From IMG/VR virus record IMGVR_UViG_3300013126_000010, positions 1 to 64,000 of that record: a DNA stretch of 64,000 nt. The stretch is one strand, 5' to 3'. Below are positions 1 to 64,000 of this stretch, one piece after another. Positions within the stretch are counted from its first letter, which is position 1, and each line of letters begins with the position of its first letter. The stretch comes from a virus. The notes under the pieces were generated by a model. That model was given only the letters and a program-made list of their open reading frames with translations. It ran no database searches and was not told the origin of the DNA. The position numbers and the translations under genes are program-made.

Positions 1-2
1 AC

Positions 3-1106
3 ACGATAGAATCTAAAGAAAAAATTGCAATTGCATCAAAAAACACAAACGTGAAAAAAACTGAAAAGTCCCATGATAGAATATTACAATTAATTTCATC
101 GTATAATTTATCATTAGTGGGACCATTGGTCCCTGGATATTCACATGTCGAGTTAAAATGTAATATTTGTGATACAGAGTTTAAATACACTAAACAATAT
201 TTTACAAATTCAAAAACATTTTCTGACATGTGCCCAACATGTTACCCACCAGAATTAACCAAAAGCTTTGCACAACAAGAAATTTATGACTTCATTCATC
301 AATATCATCCAGATTCTATATATAATTACAGAAAACATTACCATGACAAGGAAATTGACATTTACATTCCATCACTGAATTTAGGATTTGAATATAATGG
401 CTTATATTGGCATTCTGAGATATATAAAGATAAATCTTACCACATCAACAAAACAAATATAGCAACCAAATCCAATATAAGATTGATTCATATTTTTGAA
501 GATGAATGGATTAATAATAAAGACATAGTTAAATCAAGAATAAAGGTTTTATTAAATGTGTGTGATCATAAAATATTTGCAAGAAAGTGCAAGGTTAAAA
601 TATTAGATAGTGAGGCAAATATTTTTTTAAATAAACATCATATACAAGGGTCAGGTCGGTCCAACGTGAAATTAGGTTTATATTATAATGGCACATTGGT
701 ATCAGTGATGACATTTTTAAACAATGATATTTCTAAAAATGTCAAGGGGTGGGAATTAAATAGATTTTGTACAATTGGTGACACAATAGTAGTCGGAGGT
801 GCTAGTAAATTATTTAATTTTTTTATAAGGGAATTTGAGCCAACACAAATAACATCTTTTGCTGATGCCAGATGGAGTTCAATTAATTCTATCTATTTGT
901 CACTAGGTTTTGAATATGTCAATTTATCAGTGCCTAATTATTGGTATATTACTAAACCATACAGCAAACGGTTTCATAGATATAGTTTAAGAAAACCAAT
1001 TAATTGTTCATTATCTGAAATTGAACTTAGACACAGTGAAGGATATCTAAGAATATGGGATTGCGGAAGTTATAAATTTTTATGGAGCAATAAAAAGGCG
1101 GGATAA
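3..1106 (+). CDS. Vsr-type (EDxHD-like) homing endonuclease, 5' end outside the window
   Basis: This is probably a free-standing homing endonuclease that cuts phage DNA to spread itself. The first start codon in view is a GTG at 51, but the frame stays open to the window edge and the upstream residues look coding, so the gene most likely begins outside the window. Near the N-terminus there is a zinc-ribbon-like pair of Cys-x2-Cys motifs (CNIC, CPTC). Next comes a Vsr/restriction-like core with an acidic EIDIYIP strand, then GFEYNGLYWHSE and a following His/Lys-rich stretch. These match the very-short-patch-repair-like nuclease fold used by some phage homing enzymes. It converges on the tail sheath gene and shares a terminator with it. 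Family assignment rests on motif recognition only. Confidence 0.6.
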   Translation, partial: TIESKEKIAIASKNTNVKKTEKSHDRILQLISSYNLSLVGPLVPGYSHVELKCNICDTEFKYTKQYFTNSKTFSDMCPTCYPPELTKSFAQQEIYDFIHQYHPDSIYNYRKHYHDKEIDIYIPSLNLGFEYNGLYWHSEIYKDKSYHINKTNIATKSNIRLIHIFEDEWINNKDIVKSRIKVLLNVCDHKIFARKCKVKILDSEANIFLNKHHIQGSGRSNVKLGLYYNGTLVSVMTFLNNDISKNVKGWELNRFCTIGDTIVVGGASKLFNFFIREFEPTQITSFADARWSSINSIYLSLGFEYVNLSVPNYWYITKPYSKRFHRYSLRKPINCSLSEIELRHSEGYLRIWDCGSYKFLWSNKKAG

Positions 1107-1116
1107 CCCCGCCTTT
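1094..1116. terminator. Bidirectional Rho-independent terminator
   Basis: A 9-bp stem (AAAGGCGGG with CCCGCCTTT) has a 5-base loop that contains part of the stop codon of the endonuclease. T-rich tracts follow on both strands, so it can end both the rightward endonuclease transcript and the leftward tail sheath transcript. Confidence 0.85.
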
Positions 1117-1135
1117 CTTTTGGATAATAACAATA

Positions 1136-4100
1136 TTATCCTGAAACTGCTCCTGTATTTCTTAATCTCAATGGAATATAAATAAATTCAACAGCTTTTA
1201 TAGGAACTATTGCTATATCAACATATAATTCATTACGATCAATTCGTGCTGGGGTATTATTACTAGTATCACAAACTACTAAGTAGTCAGCAATAGCACG
1301 TTGTGCAACTAATTCTAACATAATACCATCAACTACACTTTTTAATTCATCACGTGTGATTTTATCATTAGGTTCGAATATAAATGGTTTTGCCAAAATA
1401 GACAAACGTCTACGTAGGTAAATTACCAAACGTGCCACAATTATTCTATCTAATGCACTTGCAGAACGAGCACGAGTTTTTTGACCGAAGTTAACCAAAC
1501 CAGAATTTGCAAAGAATGTAATAGGATTGATTTTAGCATCATATAATGCGTCACGTTGACCGTTATTTAATGCAACGGTTACAAATTCACCTTCTTTATC
1601 AACATAACCAGCGGCTGTTGCATTATTAATACCACCTCGACGTAAACCTGCAGGAGCAAACCATGGATATGCTACTTGGTCATTAAGTGCAATGGTACGC
1701 AACATCATATGACTAGGTGGCACTACTACATTGTTACCGAAGTTGTCACTGGTGTAACCCCATGGATAGAACATACCCATATATTCATCATAACTTGCTG
1801 CACCAATATCATTATCTTCAGGGGCTAAATTTACATTAGTTCCCCATTCTAACAACGAGGTAGCATCGCTAGTCAACCGTGCTGGAGTATCACCGACAAC
1901 AAATGCAGTCAATCCACGATCAAAGTTTAATGCTATCATTTCACCAATCAATTCTGGGTATCCAGGACATGAAATTAAGTTAAATACACGGCTTTCGTCA
2001 TCGCGCATTGATTGGCTACTATTAACCATTGCTTGTAATTGTTGCACAACTACTTTGCGTTGAGCTTTGCGACCAAATGTACCGGCACCATTTTCTTGAT
2101 TTCCACTTACTGTTACCCAACGATGTGAATAATAGAATTCTTGTGACTCTCCTGAATATGTTGGAGCTGGTCCAAAACGAGGATTATCTTCACCATGATT
2201 AATGTAGTTTTGTCTAAATTCTTTTACATTGAAGCCAGAACGACGAGTATTCCACAATAACATACCTTTTGGATATAATACTGGATCTGGTGAATCAAAA
2301 TCAACGAAATCTGACGTTAACAGGTCTGCAATAACACCAGCGGTGTTTGAATTTTCACCAGTAGTGTTATAACGTGCATCAGCAAACACAATACCATCTT
2401 CAGTACTTTGATCAGTATTGTCTAGTAAAACCCAACGATATTTAATTGGTTTGTTTTCAAATTCTGAAAAATATTTATAAATTACTGGGTAATTTTCAAT
2501 ATCACTGGTATCGATCCATAAATCACCAGATACCAACGGAGTATTATCAGATTGGGTTTCTGGTATAGTAGCAGAAATGATTGGACCGTTTGGATCTGTT
2601 TGTTCAGCATCTACCGCACTATAATGAGGACTGGTTGGTGATTTATATCCAACCCATTTATTTCCATCATTGATCATGATATCAACTTCATCAATTACAC
2701 TGTTATACCATAACTTACCACTAGGAGCTAATGTAGACGGTGTGTCCGGTGTTGCAACATAATTTAATGGTGACCACAATGATGCCACGAAATCGTGTAA
2801 TACATCACCTGCGGGAGCAGTATATAAATTCAATGTTCCAGATTTTGTTATAGGATCATATTCAGTAAATAATGTACTAAATGGAACACCATTGCCATCT
2901 GCTATTCTAAAGTCTCCACCAGTTTTATGTTTAATAACAACTCTATTCATTGCATCAACTTCTGCGTACACATTAATTAATCCAACTGAATTAATTGCTG
3001 CGGCAATTATATTAGAATCATCAATAGTCCCAGTAGCTGAAAATGTAATATTTTTTATAGAATAACTACCAGATTTATCATAATCACCTAATACTGCTGA
3101 TCCTATTATACTTTCTGCAATAGAAAACGAATGGGTACTTGGGCTAACATCAACTGTTAAACTATTTGCCAAAATACGTTTTGAAACGATAGTGGTTTCA
3201 CCTGCATCACTTCTGCGCATTAATTTGAAATTGGCAGACGATGGGGAATCATCCAATCCATAATCTTCAGTGAAATTATAATTTACATAAACATCACCAA
3301 CTGGTATACTAAGTCCACCATTGATTTTGTCAATATTATATATTGCAGATTGGCCATTAGCGTACAACCCTGGTTCAATTACATCCCATACTAAGGTAGA
3401 ACCATTGAAACGTTTAATTCTCCAATGTGCACCAACGTTTTGTTTAGTAGATTTAACCCAAACAGAACCAGATGGACGAGGTTGTGGATTTTTCTTTTTA
3501 TATTCAGGAACTTCGGTATGTTTGCTAATTGTAAATTTAGGGCTGTAATATGTACCTGCAGCAATACCTAGTAAACTATTAACAATATTGGTATGAATTA
3601 AACTACCAACAGTTCCTGGCTCTAAAAATATTGCGTCACCCGCAGAACTATCAGTTGTAGTCGCAGTGTAGCTACCATTGTTATACAAGAATAACTTACC
3701 GTTAATGACTTCAGCAGATATTGCACCACCATAAAATTGTTCAATGTTAATTGCATCAGCTATACTTTGTAAGGTGCTACCAGCAGTTATCAAATTTCCA
3801 TTTAAGTAAAAATTATCACCCGGTGTGACTGATGATACAAATTTTGTACCAGACACTGTTGGCCATGATTTTTGCCAATCATTACTACCAACTAAAACCC
3901 AACTACCATATTGATTTTTGAAGAACAATTCATTTGATGTAGTCGCAGTAACTAATGCATAGCTACCAATAGTACCAACACTTGCTTTTGGTGTATAGTC
4001 ACCTACTTCAAAGTTTACTACCTGTGTTTGATCATTTAATATCATTGGGACTTTATTGGTGAACGATTGACCACCTTTTACAGTTAATGGATTACCATTC

Positions 4101-4549
4101 CATTCAAAAATTCCATAATATGAATCATTTGTATCAAACCAATAGGTGCCATTTTCAGCAACACCACGTGGTTCATCAGCAGATGCGGTTAATTCATTTA
4201 AATCAATGTCTGCACGTGCAACGAAGGCACGGTTGCTAACACCTAATAAGCTATACGCAGCTTGTAAACCATATTCATTTTGTTCACCAGCATGTATTGG
4301 ATTATTATTGGTATCAGTTTTAAATACTGGGTCACCAAAGGTATCTACCAAATCTTTTTGACTTGTGATTAAATATACTTTTTCAGCGTTAGCTTTTAAT
4401 GTACCTGGAGCTGTACCAGTACCAGCACCGTTTAGTTTGTTTTCTGCAGACGCTACAATTATTAGCGGGGTTGTTCCTGGTTCTGCAGGTGAGTAGAACG
4501 ATTCGTCAATTACTGGGACTGAAACGCCTGGGGAGCTTAAAGTAGCCAT
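1136..4549 (-). CDS. gp18: Contractile tail sheath protein (T4 gp18-like), enlarged
   Basis: This is the sheath subunit that polymerises around the tail tube and contracts during infection. The N-terminus (starting MATLSSPGVSVPVIDES) and the C-terminal 250 residues (with RRGGINNATAAGYVD, RIIVARLVIYLRRRL and VPIKAVEFIYIPLRL) are classic sheath sequence. At 1137 residues it is much longer than the 659 of T4 gp18. The extra length sits between about residues 130 and 800 and looks like several beta-rich surface domains with repeated W/Y-rich motifs. The start has a strong ribosome site (AGGAGA) and a late promoter about 27 bases upstream. It shares a terminator with the converging endonuclease gene. 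Confidence 0.93.
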   Translation of the reverse strand: MATLSSPGVSVPVIDESFYSPAEPGTTPLIIVASAENKLNGAGTGTAPGTLKANAEKVYLITSQKDLVDTFGDPVFKTDTNNNPIHAGEQNEYGLQAAYSLLGVSNRAFVARADIDLNELTASADEPRGVAENGTYWFDTNDSYYGIFEWNGNPLTVKGGQSFTNKVPMILNDQTQVVNFEVGDYTPKASVGTIGSYALVTATTSNELFFKNQYGSWVLVGSNDWQKSWPTVSGTKFVSSVTPGDNFYLNGNLITAGSTLQSIADAINIEQFYGGAISAEVINGKLFLYNNGSYTATTTDSSAGDAIFLEPGTVGSLIHTNIVNSLLGIAAGTYYSPKFTISKHTEVPEYKKKNPQPRPSGSVWVKSTKQNVGAHWRIKRFNGSTLVWDVIEPGLYANGQSAIYNIDKINGGLSIPVGDVYVNYNFTEDYGLDDSPSSANFKLMRRSDAGETTIVSKRILANSLTVDVSPSTHSFSIAESIIGSAVLGDYDKSGSYSIKNITFSATGTIDDSNIIAAAINSVGLINVYAEVDAMNRVVIKHKTGGDFRIADGNGVPFSTLFTEYDPITKSGTLNLYTAPAGDVLHDFVASLWSPLNYVATPDTPSTLAPSGKLWYNSVIDEVDIMINDGNKWVGYKSPTSPHYSAVDAEQTDPNGPIISATIPETQSDNTPLVSGDLWIDTSDIENYPVIYKYFSEFENKPIKYRWVLLDNTDQSTEDGIVFADARYNTTGENSNTAGVIADLLTSDFVDFDSPDPVLYPKGMLLWNTRRSGFNVKEFRQNYINHGEDNPRFGPAPTYSGESQEFYYSHRWVTVSGNQENGAGTFGRKAQRKVVVQQLQAMVNSSQSMRDDESRVFNLISCPGYPELIGEMIALNFDRGLTAFVVGDTPARLTSDATSLLEWGTNVNLAPEDNDIGAASYDEYMGMFYPWGYTSDNFGNNVVVPPSHMMLRTIALNDQVAYPWFAPAGLRRGGINNATAAGYVDKEGEFVTVALNNGQRDALYDAKINPITFFANSGLVNFGQKTRARSASALDRIIVARLVIYLRRRLSILAKPFIFEPNDKITRDELKSVVDGIMLELVAQRAIADYLVVCDTSNNTPARIDRNELYVDIAIVPIKAVEFIYIPLRLRNTGAVSG

Positions 4550-4575
4550 TTTGTATTCTCCTATGAACTTCTATG

Positions 4576-4583
4576 TATTTAGG
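4576..4583 (-). promoter_or_regulatory. Late promoter for tail sheath gene
   Basis: The minus strand reads CCTAAATACAT, close to the T4 late consensus TATAAATA, 27 bases upstream of the gp18 start. Confidence 0.6.
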
Positions 4584-4660
4584 CGAAAAGGGTAAAAATG
4601 GCTACTTATTCAAAAGGTTTTTTAGAATTTGATATTAAAATGATAAATAATGAAAATTTA

Positions 4661-4837
4661 TTAATTGTCTTTTTTGTCGGGTGGTACTGGGGTGGTTTTA
4701 CCTATTACACCATATTTACTAAACAATAATGCACCACCGATATGAAGTTTACCAACATCATCTGATTTTTTAAATGCATCGGATTCCATTATAATTTTTA
4801 AATTATTATTAAACGTTGTTATTCCAGAAAAACTCAT
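4661..4837 (-). CDS. Small hypothetical protein, 58 residues
   Basis: A short open frame begins MSFSGITTFNNNLKI and ends in a Pro/Lys-rich tail (TTPVPPDKKDN). It starts two bases after the stop codon of the dNMP kinase gene on the same strand, as expected for a co-transcribed small phage gene. The sequence has no membrane segment or known motif. I do not recognise the family. The frame fills an otherwise empty gap, and its codon use resembles its neighbours, so it is probably real. Confidence 0.5.
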   Translation of the reverse strand: MSFSGITTFNNNLKIIMESDAFKKSDDVGKLHIGGALLFSKYGVIGKTTPVPPDKKDN

Positions 4838-4839
4838 TG

Positions 4840-5469
4840 TTATTTACCATCTATCATTTTCAATACATAATCTATTTTATTATGTAAATCTTCTTTAGTA
4901 CCATTATTTTCAATGGTGTAGTCAATTTCACCACCTATCCAACCCCATTCACTAGGGTGAACAGTATTATTGAACTTCATGATGTCATTCTGTCCTAAAT
5001 TTGTTTTCATTGCATCATCAAACCATTCTGGTTCGGGACCACGTTTTATCCTAATTATTGTTCCACCGATATTCTTAATTGATTTTAATTCATTTATAAA
5101 TCTTACATCAGATAGTACTATGTTAGTATGCGAGTGTAACAATCTATTTTCAACTGATGCAATCCAAATATCCTGGTGAAAATTATTACGGCACACATCG
5201 GTCCCCATGAATTGCAATACCATTCTTGGTGTTAAATTAGGGATTCCTAACCTGCTGCTCCACCATTCATCCACGATTTCACGCCATCCACGGGATTCCA
5301 ACGTGTCACCCTCTAGTAGTGCCCTATCCCATCCAAAGATCGCAGCCACGGAGTCTTTTAGTGACTTTGCAAAGGACTCCTGTATAAAGTTGTGCTGCAT
5401 TTGTAAATGTTCGGATGCGGTGCCTTTTCCAGACCCAATAAATCCTACCAATCCAATAATTTTGTTCAT
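4840..5469 (-). CDS. gp1: Deoxynucleoside monophosphate kinase (T4 gp1-like)
   Basis: This enzyme phosphorylates dNMPs, including modified ones in T4, to supply phage DNA synthesis in the cytoplasm. The N-terminus holds a P-loop, GFIGSGKGT (about residues 9-17), followed by a helix with HLQMQHNF. The central region has the substrate-binding motif RMVLQFMGTDVCR and the conserved strand NIVLSDVRFINE, all typical of the phage dNMP kinase family. At 209 residues it is a little shorter than T4 gp1 (241). The ribosome site is GGAAG. It has its own near-consensus sigma70 promoter although it lies among late structural genes, which fits an early or middle metabolic role. Confidence 0.88.
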   Translation of the reverse strand: MNKIIGLVGFIGSGKGTASEHLQMQHNFIQESFAKSLKDSVAAIFGWDRALLEGDTLESRGWREIVDEWWSSRLGIPNLTPRMVLQFMGTDVCRNNFHQDIWIASVENRLLHSHTNIVLSDVRFINELKSIKNIGGTIIRIKRGPEPEWFDDAMKTNLGQNDIMKFNNTVHPSEWGWIGGEIDYTIENNGTKEDLHNKIDYVLKMIDGK

Positions 5470-5498
5470 ACCACTTCCATTTTTCGTTTAAATGTGGT

Positions 5499-5527
5499 AT
5501 TATAGTCATCGTTCATAAAAATGACAA
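5499..5527 (-). promoter_or_regulatory. Sigma70-type early promoter for dNMP kinase
   Basis: On the minus strand a TTGTCA box and a TATAAT box are separated by exactly 17 bases. That is five of six and six of six matches to the bacterial consensus, about 30 bases upstream of the kinase start. It overlaps the intergenic space just after gp13. Confidence 0.75.
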
Positions 5528-5531
5528 CTGA

Positions 5532-6311
5532 TTATCCTATTACAAAGCTCCATCCAGTATTACCAACTAGGAACATTTCCAATTCTTTTTCCAGTTTTTC
5601 GATTTCGTCTTTACCAGCTTGTAATAACGCAGCTCCATTAAGTTGAGAGCCACCTGATGGTCCAGCAATGGTTGAAAATTTACTTCTAGCTTCACCAAGC
5701 ATTAATTTACAATTCGCTAATGAATAGTCTTTGATCCATTGTCCAGCATACAAGTCATTGATTAATGCAAAATCAGGTCTATAATTCTGTGTACGAAGCA
5801 TAATAACTTCATCATCTGCAAATGGTCTTTGTAATATTCTTAATGTTCTAGAGAATTGAATCCATTGATGTTCAATATAACTACCAAACATTTTTCCAAC
5901 CATTTCTTGATAACATGCAAACATATAATATGTTGCAATTCCACCTAACATGGTTGAATTAAGTAAATATGTATTGGTGTATGCCAAATTAAATGGTTCA
6001 AAATTGGTGCCTGTTCCACCACCAGTTCTGGAACCAAGTGATCTTCTATAACAGCTTTGTACATTTATTACTTCTTGTGGTAATATATAATCATTTTTAT
6101 CTTTCTCAAGTGTTAAAAACATATATGATTCTTCAACTGCACTTGATGAGCGTTGCCTAAATTTCGCAAGTGTTCTATCGAGTGCTACTGAATAATGTTC
6201 CAGGTCCAATTCTACTGAAATCATACCATCGGCAAGCATAAGTCTACAATAGTCATATACTTTTTGTCTTTCTTCTTGAGGATTATTTGTTTGTTGTGGA
6301 TCTATATTCAT
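5532..6311 (-). CDS. gp13: Neck protein (T4 gp13-like)
   Basis: This is probably a head-completion/neck protein that joins the filled head to the tail. The N-terminal third has the pattern of a helical neck family (VYDYCRLMLADGMISVELD, then YSVALDRTLAKFRQRS). The C-terminal segment GPSGGSQLNGAALLQAGKD followed by an EIEKLEKELE helix matches the end of T4-type gp13 proteins. Length is 259 against 309 in T4. It is read leftward while the partner neck gene gp14 is read rightward, with a homing endonuclease inserted between them. The start has only a weak ribosome site (AGAG), and a late promoter lies 20 bases upstream. Confidence 0.72.
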   Translation of the reverse strand: MNIDPQQTNNPQEERQKVYDYCRLMLADGMISVELDLEHYSVALDRTLAKFRQRSSSAVEESYMFLTLEKDKNDYILPQEVINVQSCYRRSLGSRTGGGTGTNFEPFNLAYTNTYLLNSTMLGGIATYYMFACYQEMVGKMFGSYIEHQWIQFSRTLRILQRPFADDEVIMLRTQNYRPDFALINDLYAGQWIKDYSLANCKLMLGEARSKFSTIAGPSGGSQLNGAALLQAGKDEIEKLEKELEMFLVGNTGWSFVIG

Positions 6312-6330
6312 ATCATGTACTCTATTATTG

Positions 6331-6338
6331 TATTTATC
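6331..6338 (-). promoter_or_regulatory. Late promoter for gp13
   Basis: The minus strand reads GATAAATACAATAAT, a T4-like late promoter 20 bases upstream of the gp13 start. Confidence 0.65.
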
Positions 6339-6358
6339 TTAAATTTAACTATAATATA

Positions 6359-6366
6359 GATAAATA
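6359..6366 (+). promoter_or_regulatory. Late promoter for GIY-YIG endonuclease
   Basis: The plus strand reads GATAAATAAGTA about 60 bases upstream of the preferred start. It is back to back with the gp13 late promoter, 20 bases away on the other strand. Confidence 0.5.
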
Positions 6367-6369
6367 AGT

Positions 6370-6399
6370 ATAGGTCGCGGAATTGCCGTTCCCACCTAT
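6370..6399 (+). other. Leader hairpin of the endonuclease transcript
   Basis: ATAGGT pairs with ACCTAT, and inside it CGG pairs with CCG around a 5-base loop. The hairpin would form at the extreme 5' end of RNA started at the adjacent late promoter. It does not cover the ribosome site. Confidence 0.35.
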
Positions 6400-6425
6400 T
6401 CTAACATCACATGGAGATATCAGCA

Positions 6426-7328
6426 ATGTTATTTAGCAAAGAATCACATGGTTACGTGTATAAATGGACCGAATTATCTACTTGGAAATGGTATATTGGT
6501 AGTCGAAGCGCGAAAAATTGTCATACAGATGATGGCTACGTTTGTTCAAGTAAAATAGTCAAACCATTAATTCAAAATAATCCAGAGAATTGGGTTAGAG
6601 AAATACTATGGATTGGTGAGAGGAATTATGCTACATTGGTTGAGTCAGAATATTTAACATACCATAATGCTGCATCAAACGAAATGTCATATAATCAACA
6701 CAATAGTGATTATAAATGGAATAATACTGGAAGAACAATGCCACAAACACCAGAACATATTATAAAAAGAACTAGTAAACGAATAGGTTCAACAGTATCA
6801 GATGATTCTAAAAGAAAAATGAGTGAATCTGCTAAAGGAAAAATTATTTCAGCGGAAGCACGTGCTAATATGTCGAAAGCACAGTATGGTAGGAAACATT
6901 CAGAAGATACAAAAAATAAAATAAGAAGTAAATCATTGTTACGTAGACACAGTGATGAAACTAAGCAATTAATTAGTGAAAAACATAAAGGACGACCATC
7001 TACCAGAAAAGGAACCACGTGTTCTATAGTCTCTAAGGAAAAAATGTCAATTTCTCAAAAGAACAAAAAGAAGGGTACATGTATTCACTGTGGCGTAGTA
7101 ATGGATATTTGTAATTTGAAAAAATATCACAATGACAATTGTAGGTTAATCAACCCAGATATAATCAGAAATCAACATAATAAAGGTATGATTGTTTCTA
7201 ATGAAACTAGAATTAAACAATCTGAAAAAGCTAAGAATAGAATAAAACTAATATGCGAACATTGTAACAAGTCGATCAATAAATCGGCATATACAAGATA
7301 TCATGGTATTAATTGTAAACATAAATAA
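6426..7328 (+). CDS. GIY-YIG homing endonuclease with NUMOD3 repeats and zinc fingers
   Basis: This is a probable free-standing (Seg-like) homing endonuclease. The N-terminus has a GIY-YIG-type core (GYVYKWTELSTWKWYIGSRS). The middle carries several NUMOD3 DNA-binding repeats (for example DSKRKMSESAKGK, SEDTKNKIRSKS and SDETKQLISEKHKG). Two C-terminal modules share the exact spacing Cys-x2-Cys-x12-His-x3-Cys (7080-7142 and 7254-7316) and look like zinc fingers. I prefer the ATG at 6426 because GGAGA lies 8 bases before it; an ATG at 6411 in the same frame has no ribosome site. The gene interrupts the neck cluster between gp13 and gp14. Confidence 0.85.
   Translation: MLFSKESHGYVYKWTELSTWKWYIGSRSAKNCHTDDGYVCSSKIVKPLIQNNPENWVREILWIGERNYATLVESEYLTYHNAASNEMSYNQHNSDYKWNNTGRTMPQTPEHIIKRTSKRIGSTVSDDSKRKMSESAKGKIISAEARANMSKAQYGRKHSEDTKNKIRSKSLLRRHSDETKQLISEKHKGRPSTRKGTTCSIVSKEKMSISQKNKKKGTCIHCGVVMDICNLKKYHNDNCRLINPDIIRNQHNKGMIVSNETRIKQSEKAKNRIKLICEHCNKSINKSAYTRYHGINCKHK
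7320..7327 (+). promoter_or_regulatory. Late promoter for gp14-gp15
   Basis: CATAAATA overlaps the last codons of the homing endonuclease and lies 20 bases upstream of the gp14 start. The neck genes therefore do not depend on endonuclease transcription. Confidence 0.65.
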
Positions 7329-7347
7329 TATAAAGGAATAATATCAT

Positions 7348-8640
7348 ATGCCAAAACTTAGTTTATATAGACCTTATAAAAGTCATGATTTTCGTTTTCT
7401 CGACCGTAATATCAGTGAGATGTTTACTGTTGGTTGCACTGATTTGCATTTTCATAAGTATCTTGGTCCAAAAAATCCAGATCCATCACTTGCAACTATT
7501 GACCAACCAATTTATGACACATTATCTGAAACTAATATTCAAGATTTATTGTTGCTGGAAAATAGAGACAGAAAATATGACCCAGATATTTTTGTGTTAA
7601 GAGGTCATTTTAATGTTCAAGATCTAGATTTCAATCTAAGCCAATTTGGATTATTTATTGATAATAGTACTATTTTCATGACTGTTCATATTAATGATAC
7701 CATTAATTCAATCGGTAGAAAACCATTAAGTGGGGATGTTATTGAAATTCCTGCATTACGAGATGAGTTCGCGTTAAACAATTATGATTCATCCTTGCCT
7801 AGATTTTTTGTAATAACTGATGTAGGTAGAGCGGCTGAAGGATTTACACAAACTTGGTACCCTCACTTATATCGGATCAAGTTAGATAAGATTGCAGATG
7901 AAGCACAATATACCGATATTCTTATCAAACCAACTGATGAAACATTACCATTCATGGGTGACTATAGTCCAACAACCACCTATAATCCTGGGGATATCGT
8001 TCGTTATCAAGGATCATTATATACAGTGACTACAACTTCTACTGGAAATTTACCAACAGATACTGCATTTTTTACCACATTCACTGGTGAAACATTTCAA
8101 CAAATATTATCAACTGCTAACACAGCATTGGAAATAAATAACAAAGTTATTGAACAGGCTGAAAGTGATGCTATGCTAAGTGGTTTTGAAACTCAACAAT
8201 TCTTCACACTGGCAGTATCAAATAATGATGCTGAATTACGAGCAACTGATATGACAACATTGGATGCATCATATACTGGGTTAGATGCTAGTGCAATTTT
8301 GGATAAACCAATTAGATCTGGATACTGTGGTTACTTATTGGGAGATGGTATTCCAGAAAATGGTGCTATGTTCGGCCATGGTATTAGTTTTCCAGTAACT
8401 CCATCAAAGGATGATTTTTTCTTGAGGACTGATTTTTTACCCAATAGATTATTTCGTTATAATGGGCACCGTTGGGTTAAACATGAAGATGCCGTTAGAC
8501 ATCAAATTACAAATACATCATCTAGACAAACACTTAAAACATCATTTATTAACAATACTAAAGTTAATAATATTGATGGTAGACAAGTTGAAGAACGACA
8601 AGATATAAAAAAGGCATTAAAGCCACGAGCGGATTTTTAA
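7348..8640 (+). CDS. gp14: Neck protein (T4 gp14-like) with an inserted module
   Basis: This is a probable neck/head-completion protein. The features DIFVLRGHFNVQDLDFNLSQ, the strand GDVIEIPALRDEF, and FFVITDVGRAAEGFTQTWYP followed by YRIKLDKIADEAQY resemble the T4 gp14 beta-structure that is built as a receptor for the tail. It is 430 residues against 256 in T4. Part of the excess is a small W/Y/G module near residues 205-245 (YNPGDIVRYQGSLYTV, then GNLPTDTAFF). This module resembles type 5/12 carbohydrate-binding modules and recurs in the giant gp7-like protein. It is followed by gp15 with only 10 bases between, the T4 order. Confidence 0.65.
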   Translation: MPKLSLYRPYKSHDFRFLDRNISEMFTVGCTDLHFHKYLGPKNPDPSLATIDQPIYDTLSETNIQDLLLLENRDRKYDPDIFVLRGHFNVQDLDFNLSQFGLFIDNSTIFMTVHINDTINSIGRKPLSGDVIEIPALRDEFALNNYDSSLPRFFVITDVGRAAEGFTQTWYPHLYRIKLDKIADEAQYTDILIKPTDETLPFMGDYSPTTTYNPGDIVRYQGSLYTVTTTSTGNLPTDTAFFTTFTGETFQQILSTANTALEINNKVIEQAESDAMLSGFETQQFFTLAVSNNDAELRATDMTTLDASYTGLDASAILDKPIRSGYCGYLLGDGIPENGAMFGHGISFPVTPSKDDFFLRTDFLPNRLFRYNGHRWVKHEDAVRHQITNTSSRQTLKTSFINNTKVNNIDGRQVEERQDIKKALKPRADF

Positions 8641-8650
8641 GGAATAAATA

Positions 8651-10498
8651 ATGGATTTCGTATATAGTGGGCAAATTAGAAAATATATTACCCAGGTTAC
8701 TAGGGTTTTATCAAATTTTTCTGTTAGACAAAATGATGGAACATTAATACCAATACCAGTAATATATGGTGATCCTGACCGACAAGCGGCAAGCATCATA
8801 AACCAAAATTCAGAAAATTCATTAAATTCTGCACCTAAAATTGCAGTATATATAACAGGATTAAATCTTGATCGTGATAGGCTAAGTGATGCAACTCATG
8901 TTAGTAAATTACACATGAGAGAACGCGCAATAGAAAATGGTGAATATACTAGTGCACAAGGTTCCAATTATACAGTAGAACGTTTGATGCCAACACCATT
9001 TATGTTGACCTTAAAAGCTGATATATGGTCATCTAGTGCTGATCAAAAATTACAAATAATTGAACAGATACTGATGTTTTTTAACCCTAGTTTAGAAATT
9101 CAAACTAGCGATAATTATATAGATTGGACATCAATCACTGTGTTGGATTTAGATGATATTTCATGGTCTTCACGAAGTGTCCCAGTAGGCACAAATACGT
9201 CTATTGATATTGCAACATTGACATTCAAAACACCAATATGGATAAGCCCTCCAGTAAAGGTTAAAAAGATGGGGGTTATTACTAGTGTATTTACAAATAT
9301 ATATGACAGTATTGATGAAGGTACTGGTAGTTATATAGATGGATTAGGTCACACTATAGGTGAAACTAATCCATACCCTGCTAACAATCCAATAGTATCT
9401 CAAGCAGAAACTATTGGTAATTATGATATAGTAGTGGCAGGTAAAAGTGTTTTAGCAATTAGTCATACACAAGATCAATCATATGTGTCATGGTATCATA
9501 TTATTGAACAAATAAAAGGTAATTATACTGCTGGTTTGGCACGAATATATTTAATGCAACCATCTGGTACCGAAGTTGTTGGATATGGTTCAATTAATAT
9601 TTTAGATGAAACCATAATGTCTATTAGTGAATGGGACCCAGATACTTATCCAGCTAACACTGCTATTTCAGGACCATCCAGAGTTAATACATCATGGGGG
9701 AGCTTTGATGCAGTAATTAATCCATTAACATTTAGACCGCAGAATGTAATTCCAGGAACTCGATATTTATTAGTTGATGGTATTGGTGGTGGAATTCATG
9801 ATACATTTATTGTAGAAAATACTGTTTTAAATAGATTAGAAATTCCAACTGCATTTACTAAAGTGAATTTTTATACATTTAAAGTTGATGGTGTCGAAGT
9901 ACCGTCACATCCATTACCAAATCCAGTATACACAAATATGCCAACTGTTAATATATCCGGTAATGGTATTAATGCTCGTGTAACTGTTACTACTGTTCTA
10001 ACATCCGGTACATATTTGGCATCATTGACAAATATTGGTACTGGTTATTCTATTGGGAATAAAATTAAAGTTAGAGGAAATTTACTAGGTGGTTCAATAG
10101 TAGAACATGATTGTGTATTGACCGTATTATCAATTGATACAAATGGTGGAATAGTAGATTTTCGCATCAACGGGTCATCAGTGCCAGTTAATTGCACTAT
10201 CATCCCAGATGTACCAGTTCCAATTGGAAGTACTGTTTCTTATGAAGTGTTTGTTAACGAAGATGGGCCTGATGCGTGGAAAAATGCAGATGGTTCAGAT
10301 TTTATATCAAATGCTAATGATATAATTGAATGGGATGGTAGTAATTGGGTTAGAGTATTTGATTCTATAGAAGTAACTGATCTAGTATATCAAACAAACC
10401 TTCACACATTAGCACAATATAAATGGGCTAATGGTGAATGGATTAAATCGTTTGAAGGTGAGTATAAACGTGGTAAATGGAGAATCGTTTTATCTTAA
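8651..10498 (+). CDS. gp15: Tail sheath terminator/stabiliser (T4 gp15-like), extended
   Basis: This protein caps the tail end and provides the head-joining surface. The first 200 residues fit T4 gp15 well: YSGQIRKYITQVTRVLSNF at the start, then LIPIPVIYGD, RLMPTPFMLTLKADIWSS, QKLQIIEQILMFFNP and the final strand LTFKTPIWISPPVKV. Homology to T4 gp15 (272 residues) stops near residue 215. The remaining 400 residues are an added beta-rich region with a glycine-rich repeat (GTGYSIGNKIKVRGN) also found in the gp7-like protein. The ribosome site is AAGGAATAAATA. The last 4 bases overlap the converging gene. Confidence 0.85.
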   Translation: MDFVYSGQIRKYITQVTRVLSNFSVRQNDGTLIPIPVIYGDPDRQAASIINQNSENSLNSAPKIAVYITGLNLDRDRLSDATHVSKLHMRERAIENGEYTSAQGSNYTVERLMPTPFMLTLKADIWSSSADQKLQIIEQILMFFNPSLEIQTSDNYIDWTSITVLDLDDISWSSRSVPVGTNTSIDIATLTFKTPIWISPPVKVKKMGVITSVFTNIYDSIDEGTGSYIDGLGHTIGETNPYPANNPIVSQAETIGNYDIVVAGKSVLAISHTQDQSYVSWYHIIEQIKGNYTAGLARIYLMQPSGTEVVGYGSINILDETIMSISEWDPDTYPANTAISGPSRVNTSWGSFDAVINPLTFRPQNVIPGTRYLLVDGIGGGIHDTFIVENTVLNRLEIPTAFTKVNFYTFKVDGVEVPSHPLPNPVYTNMPTVNISGNGINARVTVTTVLTSGTYLASLTNIGTGYSIGNKIKVRGNLLGGSIVEHDCVLTVLSIDTNGGIVDFRINGSSVPVNCTIIPDVPVPIGSTVSYEVFVNEDGPDAWKNADGSDFISNANDIIEWDGSNWVRVFDSIEVTDLVYQTNLHTLAQYKWANGEWIKSFEGEYKRGKWRIVLS

Positions 10499-11658
10499 AA
10501 CAACCCACCATTTATTTCTGAACTAGGTGGTACTTCCGATGCTCCAAAAGTGCCACCATCGATAACATTTAGTATCAATTGCATTGGTTGCCAAATGGAA
10601 CCATCATATCCTTCCCAGATCATTAATGTGGTGTTGAACCTAAAATAACCAGCTACTGCAGGAACATCACGTTGTGCTGTAGTACCAGATGGAGTTATCA
10701 ATGAACCTGTTGGTGAGGTTATAATAGAACTAATATTACCAAGTTCATTCCATTGCACACCATCATAAACTTCAAGATGCCCAAGTGTCGAATTAAACCT
10801 AACATATCCAACTACTGGCACAGAATCACGCTGTGCTGTAGTACCAACCGGTGTAATCAACGATTTTGTATTACCAGTTACTATACCAAAATTTATTTTA
10901 CTTTGTAATATAGAAGACGGTGAACCAGTAATTTGATTGGTTACATTTATGGTTCCAACATCAATACTTGTTGAATGCAGATCAGTAGTGACTACCGTTG
11001 GACTATTAATTGTTAGCGTACCAGATGCCGATCCTATTGAAAATGTAGTAGCATTAGGTAAAATAGAATTAACAGTTAATACAGTAGTATTGTCAATTTT
11101 ATAAGTTTTACCAGATGCTATATTCCAGTTAGAACCAGAAGTCCAGTTATCACTACCATTGTTATTCCATGTAATAGTTTTATCAGTTGCACCTTTAAGT
11201 GTGATACCACCGCCATCAGCGGTAATATCAGTCGGTGATGGTCTACTACCTAATTCTAGATTTCCATCATCAACAGTTAGGGTGGTTGAATTAATAGTAG
11301 TTAATGTACCTTCTACTGTCAAGTTTCCAATAATAGATACATCATGATTTACTGTTAAGTTATTATCAACTATTATGCTTCCATATAAGTTAACAGTAGA
11401 TGATGCTTGTGCTATATTTACGGTTTGTGCATTACCAAAAGCATGAATTTCAGTTGGTGTATCATTGAACAAATATGCAATAGTATTCGAAGTATCTAGT
11501 TTCGATTCATTAATACCACCTATAATAACATGCGGAGATTTTAAATATATATCCCCACTACCAGCTATATTATCCAACGTGGTCAAGTTAAGTGAACCAG
11601 CTGGATCTCTAAGGCTTACAGTATAATTGCCATCATTAATGCGTATTATTTTGGACAT
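10495..11658 (-). CDS. Probable virion structural protein, fibre-like
   Basis: This is a beta-rich, Asn/Thr/Ser/Gly-rich protein of the kind that forms trimeric fibres or surface decorations. The middle has low-complexity parallel strands (NNLTVNHDVSIIGNLTVEG). Two related C-terminal modules contain ITPVGTTAQRDSVPVVGYVR and ITPSGTTAQRDVPAVAGYFR, each ending in a YDG-x-x-W motif. No enzyme motif or signal peptide is seen. It lies 12 bases after the 126-residue virion gene on the same strand, so the two are probably co-transcribed. The exact role is unknown. A head-surface or whisker-like fibre is possible from its position near the capsid genes. Confidence 0.6.
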   Translation of the reverse strand: MSKIIRINDGNYTVSLRDPAGSLNLTTLDNIAGSGDIYLKSPHVIIGGINESKLDTSNTIAYLFNDTPTEIHAFGNAQTVNIAQASSTVNLYGSIIVDNNLTVNHDVSIIGNLTVEGTLTTINSTTLTVDDGNLELGSRPSPTDITADGGGITLKGATDKTITWNNNGSDNWTSGSNWNIASGKTYKIDNTTVLTVNSILPNATTFSIGSASGTLTINSPTVVTTDLHSTSIDVGTINVTNQITGSPSSILQSKINFGIVTGNTKSLITPVGTTAQRDSVPVVGYVRFNSTLGHLEVYDGVQWNELGNISSIITSPTGSLITPSGTTAQRDVPAVAGYFRFNTTLMIWEGYDGSIWQPMQLILNVIDGGTFGASEVPPSSEINGGLF

Positions 11659-11670
11659 AAAATTCCAGAA

Positions 11671-12051
11671 TTAGATTGCTGACAAGATAATCAATGTTTC
11701 TGTTGAATCGTCTTGTAATGTCCAAGTATATTTGTGTCCAGTGAAATCAACTGCGTGATGTCTGGTTAATTTTTTTATAGCTACCGGACCTGTGCCAATG
11801 ATGATACCAACCAATGCGCCTTCACCAGCTAGTACACCAGTAGTTTTATCTACTAAAGTTACATTTCCAGATTGTGTTTGATCAATGCTTTCTACTTTAA
11901 ATTTTCTAGTAGCACGTTGTTTTAGAATGTATCCGTTGAATTGTCCTGCACCAACATTTGCAATAATTGGTAATGTGTTTCCTGTGTTTAAACCAGTTCC
12001 GGTACCTAAACCTACTTGTCCAAACCATTTTTTGTTAATCGGTCTTCCCAT
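11671..12051 (-). CDS. Conserved small virion-type protein
   Basis: A 126-residue protein starts MGRPINKKWFG and has a central KQRATRKFKVESIDQ strand. It resembles small uncharacterised virion proteins found next to structural genes in environmental T4-like phages. It has no catalytic motif and no membrane segment. The start has a good ribosome site (AGGAGA). Its late promoter lies inside the last codons of the neighbouring HNH gene, 69 bases upstream, and the leader contains a small GTGGT/ACCAC hairpin. A function cannot be given from sequence. Confidence 0.55.
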   Translation of the reverse strand: MGRPINKKWFGQVGLGTGTGLNTGNTLPIIANVGAGQFNGYILKQRATRKFKVESIDQTQSGNVTLVDKTTGVLAGEGALVGIIIGTGPVAIKKLTRHHAVDFTGHKYTWTLQDDSTETLIILSAI

Positions 12052-12115
12052 TTATTTTCTCCTATAATGAGTGTTCTATACTCTACGTGGTGGGTACCAC
12101 ATAAATCTGTAGACA

Positions 12116-12877
12116 TTAGTATTTATCTTTTTGTTTACAATTGTTATTATGGTATCGTTCATAAGCATTCATCGCTATTTCTTTACCACAATAAATGCAC
12201 AATTTAGTTGGGCATTTTCTTCCGCGTTGTGATTCTGCACGTTTTGCAACCATTTCTGGATCTTGTTTTCTTCCTATGGCTTTTTCTCGTATTTTATTTT
12301 TAGTTTCAGTGGATTGTTTTTTACCATACATATGGTTTTTTTCACCAGTTCGTGATTTTGATAAATTTTCTTTCCATTCGTCTGAAAATGGTTTTCGTAT
12401 TCTACCAATCATAGCTTGTTTCTGATTTATGTTTTCCTGTAACGGTTGAATTCGTCCTGTATTAGCAATCTTTATTTTAGCAATAGCTTCAGTGGTTTGC
12501 TTTTTACCATACATTGGGTTGTTAACTCCTGAAACCTTAGCGCTTTGTAATACGGAATATTCTGACTTAATTTTTTCATATACCTTACTAGTGATTTTGG
12601 TGTTATATCTATGTTGTGATTTATTATCAGCTCTCATGATTCTCATTGCATTGATCATTTTATAATATGCAATTGGGTCATTTTTGTGTATTTTGGTTAA
12701 TAACCAATGGCATATAAAATGCTCTCTAGCTGTTAGTCGCACCAAGTTTTCTTTTTTATTAGTACCTCCAAGGCTTTTTGGAATTATGTGATGTACTTCT
12801 ACATACGTTCCATCAATGAGTGTTCTGTTTTTGGCAGCTTCTGTAATCTGTTCATACCATATACTATATTTTGACAT
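12116..12877 (-). CDS. HNH homing endonuclease with NUMOD3 repeats and a zinc finger
   Basis: This is a free-standing homing endonuclease. The N-terminal domain carries the HNH signature (YVEVHHIIPKSLGGTNKKEN, then REHFICHWLL). The middle has NUMOD3 repeats (NPMYGKKQTTEAIAKIK and NHMYGKKQSTETKNKIR), and the C-terminus has one Cys-x2-Cys-x12-His-x3-Cys finger. That finger matches, spacing for spacing, the two in the GIY-YIG enzyme near 7 kb. I prefer the start at 12877 (MSKYSIWYEQI), which fits the family; an in-frame ATG at 12919 would add 14 residues. Neither has a ribosome site. The gene sits between the gp23 terminator and a small virion gene. Confidence 0.85.
   Translation of the reverse strand: MSKYSIWYEQITEAAKNRTLIDGTYVEVHHIIPKSLGGTNKKENLVRLTAREHFICHWLLTKIHKNDPIAYYKMINAMRIMRADNKSQHRYNTKITSKVYEKIKSEYSVLQSAKVSGVNNPMYGKKQTTEAIAKIKIANTGRIQPLQENINQKQAMIGRIRKPFSDEWKENLSKSRTGEKNHMYGKKQSTETKNKIREKAIGRKQDPEMVAKRAESQRGRKCPTKLCIYCGKEIAMNAYERYHNNNCKQKDKY
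12120..12127 (-). promoter_or_regulatory. Late promoter for the 126-residue virion gene
   Basis: The minus strand reads GATAAATACTAATG. It overlaps the last sense codons and the stop of the HNH gene, so the endonuclease coding end doubles as the next gene's promoter. Confidence 0.6.
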
Positions 12878-12943
12878 TGTGTTATTCGATTTTATTGTTA
12901 AAATTAAATTATATCTCATTGTATAAAAATAAGCAACAATAAA

Positions 12944-12963
12944 AAACCCGCCGAAGCGGGTTT
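12944..12963 (-). terminator. Rho-independent terminator after gp23
   Basis: On the minus strand AAACCCGC pairs with GCGGGTTT around a UUCG tetraloop, giving six T residues in a row. It is placed 27 bases after the gp23 stop codon and separates the capsid gene from the HNH gene. Confidence 0.9.
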
Positions 12964-12989
12964 CTTTGTTAAATATTGAAAATAACTTA

Positions 12990-14162
12990 TTAGCTGAATA
13001 CTGCGTTAGAAATAGATACAGTGCCTAGATAATCTTTTGCATTGCCTAAACTCGAACTTGCATTCGAAAGTTCAACATAACCATATCTGGTAAGGAAACT
13101 TACGACTGGTTCGAAGGTCGTTGGGTCGAGTACAACACCAGAACTCATCAATGGAATATATGGGCAATAGATTGCAGCCGCATCAGATTCTGATGGACCT
13201 TTATAACCAATGATAACTGTATCATCTTGAGCATATGTGTTTACATATACTTTCATTGCATTATTCAAAGTACCAACAAATTTAGTATTGGTTGGAGCTT
13301 CAAAAGTACCTTCTGTAGTACGTGCGAAAGCAGAGGTAGTAGCAGATTGTAGAATGGTTAGAGCAGTTGGTGAAACAACAGCCCAGTTACCAGCACCACG
13401 ACGAGTACGTTGTGCAATGGTGTTAGCAGCACGGTTGATCAGAATAGCTAAAGCCGCATGTTCATCACCAACGAATGTAGCAGTACCAGACACGTTTGCT
13501 TGGTCGAAAGTCAAGTTGTTGCCATTGTTTGAACCTAATACTTTCAATGATAACAAAATTTCTTGGTCGATTTCAGCAGTAATTTCTTGTGCCAATGCAG
13601 CCATAATTTCTGCTTCGATGTCAATACCTTGTTGAGATTGTGCATCTTGTGCAGCTTCAAATGTCCAACGAGCACTCAATTTACGAGTTTTCGCTTCAAC
13701 AGTTTGTTTTAAGATTTGGATGCTTAATCTTTTACCAGCTAAACCTTCTAATGCTGCAGTAGATGCTGCACCAAAAGAACCAGCTTGACCAGAAGAATAG
13801 CCTTCTGCGATTTTGAATGGGCTTAGAGCTTCTTCACCAGCGGTTGCACCGTATTGACCTGAAACGCTATCAGCATAGCGAACACGCAATGTGTTTACTT
13901 GACCAACAGGACCTGTCATTGGTTGTACACCTACCAATTCGTTAGCAATAACGGTTGGCATTACACGACGAATAACTGGTAGAATTACACGGTTAAGTGT
14001 AGCAACATTACCTGCAGAAGTTGCACCAACGGTTGCACTTTCAGTTAAGTATTTTCTGGTATTTTCTAAAGTAACGTCTAGAACAGATTTTTTATTACCT
14101 TGCAAACCTTCAGTTAAAGCTGCTTTGGTATCTGTCCAACGACTTGTTAATAGTTCTGACAT
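12990..14162 (-). CDS. gp23: Major capsid protein (T4 gp23-like)
   Basis: This is the hexamer-forming shell protein of the head. The segment ILPVIRRVMPTVIANELVGV followed by QPM is the diagnostic HK97-fold/gp23 motif, and the C-terminus keeps IPLMSSGVVLDPTTFEPVVS. The length of 390 is shorter than T4 gp23 (521). The N-terminal arm has two possible gp21 cleavage sites of the form Leu-x-Glu: LTE ending at residue 18 and LTE ending at residue 41. The second directly precedes the conserved mature domain. The start has a strong AGGAGA site. It lies 27 bases after gp22 in the order gp20-gp21-gp22-gp23, as in T4. Confidence 0.95.
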   Translation of the reverse strand: MSELLTSRWTDTKAALTEGLQGNKKSVLDVTLENTRKYLTESATVGATSAGNVATLNRVILPVIRRVMPTVIANELVGVQPMTGPVGQVNTLRVRYADSVSGQYGATAGEEALSPFKIAEGYSSGQAGSFGAASTAALEGLAGKRLSIQILKQTVEAKTRKLSARWTFEAAQDAQSQQGIDIEAEIMAALAQEITAEIDQEILLSLKVLGSNNGNNLTFDQANVSGTATFVGDEHAALAILINRAANTIAQRTRRGAGNWAVVSPTALTILQSATTSAFARTTEGTFEAPTNTKFVGTLNNAMKVYVNTYAQDDTVIIGYKGPSESDAAAIYCPYIPLMSSGVVLDPTTFEPVVSFLTRYGYVELSNASSSLGNAKDYLGTVSISNAVFS

Positions 14163-14189
14163 TATATTTTCTCCTAATGAATTTAAGTT

Positions 14190-15287
14190 TTAATTTTTAT
14201 ATCCAGCAAGCCGACGAATGTCAATTATATTTGCATCGGACTCTCTGCCAATTGAGCTGTTAACTTTGTTACCTGTTACTTCAGTAGACTCGTTCAAAGT
14301 TTGTTTTTGAGGTTGTTTACTAGGAGTACCAGAAATTACAGCAGGTAAGTACTTTTCAAAACTAGAGCGTAATTTTGAAGTTTGTACACTTTCAAGTAAA
14401 TTTGTCATGATTTCCTTATTGTCTTTTGACAAAGGATTTAATAATTCATGCATAATTGCTTGACGTTGTGTAGATTCTTGTAAGGTTTTTACTTGAGAAT
14501 CTTTTGATTCGATAATTACTAATGCATCTTTTACTTTTTCTTTTGCTTCCATAATTTCTTTATTTTTACGATCAATGATCGTTAATAATTTGGAAGTTTC
14601 GGATTTTTCATTTAAGTAACTAGTTTGATATTCACTAGCAAATGCTTCGAATAATTTTCTACCGAATTCATATTTACGTGCATTTTCGATATCTTCTTTT
14701 AGTTGAGTCATTTCAGCTTTTAGCGATGTCTCGACGGTAGATTCGACCAGTTTTGCAGCACGTTTAATAAATTGTTCTTTCATAGTTGCAAGGGCTTGTT
14801 TTCCTTCACGGACCAATCTAACTTTGGTGTTAGCTACATCTTGTTTATCGGTGTAGAATTCCGCAATTTCTTGTGCCAATGCTTCCATTACAAATTCTTC
14901 TAATTTTCCAAAATTAGAAGTCATTAATTTATGATCTTCACGCAATTCTTTAACTTCAGAAGATAGCTGACGAGTAATGAATTCTTTCATTAAATCAGAA
15001 TCTTTTTTCATTTTAATTGCATACTTAGCTTTTTGTTCAGCTAATTGTTTTCGATCATCTATAAATTGGGCAATTTCTTCTTTAAGATGGTCTGACAACA
15101 TTCTGTCAACAGCTTCTACGATCAATGATTTATCATGTTCATAACGCTGTGCAAATTCTTCACGTAATTGTTTTGTTACTGATTCTTTATTTTCAGTTAC
15201 TTTACTATTCCATGCTTGTTCAATATCAGATTGAATCTCTTCAGAAATACCCGCTGTTTCAAATAGTGATTTCAACACATCTATCAT
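14190..15287 (-). CDS. gp22: Prohead scaffold protein (T4 gp22-like)
   Basis: This is the major core protein around which the capsid shell assembles; in T4 it is then degraded by the gp21 protease. It is almost entirely helical and charged, with long heptad-like stretches (for example KEEIAQFIDDRKQLAEQKAK, LKAEMTQLKEDIENARKYEF and RKNKEIMEAKEKVKDALVII). It is 365 residues against 269 in T4, and ends with IDIRRLAGYKN. Several Leu/Ile-x-Glu sites suit gp21. Its position between gp21 and gp23 fixes the assignment. A strong AGGAGA precedes the ATG, and a perfect late promoter lies about 70 bases upstream. Confidence 0.88.
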   Translation of the reverse strand: MIDVLKSLFETAGISEEIQSDIEQAWNSKVTENKESVTKQLREEFAQRYEHDKSLIVEAVDRMLSDHLKEEIAQFIDDRKQLAEQKAKYAIKMKKDSDLMKEFITRQLSSEVKELREDHKLMTSNFGKLEEFVMEALAQEIAEFYTDKQDVANTKVRLVREGKQALATMKEQFIKRAAKLVESTVETSLKAEMTQLKEDIENARKYEFGRKLFEAFASEYQTSYLNEKSETSKLLTIIDRKNKEIMEAKEKVKDALVIIESKDSQVKTLQESTQRQAIMHELLNPLSKDNKEIMTNLLESVQTSKLRSSFEKYLPAVISGTPSKQPQKQTLNESTEVTGNKVNSSIGRESDANIIDIRRLAGYKN

Positions 15288-15354
15288 TTTTCTCTCCTAT
15301 GAGTAATTGGAGCAGTTCTGTTAAAAACGAAACCAGTGGTATTCCAATCAATAA

Positions 15355-15362
15355 TATTTATA
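15355..15362 (-). promoter_or_regulatory. Late promoter for gp22-gp23
   Basis: The minus strand holds a perfect T4 late box, TATAAATA, followed by TTATTG. It lies in the 14-base loop of a 7-bp inverted repeat (AATCAAT/ATTGATT, 15346-15373). It starts 68 bases before gp22 within an otherwise empty 143-base gap. Confidence 0.75.
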
Positions 15363-15430
15363 TATAATTGATTATATTGCGTAATTATTGTCATAATTTT
15401 GCAATTTTTTGTATTTTCTGCCATTATTGG

Positions 15431-16081
15431 TTATTTTAATTTGTTTATAATACCCAACAAACTTTGTTTTAAGAATCTCTGTGCTTGTGGGTCACCAGTT
15501 AATTCTTTTGACATTAGTAATGTTTTATATCCACCTTTATTATTCATAAGGTGTTCATAAATTGGTTCTGGGTAAGCTGAAGGAGCACTAGGTTGTGCAA
15601 CTATATCAACCGTGATAATTTCAAAATCCGAAACTTCTCCAGAACCGTCTTCTTTTACATTCCCAGAACCTCTAGAACTAACCCCGATTTTAATACCGGA
15701 TTCTAATAATGTTTTGGCAATATTTCCTAATGGTGTTGGCAATATTTTCAATTTTCCATATCCATCAGCACCATTCATCCAAACTTCGGTGATGGCATGA
15801 CTGACACGATCTAAATTAATATTTAAATCATTTGGGTGATTTAACTCACCCAGGATTGAATAATCGTTTTTTAATTGGTCTTGCATTGTTCTAATTGCAC
15901 GGTCAATTTCTCTAACAGGATATACACGTTGATTTTGATTTCGAATACCACCTTGAATAATGATTCCTTTCATGTATAATGATTTACCAGCTGGTCTACC
16001 ATCAGTATCATATTCATCATTAGATTCAACTATTGATCTAGAAATAGAAGGTGCCATGTATTCATATAATTCTTTTCTCAC
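15431..16081 (-). CDS. gp21: Prohead maturation protease (T4 gp21-like)
   Basis: This serine protease cleaves scaffold, capsid and internal head proteins after Leu/Ile-x-Glu during head maturation. The catalytic His is expected at residue 82 in GELNHP, and the Ser at 135-136 in GVSSRGSG. The strand FEIITVDIVAQPSAPSAYPE completes the herpes-like protease fold. The length of 216 is close to T4 (212). The start is a GTG at 16081 with AGGAGAAA upstream. It sits between the acidic core gene and gp22, as in T4-type phages. Confidence 0.93.
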   Translation of the reverse strand: MRKELYEYMAPSISRSIVESNDEYDTDGRPAGKSLYMKGIIIQGGIRNQNQRVYPVREIDRAIRTMQDQLKNDYSILGELNHPNDLNINLDRVSHAITEVWMNGADGYGKLKILPTPLGNIAKTLLESGIKIGVSSRGSGNVKEDGSGEVSDFEIITVDIVAQPSAPSAYPEPIYEHLMNNKGGYKTLLMSKELTGDPQAQRFLKQSLLGIINKLK

Positions 16082-16109
16082 AAGTTTCTCCTAGATAATT
16101 GATTTACAA

Positions 16110-16967
16110 TTATTTTTTACCACCAATTATACTTTTGGTGTTTTGACCATTTTCACCAGTACCTTTTTTCTCGGCACCATGTCCTGGTTCTTTTTTCTTG
16201 AATGCAGTTTTACCAGCATTTCCACCTGGAACGTTGACATTACCGAAATTTTCTTCTTTAGTAGAAGGTTTCAATAGTCCACCTTGTGTTCCACCGGTTT
16301 TAGTGTCACCACCTTGGTCGAATTTTACTGGTTTACCATGGTCACCAATTTTATTTGGTTTAGCTAATACGCTTTTATTATTTTGACCATCGTCACCACC
16401 TTTAGCGAATGCATTGTAGGTTTTACCACCAACTTGTTCGACATATTCGCGCATGAAGCTGTCTTTTAATTCATCTTCTTCACCTTCGTCACCAAATGCT
16501 GGTTCACCACCAAAATCATCTTCGCCTTCGTCACCGAAACCTTCTTCACCTTCATCACCGAAACCACCTAATTCATGGTCTTCACCTGATTCTTGTCCTA
16601 AAAGGTCTTCGAATTCTGCACGTAATTCATCTAACGCATCTTCCAAATCAACGATACGGTCTTCTAGATCTTCTGGTTCACCTTCTTCATCACCAAATTC
16701 TCCTTCTTCACCTTCTTCGCCATCAGCTGATACATCATCAATAAAATCGTCAGTTTCATCACCACCAATGTCGCCATCTTCTGCACCGAAATCTTCTTCA
16801 CCATCTTCGTCTTCGCCTTCGTACATACCGAAGTCTTCCGCTAATATGTTTCCATAGATTTCACGAGACTTTTCAACAACTAATTGGTGAAAAATTTCTC
16901 TTGCTTTATCACTGTCTTCATTGATAAGATGTTCTAACATCTGTTCAAATTTTGATCTGTCGGTCAT
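16110..16967 (-). CDS. Acidic prohead core protein (gp67/gp68-like)
   Basis: This is a probable minor scaffold component. The N-terminal 40 residues (FEQMLEHLINEDSDKAREIF, then HQLVVEKSREIYGNIL) match the short helical start of prohead core proteins in T4-like phages. Residues 45-180 are an extremely Glu/Asp/Gly-rich region broken by a coiled-coil heptad (EDRIVDLEDALDELRAEFED). The C-terminus is Lys/Gly-rich with repeated KPN/KPS motifs. Acidic core proteins are normally cut up by gp21 and packaged. The ribosome site is AGGAGAT. The antisense strand has long serine-rich open frames that are only shadows of this composition. Confidence 0.7.
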   Translation of the reverse strand: MTDRSKFEQMLEHLINEDSDKAREIFHQLVVEKSREIYGNILAEDFGMYEGEDEDGEEDFGAEDGDIGGDETDDFIDDVSADGEEGEEGEFGDEEGEPEDLEDRIVDLEDALDELRAEFEDLLGQESGEDHELGGFGDEGEEGFGDEGEDDFGGEPAFGDEGEEDELKDSFMREYVEQVGGKTYNAFAKGGDDGQNNKSVLAKPNKIGDHGKPVKFDQGGDTKTGGTQGGLLKPSTKEENFGNVNVPGGNAGKTAFKKKEPGHGAEKKGTGENGQNTKSIIGGKK

Positions 16968-16999
16968 TTTAATCTCCTATAATCTGGACTTTCATCAAC

Positions 17000-17007
17000 T
17001 ATTTACC
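17000..17007 (-). promoter_or_regulatory. Probable late promoter for the core protein-gp21 unit
   Basis: The minus strand reads GGTAAATAGTTG, a weaker match to the late octamer, 33 bases before the core protein start and just after a terminator. Confidence 0.45.
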
Positions 17008-17014
17008 AATATAA

Positions 17015-17049
17015 AACCAAAATATAGGCAAAATACCTATATTTTGGTT
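17015..17049 (-). terminator. Terminator hairpin after the 192-residue gene
   Basis: A perfect 14-bp stem (AACCAAAATATAGG and its complement) has a 7-base loop and is followed on the minus strand by TTTTAT. It lies 7 bases after the stop codon of the 192-residue gene. Confidence 0.7.
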
Positions 17050-17055
17050 ATTTTT

Positions 17056-17634
17056 TCACAAAAATATATTTATGTGTTTTAAAAATTCACTTTTTTGAAT
17101 ATTTTTAAAATTGGGTTGATTCCATTTTGTATCATAAAATAATTCATCAACCACTCTAAAGAATTTTATGTATGGGTGGGTTTTTATAACTATTTCCGTT
17201 TGTTTTTCCCAGTTACCCCAATAGGTTTGTGTGTCACTAGCCGAACTGTAATTATTTGTATCTGCATAGATGTTATTAAACTTACCATCAACTCCGGTAA
17301 AATCAAATCCTAAAATATATATCTCATCAGGACAGTGTGATGCTGCCAATTTTAAAGCACATGGACCAGAACTCCATCCCATTCTTGGATTAAAATAGTT
17401 AAATCCATTATCATATCTGACATGAGGATCTATATTTGTCCATACTTCATGGGATTCTTGATACTTAGTATTTTGAATCTCAAGTATCATTTTTCGATCA
17501 ACAGCTATTAAATAATCTGGGTTAAATTCTCTATATAATGCATTACATCCATATACTTTCCCACATGGTTGTAATATGGATGGGTTAATGGATTTTCTAC
17601 TTAACCCATTACCCAATACAAAGCTTCGTATCAT
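17056..17634 (-). CDS. Hypothetical protein, possible Rossmann-like (DUF115-like) fold
   Basis: A 192-residue protein starts with a glycine-rich strand-loop (SFVLGNGLSRKSI), then GKVYGCNALYREFNPDYLIA and VDRKM. The centre has MGWSSGPCALKLAASHCPDE followed by IYILGFDF. This pattern of an N-terminal GNG-S loop and an alternating alpha/beta layout resembles nucleotide- or sugar-nucleotide-binding proteins of the MptE/DUF115 type that occur in environmental T4-like phages. No assay-level function can be stated. It lies in the capsid block between the core protein and a small gp20-linked gene, and is isolated by its own terminator. The start has no clear ribosome site and follows a GTTTAATTATTAAAC palindrome. 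Confidence 0.6.
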   Translation of the reverse strand: MIRSFVLGNGLSRKSINPSILQPCGKVYGCNALYREFNPDYLIAVDRKMILEIQNTKYQESHEVWTNIDPHVRYDNGFNYFNPRMGWSSGPCALKLAASHCPDEIYILGFDFTGVDGKFNNIYADTNNYSSASDTQTYWGNWEKQTEIVIKTHPYIKFFRVVDELFYDTKWNQPNFKNIQKSEFLKHINIFL

Positions 17635-17648
17635 ATTATGTTTAATTA

Positions 17649-17897
17649 TTAAACACCTGGACCAGCTGGTTGCTCTGGTGTTTTATACATAGTTTGAATG
17701 AAGTCTAGTTCGACATCCTGTTCTAAAACATGCATATCAGATGATTTTCGTAATTGATTTAATTGTTTTAATGTTAATGTTGTTTTTCTAGTATCAGATC
17801 TTTTTCTCATTGATATATCATTTTCATTTGAATATCTCATATCATTGGATATAGCCTGAGTATCTGGGTCTGTGTAAAATAATTCACGTAATATCAT
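17649..17897 (-). CDS. Small conserved protein of the gp20-gp21 cluster
   Basis: An 82-residue charged helical protein has the central segment RKTTLTLKQLNQLRKSSDMH and a Pro-rich tail ending EQPAGPGV. Similar small proteins follow the portal gene in environmental T4-like phages and occupy the place of T4 gp67/gp68. Its start codon is preceded by AAGGATAATAT, and the stop codon of gp20 lies within that site, so translation is coupled. A role in the prohead core is likely from position but not proven by sequence. Confidence 0.6.
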   Translation of the reverse strand: MILRELFYTDPDTQAISNDMRYSNENDISMRKRSDTRKTTLTLKQLNQLRKSSDMHVLEQDVELDFIQTMYKTPEQPAGPGV

Positions 17898-17900
17898 ATA

Positions 17901-19640
17901 TTATCCTTGTGTATCCTGGTCTGCACCCATTGCTGGTGTTCCTCCAGCGGAAGAGTCTCCTGGTGTTCCTGCACCTCCTGCTTGATCTGGTGGTAATGGA
18001 ATATCACCTAATCCTGTCATATCTGCTTGCATACTTGATTGGCTTATACCAACATTTCTCATTTCACCTGAGCTGTCGGTGGTGATAGTAGAACTTTCTC
18101 CATTCTCTTCTGCCCATAAACGCTCGTTCTCTGCAATTTCTTCTTCAGTCCATCCAAGATATCGTTTCATTGCAAATCGTTTACTAATCATTTGATGTGT
18201 GATAATTGCACCAAAATGTGCAGTTCTTTTGTCATCTAATTCTGATTGTCTATATGAAGCAAAATTCTGGGGTTCATTAAATTCTAAATCAAATATAGAA
18301 CTATCTATATTAACCCCTTGTTTGAATAGATATAATTTAAATTCTTGATCAAATACTGATTTCATTAGATTTTGTAACCTAATACAATATTTGTTAAATC
18401 TTAATTCTTGAATATACGCAGTACCAACTCTACCATCAGTATATTGTTGTTGACTATCATCTGCACCAGTAGGTAAATATGATGATGGTATTCGCAATGC
18501 TCTAAATAATTTATTAGTGAAATATGTTAAATCGGTAATTTCACCTATATTGTTACCACCAGGAAGAGTATCAACCTTTGATCCTCTACTATCTGATGAT
18601 ACTGGTAAGAAAAAATCTTCTAATTGTGATAATGGATTAAATGCCGAATCAATAACATTATTTCCACCACCAGTAGGAGATGGTATTCGACGTTGCTGTA
18701 TTTCATTCTTGACACGCTCAACGAATGTCATTGCAAGATGCGATGGCATATTACCAACATCAATATAAAATATTCGTCTTTCAGGCGCACGTTGAATACG
18801 ATATATTAATATAGCATCTTCTAATAATTCTTTTTGTTTGTATACTTTAAATACAGTTTCTAATAAACTGTTTCCAAATGGGTATTGATTATCAAGACCT
18901 TCTGATAAACTTAGATGAACAATATGTTGTGCATCAACTGCTAATTCATCATTACCATTTTGAAATCTAGATCCAGTTGATGATGGGTTTGCTGGATACG
19001 CACCAACCATACCTCGTGCGGCGGCACCACCTGCAACATAACTGGTTCCTCTGTTATTAGTAATAGTAGTATTTGGACTAATTGCAGTAGTGACTAGGTG
19101 AACAAAGTTTGGACTTAGATCCTTAATGACATATTGTTCTGGTACTTTACCTTCACTTTCATTGACGATTATTTTAACTAATTTACCCGGATCAACATGA
19201 TGCCATTTATATGTTTCTGGATCTCTGATGAAAAATGCATCACCATTTTTAAATGTGTTTCTAACAATACGAAACATTCTAGTTTCGAATTTCTGTAATT
19301 TACACCATTGTCTTAAATATTCACCAAGAATAGATGTTTCAGAATTTGTTGCTTTATTTTTAAACGAAATAGTGAATGGAGTTTTATTTGATTTACTAGT
19401 TTCAGTACAAAATTCTGCCAAAATATCTAGTGCTGCAGCAATTTCAGAATCCATATCCATGGTTGAATATTGTAGATATCGTTCTACTCTATTTGGGGCA
19501 CCTGTATATACTTCTGGTAAGAATGAGCTATAATTTGTTCGTGCGGGTCCTGGTTTGGATGCATTACTGCTTCCTATCGGACTAAAATTACCAGGAGTAT
19601 TATCAATTGATACTGGCGAAAAATATTTTTTCCATGTCAT
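17901..19640 (-). CDS. gp20: Portal protein (T4 gp20-like)
   Basis: This is the dodecameric portal at the special head vertex, which initiates head assembly and conducts DNA. Diagnostic segments are NRVERYLQYSTMDMDSEIAA, ALDILAEFCTE, DDAILIYRIQRAPERRIFYI in a closely related form, and the loop LRIPSSYLPTGADDS. The length of 579 compares with 524 in T4. The C-terminal 60 residues are a Gly/Ala/Asp-rich tail (GGTPAMGADQDTQG). The start at 19640 (MTWKKYFSP) follows two late-type boxes. It heads the leftward capsid run. Confidence 0.93.
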   Translation of the reverse strand: MTWKKYFSPVSIDNTPGNFSPIGSSNASKPGPARTNYSSFLPEVYTGAPNRVERYLQYSTMDMDSEIAAALDILAEFCTETSKSNKTPFTISFKNKATNSETSILGEYLRQWCKLQKFETRMFRIVRNTFKNGDAFFIRDPETYKWHHVDPGKLVKIIVNESEGKVPEQYVIKDLSPNFVHLVTTAISPNTTITNNRGTSYVAGGAAARGMVGAYPANPSSTGSRFQNGNDELAVDAQHIVHLSLSEGLDNQYPFGNSLLETVFKVYKQKELLEDAILIYRIQRAPERRIFYIDVGNMPSHLAMTFVERVKNEIQQRRIPSPTGGGNNVIDSAFNPLSQLEDFFLPVSSDSRGSKVDTLPGGNNIGEITDLTYFTNKLFRALRIPSSYLPTGADDSQQQYTDGRVGTAYIQELRFNKYCIRLQNLMKSVFDQEFKLYLFKQGVNIDSSIFDLEFNEPQNFASYRQSELDDKRTAHFGAIITHQMISKRFAMKRYLGWTEEEIAENERLWAEENGESSTITTDSSGEMRNVGISQSSMQADMTGLGDIPLPPDQAGGAGTPGDSSAGGTPAMGADQDTQG

Positions 19641-19671
19641 ATACTAAGTTCTCTATAAATTTATATATTAC

Positions 19672-19679
19672 TATTTATG
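19672..19679 (-). promoter_or_regulatory. Late promoter for gp20
   Basis: The minus strand reads CATAAATAGTAATAT, 32 bases upstream of gp20. A second, poorer box (TATAAATT, 19658-19665) lies between it and the start. Confidence 0.6.
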
Positions 19680-22046
19680 TTATTGTGGATACAAGTTTGG
19701 TCCAATATTCTTGGTAGCTTTAACTTGTTTACTACCAAGTGCTTCATGTTGATGCACAAATTGAGAAAATTGTCCATTTAATGTTTTTAATTGTTCCAAC
19801 ACTTGTGTCATTAATGCATTCTGTGCATTTAATGTTTTATTATTTTCCTCAACCGCAGCAGTTGTTTTTTTATCCTCTGGTGGTGCTTGTTTAGTCGTAT
19901 CTGGTTTTGCCGTGGTTGGTTGTGGTTGATGATTTTGTAATCCGGGCGCAACAGTAGACAAATTTAGAGAATTTAAATCTAGTTTAGGAGTATTTGGAGT
20001 ATTAATGTTCGGTGATGTTGGTGTAATATTGACGTTATCAACCTGTTGTTGAATTGATGATGTTATATTAGATAATGTTGACAATGATGTCGCATTAGCA
20101 GTGATGGTAGCATCCATACTAGTAAAAATTTTACTTAATGATTGTATTGATTTGTCTATATCACCTGTATTATTATTTGGATTAGAAATTATAGTTGTAA
20201 CAATAGAACCTAATTGTTTGTTAATATTATCTGAATTTTTTTCATATTCTGTTAGTACTGGTCTTAAATCTCTTTCTGAGTTCGCGGCAAATTGCTTGAA
20301 CATATCAAATGATGATTGAATACCACGTTGAATACCAAGCTGCATCGAACCATTAGCTAAATTATTAGTTTGTTCAGTGGTTACCATTCCTTCGTGCCCG
20401 TCACCATGACCCATGATTAATGTTCCAGAACCAAAATTTTCGGTAATATTTCCAGTTGCACCAAGTGATCCAGAATGTCTAGGCTTTGCCACTTTATCAA
20501 CTACATCCGTTACTACCTGAGAGAAAACATCAGTATTATTGTTAGCAGCATTAGCTGGGAGATTTTGTAAATATGCTGCGGATTTGGTAAGCATTGATGC
20601 AAAATCATTTACAGCTTCTGTAACTTTTTGTTTAAATGAATCCCCAGCTCCATCTGTAATTGTTGTCAATCCCTGTTTAATTGCATCAACACTAAAAGTA
20701 TCTCCAAATGATTCTTTTAAAACTCCTGCAACTTTATCACCAAATTCTGCAACTGATTGTTCTGAATTTTCTGGTGTCAATGACGATGCTATACTAGCCA
20801 TTTTATTAGAAAGATCTACCACTGATGTATTAAAAATTTTTACATTATCCGCAATATCAAATGTCCCTGCTTTAACTCCTTCTAATGCAGTTGATATATC
20901 AACCGCAGCGGTATAAAATTGATTAACACGGTTACCATTCTCATCCAGTCCTTTCTGTGATGCTTCCACTTGTTTTTCTAATATAGATAATGCCTGTGTC
21001 ATATCACGTGCATACCTTTCATTTGGGGCAATGGTTGCATTTGCACCTTTTAATACGCTATCGGTTTTTTGGCTTATACTGGAGATTACCCCACCAAATT
21101 CATGAAGGTCTTCGCTAACAGTATTCATCATTAATACTTGATTAGAGTTGGCAACCTCCAATGCTTTGGGTACTCCTTGTTTCATTAATTCATTACCAGT
21201 ATCAGTGAGTCCTTTATTAAACGCAATTGCAGCTTGTCCAATTAGGTTACCTGGACCTTGCAGCTGTAGTTCCATAGCTGCTTGCGCGGATGATACATAT
21301 CCTTTGGTAACTAGTTCCATGTAGGAAGATCCTTGACCTACCGATTCAGCATATGCTAGTTGTGCTTTTACGGATTCTTCATACGCAGCAAACTCCTTTT
21401 CATTCATAGTTCTGCGCATTAATTCCATTTTAGAATTAAATGATGACAGCCGTTGTTTGTCAGCTAATTGATTTAATAAATCTTCCCGCTGTCTCCCAGT
21501 TAATTTAGCTAATTTGTCTAAATTTGTTCCTAGATATTCGGCAGATTTTATAACCGATGCTCGTTGGGTAGCGTCATTCATATCTACAACACGTCGAGTA
21601 CTCACTGTTAATGCTAACAAATCATTCATTTCCTTTGTCGTATAATTAAGATATCTAAGTGATTTTGCTTCTTGTTGAAAGGTATCTGATAATTTTACAA
21701 ATTGTTCAGTGCCACGAGTGACTGAACCACCTAACCCTGTTAGGTTTTTACCTTGATCTTGCATAAAATCAGAGAACTCACGAAAATCCATCCTGGTTTT
21801 AGCCACTGCACTTGATATTCCAAATAGATTATTATCAAATGTTGCACCTGACCTTGCAAGTCGATGAAAATTTTGTTCTACTTCTGTTGAACCTCTAGCA
21901 ACTGCTACTAGTGCATTTATGACAGAAGATTTTGTGCTACTAAAATTCCCACCAAATAATGAGGTATTATTATTACCTGTTCTAAGTAACTCTTCGATTC
22001 GTTCAAAATTTCGGTGATAGTCGTCACCGCCAGTTAATGATGCCAT
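19680..22046 (-). CDS. Probable tail tape measure protein (T4 gp29 role)
   Basis: A long, mostly helical, Ala/Ser/Asn-rich protein without cysteines stands next to gp20 and gp26. Residues 15-330 carry repeated helices (for example SSVINALVAVARGSTEVEQN and LNYTTKEMNDLLALTVSTRR), and the rest is a chain of helices ending in a Pro/Thr-rich linker. This layout, at about 790 residues, suits the tape measure that sets tail length and is ejected with DNA. T4 gp29 has 590. I prefer the ATG at 22046 (MASLTGGDDYH); a GTG at 22058 adds four residues. A late promoter lies 24 bases upstream, overlapping the divergent gp26 promoter. Confidence 0.6.
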   Translation of the reverse strand: MASLTGGDDYHRNFERIEELLRTGNNNTSLFGGNFSSTKSSVINALVAVARGSTEVEQNFHRLARSGATFDNNLFGISSAVAKTRMDFREFSDFMQDQGKNLTGLGGSVTRGTEQFVKLSDTFQQEAKSLRYLNYTTKEMNDLLALTVSTRRVVDMNDATQRASVIKSAEYLGTNLDKLAKLTGRQREDLLNQLADKQRLSSFNSKMELMRRTMNEKEFAAYEESVKAQLAYAESVGQGSSYMELVTKGYVSSAQAAMELQLQGPGNLIGQAAIAFNKGLTDTGNELMKQGVPKALEVANSNQVLMMNTVSEDLHEFGGVISSISQKTDSVLKGANATIAPNERYARDMTQALSILEKQVEASQKGLDENGNRVNQFYTAAVDISTALEGVKAGTFDIADNVKIFNTSVVDLSNKMASIASSLTPENSEQSVAEFGDKVAGVLKESFGDTFSVDAIKQGLTTITDGAGDSFKQKVTEAVNDFASMLTKSAAYLQNLPANAANNNTDVFSQVVTDVVDKVAKPRHSGSLGATGNITENFGSGTLIMGHGDGHEGMVTTEQTNNLANGSMQLGIQRGIQSSFDMFKQFAANSERDLRPVLTEYEKNSDNINKQLGSIVTTIISNPNNNTGDIDKSIQSLSKIFTSMDATITANATSLSTLSNITSSIQQQVDNVNITPTSPNINTPNTPKLDLNSLNLSTVAPGLQNHQPQPTTAKPDTTKQAPPEDKKTTAAVEENNKTLNAQNALMTQVLEQLKTLNGQFSQFVHQHEALGSKQVKATKNIGPNLYPQ

Positions 22047-22069
22047 AAATATATCCACAAATTATCATA

Positions 22070-22077
22070 TATTTATG
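22070..22077 (-). promoter_or_regulatory. Late promoter for the tape measure gene
   Basis: The minus strand reads CATAAATATATG. It is separated by two bases from the rightward box at 22080. Confidence 0.6.
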
Positions 22078-22079
22078 AA

Positions 22080-22087
22080 TATAAATA
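22080..22087 (+). promoter_or_regulatory. Late promoter for gp26-gp51
   Basis: A perfect TATAAATA followed by CATATTA lies 31 bases upstream of gp26 and back to back with the leftward late promoter. Confidence 0.7.
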
Positions 22088-22117
22088 CATATTATTAATC
22101 AACAATACTTTAAAATT

Positions 22118-22933
22118 ATGAATCCATTACAAAAACATTATAGACAGCCAAAAATTTATATAGAATTACCAAGCAAGGGAACATTTTATTCTGAAAATTC
22201 ATTAATAGGTGACGCACTTAATGTGCCTATCTATGCAATGACTGGAATGGATGAATTATTGATGAGAACACCCGATGCGTTATTTAATGGTCATGCCAGC
22301 ATGTCTGTAATACAGAGCTGTTGTCCATATATTATCTCTGCCAAAGATATGCCAATAATAGACGTTGATGTGGTATTAGCAGCAATAAGATTAGCTACTT
22401 TTGGACCTGCATTACCGTTTAGTTATAGATGTAAATCATGCGGTGCTGAAAATGAATATGAATTAAATGCACAATTAATTATAGACCATTTCCATAATAA
22501 ACAATTTAATAGCAAATTAGAAATTGATGGGTTAACTATATATTTTAAACCATTATCATATGAGCAAATAACCAAGTTTAACGTAGAAAATTTCACGTTG
22601 CAACAAATGCTAAAACAAGTTACTGCAACGGTGGACATGGCGCAAAAACAAGAGCATTTAAATAAATTATACGAATCAATGGCAATCATCCAAGCAGAAA
22701 TATTTCTATTAAGTATAGAGTCAATTCATACTGAAGATTCAATAGTATCAGATTTACATTATATCAAAGATTGGATTGCAAACTGTGATAGGAGTTATTA
22801 CATTGCCATTAAGGATAGACTTGATAACAATAGAATAGAATGGTCCGTTCCTAAAACAGATGTTACATGCACATCGTGTAACACGGTTGAATCAGTTGAA
22901 ATTATTTTGGATCAATCTCATTTTTTCGAGTAA
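22118..22933 (+). CDS. gp26: Baseplate hub assembly protein (T4 gp26-like)
   Basis: This protein has the T4 baseplate family signature: IYIELPSKGTFYSENS near the start, then VPIYAMTGMDELLMRTPDAL, NGHASMSVIQSCCPYI and PIIDVDVVLAAIRLATFG. Two Cys-x2-Cys pairs (CKSC near residue 107 and CTSC near 250) form probable zinc ribbons. In T4 it acts as a hub assembly factor. Length is 271 against 208 in T4. The last codons contain T TTT TTC, a potential -1 slippery heptamer, directly ahead of a downstream frame coding for gp51. The ribosome site is weak, with the late promoter close upstream. Confidence 0.82.
   Translation: MNPLQKHYRQPKIYIELPSKGTFYSENSLIGDALNVPIYAMTGMDELLMRTPDALFNGHASMSVIQSCCPYIISAKDMPIIDVDVVLAAIRLATFGPALPFSYRCKSCGAENEYELNAQLIIDHFHNKQFNSKLEIDGLTIYFKPLSYEQITKFNVENFTLQQMLKQVTATVDMAQKQEHLNKLYESMAIIQAEIFLLSIESIHTEDSIVSDLHYIKDWIANCDRSYYIAIKDRLDNNRIEWSVPKTDVTCTSCNTVESVEIILDQSHFFE
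22921..22927 (+). other. Candidate -1 ribosomal frameshift site joining gp26 and gp51
   Basis: The heptamer T TTT TTC is in the correct phase for gp26, two codons before its stop. The -1 frame is open from 22900 and runs without a stop into gp51. An 8-bp stem (22940-22947 with 22974-22981) follows 12 bases downstream. Confidence 0.5.
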
Positions 22934-22968
22934 ATCTACTTTCGTTATCTCCTGATCAAATAGAATCT

Positions 22969-23160
22969 ATGATTAACGAGATGGAGGTAGATACAAAAAC
23001 ACTGAAAGATTCATTTTTGAGGTTAAGTTGGGGGATGAGAGGTGGTGTCACCTATAATGAGTTATTACATTGTTATTCACATGAAGAACGTGTGATAATA
23101 AACAAAATAATAGGTGACAATATTGAATTAACTAAAAAAAACGGGATTTCGATATTATAG
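22969..23160 (+). CDS. gp51: Baseplate hub assembly protein (gp51-like); may be made as a gp26 fusion
   Basis: The 63-residue frame contains LRLSWGMRGGVTYNELLHCY and IINKIIGDNIELTKKNGISI, the pattern of the short gp51-type protein that follows gp26 in environmental T4-like phages. The ATG at 22969 has no ribosome site. The same frame is open upstream to 22900 and reads VNLLSLSPDQIESMINEMEV, which looks coding and contains no standard start codon before 22969. Both facts suggest that the natural product is a -1 frameshift fusion with gp26, or that translation is coupled. It is much shorter than T4 gp51 (249). It ends 4 bases before the converging gene. Confidence 0.6.
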   Translation: MINEMEVDTKTLKDSFLRLSWGMRGGVTYNELLHCYSHEERVIINKIIGDNIELTKKNGISIL

Positions 23161-23164
23161 TAGA

Positions 23165-24349
23165 TTATAGTCCAGGTCTTCTTTGTAATCCAGCAAATGG
23201 ATCTGGACCATCAAAACGGGTTTTATATTGCTGAAGTTCCGCATTATTTAGTGTCAAATATCCGTCCTTGTCAGTAACTGGCATACCACTAACTCTCATA
23301 ATATTAGGATTATTTTTGTCAAATGTTATTTTATAAGTTTGGTCTTTATAAAGATCAACTATTTTTTGTTTTTCTGGTGGTAATGGGACAGCTGATGAGT
23401 TTGAGTCGTTATTAGCATTTGTTTTTGCTGGCTGTTCAGCTGATTGGGTAGGTGAACTATTAGTTCTAACAGCTCCTACACCAGTAGCTGCATTTTTGGT
23501 AATAGCATCTTTATTATTAGTGAAAAATGATTGAATCCATCCTCCAGCAGTTTCTGATATTTGGAATGTAAGTTGACCTGATGTACCTAAAAAGGTAGTC
23601 AATGAATCTTTCATGACATTATGAAAGAAATTCTGCCCAGCATCTGATTGTACGAATAAAATGAACAATGGTCCAGTTATACCACCTGATATCATTTTTG
23701 AAAACAGTGCAGCTATTGTAAATGGTGCTCCAGCAACTGAACCTAGTACTTTAGAACCAAGTTTTGCACCAGTAATTGCACCAAATATACCATATTGGCT
23801 TCCCAACGAACCACCAGCAACTGCTCCACCAATAGAACCAACAGCCTTTGGACCTTTTCCTAATAATGACCATATTACATCAGTTTTGGTTAACATTGGA
23901 CCAATTACTAACATACCTTCGCCTATTATTTCAGTTTTTGTTGATTCAAATTTTTGTTTAGCTTCTTCAGCTGACATATTTCCAAATATTTGAGTAGTAG
24001 TATCACCGTTTGAATATTTTTTATATTGTTCTTCTAATTCAGCATATTTTGAATATAACCCATACAAGAATGGAGCACCAACAATAGATTTTAATAATAA
24101 TCCATTTCCTTTTAATGATCCTATGACTGTTTTAGCAACAGCTTTAGCTGGTAATGATGCTATTATTTTAACAGTAGATAATACAGATTTAGATGCCACT
24201 TTTGGTGCGACAGCTGCAGCTTTAGCAGCGGTACCAGTGTTTCCAGCAACTTTACTACCACGGGTAATCAAAGATTTCCCAAAATTATAGATACCTTTCG
24301 CAACATCAGCTGGACCTTCATTTAATGGTTTAAATTCATCAAATCTCAT
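23165..24349 (-). CDS. Probable internal (packaged) head protein with capsid-targeting leader
   Basis: I do not recognise the main family. The N-terminus MRFDEFKPLNEG resembles the capsid-targeting sequences of T4 internal proteins, and LNE followed by Gly at residue 12 is an ideal gp21 cleavage site. After a basic stretch come many Ala/Gly-rich hydrophobic segments (for example LLLKSIVGAPFLYGLY, SIGGAVAGGSLGSQYGIFGA and GITGPLFILFVQS), which look able to insert into membranes, then a Pro/Asn-rich linker. A packaged protein ejected with the DNA, perhaps acting at the membrane, would fit. The ribosome site is AGGAAAT, with a late promoter 25 bases upstream. Confidence 0.5.
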   Translation of the reverse strand: MRFDEFKPLNEGPADVAKGIYNFGKSLITRGSKVAGNTGTAAKAAAVAPKVASKSVLSTVKIIASLPAKAVAKTVIGSLKGNGLLLKSIVGAPFLYGLYSKYAELEEQYKKYSNGDTTTQIFGNMSAEEAKQKFESTKTEIIGEGMLVIGPMLTKTDVIWSLLGKGPKAVGSIGGAVAGGSLGSQYGIFGAITGAKLGSKVLGSVAGAPFTIAALFSKMISGGITGPLFILFVQSDAGQNFFHNVMKDSLTTFLGTSGQLTFQISETAGGWIQSFFTNNKDAITKNAATGVGAVRTNSSPTQSAEQPAKTNANNDSNSSAVPLPPEKQKIVDLYKDQTYKITFDKNNPNIMRVSGMPVTDKDGYLTLNNAELQQYKTRFDGPDPFAGLQRRPGL

Positions 24350-24373
24350 AATAACATTTCCTATTCATGATGA

Positions 24374-24381
24374 TATTTATC
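24374..24381 (-). promoter_or_regulatory. Late promoter for the internal head protein gene
   Basis: The minus strand reads GATAAATATCATC, 25 bases upstream of the start at 24349. Confidence 0.65.
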
Positions 24382-24396
24382 CATTGCAAAATTTTA

Positions 24397-24409
24397 GGCA
24401 TAGTATGCC
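24397..24409. repeat. Short inverted repeat
   Basis: GGCATA and TATGCC are separated by one base. On the minus strand TAAAATTTTG follows, so it could be a weak end for RNA coming from the upstream structured region. Confidence 0.4.
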
Positions 24410-24444
24410 ATTGATAGTTCGATTATAATTATGTTTATATCTGG

Positions 24445-24462
24445 AGGTCAATAAATTGACCT
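24445..24462. repeat. Inverted repeat, 8-bp arms
   Basis: AGGTCAAT and ATTGACCT are separated by AA. It may be a hairpin or a protein-binding palindrome. No reading frame uses the GGAGG next to it. Confidence 0.5.
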
Positions 24463-24469
24463 AATCTTC

Positions 24470-24515
24470 AATATTTCTCATCATTCGTTCGTTCCTCACT
24501 CATGTGAGAAATATT
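24470..24515. repeat. Inverted repeat, 11-bp arms
   Basis: AATATTTCTCA pairs perfectly with TGAGAAATATT across a 24-base loop that itself contains CTCAC/GTGAG. On the plus strand a T-rich run begins 14 bases after it. Confidence 0.5.
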
Positions 24516-24559
24516 TTGATTGTAGGGTTTTTTTCTTTTTATTTATTTACATGTATTAG

Positions 24560-24609
24560 AGAACAATATATGAAATTATTTAAAAATTATTAATGTTTTA
24601 TATTGTTCT
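24560..24609. repeat. Inverted repeat, 11-bp arms
   Basis: AGAACAATATA pairs perfectly with TATATTGTTCT across a 28-base, very AT-rich loop. This is the last element before the composition rises sharply at about 24640. Confidence 0.5.
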
Positions 24610-24640
24610 TATAATTATGGTTTAAAATACACATTACTAG

Positions 24641-25049
24641 ATTGTGGAGATGGATTGACGCTTGAATGACCAAGCGTCAAAAAAACTTTACTGAGTTGCT
24701 ATCGAAGTTCTAGACGGTAGGAATTTTTAGTGATGTTTCTCGTGATTCGGCTCTTAGCTGTACCGGTACCTACCTAGATTTTTAAGACCCTGCGCGTCAT
24801 TGGGTCATATCAGTCAACAAAACATCTGATGAAATAAATCATCCATGGATATTTCTATCCAACAACCTATACGATTACCGGAATGCTACTCAATGGTGGG
24901 AATGAGACATTTTAAGGCATCCTGAACCAAGATTCAGGGTAGACGGTAAAAGCCCAGCATTAGCGACTGGAATTGAGTACCTTATCACATCAGTAAGGAT
25001 TCCTCGGTGGAATAATGATCGGCCCACTAACCTTATGCTAATTTAGTGT
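24641..25049 (-). ncRNA. Candidate structured non-coding RNA
   Basis: No reading frame of useful length exists here on either strand, yet G+C is about 42% by hand count, against about 16% in the preceding 100 bases. Perfect or near-perfect helices include a 10-bp hairpin (24655-24680), an 8-bp helix (24887-24894 with 24972-24979), TGGATA/TATCCA (24846-24861) that has a GAAA tetraloop on the minus strand, CCTGAA/TTCAGG (24921-24938), GACCC/GGGTC (24786-24806), ATTCC/GGAAT (24999-25013) and GGTAGG/CCTACC (24716-24774). A promoter shared with gp55 lies directly upstream on the minus strand. The 3' end is uncertain. No tRNA, tmRNA, RNase P or group I intron core was recognised. Confidence 0.55.
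24655..24680. repeat. Strong hairpin in the non-coding region
   Basis: TTGACGCTTG pairs perfectly with CAAGCGTCAA across a 6-base loop. No T-run follows it on either strand, so it is not an ordinary terminator. Confidence 0.75.
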
Positions 25050-25053
25050 ATAC

Positions 25054-25087
25054 TTATTATATGTGTCGGGGATATGAAAAAAACAAC
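25054..25087 (-). promoter_or_regulatory. Early-type promoter for the structured RNA
   Basis: On the minus strand GTTGTTTTTTT is followed after 11 bases by CACATATAATAA. The same two blocks with the same 11-base gap occur ahead of gp55. RNA would start near 25049. Confidence 0.65.
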
Positions 25088-25106
25088 AACAGTTGAAAAT
25101 ATTTTT

Positions 25107-25559
25107 TTATAATTGATTGTTATATTCGATTTCTTCAATGGTTGGTTCGTTTACGTTAAATTTAACAGCCCCAATTTGCCCATTATAGAATTTTTTAGTA
25201 CCATCTGCAAGTCGGATTCTCATCACATCTTCCATTACTTGTGCCTTGACTTCTGCATAATATAAACTAGCTTTTGTTTTATGTAATGAACATATTTCAA
25301 ATCTATAATTACCAATGCCTTTTAATGCTATTTGTTCATTAAGTGCCTTACAACTTCCAGTATATTTTTTCCAGTCAGATTCTTTGTAGGTGATTTTTTT
25401 ATTCTTTTTACCTTTTACCGCTACTCTTCTCATCATTTTGAACTGTTTCTTTCCTAGATATTCTTTTCCAGTATCTAATTCAATAATTCTATAAATGAAA
25501 CCGAACCATTCTTCAGGATCAAAATCTTTCTTGACTATCCAATGTCCAGTATCATTCAT
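25107..25559 (-). CDS. GIY-YIG-type nuclease-like protein (SegE-like domain)
   Basis: A 150-residue single-domain protein. Its start FGFIYRIIELDTGKEYLGKK has the two strands of a GIY-YIG-like nuclease, followed by ESDWKKYTGSCKALNEQIAL and a helix with the conserved Glu region (SLYYAEVKAQVMEDVM). It lacks the NUMOD and zinc modules of the free-standing homing enzymes in this window, so it may be a domesticated nuclease rather than a selfish one. Its start lies inside the end of the AT-hook gene (8-base overlap), which points to coupled translation. The structured non-coding region follows directly. The substrate is unknown. Confidence 0.65.
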   Translation of the reverse strand: MNDTGHWIVKKDFDPEEWFGFIYRIIELDTGKEYLGKKQFKMMRRVAVKGKKNKKITYKESDWKKYTGSCKALNEQIALKGIGNYRFEICSLHKTKASLYYAEVKAQVMEDVMRIRLADGTKKFYNGQIGAVKFNVNEPTIEEIEYNNQL

Positions 25560-26112
25560 TGTCTAATCCTGCTTGTTCTCTGAGGCGTTTGATTGCATCC
25601 TCCATCTCTGCCTCAAATTCTTCTTCGGATCGCGCCAGCGCATCTATACGAGCTACACGGTACACTTCTGGATTAAAGCGAGGATCACGACTGTTTTGGA
25701 ATTGTTTTACTTGAAGACGACGAATATTAATTTGTTTCAATAATCGCATTATCCAGTAATACATACGTTCAGATGATGCAAAACTTCTAGATGTGCACCA
25801 TGATTCCATTTCAATAAAATATCGATGGAGTGCCTGCATTAATAATTGATGATCATCAAGATGTTGAGCAAATGTTTCTTCATTAAAAATAGAAACTCTG
25901 CCATTTTTGAAATATTTTTCTTCATCACCTTTAGGTTTGACATACCCTTCTGGGTATTTACGTGGTCTACCAGATGGGCGTTTGAAATCTAATTTGATGT
26001 CAGTATCTTTTATTTCTTTTTTTGGTCTACCACGAGGACGTTTAGGCTTATCCACTACTGGACGGGTACGTGGTCTACCCATTTTCTTTTTAGGTGTATT
26101 TTCGTCAGACAT
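25552..26112 (-). CDS. AT-hook DNA-binding protein
   Basis: The first 54 residues hold three AT-hook cores, GRP at 12-14, 28-30 and 48-50, flanked by Arg/Lys/Pro; the second is the textbook form RPRGRPKK. Such hooks grip the minor groove of AT-rich DNA. The rest is a helical domain (QHLDDHQLLMQALHRYFIEM, RMYYWIMRLLKQINIRRLQV) with an acidic C-terminus. I do not recognise this domain. The gene is coupled to the GIY-YIG-like gene, so a DNA-binding/nuclease pair is plausible. The start lies directly after a terminator hairpin whose loop holds a late promoter. There is only a weak ribosome site (GGG). Confidence 0.65.
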   Translation of the reverse strand: MSDENTPKKKMGRPRTRPVVDKPKRPRGRPKKEIKDTDIKLDFKRPSGRPRKYPEGYVKPKGDEEKYFKNGRVSIFNEETFAQHLDDHQLLMQALHRYFIEMESWCTSRSFASSERMYYWIMRLLKQINIRRLQVKQFQNSRDPRFNPEVYRVARIDALARSEEEFEAEMEDAIKRLREQAGLDNE

Positions 26113-26117
26113 AAAAA

Positions 26118-26160
26118 ACCCATGATTACGATAGATTTATTTATCATCATAATCATGGGT
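26118..26160 (-). terminator. Terminator with a late promoter inside its loop
   Basis: On the minus strand ACCCATGATTA pairs perfectly with TAATCATGGGT and is followed by T residues. It lies 9 bases after the stop of the 100-residue gene that ends the gp47-gp46 run. The T-run touches the ATG of the AT-hook gene. Confidence 0.75.
26138..26145 (-). promoter_or_regulatory. Late promoter for the AT-hook/GIY-YIG pair
   Basis: GATAAATAAATC lies in the 21-base loop of the terminator hairpin. RNA started here would lack the 5' arm and so could not form the hairpin. Confidence 0.6.
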
Positions 26161-26169
26161 GTAATTATA

Positions 26170-26472
26170 TTAGAATTTTAGTTTGAATATAAGATATTTG
26201 TTATTGTCTACTACATCATATGATGATTTCATATAACCACTATCATAATGTAATTTAATTCCATATTTTGATAACATGTATGTATCAAAATTTATTGGAT
26301 CATCATCGACATAAATTTGGATGTATTCTGTATTTATAATGTGTTTTAGTATTTTAAAGAATTTAGTAGAATCACTATCTATCAAATACTCTAAGTATGT
26401 TTTCACTATACCATCGTTATGCCCAGTTGCTTGTTTATAAATTGGTAATAAATCTTCAAAGTTAACGTCCAT
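26170..26472 (-). CDS. Hypothetical protein after gp46
   Basis: A 100-residue acidic protein starts MDVNFEDLLPIYKQATGHND and has the strand TEYIQIYVDDDPINFDTYML. I do not recognise it. Its ATG follows the gp46 stop at once, with GAGGAATAAC serving as ribosome site, so it is the last gene of the gp47-gp46 transcription unit. The terminator hairpin follows. It may assist recombination, but nothing in the sequence shows this. Confidence 0.6.
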   Translation of the reverse strand: MDVNFEDLLPIYKQATGHNDGIVKTYLEYLIDSDSTKFFKILKHIINTEYIQIYVDDDPINFDTYMLSKYGIKLHYDSGYMKSSYDVVDNNKYLIFKLKF

Positions 26473-26473
26473 G

Positions 26474-28261
26474 TTATTCCTCGTATGTATATGATGTAAA
26501 GCTATTTTCTTTGACTGCTTTTAATACATTAGTCACTTTTGATGTCAATTCTTCTTTATGTGAAATTAAGAATACATTTTTATTGCGTTCATAAATCATG
26601 TTTCTAAGAAGATTTGTTGCATTTTCCGCACCTGATGCATCAAGACCAGCATCTAGCATTTCGTCAATTAGCATCAAGTTGATTGGTTGATATAAATTCT
26701 CCCAAACATCTCTGAATGCAAATGATAGTGATAATGACACTCTGGTCATTTCGCCACGTGATAGATTGTCAAAATCAAGATCACGACCAAGATAACTAAT
26801 ATCAGTTGACAAATCGCTATTAAACACAACGGAATGTGGCAGACCCATCTTTTCCAAATACATACCTAATCTGCTGTTTAATAGAGATAGATTCTGTTCA
26901 ATAATTTGTTTTCTTAGGAATGAATCTTTATTGGTTAACAGTTTTAATAATAAATCTTGATGTTCTTTTAACTTAGTTAATTCATTCATGTTGTCATAGT
27001 TAATAACAGTCAATGCCTTGTTACATAACTCATCAATTTGTTCTTGGTATGGATCGTTGTCCAAGTATCTAGTCTCTAATTTTTCTAACAAACCATTTAG
27101 TTTGTTCTTATGGTTTAGGGCATCTGTTAATGTTTTGTATACAGTAGTAATTTTAGTATCAAACAACCCAGTATTAGTAGAGTTCAATGCATCCAGTTCA
27201 TCGTATAATGGTTGTAGTTTTACAGCTATGGATTCAATTTCATTAATTGCAGAATGTATATTATCATTTGCTACTTGAATTAGTTCAGCATGTTTGGTGG
27301 TATGTAATCCTTGCTCACACATTGGGCATTTATTTGATGATAATGATTCCACTTGTTGTTCATATTGTTTTTGTTTTTTGTCTGCATTGAACAAAGATGT
27401 TTCTAAGTGTGAAATTTTTAAATTCAATGATTCAATTGAAGATGATATTGTTGCCTGTTGTTGAAGAGTTTCATGATTTTTTATTTCAGTATCAATATCA
27501 AACTCTTTCATTCTATCAATTCGATCAGCTAATGCAATACAATCATTGTCTTTGGTTTGTCCCCATTGGATTTGTGTTTGTTTTAATCTATCAATACTTT
27601 CTTGTATTTTATTATTTGCCGCAATATTAGCGTCGATTATTGCAGTTTCTTTGGTTAGAGAATCTTTTGTATCTTTAATTTGTTTCTTTAACAATTCTGC
27701 TTTTTCTGAAAGAATTGTTATACCAAGAAGATTTTCAATAATTTCACGTTGTTCAGCAGCTTTCATCCCAAGAAATGGAGTCGAATATGTATTCAATGAC
27801 ACCACATTTTTATACATTGTGTGGTCCATCATGAATAATTTTATTATTTCTTCTTGGGTATCACGTGAATCACCTTGCGCATCATTGTTATTATCAGTTC
27901 CTTCATCTTGTGCAACATCATTGATAAAGAATTTAAATACTGTAGGTTTTCTTCCACGTTCAATGCGATAATCATTTCCATTTTTAGAAAATGTTAATGT
28001 AACCAGCATATCACGTTCATTCATCTTGTTGATTAGATTATCAACTTTAATTTTTGTTAATGCCTGTCCAAATATAGCATATGATAATGCATGTGTTATT
28101 GTCGATTTTCCGCAACCATTTCTTGATCCAGCATCGTTACCACCCTGATCTCTATTTTCACCAAGGATTAATGTTAGATCATGCTGATTAAAGTCAATAG
28201 CTTGGGTACAATTCCCAACTGAAAGAAAGTTTTTAATTGTTAAATGATGTAATTTTATCAT
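26474..28261 (-). CDS. gp46: Recombination endonuclease ATPase subunit (T4 gp46, Rad50/SbcC-like)
   Basis: This is the ATPase half of the Mre11-Rad50-type complex that resects DNA ends for recombination-dependent replication. It has a Walker A with the T4-type insertion (LILGENRDQGGNDAGSRNG, then CGKS near residues 50-53). Two coiled-coil arms flank a zinc hook (CPMC near 311-314). Towards the C-terminus come an ABC signature (NLSRGEMTRVSLSLSF near 500) and a Walker B with D-loop (LMLIDEMLDAGLD). Length is 595 against 560 in T4. The start overlaps the gp47 stop by 4 bases, so the two subunits are co-translated. Confidence 0.95.
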   Translation of the reverse strand: MIKLHHLTIKNFLSVGNCTQAIDFNQHDLTLILGENRDQGGNDAGSRNGCGKSTITHALSYAIFGQALTKIKVDNLINKMNERDMLVTLTFSKNGNDYRIERGRKPTVFKFFINDVAQDEGTDNNNDAQGDSRDTQEEIIKLFMMDHTMYKNVVSLNTYSTPFLGMKAAEQREIIENLLGITILSEKAELLKKQIKDTKDSLTKETAIIDANIAANNKIQESIDRLKQTQIQWGQTKDNDCIALADRIDRMKEFDIDTEIKNHETLQQQATISSSIESLNLKISHLETSLFNADKKQKQYEQQVESLSSNKCPMCEQGLHTTKHAELIQVANDNIHSAINEIESIAVKLQPLYDELDALNSTNTGLFDTKITTVYKTLTDALNHKNKLNGLLEKLETRYLDNDPYQEQIDELCNKALTVINYDNMNELTKLKEHQDLLLKLLTNKDSFLRKQIIEQNLSLLNSRLGMYLEKMGLPHSVVFNSDLSTDISYLGRDLDFDNLSRGEMTRVSLSLSFAFRDVWENLYQPINLMLIDEMLDAGLDASGAENATNLLRNMIYERNKNVFLISHKEELTSKVTNVLKAVKENSFTSYTYEE

Positions 28262-29265
28262 AATCCGGTATATATAGACAGTAGTAAATTGTTATCGAAT
28301 TTTTCACTTTTGAAATTCAATATTTGATTAGTGATTGTTTGATCAACTGATTCAACTATTAATGATTCATCTTCAGTGATAACATCATTCTTTTTATCAG
28401 CTAATAGGATAAGCTCTCTGATATTATATTCTTCATGTAGCTGTTCTTTTAATTGCATGGATTGTTCATATGATATGTCGATATCAATGGTAGCTTTGAT
28501 GAATTGTTTTGGTTTAATTGCCGATAAGTTGTCGCATAATTCACTTAGTTTTAATGTTCTAAATGTTGGTTGATCTGGCCAAGATATAAATTGTGGTTCT
28601 TTATCCCATTCTAAAATCATCATACCACGATCATCATCCCATGCATCGGAATATGTTAATGGGAATGCATTACCAATATAAGTAATATTACTAGTTGTTT
28701 GTCTTTTATGAAAATGCCCTGAGTAACAGTGTTCAATATTATTGAAATCTTTTGATGAAATTTCCCCATGATCTGGCATTTTAACCAATGAATTCATGTA
28801 AAATCCTGGCAATTCAAAATGACCAAACATGTATTTTCCCTTATATTTTTTTAGATGTTTGGCATCATCTTTTACCAGCCATGGAGCGATGATAACATTA
28901 CCTTCATTAAACCAATCATCAATGATGGTAATGTTATCGATATGTCTAGCCCATCTAACACTGTTTACACTTCTCCTATCTTTAAAGAATAGGTCATGGT
29001 TTCCTGGGATAAAGAACACGTTATCAAATGCTTCCCCTAACATTTCTAAACCACGAATTGCATAATTCATGGTTTTAAGGTTCATGGTATTCCTATTATT
29101 GTGATAGTCACCAAGGAATAGGCAGGTGTCGCATTTATGTTTTTTGGCAGTGTGAATGAACCATTGAATAAAAGAATCGCAGTCTTCATTGTGAAGGTCG
29201 CTATTACCTTTTGCACCAAAATGGATATCCCCAAAAACCGCAGCTTTTTTGAATAAAATTGTCAT
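28258..29265 (-). CDS. gp47: Recombination endonuclease nuclease subunit (T4 gp47, Mre11/SbcD-like)
   Basis: This is the metal-dependent nuclease partner of gp46. The phosphoesterase motifs appear in order: GDIHFG near residue 12, CLFLGDYHNN near 47, FIPGNHDLF near 85, then a GHFELPG motif and GHFHKRQT. These supply the Asp, Asn and His metal ligands. Length is 335 against 339 in T4. The start overlaps the stop of the upstream homing endonuclease by 4 bases (ATGA), and the ribosome site AAGG lies in that gene, so expression is coupled to it. Confidence 0.95.
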   Translation of the reverse strand: MTILFKKAAVFGDIHFGAKGNSDLHNEDCDSFIQWFIHTAKKHKCDTCLFLGDYHNNRNTMNLKTMNYAIRGLEMLGEAFDNVFFIPGNHDLFFKDRRSVNSVRWARHIDNITIIDDWFNEGNVIIAPWLVKDDAKHLKKYKGKYMFGHFELPGFYMNSLVKMPDHGEISSKDFNNIEHCYSGHFHKRQTTSNITYIGNAFPLTYSDAWDDDRGMMILEWDKEPQFISWPDQPTFRTLKLSELCDNLSAIKPKQFIKATIDIDISYEQSMQLKEQLHEEYNIRELILLADKKNDVITEDESLIVESVDQTITNQILNFKSEKFDNNLLLSIYTGL

Positions 29266-30023
29266 ATATATGTCGCCTTGTAACCGTTATGAAAAGTATT
29301 ATTTTGTGTTTTTTTTAATATTGTTTGCAACCATTGGCCAGTATGTTGTTCAAAATCTTTGCGGCTCTTGTAACACATAGTGGTTCCATCTGCCATTTCG
29401 ACTAATACTTTTTTACAGTTTAGCGCTGATGCCTTTTTTAAAGCATTTCTAGAATGATCTGCCATCACTGAATGATTTTTCTGCCAGTAGTCTTTGAAAA
29501 ATATTGATTTTTTCTCAATTACTTCAGGATTTGATTTATAATAGTCTCGCAAAGATTCCAACCGTGATGCTATTGTAGCAGGATCGCTACAGTGTGCAAC
29601 CATACGTTGTCTTTCTTCTGGAGTAGTATTAGCCCATTTTTTGATATTATACTCAGTAAATCTATTACTCAGTTCAGATTTAAACTGTATTAGGTCGGAT
29701 TCTGATAAAGTTTCCCATCCATAGGCACCCAACCCATCACCACCTCTACTGCAATTTAATCCATTTTTGTATGAATCATGTAATCCAATGTAGTATATTT
29801 CTGCTTGTGCTAATTCCGCGATATTAGAAAATCCTTGTTCAATTACTTCATATTTACATTGTTCTAGACCATATTCCATCATTTTTTGGTATAATAATTT
29901 ATTATGGTTCTTTTTATATTCTCTGCAGTGTGTTTTCCATCTAGATTTTTTATAAACTGGTTTAGTGTCGAACCCGATGTAAACTTGATTGATAGGAATG
30001 ATTGTGATTTTGTAAATAAACAT
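29262..30023 (-). CDS. GIY-YIG homing endonuclease upstream of gp47
   Basis: The N-terminus holds a GIY-YIG domain (MFIYKITIIPINQVYIGFDT, the conserved Arg in RWKTHCREY, and Glu in AELAQAEIYYIGLH). The C-terminal half is a basic helical region with repeated helices suited to DNA recognition, ending in a small KSRKDFEQHTGQWLQTI helix-turn-helix-like segment (NUMOD1-like). It is placed between gp55 and gp47 and fused by a 4-base overlap to gp47. Its ribosome site GGAGA lies in the right arm of a perfect 46-base palindrome with a late promoter at the centre, suggesting strict late expression. Confidence 0.82.
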   Translation of the reverse strand: MFIYKITIIPINQVYIGFDTKPVYKKSRWKTHCREYKKNHNKLLYQKMMEYGLEQCKYEVIEQGFSNIAELAQAEIYYIGLHDSYKNGLNCSRGGDGLGAYGWETLSESDLIQFKSELSNRFTEYNIKKWANTTPEERQRMVAHCSDPATIASRLESLRDYYKSNPEVIEKKSIFFKDYWQKNHSVMADHSRNALKKASALNCKKVLVEMADGTTMCYKSRKDFEQHTGQWLQTILKKTQNNTFHNGYKATYI

Positions 30024-30024
30024 G

Positions 30025-30070
30025 CTTTATCTCCGTAATGAATAAATATTTATTCATTACGGAGATAAAG
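30025..30070 (-). promoter_or_regulatory. Perfect 46-base palindrome covering the endonuclease ribosome site
   Basis: Two 23-base arms with no spacer are exact complements. On the minus strand the second arm ends GGAGATAAAG, one base before the ATG. In read-through RNA from gp55 the arms would fold and hide the ribosome site. Confidence 0.85.
30047..30054 (-). promoter_or_regulatory. Late promoter at the centre of the palindrome
   Basis: AATAAATA on the minus strand is followed by TTTATTC, 24 bases upstream of the ATG. By symmetry the same octamer also faces right at 30041-30048. RNA started here keeps the ribosome site but loses the pairing arm. Confidence 0.6.
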
Positions 30071-30114
30071 ATATTTCAATTAAGATATTAATAAAAATTG
30101 TAAAAATGTCAATC

Positions 30115-31086
30115 CTATGATTCATCTACAATATTTTCGACTTCTTCTGTTAATTCTTCCGCCAATTCTTCTAATAGCTGGTCATCTACTGGTTGTTTGG
30201 ATTTATTTAACGCAATTGATTTCAATCTTTTTGACAATTCTGCGCTAGTGATGTATTTGTATTTCGGGTCTATTTCTCTATTCGAATATATTTCATGTTC
30301 ATGCGCAATGGTACGAGAAAAACTAGGTTCCAAGCCATTTGATTCAAGTAGTTCATCTCTGGATACTTGGTTACGTTTTTCTACGTTAATAACTCTAACT
30401 TGTGCATTTGTTATTACTGATGATAGATATGAAAATGGGTTTGATGAATGATATTCGTTAAATTGTAATCCAACGTTAATTAATTGTAAAATTGCATTCC
30501 CCTTCATTTCATCTAGATAGGTGTACATGTTTATATTACCTTTGGTAGAATACTTGTCGCATAATTTCATATACATTTTTGCAAGTTTATCTGTGATTTG
30601 CCCATGTGTTTTACAGAAATACCCATTATCCACATCACCCTTCCAGTGGCTTTTTCCAACACATAGTAACTCACCATGATCATTTAGTTTCCAATGCTGA
30701 AATGGTGGGAAATTTATTTTTTCTTTATGGTCTGCTATTGTTTTTGGGGTTTTTTTTCTGCCTGGGTGTAAAGGAATGTGATCGTATGTCATTACTCTGA
30801 AAATAAGATCAGTTGTTAATATAGTAGATGGGTCGATTGCACATTCTGATAATTTTATTTTTTCTTTAAGAACATGTTTTTTATATTCATATATTTCTTG
30901 TGACAAACGTTTTGCTCTATTTTTACGAGCTGTTTCAATGTTTTCTAAATTAATATCATTTAGGTCAAGTAGAATTATATCATACTGGTGATATGCTTTA
31001 TTTAAAAATGAACTGAATGATGTTTTTGATTTATGAATTTCTGCCATAAGGTCTGCATTGTTTAGATAATTTACTCTTGTTGACAT
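30115..31086 (-). CDS. gp55: Late-transcription sigma factor (T4 gp55-like), enlarged
   Basis: This protein directs host RNA polymerase to TATAAATA-type late promoters. The start VNYLNNADLMAEIHKSKTSF parallels T4 gp55. The core at residues 188-240 (YTYLDEMKGNAILQLINVGL, NPFSYLSSVITNAQVRVINV, EKRNQ) matches the sigma region 2-like part. It is 323 residues against 185 in T4. The extra segment is mainly residues 100-180, with NFPPFQHWKLNDHGELLCVG and GYFCKTHGQITDKLAKMYMK. The C-terminus is acidic, as expected for contact with the sliding clamp system. An early-type promoter lies 40 bases upstream. The late promoters listed here are its presumed targets. Confidence 0.88.
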   Translation of the reverse strand: MSTRVNYLNNADLMAEIHKSKTSFSSFLNKAYHQYDIILLDLNDINLENIETARKNRAKRLSQEIYEYKKHVLKEKIKLSECAIDPSTILTTDLIFRVMTYDHIPLHPGRKKTPKTIADHKEKINFPPFQHWKLNDHGELLCVGKSHWKGDVDNGYFCKTHGQITDKLAKMYMKLCDKYSTKGNINMYTYLDEMKGNAILQLINVGLQFNEYHSSNPFSYLSSVITNAQVRVINVEKRNQVSRDELLESNGLEPSFSRTIAHEHEIYSNREIDPKYKYITSAELSKRLKSIALNKSKQPVDDQLLEELAEELTEEVENIVDES

Positions 31087-31124
31087 GGTGGTATCCTGGG
31101 TTAATAAAAATGATGACTCTATAT

Positions 31125-31158
31125 TTATTATATGTGTTCAACTTCATAAAAAAACAAC
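31125..31158 (-). promoter_or_regulatory. Early-type promoter for gp55
   Basis: The minus strand holds GTTGTTTTTTT, an 11-base gap, then CACATATAATAA, the same arrangement as ahead of the structured RNA. It is divergent from the gp48 late promoter 13 bases away. Confidence 0.65.
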
Positions 31159-31170
31159 TATTTTTAAAAA

Positions 31171-31178
31171 AATAAATA
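31171..31178 (+). promoter_or_regulatory. Late promoter for the baseplate operon (gp48 onward)
   Basis: AATAAATACATTATT is followed by the AGGAG ribosome site. The box starts 27 bases before the gp48 start. Confidence 0.65.
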
Positions 31179-31197
31179 CATTATTAGGAGAATAATT

Positions 31198-32121
31198 ATG
31201 GCTTTAGATAATGTATTGACACAGGCTAAAAATGAAGTTGGTGGGTTAGTTAATGATGTGACTAGTGGAGTGTCCGGTATAGTTGGAAATATAACCCAGA
31301 ATGGCAAAAATCTATATGAAGGTATAACTAATCCATCACAGATAGCAGCTGCTGCTAGAAAAGCCTTATTACCGCTTGGTGGTAGCACATTTAAAACAGC
31401 ACTGGTTGACTTTCTTGGACCTGAAAACTCTAAAGATTGGAGGGTTCGATTATCAATACCATTTAATTTCTTCATGAGTAGTGCTGTATTTGAACCATTA
31501 GTTAATGCAGGTGGGTTAATATTCCCGTATACACCAACTATAAGAATATCTGGTGGTGCAAATTACGACGATATTGATGTCACTCATCAGAATTATCCAT
31601 TCTTGGCATACAAAAATAGTAAACCTGGGGATATTACTATTTCTGGTGATTTCAACGTTCAGGATGTCGAACAAGCAAAATATTGGATAGCAGTAGTGCA
31701 CTTTTTACGATCATCTACTAAGATGTTTACTGGAGGGAAAGAAAATGAACAAGGTAGCCCACCACCAATCCTATCATTAAATGCATATGGAGATTTTGTA
31801 TTTAAAAAAGTGCCAGTTGTTATTAAGAGTTTTGATATAGATCTACCGAAAGATTGTGATTACATATCAACTAAACCAAAAAGAGGATTGACAACTAATT
31901 TAAAAAGTCTTGGAATATCCGCTGCAATGTCACAATTTAATCCTGATGACTTTATTGGTGGGTTAGCAACCATGATGCTGGCGGGTGAGGGAGAATCACA
32001 TGTACCAGTAAAAAGCACTATCAGTGTAACGTTACAGCCAGTTTATAGTAGGGAAGCAGTGAAGCAGTTTAGTTTACAAGCATTTGTTAATGGGCAATAT
32101 ATTATGGGAGGATTTATTTAA
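31198..32121 (+). CDS. gp48: Baseplate tail tube cap (T4 gp48-like)
   Basis: This protein probably caps the baseplate and starts tail tube polymerisation. It has the pattern FPYTPTIRISGGANYDDIDV, then YPFLAYKNSKPGDITISGDF, DVEQAKYWIAVVHFLRSSTK and PPPILSLNAYGDFVFKKVPV. The C-terminus LQAFVNGQYIMGGFI resembles the end of T4 gp48. The first 60 residues are a separate Gly/Val/Asn-rich helical leader. It could also be the paralogous gp54, since the two share a fold. It is first in the rightward baseplate operon and overlaps the next gene by one base. Confidence 0.65.
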   Translation: MALDNVLTQAKNEVGGLVNDVTSGVSGIVGNITQNGKNLYEGITNPSQIAAAARKALLPLGGSTFKTALVDFLGPENSKDWRVRLSIPFNFFMSSAVFEPLVNAGGLIFPYTPTIRISGGANYDDIDVTHQNYPFLAYKNSKPGDITISGDFNVQDVEQAKYWIAVVHFLRSSTKMFTGGKENEQGSPPPILSLNAYGDFVFKKVPVVIKSFDIDLPKDCDYISTKPKRGLTTNLKSLGISAAMSQFNPDDFIGGLATMMLAGEGESHVPVKSTISVTLQPVYSREAVKQFSLQAFVNGQYIMGGFI

Positions 32122-32414
32122 TGTACGCGCAGACAAGTCCATGGTATACAACACCAATAAACAATCAATATTTGGATGTTCTTAATATTAGACCAGTGAG
32201 TAAGCAATCAGATGATTCATTGTTTGAGATCCAGTCAGTATATACATATAGACCAGATTTGTTGGCATATGATTTGTACGGAACAACCAAATTATGGTGG
32301 GTTTTCATGCAGAGAAATATGGATGTAATAAAAGATCCAATTTATGATTTTGTGGCTGGAACAAAAATTTATTTACCACAGAAAGAAGGGTTATTTAAAG
32401 TATTAGGATTATAA
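32121..32414 (+). CDS. gp53: Baseplate wedge protein (T4 gp53-like)
   Basis: A 97-residue protein with the LysM-like core RPDLLAYDLYGTTKLWWVFM, QRNMDVIKDPIYDFVAGTKI and YLP, typical of gp53, which clips wedges together in the T4 baseplate. It is about half the T4 length (196) and keeps only the conserved core. Its first and last codons overlap the neighbours (TAATG arrangement), so translation is coupled. Confidence 0.8.
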   Translation: MYAQTSPWYTTPINNQYLDVLNIRPVSKQSDDSLFEIQSVYTYRPDLLAYDLYGTTKLWWVFMQRNMDVIKDPIYDFVAGTKIYLPQKEGLFKVLGL

Positions 32415-34531
32415 TGAGTATTTTTTCAGACATTCAAGACGCTATATCTAAATTAGAAGTACCTGCTAAACCTCCATTTAGTAATGTACTACATAGTTAT
32501 GCAACCTATAATTATATATTCACGATGAGTATTTTAGATAAAACTAGAATTGGAGTACCAGCGAGAACGTATAAAAAAGGTGATATTGGGCAAATAATAT
32601 TCAAAAGTGCAAGTGGTGATCCTAAAAATAGAGTACCAATAGGAAAATATGGCTCATTTGACTTTTTTATCGATGATGTAAATATTACCAGCCAAATGGG
32701 ATTAGATTTAGTATCTGGGAATACTAACTCATCTATAATAACATTTAAAATAACAGAACCATACAGTATGGGGATGTTTCTTCATGCACTTGAAGTTGGG
32801 GCAAAACAAATGGGTTATGAAAATTACGCATCAGCTCCGATCTTATTAACTATTGAATTTATTGGAAATTTAAATCCAAGTGAATATGGGGTAAGTAGTG
32901 AACAGTTAACAAAAATAGAAAAAACCACTAGACATATCCCTATAAAAATAATGAAAGCAGAAATGTCAGTGACACATGCAGGTAGTATATATGATGTTAC
33001 TGCATGTGCATGGAATGATGCAGCACAATCTACCACCTACATGACTGCTCAATCAGACTTGTCAATTACTGGTTCAACAGTACAAGAATTATTACAATCA
33101 GGTGAGAATAGTTTAGAAGCAGTGTTAAATAAAAGATGGATGGATGAAGCAGTCAAAGCAAAAAAAGATCCAGACCAATTATTGATATTGTTTCCAAAAG
33201 ACCCTAAAACCGATAGTGGAGTAACAAGTGTATTTAAATCATTTAGTGCAACAATAGATCCTAATTCAATGAATAATATTGTGACGTTAAGAGATGTATT
33301 AAATGTCAAACCGGTGACATTGGCAGACGTTGAAGTATTAGTACAAGACACCAATAATGTTAATGCATTCGGAACAGCATCAATGAATTTTAACGTGTAT
33401 GACGGGGTTTCAACCCCATTTGCTGAAAATAGTGTAGTGTATGATGATAAAACTAAAACATATACTCGCGGAAATTTAACTATCAAAGCCAATAAAGGGA
33501 ACACGGTTGGTGATATGAAATTCTCACAAGGTGCTGATATAAGGGCAATTATTAATGAAGTTATCTTAATGAGTGATTATGGTCAAAAAGTTTTAAAAAA
33601 AGAAGAAGTTGAAAAACAAAAAGGAAAGATAAGTTGGTGGAGATTGGATTTTCAGTCATATCCAATTGACTCGGATAAAAACAAATATGCTACTGGTGAT
33701 GCACCTAAACTTGTGGTTGTTAGAGTTGTCCCATACACGGTAAGTTCGGCAGTATTTCTTCCATCTAACAAAGCAGATCCATATATAAAAGATAGACTAA
33801 AAGAAGCAATAAAATCATATGATTACATATATACTGGCAAAAATTATGATATTATATCATTTGATATAAATTTTAAATATGCTGTGTATCAAGGGCTGTT
33901 TGATGTAAAAAATACTGGTGACCAAAAATTAAAAGAACAACAGGCACCATTAGCAGAACCTGAAAAACCAAAATCACAAGAAAGTGGATATCTATCATCG
34001 TTGCTCTATAATATTGAGGAATTGGTTGATGATGTGAATCCATTTAAAAAACGGGTAAAGACTGATGTTACCTCAACAAGTTCATCATTAAAAGGTGGTT
34101 CTTTGGCAGACACTGAAGCAACAAAAATTGCAAAGCATGCACATGATTTAATATTATCAGGGGTGCATTTAATGACTGCTACTGTAAAAATAATAGGTGA
34201 TCCATATTTTTTAGGTGATAGTGGTCTTGGTAATTATACTGCACCTGAAACACAATATAGTAATTTAAATGCAGACGGATGCATAAATTATCAAAATGGT
34301 GAGGTTGATATTGCACTAAATTTTAAGACACCGATTGACATAGATCCTGCTATTGGAACTTATGAATTTGGTGGTCTGGAATTAGTCAGTTCATTCAGTG
34401 GATTATACCGAGTATTAAAGTGTGAGAATAATTTTTCTAAAGGTAAGTTTACTCAAGAATTAACATTATCTAGATGCATTGGGCAAGATCCAGTAACGGG
34501 TCAGCTGGCGGGATTAAAACCAACTAATTGA
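32414..34531 (+). CDS. Baseplate hub protein, probable gp27-like
   Basis: A 705-residue structural protein lies between gp53 and the gp5-like needle, the place of gp27, which forms the hub base for gp5. The first 200 residues form repeated beta layers: NYIFTMSILDKTRIGVPART, SMGMFLHALEVGAKQMGYEN and YASAPILLTIEFIGN, then a strand with MSVTHAGSIYDVTACAWND. The C-terminal part has GVHLMTATVKIIGDPYFLGD and a final fold ending LTLSRCIGQDPVTGQ. It is longer than T4 gp27 (391). Assignment rests on position and fold style, with only weak direct similarity. Confidence 0.55.
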   Translation: MSIFSDIQDAISKLEVPAKPPFSNVLHSYATYNYIFTMSILDKTRIGVPARTYKKGDIGQIIFKSASGDPKNRVPIGKYGSFDFFIDDVNITSQMGLDLVSGNTNSSIITFKITEPYSMGMFLHALEVGAKQMGYENYASAPILLTIEFIGNLNPSEYGVSSEQLTKIEKTTRHIPIKIMKAEMSVTHAGSIYDVTACAWNDAAQSTTYMTAQSDLSITGSTVQELLQSGENSLEAVLNKRWMDEAVKAKKDPDQLLILFPKDPKTDSGVTSVFKSFSATIDPNSMNNIVTLRDVLNVKPVTLADVEVLVQDTNNVNAFGTASMNFNVYDGVSTPFAENSVVYDDKTKTYTRGNLTIKANKGNTVGDMKFSQGADIRAIINEVILMSDYGQKVLKKEEVEKQKGKISWWRLDFQSYPIDSDKNKYATGDAPKLVVVRVVPYTVSSAVFLPSNKADPYIKDRLKEAIKSYDYIYTGKNYDIISFDINFKYAVYQGLFDVKNTGDQKLKEQQAPLAEPEKPKSQESGYLSSLLYNIEELVDDVNPFKKRVKTDVTSTSSSLKGGSLADTEATKIAKHAHDLILSGVHLMTATVKIIGDPYFLGDSGLGNYTAPETQYSNLNADGCINYQNGEVDIALNFKTPIDIDPAIGTYEFGGLELVSSFSGLYRVLKCENNFSKGKFTQELTLSRCIGQDPVTGQLAGLKPTN

Positions 34532-34539
34532 GAGTTATA

Positions 34540-35940
34540 ATGGCAGAAGAAACAAAAAAACCCATATTTTCTACAACAAATAATGCAGGACCATTTATTG
34601 CTAAAGTAATAAGCCACTTAGATCCAACCAGTATGGGTGGATTGGAGGTCGAGATCATGCGAGAAGTTGGAAATGACACATCAACAGCTGGGCAGGTTCA
34701 TCAAGTTAGATATATGAGTCCATTTTATGGAGTAACCAGTATAGACTTTGTTGGCTCAGATCCAAATGATTATAACAACACCCAAAAAAGTTATGGGATG
34801 TGGTTTATTCCGCCTGATGTTGGTACAATGGTGATGATCATATTCATTGAAGGCGACCCTAGAAAAGGTTATTGGATAGGGTGTATCCCAGACGAACGAA
34901 TGAATTTCATGATACCTGGGATAGCGGCTACGAAATTTGCTCAAGGTGGTGACGGTAAAAGCCGAGTACCAACAGCTGAATATAACAAGAAAACACAAAA
35001 AAGCACTAATGATGCAAACCACTATCAAAAACCCCCGCATCCATTTAAATCAGTACTAGAATCACAGGGATTATTAAATGATGATATTAGAGGAATAACG
35101 ACGAGTTCTGCAAGGCGTGAAGTGCCATCAGCGGTATTTGGTATATCTACTCCTGGACCACTTGATAAAGCAAAAAATGCAAAAAAAGGTAATGTCGGGA
35201 AGAGAGGATCAACTGCGAACGTATTTGTAAGCAGACTTGGTGGGTCATCTTTTGTAATGGATGATGGTGATGATAAATTTTTAAGAAAAGGTCCAGCATC
35301 AACTACCGGACCAGATTATGCTGCAGTGGAACAAGGTGAAGCTGGTGGTGATGTTGGTATACCACATAATGAATTATTAAGATTAAGAACGAGAACAGGC
35401 CACCAGATATTATTGCATAATTCAGAAGATTTAATATATATTGGTAATGCAAGAGGGACTACTTGGATTGAATTAACTAGTAATGGTAAAATTGACATTT
35501 ATGCAAATGATAGTATTAGTATTCATACAGAAAATGATTTAAATGTTACAGCAGACAGAGATATTAATTTCAAAGCTGGTAATGCAATCAATCTAAAATC
35601 TAATAGTGTTAATATTGACGGTAGTTCAAATATAAATTTAAAGTCTAATGCAATTAAATCATCATTAATCACTGGTGAAATAACCAATGCATATCAAGCA
35701 AAAACAGCAGTTAATAATGGAGGGTATTCAACTCCGTCTGGACCATCAAGTGCAAAAACTCCACAAAGAGTTCCACAACACGAGCCATGGAGTGGGCATG
35801 AAAATTTAGATCCTGTAAATTGTACACCAACAAAAACGGATTCATCAAATGCTGGAACTGACAGCACTCCATCTATGTATAATAAATATACAACAAAGGT
35901 TGATACTTTTGAAAAAATATCACCACCTGAAAAGAAGTAA
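34540..35940 (+). CDS. gp5: Tail needle/spike (T4 gp5-like) without a lysozyme domain
   Basis: The N-terminal 110 residues form the gp5/VgrG OB-fold (GPFIAKVISHLDPTSMGGLE, YGMWFIPPDVGTMVMIIFIE, GDPRKGYWIGCIPDE). Later comes SRLGGSSFVMDDGDD, then a beta-prism run with the VgrG-like octad repeat (TGHQILLHNSEDLIYIGNAR, IDIYANDSISIHTENDLNVT, RDINFKAGNAINLKSNSVNI). The lysozyme domain found between these parts in T4 gp5 is absent; its place is taken by a charged linker. I prefer the ATG at 34540 with GAGAG before it; a TTG at 34528 in the same frame is less likely. Confidence 0.75.
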   Translation: MAEETKKPIFSTTNNAGPFIAKVISHLDPTSMGGLEVEIMREVGNDTSTAGQVHQVRYMSPFYGVTSIDFVGSDPNDYNNTQKSYGMWFIPPDVGTMVMIIFIEGDPRKGYWIGCIPDERMNFMIPGIAATKFAQGGDGKSRVPTAEYNKKTQKSTNDANHYQKPPHPFKSVLESQGLLNDDIRGITTSSARREVPSAVFGISTPGPLDKAKNAKKGNVGKRGSTANVFVSRLGGSSFVMDDGDDKFLRKGPASTTGPDYAAVEQGEAGGDVGIPHNELLRLRTRTGHQILLHNSEDLIYIGNARGTTWIELTSNGKIDIYANDSISIHTENDLNVTADRDINFKAGNAINLKSNSVNIDGSSNINLKSNAIKSSLITGEITNAYQAKTAVNNGGYSTPSGPSSAKTPQRVPQHEPWSGHENLDPVNCTPTKTDSSNAGTDSTPSMYNKYTTKVDTFEKISPPEKK

Positions 35941-35952
35941 TAAGGAAATTAT

Positions 35953-36399
35953 ATGACATCAAATCCAAAATTATATGATAAAGTTGTTTTGCGTGAAAAA
36001 AAATCAACCACTGAATTACCAGGAACAAAAACGTATAAAGGATTTAGTACAATAACTCCATCTACAAACAATTTTTCAGTATATGATTATGCATTAATAA
36101 AACAAGATTTGATAAATCATTTTCATATTAGACAAGGTGAAAGATTAGAAAATCCAACGTTTGGTACTATAATTTGGGATGTATTATTTGAACCATTGAC
36201 TGATCAATTAATATCATTGATTACACAGGATGTACAAAATATTATAAATTATGATCCACGGTTGGTAGCTGAACAGGTGATAGTAACTACATATGATCAA
36301 GGATTGCAAATTGATTGTAGTTTAAGATATCTCCCGTATAATATAACAGAATCCTTACAATTAAAATTTGACAGAGAGAGTGGAATATTCTCTCAATGA
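35953..36399 (+). CDS. gp25: Baseplate wedge protein (T4 gp25-like)
   Basis: A 148-residue protein of the gp25/lysozyme-like family that forms the sheath-starting layer of the baseplate. It shows NFSVYDYALIKQDLINHFHI, RQGERLENPTFGTIIWDVLF, EPLTDQLISLITQDVQNIIN and YDPRL, with the conserved FGT and final beta-sheet (IDCSLRYLPYNITESLQLKF). Length fits the family (132 in T4). The ribosome site is AAGGAA, 12 bases after the gp5-like stop. Confidence 0.9.
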   Translation: MTSNPKLYDKVVLREKKSTTELPGTKTYKGFSTITPSTNNFSVYDYALIKQDLINHFHIRQGERLENPTFGTIIWDVLFEPLTDQLISLITQDVQNIINYDPRLVAEQVIVTTYDQGLQIDCSLRYLPYNITESLQLKFDRESGIFSQ

Positions 36400-36415
36400 T
36401 ACTTCAAAAATAGTC

Positions 36416-36458
36416 TATTTTTTCCTGCATAAATACAGTATTATATGCGGGAAAAATA
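36416..36458 (+). promoter_or_regulatory. Leader hairpin hiding the gp6 ribosome site
   Basis: The left arm 36416-36431 pairs with the right arm 36444-36458 over about 15 bp with one G-U pair and one bulged T. The right arm includes GCGGGA, the only ribosome site for gp6, whose ATG is at 36460. Confidence 0.65.
36428..36435 (+). promoter_or_regulatory. Late promoter for gp6 within the hairpin
   Basis: CATAAATACAGTATT begins in the left arm and ends in the loop. RNA started near 36441 lacks the left arm, so the ribosome site stays free. Confidence 0.6.
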
Positions 36459-36459
36459 G

Positions 36460-39400
36460 ATGTCAGCAACCGATAGACAAAACAGATTATTAGTCGCAGA
36501 AGACTGGAAACGAATCTACCAAAGTTACAAAAACGCAGATTTTCAAAGTTATGATTTTGATAATCTTCGCAGGATAATGATCACTTATATCCGCGAAAAT
36601 TATCCAGAAGATTTTAATGACTATATTGAATCATCTGAATATTTGGCATTGATCGACTTAATTGCGTTTCTAGGACAAAGTATATCATTTAGAACTGATC
36701 TGAATGCACGTGAAAACTTCTTGGAATTGGCTGACAGACGAGAGAGTGTCTTGCGTCTTGCCAAACTATTGAGTTATAACCCAAAAAGAAACGTTGCAGC
36801 AACTGGGTTGCTAAAGTTCGTTTCAGTCCAAACTTCTCAAAATGTATACGATGCCAATGGTAGAAATATTGCAGGTCACACGATCCTATGGAATGACACC
36901 TCCAATCAAAACTGGTTTGATCAATTCATTAGAGTAATAAATGCCTCGTTAAGTTTAAGTAGCCAATTTGGTAATCCAGCAGGTAGTGCCACGATTTATG
37001 GTATACCAACTGAACAATATCGTTTTCAAACAAAAAGCACAGATGTACCAGTCTATTCATTCAGTAGAACTATTGAAGGGAAAAGTATGAATTTTGAAGT
37101 AGTATCAACTGGTATAAGAAATGCAGCTGATATTTACGAAGAACCACCATTGAAAGGTAACAAATTAGCATTTTTGTATAGAAATGACGGCAAAGGTTAC
37201 GGTTCCAATAATACTGGTTTTTTTGTACAATTTAAACAAGGGTCATTGGGTAGCGGGTCATTTACGTTAACACAACCATCAACAAATGAGTCTGTTGATA
37301 TTGATACTCCTAACATTAATAATAATGACGTGTGGTTGTATCAATTAGATCACGATGGAAATGAATCTACATTATGGACTGAAATTCCCGCATTGGAAGG
37401 TAATAATGTAATTTACAACAGTTTAAGTAAAGCTATTAAAAAAATATTTGCAGTATCTACTAGAACTAATGACAGAGTTAGTTTATTATTTTCAGATGGC
37501 ACATTTGGTGATCTACCAACAGGTGCATTTAGAACTTATTATAGATCAAGTAATGGATTAAATTATACTATTAATACCAAGGATATGAGAAATGTGATAT
37601 TAACATTACCTTATATTTCAAATACTAATCAATTAGAAACTATTACTATTAACATGAATTTGGTTACATCTGTTGCTAATTCAGTTGAATCAGAAACTAA
37701 TGATAGTATAAAAGTTAATGCACCGGCAACCTACTATACACAAAATAGAATGATTACTGGTGAAGATTATAATATTTCGCCATTATCTGCCACTCAAGAT
37801 GTATTAAAAATAAAATCTATTAATAGATCATCAAGTGGTATAAGTAGATATTTTGATTTGGTAGATCCTACTGGAAAATACAGTAAAACTAATTTGTTTT
37901 CAGATGATGGTGCCATTTATATTGAAAATTATACTGATAGTTTTCGATTCTCATACATGACCAAAACTGAAATAGAATATGTAATTAATAATAAAGTACT
38001 TGGTGCATTAAAATCAATAGAGTTAAGAGATTTCTATTATAATAATTTTAAAAAATATTTGACTACAACTGATATATCATGGGTGACAAGCACATTTGAT
38101 ACTAATTCATACACTGGATTATTGTATTACAACAGTGCCCCTGTTGCAGTTGGTAGCGGAGCACAATCCGGGTCATTATTGAGATTTATTACACCAGGGG
38201 CACTTTTAAAATTCAAATATTGGGATAGTGTGTATAATGGATATCGTTATAAATGGACAACAGTTTCATATGTAAGTGGTAATGGTACTACCGTTGAAAA
38301 CGGTATTGGACCAATGTATATAACAGATGATGTTCCTGCTGGAGCTGTATTAATTCAAATCATTCCAGCATTATCTACATCATTATCAACTAATTTAGTA
38401 TCTTCGTTAGTTGATTTAATATATGAAAATAAACCATTTGGTCTTAGGTATGATATTGAAACCACCTCATGGAAAATAATTTATGATGTTGATTTGAATA
38501 AATCTGGTGATTTTAGTTTATTAGAGACAGGAAACACTAGTAGACGACACAAAGATAGCAGCTGGTTGTTATTATTTACTACCGACACCGAATACTATAC
38601 TGTAAAACAGCGATTGCTTCGATACGTATTTGAAAGTGAGAATCAAGTAAGATTCTATTTTAATAAAGGCAGTAAAATATACGATAGTAGAAGTAATATT
38701 GTTGTAAAAGATCAGATTAAAATTTTAGGAATTAATATCCAAAACCAAGGAGAGGAACCAAATGATAGAATATGGGAAATAAGTAATCAATTTTATGGTG
38801 CTGATGGATATGTAGATAATAAGAAAATACAATTAAGTTTTTCTGACACTGACGATGATGGTATAGTTGATAATCCTTCTATATTTGATGAGTATGTTAC
38901 TAATAACGAATACATAGTTCAAAAAGGTTATGATACTGACATTGGCTATGAATATAAACTTTCAACTGATGTATACAGATATACTAAACTTGGTGGTGTA
39001 TTAGTTGGTGGCATTACTGAAGATGGTTTTGCAGTAGTACATGACGTTATTATAGTTGACAATGATACCGTTGATTTAACAGAATATTTTATAGGCACCG
39101 ATGATACTCATGCAGTTGAGTTATATTTTTATATAGTGAGTAGTAAAGTTGTAAAAAAATTAGTTTGGGATACTAGTACTACTAAAAAGTTGATTCTGTC
39201 AACCGAACGTAAAGTTTATAATGGAAAAGAAAAGGTAAAATTTCAATATATCCATAATGCAACAAATGATGCTAGGATTGATCCAGGTTTGACAAATATA
39301 ATGGATGTATATGTTTTAACAAAGCAATACGATACTGCGTATAGACAATGGGTTGCCGGGGCAATATTAGATAAACCATTGCCGCCAAGTTCTGATTCAT

Positions 39401-39909
39401 TATATGCATTGATGTCTACTAAATTGAATAAAATAAAATCAATTAGTGATGAAATTGTTTATCATCCAGTCAAATTCAAAATATTATTTGGACAAAAATC
39501 TAATCCAGATGTTCGTGCAACATTTAAAGTTGTCAAAAATTCAGAAATAGTAATTAGTGATAATGATGTAAAATCACAAGTTTTGACTGCTATAAATACA
39601 TTTTTTAATTTAGAGAATTGGGATTTTGGTGATAAATTTCATTTTAGTGAATTACAAACATATGTAATGAATCAAGTATCACCATATGTAGTGAACTTTA
39701 TTATAGTACCAACAATGACAGAATTAACATTTGGTAGTTTGTATGAAATAAATGCAGAAAAAGATGAAATATTTATCAATGGTGCGACAATAGATGATAT
39801 TGAAATAATTAATTCAATAACTGCATCAAAAATAAAAAGTGCAGGACAAATAGCACTTGAAACTACAGGTGTTACAAATATAACAATAACAAGCTCAAGG
39901 AATAACTAA
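36460..39909 (+). CDS. gp6: Baseplate wedge protein (T4 gp6-like), enlarged
   Basis: This protein forms the inner ring of the baseplate. The N-terminus is clear (NYPEDFNDYIESSEYLALID, LIAFLGQSISFRTDLNAREN, FLELADRRESVLRLAKLLSY), as is the gp6/J-like domain (PATYYTQNRMITGEDYNI). It is 1149 residues against 660 in T4; the extra part is a beta-rich region between about residues 480 and 1000. The C-terminus (DNDVKSQVLTAINTFFNLEN, FHFSELQTYVMNQVSPYVVN) is the conserved ring-forming domain. Its leader hairpin and own late promoter set it apart from gp25. Confidence 0.9.
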   Translation: MSATDRQNRLLVAEDWKRIYQSYKNADFQSYDFDNLRRIMITYIRENYPEDFNDYIESSEYLALIDLIAFLGQSISFRTDLNARENFLELADRRESVLRLAKLLSYNPKRNVAATGLLKFVSVQTSQNVYDANGRNIAGHTILWNDTSNQNWFDQFIRVINASLSLSSQFGNPAGSATIYGIPTEQYRFQTKSTDVPVYSFSRTIEGKSMNFEVVSTGIRNAADIYEEPPLKGNKLAFLYRNDGKGYGSNNTGFFVQFKQGSLGSGSFTLTQPSTNESVDIDTPNINNNDVWLYQLDHDGNESTLWTEIPALEGNNVIYNSLSKAIKKIFAVSTRTNDRVSLLFSDGTFGDLPTGAFRTYYRSSNGLNYTINTKDMRNVILTLPYISNTNQLETITINMNLVTSVANSVESETNDSIKVNAPATYYTQNRMITGEDYNISPLSATQDVLKIKSINRSSSGISRYFDLVDPTGKYSKTNLFSDDGAIYIENYTDSFRFSYMTKTEIEYVINNKVLGALKSIELRDFYYNNFKKYLTTTDISWVTSTFDTNSYTGLLYYNSAPVAVGSGAQSGSLLRFITPGALLKFKYWDSVYNGYRYKWTTVSYVSGNGTTVENGIGPMYITDDVPAGAVLIQIIPALSTSLSTNLVSSLVDLIYENKPFGLRYDIETTSWKIIYDVDLNKSGDFSLLETGNTSRRHKDSSWLLLFTTDTEYYTVKQRLLRYVFESENQVRFYFNKGSKIYDSRSNIVVKDQIKILGINIQNQGEEPNDRIWEISNQFYGADGYVDNKKIQLSFSDTDDDGIVDNPSIFDEYVTNNEYIVQKGYDTDIGYEYKLSTDVYRYTKLGGVLVGGITEDGFAVVHDVIIVDNDTVDLTEYFIGTDDTHAVELYFYIVSSKVVKKLVWDTSTTKKLILSTERKVYNGKEKVKFQYIHNATNDARIDPGLTNIMDVYVLTKQYDTAYRQWVAGAILDKPLPPSSDSLYALMSTKLNKIKSISDEIVYHPVKFKILFGQKSNPDVRATFKVVKNSEIVISDNDVKSQVLTAINTFFNLENWDFGDKFHFSELQTYVMNQVSPYVVNFIIVPTMTELTFGSLYEINAEKDEIFINGATIDDIEIINSITASKIKSAGQIALETTGVTNITITSSRNN

Positions 39910-42900
39910 TGTCATATAATGATCAAAATGAACAAGGATTGCCAGCGGGTTCTTCACAAAAACGCCGCACTGCTTCTCTATTACCACAAGTATATAGAAC
40001 AGATAGTAATAGGAAATTTTTGCAATCTACGTTGGATCAATTAACACAACCGGGAACAGTTAAAAAAATCAATGGTTACATTGGAAGACAATATTCAAAA
40101 TCCACCACTAGTTCTGATATATTCTTAACAACTACAGATGCTGAACGTAGTTCATATCAATTGGAACCCGCAGCTGTAATCAAAGATGAGCTTGGAAATG
40201 TTAAATTCTACAAAGATTATATAGATCATATTAACCATATAGAACTGTTTAATGGTAATACTAAAAATCATGCACGTATTAATGATGAACAAGTCTACTC
40301 ATGGAATCCACATATAGATTTTGATAAATTTACTAATTATCAAAATTATTACTGGATGCCGTATGGACCAAAGCCTATAAATGTATATGGTGCATTAGGT
40401 GATATTGAAACAACAATGCCAGTATCGATAGTCGATGATGGTGATAATTTTTCATATGTATTTGACAAAGAAATCCAGACACGTAACCCAGAATTGGTAT
40501 TATACAGAGGTCAGACTTATATATTTGACATCATTAGTAAAAACAATCCATTTTATATTAAAACATCAAGATTGACGGGTATAGATGATATCTATGCCGG
40601 TAATATTTTGAATAATGGAATAGAATCAGGTAAATTGACAATTACCATTGACAGAAATACACCAAATATATTGTATTATGTTAGTAAAAATGATGAAAAT
40701 TTGAGCGGTGTTATCCGAATACTAGATTTAGATGAGAATAGTTCGTTAAATGTTGAAACTGATATTTTATATAAATCATCATATAAAATGCAAAATGGAT
40801 ATTATTTGTCCAATGGGATGAAATTAAAATTCCATGGAAACATCACCCCAACAAAATATTCTACTGGATATTGGTATGTGGAAGGTGTTGGTTCAAATAT
40901 ACAATTAATATCAGAAAATGATATTGCTCTTCCTAGCACAATCAGAAACTCTAAATTTGATTATGATCCGTTTGATTCTACTGCATTTGATATGCAGAAA
41001 TCTTTTCCACATGGTAAGGATTATATTGTTATCAACAGAGCATCCATGGATAGGAACGCATGGTCTAGATCGAATAGATGGTTTCACCAAGATGTTATTA
41101 TACAATCTGCTGAATTAAATAATGTATCTCCAGATTTAGATCAGTCATTTAGAGCTATTAGACCTATTATTGAATTCGAACCAAATATAAAGCTTGTTAA
41201 TTTTGGGCATAAGTGTAAATCAGATATTGATTTAATTGATTTTGAAACAAAAGATGTATTTTCTACGATAGAAGGTTCGTTAACACATTACGTAGATGGT
41301 GTGAAACTAGCAAATGGTATGAGAGTTATATTTGCAGCTGATACTGATAGCATGGTTAATGGAAAAATATACAAAGTAGAATATGTAACTATTAATGTTC
41401 CTGGTAGAACAGTAGGTTTTTCTATAGCAGGCGTAAATATTGGTGATAATACTATTTCATTTACTGAATCACATGGGTTCCAAGATGGTATCCAAATAAC
41501 ATATGTGAATAATGGCTTTCCAGATTTGGGAGGATTAATTAATAGAAACATTTATTTTGTTAAAGTAATATCAGAAAAAGTAATTAAGCTATTTAAAGAT
41601 GTTGGGTTACAGATTCCAGTATATATTTCATCGTTGGGCACAAATAGTTCATTAGTCCAACAAAGTTTTGAAATCTACTTAGGAAGACGTAGACAAATAA
41701 TGTTAATTGAGGAAGAAGATACAAACCCACTAACAAATGAGATTGTATTAGTAAAGAATGGTAAATCTAATATTGGTAAAATATTTTGGTATAATGGTAC
41801 CAATTGGACTCAAGGACAAGAAAAAAATAGTACAAATCAATCTCCGCTATTCGACGTATTTGATTCAAATAAACAAAGTTATATGGATGCAACAGTATAT
41901 CCATCATCTACATTTATTGGTACAAAACTATTTTCTTATAAAAGTGGAACAGGTCTCATTGATACAGAATTAGGGTTTCCATTAACATATAGAAGCATTA
42001 ATAACATTGGTGATATTTCATTTGATTTTAATTTATTGAGTGATTCATTTAATTACACTACTGGTAGTAAATTGATATCTCATAATATTTCAGATGGGTA
42101 CTTACAACGAATAAAAACTCTTGAAGACGTGGACTATATTAATGGATGGGATTTATGTTCGGTATCTGATATACAAGGTATTATTAGAATATACAAAAAC
42201 ACCACTATAACCAGCGATTTTTTAATTGATGTTTTTGACACTATACCTGCAGATAATGATTTAAGGGTGAAAGTTTACAAAAATGGAGTTAAGTTATCAA
42301 ATTCTGAATATTCTGTTGAAAGTAAAAATTATAAAAAATATGTTGTATTATCTACTCCTGCATTAGCGTCTGATATTATAACATTGAAATTGTATTCTAC
42401 ACGATATAAGAATGAAAATGGTTTTTATGAAATACCAATTAGTTTACAAAATAATCCATTGAATAATGACATTACTCAGTTTACTTTGGGACAAGTTGTT
42501 GATCATGTTAATGGTATAACAGAAAATATACCTGGGTTTGATGGGATTTTTCCAGGTTCTAGTAACTTGCGTGATCTAGCCGCTGTTCATCAATATGGTA
42601 CTAGATTTGTTCAGCATTTATGCCCAATGAATTTTAGTTTGTACCACCTTGGGTCAAAATCAGCTAATTTGGTAGAGGCTATTGTTGCTGCGGGGGATGA
42701 TTATGGAAAATTCAAACGTGCATTCTTGACAGTTGCAAATCAATTAGGAATACATACCGAACCTAAAGAACATGTTGATGCCATATTAGCAGAAATTACG
42801 AAAAATAAAGCTACATCATCGTCTTATTATTTGTCAGATATGATTGCATATACTGGCACTGTTAAAAATGAGTACATAGTGCTAGATGCTAGGACTACTG

Positions 42901-45900
42901 CATACCCATTATCAAGAACATTTTCAATGAATGTGTTGTCGAATAATGCTGTATTAGTATACTTGAATGGTGTTCAACTATTGCATGGTACTGATTATGT
43001 ATTTTATGATGATTTTGTTGATATTTCCACACAACTTGCTGAAGATGATGTAATTACAGTATTTGAGTATGACTCTACGGACGGTTCATGTTGTCCACCA
43101 ACACCAACTAAATTAGGGTTATATCCAAAATTTGAACCTAAAATTTATATTGATAATACTTATTTAGAACCAACAAAAGTAATTCAAGGGCACGATGGAA
43201 GTATCACAGTGGCATTTAATGACTACAGGGATGATTTAATATTAGAATTAGAAAAACGCATTTATAATAATATTAAAATTAGTTACAATGCGTCGATGTT
43301 TGATATTAATGATTATATCCCAGGATATAATAGAACAACTGATTATACTCGTGAAGAAGTGAATGAAATAATTAGCCAGTCATTCTATCAATGGACCGGT
43401 TTGGTAATTGTAGATTTCACAAAAAATCAAGCATTTGATAGAGAAAATCCATTTACATATAACTATTTTGAAAATTATGCACCGAATGGAACAAATATAC
43501 CATCATATTGGAGAGGTATATTTAACTGGATGTATGATACAGATAGACCACATCTGTGCCCATGGGAAATGCTAGGGTTTTCAGAAATACCAGTATGGTG
43601 GGAGTCAACGTATGGTCCTGCTCCGTATACTAGTAATAATGAAATATTATGGGATGATATTAAACAGGGGATAATTAGAGAACCTGGACGACCTGTAGTG
43701 GTTAATGAAAAGTATATTAGATCCGTATTAGAATTTGGGTTACCTGTTGATGAAAATGGGTCGTTGGTCGATCCTATTCAATCAGGGATTGCATTAGGTG
43801 TGGTAAACATGTCTGGTAATTCTCATTTTATAATTGGTGATGGTAGCCCCGTAGAAACAACATGGAAAAAGTCTAGTTATTTTCCCTTTGCATTATTACG
43901 TGCTATATTGGTAATGAAACCAAATGATGTAATAGGTAAATGTTTTGATAGAAGTAGAATCCATAAAAATATTGTTGGACAATATGTATATACTACTGGT
44001 AAAAGAATTATATTGCAGGATTTGGTTATACCATCTACTTATACAAGTGATAATCGTGTACAAACATCCGGTTTGGTAAATTATTTGGTTGAATTTATTA
44101 ATAGTGAAGTCCAAGTAAGATTAACAGATTATATTTCTGATTTACAATTATTAACTAATAATATCAGTTCAAAGATGGGAGGATTTAGTTCAAAAGAAAA
44201 ATATAGATTATTGATGGACTCTAAATCACCAACAACTCCAAGTGGAAATTTTGTACCAGAGGAAAATTATCAGATATTTCTGAATACATCATCAGTGGTG
44301 AGAAAAGCAGTATATAGTGGTGTAGTTATAACCAAGACTTCGGAAGGATTTGAAGTAAAAGGATATAGTATTGATACTCCGTATTTTAATGTGAACCCAT
44401 TTTTGGATTCTGGTAGAACTATCCGAATCGGTGGGATATCAGAAAGCTTCGTTGAATGGACACCAAGTACATATTATGTGGCAGGTAAAGTAATTGACAA
44501 TAATGGAAGGTATTATAGAGTTAATACTACCCATCGTTCAGGTGATGCATTCGAACCAAGTTATTTTAACGTCATGGCTGAATTACCAGTATATGGTGGC
44601 GCAGAAGTTACTCTACGTAAATCGTGGGACACCAGAATATCTACTGTGGTGAATTATGGTACATTGTTAGATACTGTTCAAGATGTTGCTGACTTTTTAC
44701 AAGGATATGGATCATATTTGGAAAATCAAGGATTTATATTTGATAGTTATTCATCAGATATTCAAAATGTTTACAACTGGCAGATGATGGTCAAGGAATT
44801 TCTATTTTGGACAACACAAAATTGGCCAGAAAATTCTGTTATATCATTAAGCCCATCTGCTGAAAAATTAAAATTAAAAATACCATATACTGTTGTAAAT
44901 GATATAAATGATCCATTCTTTAAGTACGAAGTTATGGATGTTAGTGGTAAGCCAATTGATTATACAAAATTGTCCACTTACCGAGATGGGTCCGAGTTTA
45001 CATTAACTAGTACAGATGCGAACATCGGTGTCTATGGTGCTACGTTATATGCGGTTCAAAAAGAGCATGTGTTAATATTAGATAACAAAACCATATTTAA
45101 TGATGTTATATATGATTTAGAGCCTGGATACCGTCAAGAACGAATCAAAGTATTAGGCTATATCTCTCGTAATTGGGATGGTGGTTTTGATATACCAGGA
45201 TTTATCTTTGATCAGGCAAACGTGTATGATTGGGAGCCATGGACAGATTATCATTTTGGTGACACTGTAAAACATAAAGAGTTTTATTATAGTGCAAAGT
45301 ATTTTATACCAGGGACAGTAGAGTTCAATGTATATGATTGGGTAAAACAATCAGACAAACCAGTTTCTAGGATGCTACCTAATTGGGATTATAAAGCTGA
45401 ACAGTTTACTGATTTTTATGATTTAGATACTGATAATTTTGATTCTCAGCAACAAAAAATGGCACAACATTTAATTGGGTATCAGAAACGTCAGTATTTG
45501 GAAAATATTATCAAAGATGACGTGAGCCAATATAAATTTTATCAAGGAATGATTATTGAGAAAGGTACTGCAAATGTGTTCAGTAAACTGTTTGACGTAT
45601 TAAGTGCTACTGATAAAAACAGTGTTGATTTTGATGAAGAATGGGCAATTAGAGTTGGTGAGTATGGTGCAGTAGATGTATTCGATACGGTTGAAATACA
45701 ACTAGATGAGACTAAATTTGTAATGAACCCACAAGGTATTGAGTTTGTACCAGCGATTATTCCTGACATTCAAGATCATATCTACAGGTTTACCAAGGAT
45801 TCTATCTACATAAATCCTAAAGACGTAGATGATAATACAGTTGTTAAATGGAAAGAAAAAATACAATCTGGTACATTACGTACTCCTGGATATGTTAGAT

Positions 45901-48900
45901 ATGATGATGTTGATTATAGTATTGATAAATTAGAAGATTTATTAGACACTGATGTTAATTTATATTCAGAGCATCAGATATTCTGGTGTGCGTTTAATGA
46001 TAAATTACATGATTCTAATTTTAGATATTGGGATGTATATAGTTTTGAAAAGTATATAGGAACATGGACCTCGATTTGTGAAGAATCACAGGTTATGAAA
46101 ATATCATTAGATCCGCTGTCACTTATTAATATATCAGCTGGCGATGTTATTGGTATTAAATCAGGCAATTTTACTAAATTCGTTATAGCTGATATTAATA
46201 CTACTAGTGATACATTAACTATCGTTGATAATAATTTTTCTATTAATGATACATTATCAAACATTGAAATATATGTTTTTAATTCATTGAGATATGGTAA
46301 CCAGTTATCTCAGAGTGACTTTGTATCACAAATGAGCCAATGGAATCCATCAGTAAAATATATATGGGGTGATTGGGTACAAAATGGTGTGACACAAGGT
46401 TGGGAAGTATACAAAAATAATGGATCATTATTTGATAATACTATTTTGTATTCTGTTGATGATATTGTAGTTTACAATAATTCATATTATATTGTTATTG
46501 CAGAAAGTATAGGACATTTACCAACTGATACATCTTATTTTGAATTATATGTTGGTGATAAATGGTCCATTCATCATTCAAGTGAATGGACCATAGACTC
46601 ATCTATTATCAAAAAGGCGTATTTGTATAATAAAGATACGAGTGAGTTAGTCAGATATATTGATTTAGTAGATGTTGTCAATGGTAAGATACCTGGGATA
46701 GCTGATCAAGAAATAAAATATAAAATGTATAATGACCCAGCGGTATATTCCGTTGGAACAGCAAACGTTAAAGTATTACCAGAAGCTAATTGGGGGGCAA
46801 CTCAAGTAGGACAGCTGTGGTGGGATTTGACACGTGCCAAATTCATTGTAAGCAACGACAATGAAATTGAATATAGAACTAATACATGGAATCAATTGTA
46901 TAAATCTGCTAGTATTGATATATTTGAATGGGTTGAATCATCTATCCTCCCAGCAGATTGGGATGATTTAGATGGTACAGAAGAAGGATTGGCGCTTGGA
47001 ATAAGTGGAAGATCAAAATATGGAAATTCTTCTTACTCAGTTGTCACAAAGTTTGATAATGTAACAGGGATCTATTACAACACCTATTATTTTTGGGTTA
47101 AGGGAAAACAAATTACACCAAACGTGGGATTTAGAAATATAGATGCATACAATGTTGCAGCTATCATTGGTAGCCCAGAAAATACTGGATATCCTTGTAT
47201 ATCAGTAACCAGTACGTCATCATTTATATTAACAAATATAGAACAATACCTGGACCAAACTAACATCATATTAGTTATTGAATACTGGAATGTAGATAAA
47301 GTAGACGCTAATTATCATACAGAATGGAAATTGGTGAGTGAAAACATTAATACGGAGTTACCAACGCACATTGAGCAAAAGTGGATTGATAGTTTAATTG
47401 GTTATGATTATAATGAGAATCGTATACCGGATTACTCACTAAAACCAAAACAACGGTATGGTATTGAAAATAAACCACGTCAGTCAATGTTTATTAATAG
47501 GTTGGAAGCACTTAAACAGGTTATTGAACGAACTAATAATGTATTAAAGACTAATTTAATAGCAGATGATTTTGATTTGTCGCCGTTAATGAAATATGAT
47601 TTGCCACCATCATCGGTGTCTGGTAAATGGGATGTAACGGTTGATTACGACACAGAACTTCAGTATATTGGAACGGCATTATTAAAACAAGCAGAAATAT
47701 CCTTATATATTGTTGATGGTAGAATAGAGGCTGTTAATATAACAGATCCTGGATATGGCTATGTAAACCCACCAGAAGTTGTTATTGCTGGTAATAATGG
47801 ATGTAATAATCAAGCGAAAATTATTTTAACATTGGATAACAACGGGTCGGTATCAACTGCTGAAATCATTGATCATGGTGAAAATTACACTGACGAAACT
47901 GTTGCGACTATTAGACGATTTGCAGTATTGGTTCTAAGTGATAGCCAGAATGAAGACAGATGGGTTATTAGACATTGGTATGAAAATTATAAAAGCTGGT
48001 TGGTACGTCAGGTACGAAAATATGACGTAAGAAAGTGTTGGTATTATATTGACTGGTACGCTACTGGTTATAATCAATTTACTAGTATAAACCATGTAGT
48101 TGATAATACTTCACAATTATATACCAGTTCACATAATATTGGTGATATTGTTAAAGTAAAAAACATTGGAACTGGTGGATGGTTATTATTACAAAAGTAT
48201 AATGAGTTAGTTACTACAGATTATACTAAAATATATAATGTTATTGGTAGGGAAAATGGAACTATCCAATTCTCTGATATATTGTATGATTATGATACTA
48301 ATATATTTCCAGGAACTATCCAAAATCCAGACCCATATGCATTCAATTTACGAAATGAATTGAGAGTTATATTGTCGGCAATAAAAGATAATTTATTAGT
48401 TGATAATTTACGTATTGAATATTTGAAATTATTTTTTGCATCAGTTCGTTATATACTATCTGAACAAATATACACTGACTGGATATTTAAATCATCATTT
48501 ATTAAAGTTACGCATAATGTTGGAGAATTAAAACAAAAAGTAACGTATAATAGTGACAACTTGGAAAGTTTTGAAGATTATATAAATGAAATTAAACCAT
48601 ATAGAACCAAAATTCGTGAATATGTAAGCGTGTATGATGGTTATGATAACTCTAATTCTAATATAACTGATTTTGATTTTCCATCGGTGGTTACATCAGA
48701 CAATATTTACGCCACGATCAATAATTATGTAAGTGAAGATGGAACATTAGTAGTAGATGATAACTATTATACTAATATTAGTCCATGGAAATCATGGTAT
48801 GATAATATAGGATTTAAAGTATCATCGATTAATATCATAGATGGCGGGTCAGGCTATACCAAAGCACCAATAGTAAGATTTATTGGTGGTTATGGAAAGA

Positions 48901-51900
48901 ACGCAGAAGCGACTGCATTTATTTCAAGAGGAAAAGTTAACCGAATAGTATTGGACAATCCTGGGACTGGGTATTTAAGTGCACCAATTATTGTATTGGA
49001 TGGTGGTGTATCATCAGCCGGTGTTACCGCACGTGCAAGTGTAACAATAGAATCAGAAGCTGCTAGGTCAACCAAGATCACCATGAAGTATGATAGGGTT
49101 GCTAAAGGCTATTCTATAACTGATTTATTATATAACGAAACCTTTACTGGAACAGGTACACGACAACAGTTCAAATTAATATTCGCGCCAGATTTGAGAG
49201 TTAATACAGCATCAGTATATGTTGATGGTGTAGAACAATTGCATAATAGCTATTATGTTGCAGTAAAAACTGACACATCAATGGGATATACAAGGTATTA
49301 TGGTACCTTAACATTGGTGACAGCACCTAGAAAAAATAGTGTTATTGAAATAACTTATTTAAAAAATATTGAATACTTGAATGCCAATGATAGAATACAG
49401 TTTAATTACAACCCATCATATGGTAATCCAGGGAAAGATTTATCATTATTAATGAAAGGTATTGATTATGGTGGTGTAATAGTAACTGGTGGTGGTTTTC
49501 AATTTGCGAATGGATGGGACAGTATACCATGGGATAGTGATGAATGGGATGCATTTGACCCAGGATATGATAATTGGTCAATATCTGTACCAAGGGATAC
49601 CGGTATAATTCAATTGCCATATACTCCAGATGTTGGCGAAAAAGTTAATGTATATGTTAATAATATCAGAGTTGATGAACCAACTTTTGTAGCACCACAT
49701 GAAAACATCATTATGGGAACAATTGTTGGTGATGGATTAAAAAATTCTTTCACTATTCCTGGAGATATTCCATCAACAATATATGACATTGGTCAACAAT
49801 ATAATAATAATTTGGTAGTATCAGATTACACTGATAGAAATATAATTATTATTGGTGGTGGTTCGGTCCAAATACCAGCTGGTCAAACAGTAATGGTTGA
49901 CACTTTTTCAAAATATAGTACTACATCAATTCGTTATGATATTGCATATTCTAATGCAGGGGTGTACGGGTATATTGAATTAATATTGATTAATAATCCA
50001 TATACTGCATCAAGTGTCAATGGTAACACAATAGTGTATGGTGGTGGCGGTGCAACCCCTGAGATCGATCTTGGTTTCATGAGATTAACAGTTGAGCAAG
50101 ATCCTTTATCATCGAGTGATATATTATTAAATGTTCATGCAACCAATACAGTTATCGTAACTTACACAAAGTGGGATTTTTCCAAAGGTGGTATTTATAA
50201 TGAAGTGACGAGTAGAATAAATGACCCATTGTTTGAAATTTCAAGTGACAGTTTAACCATCTATGAAATGGAGGAAACAGTTATTGACGAATTTGATAAA
50301 AATGAATTTTATAGTGGATGTTATTATATTCAATTAGTAAGCGACTCGTTTGTCCAATTATTAGAAGTTGAGTTGGTGCACAATGGTGTGGATATTAATA
50401 TCGATATTATATCCACAGATGGTGATATTATTTTAGATACTATGCAAAATGGTGATTCATGGATATCAAGTTATATTGAAAACGATAATATATTATTGTC
50501 ATTAAAAACCATATATGATAAAGTTACCGTAGTTTATTCTAGAGTAATGTTACCATCACTGACAATTAGAGAAGTTGATATAACCGATGTAAGAAGATTA
50601 TCGTCAGATGGTGAATATGCAATAATACCATTTCAATATCAATCGACTAGTACAACACGTGTATTAGTCGATTCATTTGATTTTGGTCATTATGCATACT
50701 GTGATTTTCAAATACAGTTAATTGGATCAGTGGCTACCCAAGTATATGATATTGATGTATTTATTGATCCAAATATAATAGGTACATTTGAGTTTGTGGT
50801 AAAAAACAATACATATGTTGGTAGGGAATGTGGGTACTTTACTGGATCATTGAATGGAGATTCTTTTGAATTATATTTTACACCATATGAGGCGAATGTT
50901 CAGATTACTGGAGTAAAACGGTTATTGGGTAGACCTGGGGTACCTAACATTAATCAACAAGATGAACTTGGATTAGACAATCTATTTAATATAATGTTTA
51001 TAAAACAAACATCTGATGGTGGTGTATCAACTAACCCATATATTGATGAATATGAATTGGGGTTATATGATTATGATGTGCGATTAATTGGTGGAATATT
51101 CGAGGATAGTACGGTTATTGGATATAAACCAGATGATGTTATCACAGATGGGGATGGTTTTATTACACCATCAACCAGTTATGCACCTGAAGAATTATTA
51201 CCTGGGCATATGGCTGATTCTGTTGCTATTAAGGTTTATCAATTACCAACTAGTGGCTCACCAAAAGTAATTAATAATAGATACATACCAGATGGTACAA
51301 CTACTGTATATAGCTACGGACAGGATGTACCAACTGGTAATCATGTGATAGTAACACAGCGCCGTAGTGTGTCTGGAAAAATTAAGAATGTTACTATACC
51401 GTCATCTGATTATGTGCTTGATACGTCGAATCATACAGTAGTATTTAATGTTGCACCAACTGGTGATGCTATAACCGTATCTAGTTTTGGATTTAATTCA
51501 TATATGTTACTGGATACAGACATTATAACTATCAACAAGGCCACTGATGTTATTGTAACCAATGCTCCGTGGATGTTAGGAAATGTGAAAGCAACAGTAC
51601 TTGTCAATGGCAACACATACCAATATGAATTGTTTAGAACGACTGAAAAAGAGCAAAAAATAGAAGTGACTGGGATTAGATTTGGAGCTAAATTACCAAA
51701 GAATACTATTGTTCAGTATATGATTGAACAAAGTGATACTGGTAATATTAATACCAGTACTACTAGTGTAATGGATATCGATACCACTCAATCATATACC
51801 GGACCTGCGGATTATGTTATGAGTGTATCAGCAATATCACCAAACGTGTTGGTGTTGATAGATGATGTACTGTTAAGTCCTGGCAAAGTAGTCACCAAAG

Positions 51901-53489
51901 AAGTAACTCAGAATGATATGTCGGTTAGAATACCAGAATATATGGTCTCAGCATATGAATTAAATTATTCAAATGTTGAAGTATATAGTCATACAAAACA
52001 ACTGCGTTATATTACAGATTATAATATCGAATCAGCATCTGGTGTAATAATATTGACTGAAACGGTATCACCAGGATTAATAACGGTATTGGTCAAAGAT
52101 GCTACTTGTGAATATACAATAAGTGATATGACACTAACTATAACCAAGAATCTACCAGCAGGTAACATGAAAATAATAAGTTTTTATGATTATGGATTAT
52201 TGGAATTAGATAGACGAGTTGATTCAATTTCATCAGCAACTAATATAATAACAAACCCAGTGGATCAAGCAATCTTCACCGGAATGCAACATGGTATATT
52301 TGTGTTGAAAAAACCAGTATTATCATTAGATTATATTTGGGTATCGAAAAACGGGAATATTTTAACCAGAAATATCGATTATACAATAAATGTAGATCTT
52401 ATAAAAATCACATTAACAGATGCATTACTTCCAACGGATGTTGTTCAAATTATCACATTTAGTAATAATATTATTAAAGCATCGTTAGGATTTATGCAAT
52501 TTAAAGATATTTTGAATAGGGACCACTATAAAAGACTAGATGGAACGATGGTAACATCTTTGGCAATGGATTTGGCACAATTTGATACAACAATCTATGT
52601 GGAAGATGGTAGTAAATTAGATGACCCAACCCCTGCAGTGACCGAGAATCAGGTTACTATAATAAATGGTCAACCATTTACACATGCTGTTTCTACTTCT
52701 CCAATTCCAGGAATTATTGAAATTAATGGCGAACGAATTGAATATTTTACAAAGAATGGCAATGAATTGTCTGATTTACGAAGAGGAACATTGGGGACTA
52801 GCTCACCGACTATCCATAAAATACAAACTAATGTGTTGAATATGGGTAGATCAGAAACTATTCCGTATAATGATTTAAATAACATTGAATCGTTTGTTAC
52901 TAAACGTAAAACTAGAATAGTTCCAGTCTCATTTATTCCACGTAGAAGATGTGATAATCCACGAAATGTAGTGAATGTAAGCCACTTATCAGAAATTTTA
53001 GAACCATCCGCCTATACATATTATTTTGTTGATGGTGGTACTGAGTTGTGGTTCTATCATAATGGTCAATGGGATGTAGTAAATCAATATTCAGTAACCG
53101 ATGATGTTGAAGTATTTGTTGGTGGTGTTAGGTTGAAAAAAGATTGGTATACTACATACGGTAATACCAATTACCCATATAGTCCAGAAGGTGATATCGA
53201 ACATACACCAGAGTTTATGGTAAATGGTACTGGATATTATATAAAATTAACAAAGAGTGTTCCCAAAGGAGTAGGAATAACAGTAGTCAGAAAAACAGGT
53301 AAAGAATGGTATGATATGAATAATGAAGATTTGTCTACTGCTAATAATAATATTGCTAGATTTATTAGATCGGTGGAGTCATCATGGCCACAATATTTAG
53401 TTGATAAATACCAATATATAGTAGCAATGGATTCTAATATATCTTTAGAATCTGATGGTACAACATCTGACATTATTGAACTGGATTAA
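39909..53489 (+). CDS. gp7: Giant baseplate wedge/tail protein (gp7 position), 4526 residues
   Basis: One uninterrupted 13.6-kb frame fills a fifth of the window. It directly follows gp6 with overlapping TAATG and a GGAATAA ribosome site, the place of T4 gp7 (1032 residues). The N-terminus (RRTASLLPQVYRTDSNRKFL, then QYSKSTTSSDIFLTT) has the look of gp7-like proteins of environmental T4-like phages. Along it are repeated beta modules with a V-x-x-NG-V-x-L...DY pattern (near residues 787, 1017, 3103 and 4145), CBM-like W/Y/G modules (near 1516, 1773 and 2180) and glycine-rich GYG/GTGY modules (near 2610 and 2975). These suggest adhesion functions added to a wedge core. Confidence 0.75.
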   Translation: MSYNDQNEQGLPAGSSQKRRTASLLPQVYRTDSNRKFLQSTLDQLTQPGTVKKINGYIGRQYSKSTTSSDIFLTTTDAERSSYQLEPAAVIKDELGNVKFYKDYIDHINHIELFNGNTKNHARINDEQVYSWNPHIDFDKFTNYQNYYWMPYGPKPINVYGALGDIETTMPVSIVDDGDNFSYVFDKEIQTRNPELVLYRGQTYIFDIISKNNPFYIKTSRLTGIDDIYAGNILNNGIESGKLTITIDRNTPNILYYVSKNDENLSGVIRILDLDENSSLNVETDILYKSSYKMQNGYYLSNGMKLKFHGNITPTKYSTGYWYVEGVGSNIQLISENDIALPSTIRNSKFDYDPFDSTAFDMQKSFPHGKDYIVINRASMDRNAWSRSNRWFHQDVIIQSAELNNVSPDLDQSFRAIRPIIEFEPNIKLVNFGHKCKSDIDLIDFETKDVFSTIEGSLTHYVDGVKLANGMRVIFAADTDSMVNGKIYKVEYVTINVPGRTVGFSIAGVNIGDNTISFTESHGFQDGIQITYVNNGFPDLGGLINRNIYFVKVISEKVIKLFKDVGLQIPVYISSLGTNSSLVQQSFEIYLGRRRQIMLIEEEDTNPLTNEIVLVKNGKSNIGKIFWYNGTNWTQGQEKNSTNQSPLFDVFDSNKQSYMDATVYPSSTFIGTKLFSYKSGTGLIDTELGFPLTYRSINNIGDISFDFNLLSDSFNYTTGSKLISHNISDGYLQRIKTLEDVDYINGWDLCSVSDIQGIIRIYKNTTITSDFLIDVFDTIPADNDLRVKVYKNGVKLSNSEYSVESKNYKKYVVLSTPALASDIITLKLYSTRYKNENGFYEIPISLQNNPLNNDITQFTLGQVVDHVNGITENIPGFDGIFPGSSNLRDLAAVHQYGTRFVQHLCPMNFSLYHLGSKSANLVEAIVAAGDDYGKFKRAFLTVANQLGIHTEPKEHVDAILAEITKNKATSSSYYLSDMIAYTGTVKNEYIVLDARTTAYPLSRTFSMNVLSNNAVLVYLNGVQLLHGTDYVFYDDFVDISTQLAEDDVITVFEYDSTDGSCCPPTPTKLGLYPKFEPKIYIDNTYLEPTKVIQGHDGSITVAFNDYRDDLILELEKRIYNNIKISYNASMFDINDYIPGYNRTTDYTREEVNEIISQSFYQWTGLVIVDFTKNQAFDRENPFTYNYFENYAPNGTNIPSYWRGIFNWMYDTDRPHLCPWEMLGFSEIPVWWESTYGPAPYTSNNEILWDDIKQGIIREPGRPVVVNEKYIRSVLEFGLPVDENGSLVDPIQSGIALGVVNMSGNSHFIIGDGSPVETTWKKSSYFPFALLRAILVMKPNDVIGKCFDRSRIHKNIVGQYVYTTGKRIILQDLVIPSTYTSDNRVQTSGLVNYLVEFINSEVQVRLTDYISDLQLLTNNISSKMGGFSSKEKYRLLMDSKSPTTPSGNFVPEENYQIFLNTSSVVRKAVYSGVVITKTSEGFEVKGYSIDTPYFNVNPFLDSGRTIRIGGISESFVEWTPSTYYVAGKVIDNNGRYYRVNTTHRSGDAFEPSYFNVMAELPVYGGAEVTLRKSWDTRISTVVNYGTLLDTVQDVADFLQGYGSYLENQGFIFDSYSSDIQNVYNWQMMVKEFLFWTTQNWPENSVISLSPSAEKLKLKIPYTVVNDINDPFFKYEVMDVSGKPIDYTKLSTYRDGSEFTLTSTDANIGVYGATLYAVQKEHVLILDNKTIFNDVIYDLEPGYRQERIKVLGYISRNWDGGFDIPGFIFDQANVYDWEPWTDYHFGDTVKHKEFYYSAKYFIPGTVEFNVYDWVKQSDKPVSRMLPNWDYKAEQFTDFYDLDTDNFDSQQQKMAQHLIGYQKRQYLENIIKDDVSQYKFYQGMIIEKGTANVFSKLFDVLSATDKNSVDFDEEWAIRVGEYGAVDVFDTVEIQLDETKFVMNPQGIEFVPAIIPDIQDHIYRFTKDSIYINPKDVDDNTVVKWKEKIQSGTLRTPGYVRYDDVDYSIDKLEDLLDTDVNLYSEHQIFWCAFNDKLHDSNFRYWDVYSFEKYIGTWTSICEESQVMKISLDPLSLINISAGDVIGIKSGNFTKFVIADINTTSDTLTIVDNNFSINDTLSNIEIYVFNSLRYGNQLSQSDFVSQMSQWNPSVKYIWGDWVQNGVTQGWEVYKNNGSLFDNTILYSVDDIVVYNNSYYIVIAESIGHLPTDTSYFELYVGDKWSIHHSSEWTIDSSIIKKAYLYNKDTSELVRYIDLVDVVNGKIPGIADQEIKYKMYNDPAVYSVGTANVKVLPEANWGATQVGQLWWDLTRAKFIVSNDNEIEYRTNTWNQLYKSASIDIFEWVESSILPADWDDLDGTEEGLALGISGRSKYGNSSYSVVTKFDNVTGIYYNTYYFWVKGKQITPNVGFRNIDAYNVAAIIGSPENTGYPCISVTSTSSFILTNIEQYLDQTNIILVIEYWNVDKVDANYHTEWKLVSENINTELPTHIEQKWIDSLIGYDYNENRIPDYSLKPKQRYGIENKPRQSMFINRLEALKQVIERTNNVLKTNLIADDFDLSPLMKYDLPPSSVSGKWDVTVDYDTELQYIGTALLKQAEISLYIVDGRIEAVNITDPGYGYVNPPEVVIAGNNGCNNQAKIILTLDNNGSVSTAEIIDHGENYTDETVATIRRFAVLVLSDSQNEDRWVIRHWYENYKSWLVRQVRKYDVRKCWYYIDWYATGYNQFTSINHVVDNTSQLYTSSHNIGDIVKVKNIGTGGWLLLQKYNELVTTDYTKIYNVIGRENGTIQFSDILYDYDTNIFPGTIQNPDPYAFNLRNELRVILSAIKDNLLVDNLRIEYLKLFFASVRYILSEQIYTDWIFKSSFIKVTHNVGELKQKVTYNSDNLESFEDYINEIKPYRTKIREYVSVYDGYDNSNSNITDFDFPSVVTSDNIYATINNYVSEDGTLVVDDNYYTNISPWKSWYDNIGFKVSSINIIDGGSGYTKAPIVRFIGGYGKNAEATAFISRGKVNRIVLDNPGTGYLSAPIIVLDGGVSSAGVTARASVTIESEAARSTKITMKYDRVAKGYSITDLLYNETFTGTGTRQQFKLIFAPDLRVNTASVYVDGVEQLHNSYYVAVKTDTSMGYTRYYGTLTLVTAPRKNSVIEITYLKNIEYLNANDRIQFNYNPSYGNPGKDLSLLMKGIDYGGVIVTGGGFQFANGWDSIPWDSDEWDAFDPGYDNWSISVPRDTGIIQLPYTPDVGEKVNVYVNNIRVDEPTFVAPHENIIMGTIVGDGLKNSFTIPGDIPSTIYDIGQQYNNNLVVSDYTDRNIIIIGGGSVQIPAGQTVMVDTFSKYSTTSIRYDIAYSNAGVYGYIELILINNPYTASSVNGNTIVYGGGGATPEIDLGFMRLTVEQDPLSSSDILLNVHATNTVIVTYTKWDFSKGGIYNEVTSRINDPLFEISSDSLTIYEMEETVIDEFDKNEFYSGCYYIQLVSDSFVQLLEVELVHNGVDINIDIISTDGDIILDTMQNGDSWISSYIENDNILLSLKTIYDKVTVVYSRVMLPSLTIREVDITDVRRLSSDGEYAIIPFQYQSTSTTRVLVDSFDFGHYAYCDFQIQLIGSVATQVYDIDVFIDPNIIGTFEFVVKNNTYVGRECGYFTGSLNGDSFELYFTPYEANVQITGVKRLLGRPGVPNINQQDELGLDNLFNIMFIKQTSDGGVSTNPYIDEYELGLYDYDVRLIGGIFEDSTVIGYKPDDVITDGDGFITPSTSYAPEELLPGHMADSVAIKVYQLPTSGSPKVINNRYIPDGTTTVYSYGQDVPTGNHVIVTQRRSVSGKIKNVTIPSSDYVLDTSNHTVVFNVAPTGDAITVSSFGFNSYMLLDTDIITINKATDVIVTNAPWMLGNVKATVLVNGNTYQYELFRTTEKEQKIEVTGIRFGAKLPKNTIVQYMIEQSDTGNINTSTTSVMDIDTTQSYTGPADYVMSVSAISPNVLVLIDDVLLSPGKVVTKEVTQNDMSVRIPEYMVSAYELNYSNVEVYSHTKQLRYITDYNIESASGVIILTETVSPGLITVLVKDATCEYTISDMTLTITKNLPAGNMKIISFYDYGLLELDRRVDSISSATNIITNPVDQAIFTGMQHGIFVLKKPVLSLDYIWVSKNGNILTRNIDYTINVDLIKITLTDALLPTDVVQIITFSNNIIKASLGFMQFKDILNRDHYKRLDGTMVTSLAMDLAQFDTTIYVEDGSKLDDPTPAVTENQVTIINGQPFTHAVSTSPIPGIIEINGERIEYFTKNGNELSDLRRGTLGTSSPTIHKIQTNVLNMGRSETIPYNDLNNIESFVTKRKTRIVPVSFIPRRRCDNPRNVVNVSHLSEILEPSAYTYYFVDGGTELWFYHNGQWDVVNQYSVTDDVEVFVGGVRLKKDWYTTYGNTNYPYSPEGDIEHTPEFMVNGTGYYIKLTKSVPKGVGITVVRKTGKEWYDMNNEDLSTANNNIARFIRSVESSWPQYLVDKYQYIVAMDSNISLESDGTTSDIIELD

Positions 53490-53494
53490 TTAAT

Positions 53495-54997
53495 ATGACA
53501 CGAATTTGGGATTTAGAAGCAGTCGCAGATGATGAGATTCCGTCATCTGCTGCTGTATCAATTATAAGTGATGGTACTCTTACCAAAAAAATATCAGTAG
53601 CTAATATGAAACGCATATTAGTACCGACTGCATCGTCTACCGAGTTAGGAAAGATTAGGGTTGGTCCTGGATTAGAAATAGATGCCAATGGTACTTTATC
53701 TGTTATTCAGGTTGGTGGATATTCATTACCTATGGCAACATCCACCCATCTTGGTGGTATAAAAGTTGGAGCGAATTTAACAATAGACTCAAATGGTGTA
53801 TTAGATACTTTATATCCATTAACACTTGCATCAACTAATTCATATGGTGTAATTAAAGTTGGTAATAACATAAATGTTGATATTGATGGTGTTATTTCAG
53901 TTACATGGCCTGATTTTTCAATTTATCCAGACACTGGTATAAAAATAGGTTCCAGTACTGATATTAAAATTAGAGTTGATGCTGGAACAAAACCAGTAAT
54001 TGAATCATTGGTGAATGGTAAACTTAATATTGCCATCAATGATTCAAGTGATAATGTAGAGATTGGTTTCATAAATAGTTTGTTATCATCTTCTATTGGT
54101 GGTGATAATTTACCAGCATTTGTACCAGACCAATCAGGAAAATTAGTTAATCTAGGAACAAGTATATTAAAATGGAATTCAGTTCATGCTACCAGTCTAT
54201 ACGGTAATTTGGTAGGCAACGCATCACAAGCTGATTCGTTACTGGTTGGCACTAATTATAGAAATGCAAGTGTTACTGCGGTTCCTGATACCATTGTTGC
54301 AAGAGATAGTAATGCTGATGTATTTGCAACAACATTTCACGGTGATGTAGATGGTAACTCGTCAAGTTCTGATTCACTTAAAGTTGGTACGTTATATCAG
54401 GTTGCCGACATATCTTCTACACCTGATACCATAGTGTCACGTGATTTTGATGGTAACATTAATGCCAATAGATTAAATGGTATTGCAACAGATGCTGATA
54501 ATTTATTATTTAATGGTGTTTATAGGTCAGCAGCGGTTGATGCAACCAATAATACTGTTGCGGTCAGAGATAATAACGGTGATTTACATGCAACATACTT
54601 TCATGGAATAGCAGTACAGGCACAGTTTGCTGATTTAGCCGAAAAATATCAATCAGACAATAATTATGATATTGGAACAGTGGTTGTATTTGGTGGTGAT
54701 GAAGAGATAACAGTTACTAATAAAAAAGGTGATCATCGAGTTGCTGGAGTTATCTCCGGTGAACCAGCATATTTAATGAATGTTGACTCAACCGGACAAG
54801 CAGTTGCATTGCGTGGTAAAGTCCCGGTGAAAGTTTTAGGAAAAGTCTCCAAAGGAGATTTATTAATCACTAGTGCAATACCAGGATATGCAATGAGTGT
54901 TGGTGGGGATATGTCATTTGGACATGCTATTTTTGCAAAAAGCATTGCAAATAAAACAGATTATGATAATGGTATGGTTATAGCCGTAATTTTATAA
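53495..54997 (+). CDS. Tail fibre-like protein with intramolecular C-terminal domain
   Basis: A 500-residue beta-rich protein. The N-terminal 140 residues are three repeats of the type STHLGGIKVGANLTIDSNGV (also SSTELGKIRVGPGLEIDANG and SYGVIKVGNNINVDIDG), typical of fibre shafts. The middle has three DTIVARDSNADVFATTFHGD-like repeats. The last 110 residues (ADLAEKYQSDNNYDIGTVVV, then GVISGEPAYLMN and KVPVKVLGKVSKGDLLITS) recur in the gene at 58213 and look like a trimer-forming cap. It starts 5 bases after the giant gene. Exact attachment, baseplate or fibre, is unknown. Confidence 0.65.
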   Translation: MTRIWDLEAVADDEIPSSAAVSIISDGTLTKKISVANMKRILVPTASSTELGKIRVGPGLEIDANGTLSVIQVGGYSLPMATSTHLGGIKVGANLTIDSNGVLDTLYPLTLASTNSYGVIKVGNNINVDIDGVISVTWPDFSIYPDTGIKIGSSTDIKIRVDAGTKPVIESLVNGKLNIAINDSSDNVEIGFINSLLSSSIGGDNLPAFVPDQSGKLVNLGTSILKWNSVHATSLYGNLVGNASQADSLLVGTNYRNASVTAVPDTIVARDSNADVFATTFHGDVDGNSSSSDSLKVGTLYQVADISSTPDTIVSRDFDGNINANRLNGIATDADNLLFNGVYRSAAVDATNNTVAVRDNNGDLHATYFHGIAVQAQFADLAEKYQSDNNYDIGTVVVFGGDEEITVTNKKGDHRVAGVISGEPAYLMNVDSTGQAVALRGKVPVKVLGKVSKGDLLITSAIPGYAMSVGGDMSFGHAIFAKSIANKTDYDNGMVIAVIL

Positions 54998-55007
54998 GGG
55001 TAATTTC

Positions 55008-55613
55008 ATGGAATTTAAAGATTTATCAGGGTTGTCAGTGGAAGGACATATTAAAATATATGATCCAATCACATTAGAAGTATATGAAGACAAACGTAAC
55101 GCGATTCATTATGAATCATTTAGTATTGCATTAGCAGAATGCATAGGAAATACTGGGCAGGGATGGATATATCAAATGGCATTCGGTAATGGTGGAACAT
55201 ATGTAGATCCTACCGGGATTATTACATATTTAACACCAAACTCTACTGGTACAAATGCTGGATTATATAACCAAACATATTCAAAAATAGTAGATGACAG
55301 ATCTGTTTTAAATATAGATCCTATAAGAAATAAAGTTGAAACTAGACATGTCACCGGTAAAAATTATACTGACGTGTTTATTTCATGTTTGTTAGATTTT
55401 GGTGAACCAAATGGGCAACTTGCATTCGACAATACATCAAATAATAATTCAGATTTTGTATTTGATGAGTTGGGATTAATATCATATAACCCTAACGGCA
55501 ATGGAAGACTATTAACACATGTTATATTCCATCCAGTTCAAAAAGCATTGAACAGAGCAATTCAGGTGGATTACACTATTCGTGTACAATCTCTGTCAGG
55601 AGAAATAGTATAA
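55008..55613 (+). CDS. Conserved tail structural protein
   Basis: A 201-residue protein with IKIYDPITLEVYEDKRNAIH, then ALAECIGNTGQGWIYQMAFG, NGGTYVDPTGIITYLTPNST and the ending IQVDYTIRVQSLSG. Very similar proteins appear near the fibre genes of environmental T4-like phages; the T4 counterpart is unclear, and it does not resemble T4 gp8. It lies in a tightly packed fibre operon and ends one base into the next gene, whose ribosome site (GGAGAAAT) is in its last codons. Confidence 0.6.
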   Translation: MEFKDLSGLSVEGHIKIYDPITLEVYEDKRNAIHYESFSIALAECIGNTGQGWIYQMAFGNGGTYVDPTGIITYLTPNSTGTNAGLYNQTYSKIVDDRSVLNIDPIRNKVETRHVTGKNYTDVFISCLLDFGEPNGQLAFDNTSNNNSDFVFDELGLISYNPNGNGRLLTHVIFHPVQKALNRAIQVDYTIRVQSLSGEIV

Positions 55614-57238
55614 TGGCATATAATGTAAAACATTCAGACTCGGCAAACTATGGTGGATTGATAGTAGAAGATAAAACTATTAATGATGACACTAGTTTGT
55701 CATTAGTTGGTAGATATTATCCTGGATATTCCAAACCAATTTCAGAAAATTTTTTACACTTGTTAGAGAATTTTGCAAGTAATATTGCACCATTAAATCC
55801 TATTCGTGGGCAATTATGGTATGATACTGATTCTACTAGTGCAAGCCCAACACCAAAATTAATGATGTGGGATGGTGGTAAATGGGTCCCATCTGGTTCC
55901 ATAAATAGAGCATTTGATAGACCAACATCACCATCTTCTGGTGATTTATGGGTTAATCCAACAACCCATACCTTAGAAATGTATATTGGTAATAACATAT
56001 GGACTACATTTTTGACGGATATCACTGGTGGAACCGGAATAAAAATCATAACAGTGAATGATGGTTCTGCTGATCATGAATTATTAGTAGCTTATATTAA
56101 TGATATTGCAGTTGCAATTTTTAATGCAGATGATGAGTTTACACCAACCAACTGGAACAATATAGAATCATTTGTCGATATGCCTATCAAAAAAGGCATA
56201 AACATCCCTGATACATATCAATATAATGGCATTGCTGAACAAGCGGTTGCTCTTAAATATGGTACTAGTACAAAAACAATAAATGATTTGTTTATAAAAA
56301 ATGAACCAAATACTACATCAGGTACTATTACGGTAAATTCAGATAGTGGTATTACTGTAAATGATACAAACATATCTAAAACTATAAAAATTAAGATTGA
56401 TGATAGTTTAAATTATAATATTTTATCATCATCTTCTGATTTGTTGATATCATCAAATGATGCATCATCGTCTATAACAACGGTTTCATTATTGGCAAAT
56501 AGTGTTGATATCAATAAACCGGTTAATATAAATGGTTTACTAACTCCAACTTCTATTACAACTGGTGATATTAGTAGCACTACCGGTATTACATCAGCTG
56601 CATTCGTTGATGTTGGTTCTACAGTGTTTACCTCGGCTACTGGTATATTCCCAAAAACAACTGCTACGGCAATCGATTTAGGTGATCCAGCACGTAATTG
56701 GACAAACATTTATACTAAATCATTGTATGCTAATACGGTTGGTACACAGAATGTCACCGTGTACTATGGAAGTTTACATAATACGGTAACTTATAATAAC
56801 AATGAAATATTAAGTTCAGGGACTACCTTTACATTATCAACAGATTTAACTGGCACTTCAAGTGGAACTGGATCTAATATAACAATAGCTGCAATTTTAT
56901 CAGGCAATGTTATTTCAAATAAACCAGCAATCACTGCTATTGAAGCAACAGATAAAATGTTAGTTGAGTCAAGTGGATCATTGAAGTCAGTGACATTTGA
57001 AAATGTTATCAAATCTGCCAGCATAGTCGGTGAAGTGGTTGCATATGCTGGCAATACTGTCCCAGATAAATTTAAAGAATGTAATGGACTAGAACTTAGT
57101 AAAACAGCTTATCCAGAATTGTTTGCAGTCATTGGGACAACTTTTGGTGTACCATCAATATCTACTAATTTTAAGTTACCTAATATAACACAATTAACAA
57201 CTAATGTTAAGTATTACATTTATGCAGGGAAAAATTAA
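55613..57238 (+). CDS. Short tail fibre-like protein with collar domain
   Basis: This is the first of three tandem paralogues that share an N-terminal anchor: an LSLVGRYYPGYSKPISENFL strand, HLLENFASNIAPLNPIRGQL, WYDT, and a second WV-P-T-H module. The central part is a beta-helical shaft. The last 65 residues (VVAYAGNTVPDKFKECNGLE, LSKTAYPELFAVIGTTFGVP, NFKLPNI) form a phage tail collar domain, which suggests a gp12-like receptor-binding fibre. The stop overlaps the next start (TAATG). Confidence 0.7.
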   Translation: MAYNVKHSDSANYGGLIVEDKTINDDTSLSLVGRYYPGYSKPISENFLHLLENFASNIAPLNPIRGQLWYDTDSTSASPTPKLMMWDGGKWVPSGSINRAFDRPTSPSSGDLWVNPTTHTLEMYIGNNIWTTFLTDITGGTGIKIITVNDGSADHELLVAYINDIAVAIFNADDEFTPTNWNNIESFVDMPIKKGINIPDTYQYNGIAEQAVALKYGTSTKTINDLFIKNEPNTTSGTITVNSDSGITVNDTNISKTIKIKIDDSLNYNILSSSSDLLISSNDASSSITTVSLLANSVDINKPVNINGLLTPTSITTGDISSTTGITSAAFVDVGSTVFTSATGIFPKTTATAIDLGDPARNWTNIYTKSLYANTVGTQNVTVYYGSLHNTVTYNNNEILSSGTTFTLSTDLTGTSSGTGSNITIAAILSGNVISNKPAITAIEATDKMLVESSGSLKSVTFENVIKSASIVGEVVAYAGNTVPDKFKECNGLELSKTAYPELFAVIGTTFGVPSISTNFKLPNITQLTTNVKYYIYAGKN

Positions 57239-58188
57239 TGACTTATAGAATTAATAAATTTGATGGAACAGTATTAACCGATGTTGTTGACGGTACAATA
57301 GATCAGATTTCAACTGATTTGACTCTTGTTGGAAGCGATGTTTCTGGTTATGGTGAAATACTAAATGAAAATTTTATTCATCTATTGGAAAATTTCGCAA
57401 GCACAAAAGTACCACCAAATCCAATCGCTGGACAAATATGGTATGATTTAGCTGAATCTGTTTTAAAAGTATATAATGGAACTGAATTTATAAAAATATC
57501 TGGAACACTATTTGAGTCTGATAGCCCAACTGTTTATACAAATCCAGGAGATTTATGGATTAAATCAGATAAAGGACAATTATACTTCAATGATGGGGCA
57601 GGTATTAAATTGGCTGGACCAATATATGACAAAACTCAGGGGATGTCTGGCTTTCAAGTTGTAACTGTTGACAGTTATACAGTAGTATGTTTATGGATAT
57701 CGAACGTGTTGGTCGGTATATTAAGCAATGTTGAGTTTACACCAACTACTCCCATCTTTACTTATTCTGGTATTGTAAATGCAGGTATTACATTATTATA
57801 CCCTAATATTAGTAATACTACTGCAAACTTAACATTGAATGCAATAAATTTATATGAAGGTCAGCAACCAACTACGAATGTTACAATTTATAGTCACAAC
57901 AATAATTTTAAAGTTAGTGCACCAAGTGGTAATATAGATGCAGATGGTGCCAGAGTAATGAATGTAGGAGTACCTACTGAATTACATGATACAGTAACAG
58001 TTGAGTATAGTAAAATATATTATGCTACCACTCAGACAGTTGATTCTAATATTATATCAGAATTAGAAATTTTGGCACCACATGCGGAATACATTGCTGG
58101 AGTGCAAGCTCATGTATTATGTACGGCTATTCCAGAACGAAGAAAATATATAATTTCTAGCACTGGCTGGACTGGTCCAATTGTATAA
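57238..58188 (+). CDS. Tail fibre-like protein, second paralogue
   Basis: The N-terminus MTYRINKFDGTVLTDVVDGT, then LTLVGSDVSGYGEILNENFI and HLLENFASTKVPPNPIAGQI, is the anchor shared with the genes on both sides. At 316 residues it lacks both the collar domain and the ADLAEKY cap and ends in a short beta tail (AIPERRKYIISSTGWTGPIV). It may be a connector or a fibre that lost its tip. The next gene's late promoter overlaps its stop codon. Confidence 0.65.
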   Translation: MTYRINKFDGTVLTDVVDGTIDQISTDLTLVGSDVSGYGEILNENFIHLLENFASTKVPPNPIAGQIWYDLAESVLKVYNGTEFIKISGTLFESDSPTVYTNPGDLWIKSDKGQLYFNDGAGIKLAGPIYDKTQGMSGFQVVTVDSYTVVCLWISNVLVGILSNVEFTPTTPIFTYSGIVNAGITLLYPNISNTTANLTLNAINLYEGQQPTTNVTIYSHNNNFKVSAPSGNIDADGARVMNVGVPTELHDTVTVEYSKIYYATTQTVDSNIISELEILAPHAEYIAGVQAHVLCTAIPERRKYIISSTGWTGPIV

Positions 58189-58191
58189 ATA
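58184..58191 (+). promoter_or_regulatory. Late promoter within the fibre operon
   Basis: A perfect TATAAATA followed by CATTAAT overlaps the preceding stop codon and begins 29 bases before the next start. It allows separate expression of the distal fibre genes. Confidence 0.7.
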
Positions 58192-58212
58192 CATTAATTA
58201 AAGGAATAAAAG

Positions 58213-59700
58213 ATGCCATACAGTATTAATAAATTTGATGGTACCACGGTAACAGTAGTAGAAGATGGTACATTAAATTCAACATTAGATATTAAATTAT
58301 TTGGTAGAGATTATCCAGGATATGGTGAAATTCAAAATGAAAATTTTGTATTCATGCTGGAAAATTTTGCTGGAACCACTCCACCACCACGTCCATTAAA
58401 CGGGCAGATATGGTACGATACATCAGCCAAGAGAATCAAATATTATGAGCAGGTAAGCCAAACCTGGAGGTCGTCAGGGGGCACCGAGGTTTCTGCTACA
58501 CCACCAGTCGGGTTGGCACTAGGTGACCTGTGGTGGGACTCTACTGAGCTTAAATTATATGTTAAAGGTGCATATGGGTTTACCTTAATTGGTCCACAAA
58601 GTGTTTATAATTTTGGACAAACACAATTGAAATCTCGTGGTGTTATCGACGAGTTCAACACAACTCATGCAGTCATTGAAACATGGACAGATGGTCAGAT
58701 TGTTAATGTTATCGCAAGTGATGCTTTCACATTACATTCATCAATAATTACTGAATATTCTGGAAGATTGACTTATATCAAAAAAGGATTGAATTTAGCA
58801 TTCACTGATGATAATGGAGTATCAACTGTATCAGATACAAGATATTGGGGGACAAGCAGTGATGCCGATAGACTTGGTGGACATTTGGCTAGTGATTATT
58901 TATTAGCATCTGGTGCACATTTTCAAGATGCAGGGTATTTTCTTGGCAATGACAATGATTTACACGTATACATGTCTGGAACAAATGCAGACATTTCGAC
59001 GCATTATCCAATAATTGAAAATACAGTATCAAATAAAATTGGATTCACTGTTCGTGATAATGCAACTGCAGTTACTCCATTATTAATCAATGGTTCAGAA
59101 GTTATCCCAGGAATCACTAATTCTGTAAACTTAGGATCATCGACTTATACATTTAACACGGTCTATGCAAATAACGTAATTGGAACTGCATCTGCAGCTG
59201 ATTCATTAAAAGTTTTAACATCTACTACATCAATCTATTCAGTTGCTACCACTGGTCCTACTATAAATTCAATAGCAGCTAGAGATTCCGATGGTAATCT
59301 ATCTGCTAATATATTTAATGGTGTCGCAACATCTGCTAGATTTGCAGACTTGGCAGAAAAATATATTCCTGATGCAGACTATGAAGTTGGTACCGTTGTT
59401 GTAATTGGTGGCGAAAAAGAGATCACTGCATCCAATTGGGTAGGACAACGTGCGATTGGTGTAATTTCTGGTAATCCTGCTTTTATGATGAATAGTGAAT
59501 TAGAAGATGGTGTTTATGTTGCTCTTAAAGGTAGAGTACCAGTGCGAGTTCATGGTCCGATAGGAAAAGGTGATCGGTTGATGGCATCTACTATTGGCGC
59601 AGCATCGAGATGCAATGAATTTTATGAAAATACATTTGCTATAGCATTAGAAAGTTCTGATGTAAGTGGTATTGTAACAATAGAAGCAGTGATATTATAA
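58213..59700 (+). CDS. Tail fibre-like protein, third paralogue, with ADLAEKY cap
   Basis: A 495-residue protein. It has the shared anchor (MPYSINKFDGTTVTVVEDGT, RDYPGYGEIQNENFVFMLEN) followed by two WYD/WWDS modules. The shaft contains a DRLGGHLASDYLLASGAHFQ repeat as in side-fibre proteins. The C-terminal domain (ADLAEKYIPDADYEVGTVVV, AIGVISGNPAFMMN, RVPVRVHGPIGKGDRLMAST) is homologous to that of the 53495 gene. It thus combines the front of its neighbours with the tip of a more distant gene. A strong AAGGAATAAAAG site and a late promoter precede it. Confidence 0.7.
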   Translation: MPYSINKFDGTTVTVVEDGTLNSTLDIKLFGRDYPGYGEIQNENFVFMLENFAGTTPPPRPLNGQIWYDTSAKRIKYYEQVSQTWRSSGGTEVSATPPVGLALGDLWWDSTELKLYVKGAYGFTLIGPQSVYNFGQTQLKSRGVIDEFNTTHAVIETWTDGQIVNVIASDAFTLHSSIITEYSGRLTYIKKGLNLAFTDDNGVSTVSDTRYWGTSSDADRLGGHLASDYLLASGAHFQDAGYFLGNDNDLHVYMSGTNADISTHYPIIENTVSNKIGFTVRDNATAVTPLLINGSEVIPGITNSVNLGSSTYTFNTVYANNVIGTASAADSLKVLTSTTSIYSVATTGPTINSIAARDSDGNLSANIFNGVATSARFADLAEKYIPDADYEVGTVVVIGGEKEITASNWVGQRAIGVISGNPAFMMNSELEDGVYVALKGRVPVRVHGPIGKGDRLMASTIGAASRCNEFYENTFAIALESSDVSGIVTIEAVIL

Positions 59701-59710
59701 GGATAAATGA

Positions 59711-62278
59711 ATGGCATCTGGTCAAGGTCAAATAGTTCAAACCACAGATTTTAATACCTTTAGGCAGGATTTTTACAATGTTTTTGGTACCGGATCAAAT
59801 AATTCTGGATATGGTCAACCGGTGACTGCAATAAGTGGTGCGATTGGTGGATTAATATCATCGACAGTGTGGTCATCATTGCGGTTAGACATGATTAAAG
59901 CAAGGCAGCATCAAACTGGACTGACAATAGGTGCATTGGGATTACAAGATGGAAATAATTTGGTCCCCATTACACAATCAACTATTATCACAGATGACAT
60001 AAGAGCACAGTATAGTAATTTTTCAAATCTAGTAGTATCCAACAAAGATCAAGTACATGTAGGTCAGTTAACCAGAACATCTCTTTTGTCTGCATCAAGA
60101 ACAACTGCATGGAATTTAATACTTAATCAAACAATTACATTTTCTGCGCCAGCAACTGGGGACGGTACTAGAAATAATTTTAGATATTTTTTTAATACTG
60201 GTGGTAAATTATCGTTTGATTTTTCAAGAACTGGTGGCACATCTTCTGCTAAAAATACTTTTTGGTCCAATTTATTAACATCTATTGGAACATTATCATT
60301 TGGTAGCAATGGTTTTGAACGTGGAGCACCAAGCTTTGGAACTATTGGGGCTGGTGGTACTATTTCATCAATTAGTTTTTATGATTTATCATTGAACAAC
60401 ACACAATTATTTTCAATCACTGGTTCTGGTGCAGATACTGGATCGTATTTTAAAATATATGGAAGATATCAATCTGATAAATTAATTATTACGTTAGTAT
60501 GGAACGAGCCTAGTACAGCAACCACTGTTACCGGATCATTGAATTCAGTTGTGTCTATGCACACGGCATCTGGGGTTAATGTATCAGTATTACCGTTGAC
60601 TGCTGCTGATAGTGGAATATTAGGTGGAGTTGCAACACCACCTGCAGCAGTACTAACAACATCAAGTATACCTGCATCAATCAATGAAGGTGACAGCTTG
60701 AGTATTACTATTAGTTATAATGATTCTACCACCTCATCTATAAACTGGTTGTTAGTTGGTAGCGGAACAAAGCCAGCAGATTCTTCTGATATGACATCAG
60801 TAGTAAATTCCGGGACACTGACTCTTGATTCTTCTAAAAAAACAATACTAACATTACAACCATATAACGACATGATAACAGAGGGTGTTGAGAAATTTTA
60901 CATTAAATTCACTAATCCTGCCGGAGATGTATTAGGGAATACATCTGTTATAACGATCAATGATACTTCACCATATTTAATTACCACTGATAAAACAGAT
61001 TATAGAAATAATGATGTTATAAATTATACAATATCAACATCTGATAGAGGAATTGGGAATACAGTATATATTGGGGTTACTGGTGACGGAGTAGTGAATG
61101 GTATTGTTCCAACAACTGATATTACTGGATATATACCATCACCATTAGATTCTAAAACATTTACTACTACATCAGTGACTGGTTCATTCACTATTTCTCC
61201 TAACGCAGTAATGGATGGATGGTCAGTACCAGGAACATCGTTAACATATAAAGTTGGTTATATTTATATCACCGATGTTAGTGTTTCTGGTACAGTATTA
61301 ACAAAATCACCCGAATTTAATATAATCTCACCAGCAGCATCACCCGTTGTTGTTAATGCAACTCTATCTGAAAATTTAACTACGATGGTTACTGCTGTTA
61401 ATTTTTCTGGTAGTACCGTGAATACCAACAATGGTGTGGTATTATATGCAGTAATTACTGGTAAAGTAACTGAGAGTATTACTGGTTCGTTGACTCAACC
61501 AGTCACTGTAAATAATAATATGATATCTGGTCATTACGATGTTAATATAACAGCAATTGATAAACCGGGTGTAATTAGTATCAGGATAGTTCCTGATAAT
61601 CCAGCAACTGAAGTAGGCAGAACTGAATTATTCACTGTTAAAGGACATGGCACTGTTCTGTATAATAATACTGGAACATTTTCATTTGTTTCTCAGAGCA
61701 CGAGTGTTGAATTAACCTATCCGAATGAGATTGGCGAGTTGATAACTAAAACAGTACCAGTAGTATTTGGAAAATCATATAATGTTGGGATTGGGGATTT
61801 TGGTGTCCCTTCTAAATTCGATAATACGTTATTACAGAATACCGGGGTTGATAAATTAATATTCTCATATTACGGTAAAATTGATAGAACTGATTATTTT
61901 ACATTTAATATTCATAGCGTCACTGGTCAGTCATTTACCTCTACATCAGGTAAACAAGATGATCATGTGTTGGCTGCTAGTAATGTTGGCTTAACATTAC
62001 TAGAAGATAGAGAAAAGTCATCTGGGGATCTTAAATCCACAATTTCAATATACCCGTTTAAATCAGAAGTGATGCAATATACTCCTGCTGTTTCAGTATA
62101 TTTGTCTGAGTTTAAGGGAAGAGATGGAAAATCTAGATTTCATTTTTCAGTTAAGCCTGCTTCCTCAAATAATTATCAATTATCATGCTCTGCAGATGAT
62201 GACCCAAGTAGCGGCAATGATAATTATAGGTATAGTGTATCAGTGAAAATGGTGCAATTTATTAAAATTAGTTGGTAA
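59711..62278 (+). CDS. Probable adhesin/tail protein with Calx-beta and Ig-like repeats
   Basis: An 855-residue protein. The first 120 residues (TTDFNTFRQDFYNVFGTGSN, SGYGQPVTAISGAIGGLISS, then KARQHQTGLTIGALGLQDGN) look like a conserved virion anchor. The centre is a jelly-roll-like segment. Residues 310-420 match a Calx-beta-type repeat (SIPASINEGDSLSITISYND, EGVEKFYIKFTNPAGDVLGN). Further Ig-like strands follow, then a C-terminal tip. Such repeats are common in surface adhesins, so host contact is likely. It ends the rightward operon with a terminator. Confidence 0.6.
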   Translation: MASGQGQIVQTTDFNTFRQDFYNVFGTGSNNSGYGQPVTAISGAIGGLISSTVWSSLRLDMIKARQHQTGLTIGALGLQDGNNLVPITQSTIITDDIRAQYSNFSNLVVSNKDQVHVGQLTRTSLLSASRTTAWNLILNQTITFSAPATGDGTRNNFRYFFNTGGKLSFDFSRTGGTSSAKNTFWSNLLTSIGTLSFGSNGFERGAPSFGTIGAGGTISSISFYDLSLNNTQLFSITGSGADTGSYFKIYGRYQSDKLIITLVWNEPSTATTVTGSLNSVVSMHTASGVNVSVLPLTAADSGILGGVATPPAAVLTTSSIPASINEGDSLSITISYNDSTTSSINWLLVGSGTKPADSSDMTSVVNSGTLTLDSSKKTILTLQPYNDMITEGVEKFYIKFTNPAGDVLGNTSVITINDTSPYLITTDKTDYRNNDVINYTISTSDRGIGNTVYIGVTGDGVVNGIVPTTDITGYIPSPLDSKTFTTTSVTGSFTISPNAVMDGWSVPGTSLTYKVGYIYITDVSVSGTVLTKSPEFNIISPAASPVVVNATLSENLTTMVTAVNFSGSTVNTNNGVVLYAVITGKVTESITGSLTQPVTVNNNMISGHYDVNITAIDKPGVISIRIVPDNPATEVGRTELFTVKGHGTVLYNNTGTFSFVSQSTSVELTYPNEIGELITKTVPVVFGKSYNVGIGDFGVPSKFDNTLLQNTGVDKLIFSYYGKIDRTDYFTFNIHSVTGQSFTSTSGKQDDHVLAASNVGLTLLEDREKSSGDLKSTISIYPFKSEVMQYTPAVSVYLSEFKGRDGKSRFHFSVKPASSNNYQLSCSADDDPSSGNDNYRYSVSVKMVQFIKISW

Positions 62279-62301
62279 AAAAGGGGCTGTACGCCCCTTT
62301 T
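62279..62301. terminator. Bidirectional terminator between adhesin and thymidylate synthase
   Basis: AAAAGGGGC pairs perfectly with GCCCCTTTT around a 5-base loop, with T-runs on both strands. It starts at the adhesin stop codon and ends one base before the thymidylate synthase stop. Confidence 0.9.
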
Positions 62302-62302
62302 G

Positions 62303-63148
62303 TTATACAGCCATTGGTGCTTTAATAAATGGATGGTGTTGATAATTAATTAATTTAATATCGTCCATTGTAAAGTCAAATATATTTTTTATATCAGGGT
62401 TTAACCACAACGTTGGTAGCTCATATGGATCTCTTGATAATTGGGTAATACAATGTGACATATGATTATTGTATATATGCAAATCACCGAATGTATGAAT
62501 AAATTCACCAACTTGTAAATCACATACTTGTGCAATCATATGTGTCAATAATGCATATGATGCGATATTGTATGTAACACCAAGAAATAAATCAGCACTG
62601 CGTTGATATAATTGACATGATAATTTGCCATCTCCTACATAGAATTGAAATAATGCATGACATGGATTCAATGACATTTGATCCACTTCTCCTGGATTAT
62701 AGTTAACAACAATATGTCTTCTACTATCAGGATCTTTTTTAATACCATCCACTAATTCTTGTAGTTGATCTAATGTTGTACCATCTGGTCTAATCCATGA
62801 ACGCATCTGTGCACCATAAATTCTACCACAATCCCCATCAAATGTTGCTTTGCTAACCCAATTGGGGGCATAGGCATTGTTAGTCCATATAGTCGTGTAA
62901 CTTAGATCACGAGAACCATGTAAAATTTCACATAATTCTCGTTCATCGACTGATCCACGTAAAAACCATAACAATTCTGATTTTACATTGTCAAATAATA
63001 ATTTTTTGGTAGTAACTGCTGGAAATCCATCTGATAAATTAAATCTACATTGATACCCGAACACACTGCGTGTTCCAGTATTAGTTCTATCAGATTTATC
63101 TAACCCATTATTCATCACATGGGTTATCATATTTAAATATTGGTGCAT
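62303..63148 (-). CDS. td: Thymidylate synthase (ThyA type, T4 td-like)
   Basis: This enzyme makes dTMP from dUMP with methylene-tetrahydrofolate for phage DNA synthesis. The catalytic Cys is residue 163 in NPCHALFQFYV. The folate/dUMP-binding regions DKSDRTNTGTRSVFGYQCRF, LLWFLRGS and YQRSADLFLGVTYNIASYAL, plus the terminal FGDLHIYNNH, are all present. Its 281 residues match T4 td (286). There is no intron. The start lies inside the end of the DHFR gene (16-base overlap), so the two folate-linked enzymes are made together. Confidence 0.96.
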   Translation of the reverse strand: MHQYLNMITHVMNNGLDKSDRTNTGTRSVFGYQCRFNLSDGFPAVTTKKLLFDNVKSELLWFLRGSVDERELCEILHGSRDLSYTTIWTNNAYAPNWVSKATFDGDCGRIYGAQMRSWIRPDGTTLDQLQELVDGIKKDPDSRRHIVVNYNPGEVDQMSLNPCHALFQFYVGDGKLSCQLYQRSADLFLGVTYNIASYALLTHMIAQVCDLQVGEFIHTFGDLHIYNNHMSHCITQLSRDPYELPTLWLNPDIKNIFDFTMDDIKLINYQHHPFIKAPMAV

Positions 63149-63624
63149 CGTTTATACTCCTCTATTACACATGTTTCCATATCATGAGATTGTTGTAATT
63201 CAAATTCTTCTAAGAACTCAGATAGATTGATGAAGGTATCATTAACATACTCACCTGGAATTCTGGTTAGATATATACAATCTATGACCGGTAATGCTTG
63301 CATTAATATATTTGGACCACCAATAACATAAATTTGCTCATGATTATGATAGTTTTGTAAATGGAGTAATAGATCACAAACATCCCCATGTGCTTGGAGA
63401 ATATCTTCATTATCTACAAATTTATTTGTAATTAATACATTTGTTCTATTTGGTAATGGGACTGGCATATCGGTACACTCCCATGTTTTTTTACCCATCA
63501 CTACAGTATTATTCTGTGTTTTGTTTTTAAACCACATTAAATCTTGTTTATTTCGTGGCCATGGCATACTACCTTGAAAACCCATTCCACCAGTTTCATC
63601 GACTGCGAATATAGCATAAATCAT
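63133..63624 (-). CDS. frd: Dihydrofolate reductase
   Basis: This enzyme regenerates tetrahydrofolate used up by thymidylate synthase. Motifs in order: FAVDETGGMGFQGSMPWPRN with the catalytic acidic region, then TVVMGKKTWECTDMPVPLPN, NVLITN and the NADPH-binding IYVIGGPNILMQAL. Length of 163 fits DHFR. The frd-td order is the T4 order. The start overlaps the upstream gene by 4 bases (ATGA). Confidence 0.94.
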   Translation of the reverse strand: MIYAIFAVDETGGMGFQGSMPWPRNKQDLMWFKNKTQNNTVVMGKKTWECTDMPVPLPNRTNVLITNKFVDNEDILQAHGDVCDLLLHLQNYHNHEQIYVIGGPNILMQALPVIDCIYLTRIPGEYVNDTFINLSEFLEEFELQQSHDMETCVIEEYKRCTNI

Positions 63625-63923
63625 AGATTATAGTGTGTTAAAAATTTGTTGGTTGAGTTTGATATATCATCTTTTATTTGTTCTAGATCAATATTGTATG
63701 AGACAGTTTTGACTTTATCCTTGTATTTTAATAAAAATTCATGTAAAGTTTCTTCCCAATAATTATCTTGTTTATCAATGGGGACTTCAAAGTTTTTATT
63801 ATTTTTAAATATTACAGACACTGATGCAATGTATTTTGATGGAAGCATGGGTTTTGAAGTTACCATGATCCCATCAAATATTTCATACCAGTATTCTTCA
63901 TTCAATACTGGATAATTTATCAT
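63621..63923 (-). CDS. Hypothetical protein upstream of DHFR
   Basis: A 100-residue charged protein starting MINYPVLNEEYWYEIFDGIM, with KYIASVSVIFKNNKNFEVPI and a helical end. I do not recognise it. It is tied into the folate operon by 4-base ATGA overlaps on both sides, which supports it as a real gene, but its role cannot be read from sequence. Confidence 0.6.
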   Translation of the reverse strand: MINYPVLNEEYWYEIFDGIMVTSKPMLPSKYIASVSVIFKNNKNFEVPIDKQDNYWEETLHEFLLKYKDKVKTVSYNIDLEQIKDDISNSTNKFLTHYNL

Positions 63924-64000
63924 ACTTTAGTTGATTTTTTACGATTAGAACGAGCAACGGATGGTTTTAACACAGCTTTGGGTGCATCTATGATAAGATC
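63920..64000 (-). CDS. C-terminal end of an unidentified gene
   Basis: An open frame enters from the right edge and ends in TGA, overlapping the next ATG by 4 bases. The visible 26 residues end in a basic tail (VARSNRKKSTKV). Coupled overlaps make it the first visible gene of the folate operon. The product is unknown because most of it is outside the window. Confidence 0.5.
   Translation of the reverse strand, partial: DLIIDAPKAVLKPSVARSNRKKSTKV

Follow-up and report, generated by a model that had tools for sequence, protein, structure and literature searches.

A predicted RNA of about 600 nt as a divergent member of a new structured RNA family in uncultured aquatic T4-like phages

The window, that is, the whole stretch of 64,000 nucleotides analysed here (64 kb), belongs to a virus record of 184,707 nt. 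Two of its leftward ORFs, one ending at 24349 and the other beginning at 25107, are separated by a gap of 757 nt. An earlier reading made from the letters alone (hereafter the sequence-only reading) had noticed this gap and had seen no useful reading frame in it; the longest ORF there has indeed 45 amino acids. The jump in G+C content that it described is equally real, from 16.5% at 24520-24640 to 41.3% at 24641-25049. The upstream neighbour is a gene for a SegE-type GIY-YIG endonuclease on the minus strand (25107-25559; Pfam PF19835, E = 7e-33), a protein that PHROG 447 and the GenBank copies mis-annotate as 'NAD synthetase'. The ORF on the other side (23165-24349, minus strand) encodes a protein with no match in Pfam or PHROG. 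Like the product of the gene that follows the RNA in most of the marine loci described below, it starts with M-K-(I/V)-x-E-(I/L)...NE(A/G)P, and such starts look, by their sequence, like the capsid-targeting leaders of internal head proteins. ARAGORN found no tRNA or tmRNA in the window, and a scan of it against Rfam 15 at gathering thresholds returned freshwater-2 only, elsewhere than the element. This RNA (12049-12126, minus strand; 54.4 bits, above gathering) sits at the end of an HNH-like ORF, before the next gene and near the major capsid gene.

Several helices proposed earlier for the G+C-rich part could be located exactly: a perfect 10-bp hairpin at 24655-24680, an 8-bp pairing of TACTCAAT (24972-24979) with ATTGAGTA (24887-24894) and, on the minus strand, the GAAA-capped hairpin GGAUA-GAAA-UAUCC at 24847-24860. 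While these named helices stand, the count of at least seven helices is by itself not above chance, the minimum folding energy being no better than that of dinucleotide shuffles on either strand (z = -0.30 for minus and -1.64 for plus); it is the homologues that exceed chance. Because the energy is no better than that of shuffles, structure could not be claimed from the single sequence and the proof had to be comparative. An RNA on the plus strand, which folds better and was at first favoured, was ruled out by the U-G pairs and compensatory changes presented below.

The promoter arrangement GTTGTTTTTTTC - 12 nt - CATATAATAAGTATA lies at 25087-25049 on the minus strand and predicts a 5' end near 25049. 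It had been described as shared only with gp55, and the sole other co-located pair in the 64-kb window does lie ahead of gp55 (31120-31158, minus strand), with equal spacing and one mismatch in each half. The gp55 gene itself was identified through the PHROG late sigma factor (E = 4e-77). A related phage contig (L008) has an equivalent pair ahead of its own gp55, and the contig carrying an orthologue of the RNA (L009) keeps the pair ahead of the RNA.

A second copy of the element (copy 2) is found in the window's own genome, on the same strand, at 162067-162790 (L004:4068-4790). Within it, 162285-162780 corresponds to the element up to the core: identity to the window copy (copy 1) is 86% over the 3' core and 68% over the 5' domain, the middle being different and longer, and 220 nt past the core are also shared at 85% identity. 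Copy 2 is flanked by a ClpS gene and an unrelated gene, with no nuclease gene beside it, and has its own sigma-70-like promoter; the phage-encoded ClpS adaptor (L004:4935-5237) is separated from it by a strong terminator and that promoter. The orthologue in L009 is syntenic and 88% identical, with flanks that diverge more, and was the only match in exact-pattern scans for the freshwater core. From the blocks common to copy 1, copy 2 and L009 we predict an ncRNA of about 600 nt at 24445-25049 on the minus strand. The extent of 24641-25049 given in the sequence-only reading was too small, since the part common to homologues runs on to about 24445.

The predicted RNA has several parts, all on the minus strand. 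The 5' domain (24911-25037) starts with CAUAAGGUURGUGGGCC and is matched by covariance model R1 at 24911-25036 (E = 1e-35). It covaries among the three freshwater sequences, with both-sided changes on the minus strand in three helices. Two such changes are seen in each of P3 (24980-24998; CCUUA/UAAGG, which is CCACG/CGUGG in copy 2), P4 (24953-24971; UCCAGU/GCUGGG, which is CCUACU/AGUAGG in copy 2) and P5 (24921-24938; the loop varies and is GUAA in L009). Helix P2 (25007-25027) pairs GUGG with CCAC in the window and GCGG with CCGC in marine members, a compensatory change from U-A to C-G between the freshwater and marine forms. P4 also contains two U-G pairs, possible on the minus strand only. 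The middle domain (24828-24907), which holds the GAAA-capped hairpin, is replaceable: copy 2 has an unrelated longer sequence here. Between copy 1 and L009 a G-C pair of the hairpin changes to A-U and the loop from GAAA to GUAA, keeping the GNRA form on the minus strand. The 3' core (24640-24812; model R2, E = 2e-41) is made of a GACCC/GGGUC hairpin, a GGUAGG/CCUACC helix, the 10-bp hairpin and CAAUCUAG. Two C-G pairs of the 10-bp hairpin change to U-G, a standard pair on the minus strand only. Closing hairpins (24445-24514) are formed by ATATTTCTCA..TGAGAAATAT at 24471-24514 and AGGTCAAT/ATTGACCT at 24445-24462, and their element AGGTCAATAAATTGACCT is identical in copy 1, copy 2 and L009. The covariation and the G-U pairs are the reason for assigning the RNA to the minus strand.

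Model R1, built from the 5' domains of copy 1, copy 2 and L009, was searched against records carrying a related major capsid gene. It gave weak matches in two marine-type records, each exactly 3' of a homologue of the window's GIY-YIG gene. The 19-nt RNA start, CATAAGGTTGGCGGGCCAG, is present in at least 120 IMG/VR contigs, 80 of which we examined; a few of the pattern matches are due to chance (for example L197), and 'marine' is our label for this large group rather than a habitat checked contig by contig. Blastn of 50 gp23-related records yielded chance matches only, the relatives there being reached by the covariance model alone, and blastn of the window element and the marine form against GenBank phages gave no match. 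The 19-nt pattern retrieved nothing but one chance match, in Labrys, from GTDB genomes, and model R3, which is marine-only, found no RNA in eight isolate phage genomes. We also rejected as chance a match inside a Serratia phage gene (L291) and a weak second match in G053 (L287), which is coding sequence. Many uncultured aquatic T4 relatives carry this large, elaborately folded RNA, and the window holds one divergent copy of it. In three contigs (L143, L188 and L192) the 5' domain is kept and the cores differ. In L192 (IMGVR_UViG_3300021375_002768) the 5' domain begins at 7223 and is followed by a different 3' part; a lambda-J-like tail gene among its neighbours indicates that phages outside the T4 type have the RNA as well.

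The larger marine set gives the structure its statistical weight. For the 5' domain, with 25 pairs in 44 sequences, the paired fraction of cells is 96.1%, against 85.2% after shuffling and 28-47% with partners slid, and both-sided changes occur in 136 cells against 46 in shuffles. In a tree-based test that we devised, several pairs also score above all the nulls. In the marine core (49 sequences, 24 pairs) 99.3% are paired, against 98.7% after shuffling and 22-45% with partners slid. The first 19 alignment columns are invariant by construction, as the loci were gathered with that pattern, and are excluded from all covariation claims for the marine set. Pair U34-G68 is found in 44 of 44 sequences and U77-G136 in 40 of 44; on the opposite strand both would be A-C. 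Such U-G pairs, present in all or most sequences, identify the minus strand of the window as that of the RNA. The homologues thus show the covariation on which the sequence-only reading had made its proposal depend, and they share no reading frame: arm lengths vary and the middle domain is replaced. Marine members too end in hairpins, of 8-9 bp and widely different sequence.

Models built separately from the freshwater and marine forms find each other's RNAs. Of 41 marine loci, the freshwater-only R1 matches 27 precisely where the RNA begins, with just one other match elsewhere. Conversely, R3 matches copy 2 (E = 1e-4 to 1e-3) and L009 (E = 1e-4 to 2e-4) at the RNA start; in a scan of the 64-kb window it missed copy 1. 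R2, built from the freshwater core only, has 13 matches in the 41 marine loci, 11 of them at equal offset in the marine core; these are weak singly (E = 0.3-2.7) and together not chance. The 3' core of the window can be aligned with the marine core in part only. From this reciprocal finding we conclude that the freshwater and marine RNAs are one family, and that the window encodes a conserved ncRNA is close to certain.

Gene order around the RNA is conserved: gp47, gp46, small ORFs, the GIY-YIG gene (or a RusA-like resolvase) and the RNA, followed by either an internal-protein-like gene or a tail gene in convergent orientation. In the operons of L141 and L211, gp46 and the GIY-YIG gene are separated by radical-SAM-like genes, recognized by eye from their motifs. 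A rival reading is that of an element acting in cis, which would form a structured 3' end on the GIY-YIG mRNA or would be a leader or switch controlling the late gene behind it. In 51 marine loci the UAA within CAUAAGG is also the stop codon of the upstream ORF, which leaves no space for an intervening promoter. The gene 3' of the RNA is often an internal-protein-like gene on the same strand, preceded in 24 of 53 loci by a late-type site, (A/T)ATAAATA, and the nearly constant GIY-YIG neighbour would also allow a link in cis. However, the window RNA has its own promoter, copy 2 lies beside other genes, and the upstream genes are various (GIY-YIG, RusA-like resolvase and unknown ORFs, and one contig has a lambda-J-like tail gene). 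In L188 and L211 the gene 3' of the RNA points the opposite way, making a leader role impossible there. Moreover, the cis elements of 3' UTR or leader kind that we know of are far smaller and less conserved. A role in cis is therefore unlikely. Given that different genes lie upstream, that the gene behind the RNA may face the opposite way and that a second copy lies elsewhere, we favour action in trans, which we hold to be probable.

Somewhat less likely again is a ribozyme or self-processing RNA, with the conserved core as active site, that would possibly cleave itself at the junction with the stop codon to free its 5' end. The 5' boundary against coding sequence is sharp in the marine loci, but this start is partly an artefact of collecting loci by the 19-nt pattern. 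The marine core has long conserved unpaired stretches and probably holds a pseudoknot, with helices GUAGGU/ACCUAC, AGCC/GGCU and GGUCA/UGACY. The first of these is backed by both-sided changes; for the other two the changes are all one-sided, to U-G. An RNAalifold helix, GUAGGUU/AAUCUAC, was rejected, being broken in L137, L144 and L153, which keep GUAGGU/ACCUAC. For Pb and Pc, helices of the marine pseudoknot, no counterpart could be found in the window copy. No Rfam ribozyme or intron model matches, and neither Rfam, ARAGORN nor the search for a split gene identified a group I or II intron or a tmRNA at the locus. The locus is not an intron, because it is syntenic rather than mobile and splits no gene.

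The position of the RNA also suggests a guide or partner of the adjacent GIY-YIG protein or resolvase, by analogy with TnpB/IscB. A GIY-YIG homologue is directly upstream in 67 of the 73 marine loci with an ORF there, and a RusA-like resolvase in 3. The constant nuclease pairing of OMEGA/HEARO-like guides was nevertheless not seen, as copy 2 has no adjoining nuclease and the RNA is missing from the phages Melnitz, phiM12, phiN3 and S-SRM01, although each has the GIY-YIG homologue. Neither was a guide-like variable end observed, and the locus is syntenic, not mobile, so that we regard this link as quite improbable. Lastly, the G+C-rich stretch could be a patch or repeat that arose by chance and has no role as RNA. 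This would agree with a folding energy not below that of shuffles, but is refuted by the compensatory changes, the reciprocal model matches and conservation above that of the flanks.

No family was matched when the element was searched against the Rfam covariance models: at E <= 10 it gave two chance matches to lncRNAs, far below threshold, and four loci with relatives gave, at E <= 1, one chance match outside the element. A literature search, with most subscription journals outside its reach, found no description of the RNA. The proposal that the minus strand encodes a dedicated structured RNA, of no known class and with a gp55-type promoter, is thus supported by homologues, covariation and the Rfam negatives. 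The compensatory changes over many helices in homologues are those expected of large structured phage ncRNAs, and this is a new family within that known kind. To our knowledge, very few large structured RNAs of bacteria and phages have been described, with functions that are mostly open.

GOLLD and ROOL, to which the element had been likened, often lie near tRNA islands and assemble as RNA-only oligomers (nanocages). GOLLD is a large structured phage RNA from aquatic sources, with a conserved end, a variable part and an unknown function (PMC12286853). The window RNA is likewise large, phage-borne and aquatic, with conserved and variable parts; unlike GOLLD, it has its signature at the 5' end, no tRNA in the window and a family setting beside gp46 and GIY-YIG genes, and it lacks a covariance-model match. 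ROOL is a phage RNA of similar size, elaborate, with pseudoknots and no known protein partner (PMC12286853). The window RNA is about equal to it in size and also elaborate, with a probable pseudoknot in the marine form, but again has no covariance-model match and differs in sequence, gene setting and domain plan. The likeness is therefore one of size and phage setting, an analogy and not membership: the RNA may work like GOLLD or ROOL and belongs to neither. The structured RNAs manA, wcaG and PhotoRC-II of T4-like marine phages (PMC2864571) are short, many of them in putative 5' UTRs, and are in Rfam, whereas the present family is large, has changing neighbours and matches none of them. Freshwater-2 (RF02980), although in the same genome, is a short cis-regulatory family with no sequence relation to the RNA.

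Taken as a whole, the best explanation, to which we give a probability of about 0.72, is that a new family of multi-domain phage ncRNAs, about 500-600 nt long, has a divergent member in the window. The RNA would be transcribed leftward from the gp55-type promoter near 25049, which would time it to the preparation of late transcription. The freshwater copies would use their own promoters; in most marine relatives, where the RNA abuts the stop codon of the gp47-gp46-GIY-YIG operon, it would probably be cut from that transcript or read on from it. Its fold would consist of two conserved parts, the 5' domain and the core, with replaceable arms linking them and the closing hairpins at the end. We infer that the RNA is made in stable form and works in trans at the middle-to-late change. 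There it might serve as a particle scaffold, RNA-protein or RNA-only in the manner of GOLLD and ROOL, a mechanism that we propose tentatively. More speculatively, it may represent a new class of phage RNA machine, a particle scaffold or a catalyst, on which many T4-like phages of aquatic habitats would depend for the middle-to-late switch or for building the capsid. With its wide distribution in aquatic T4-like phages, its fixed place in the genome and its rich covariation, the family is open to immediate modelling and has a structure and a role that are directly testable, and it could join Rfam as a new family and then be recognisable in existing metatranscriptomes.
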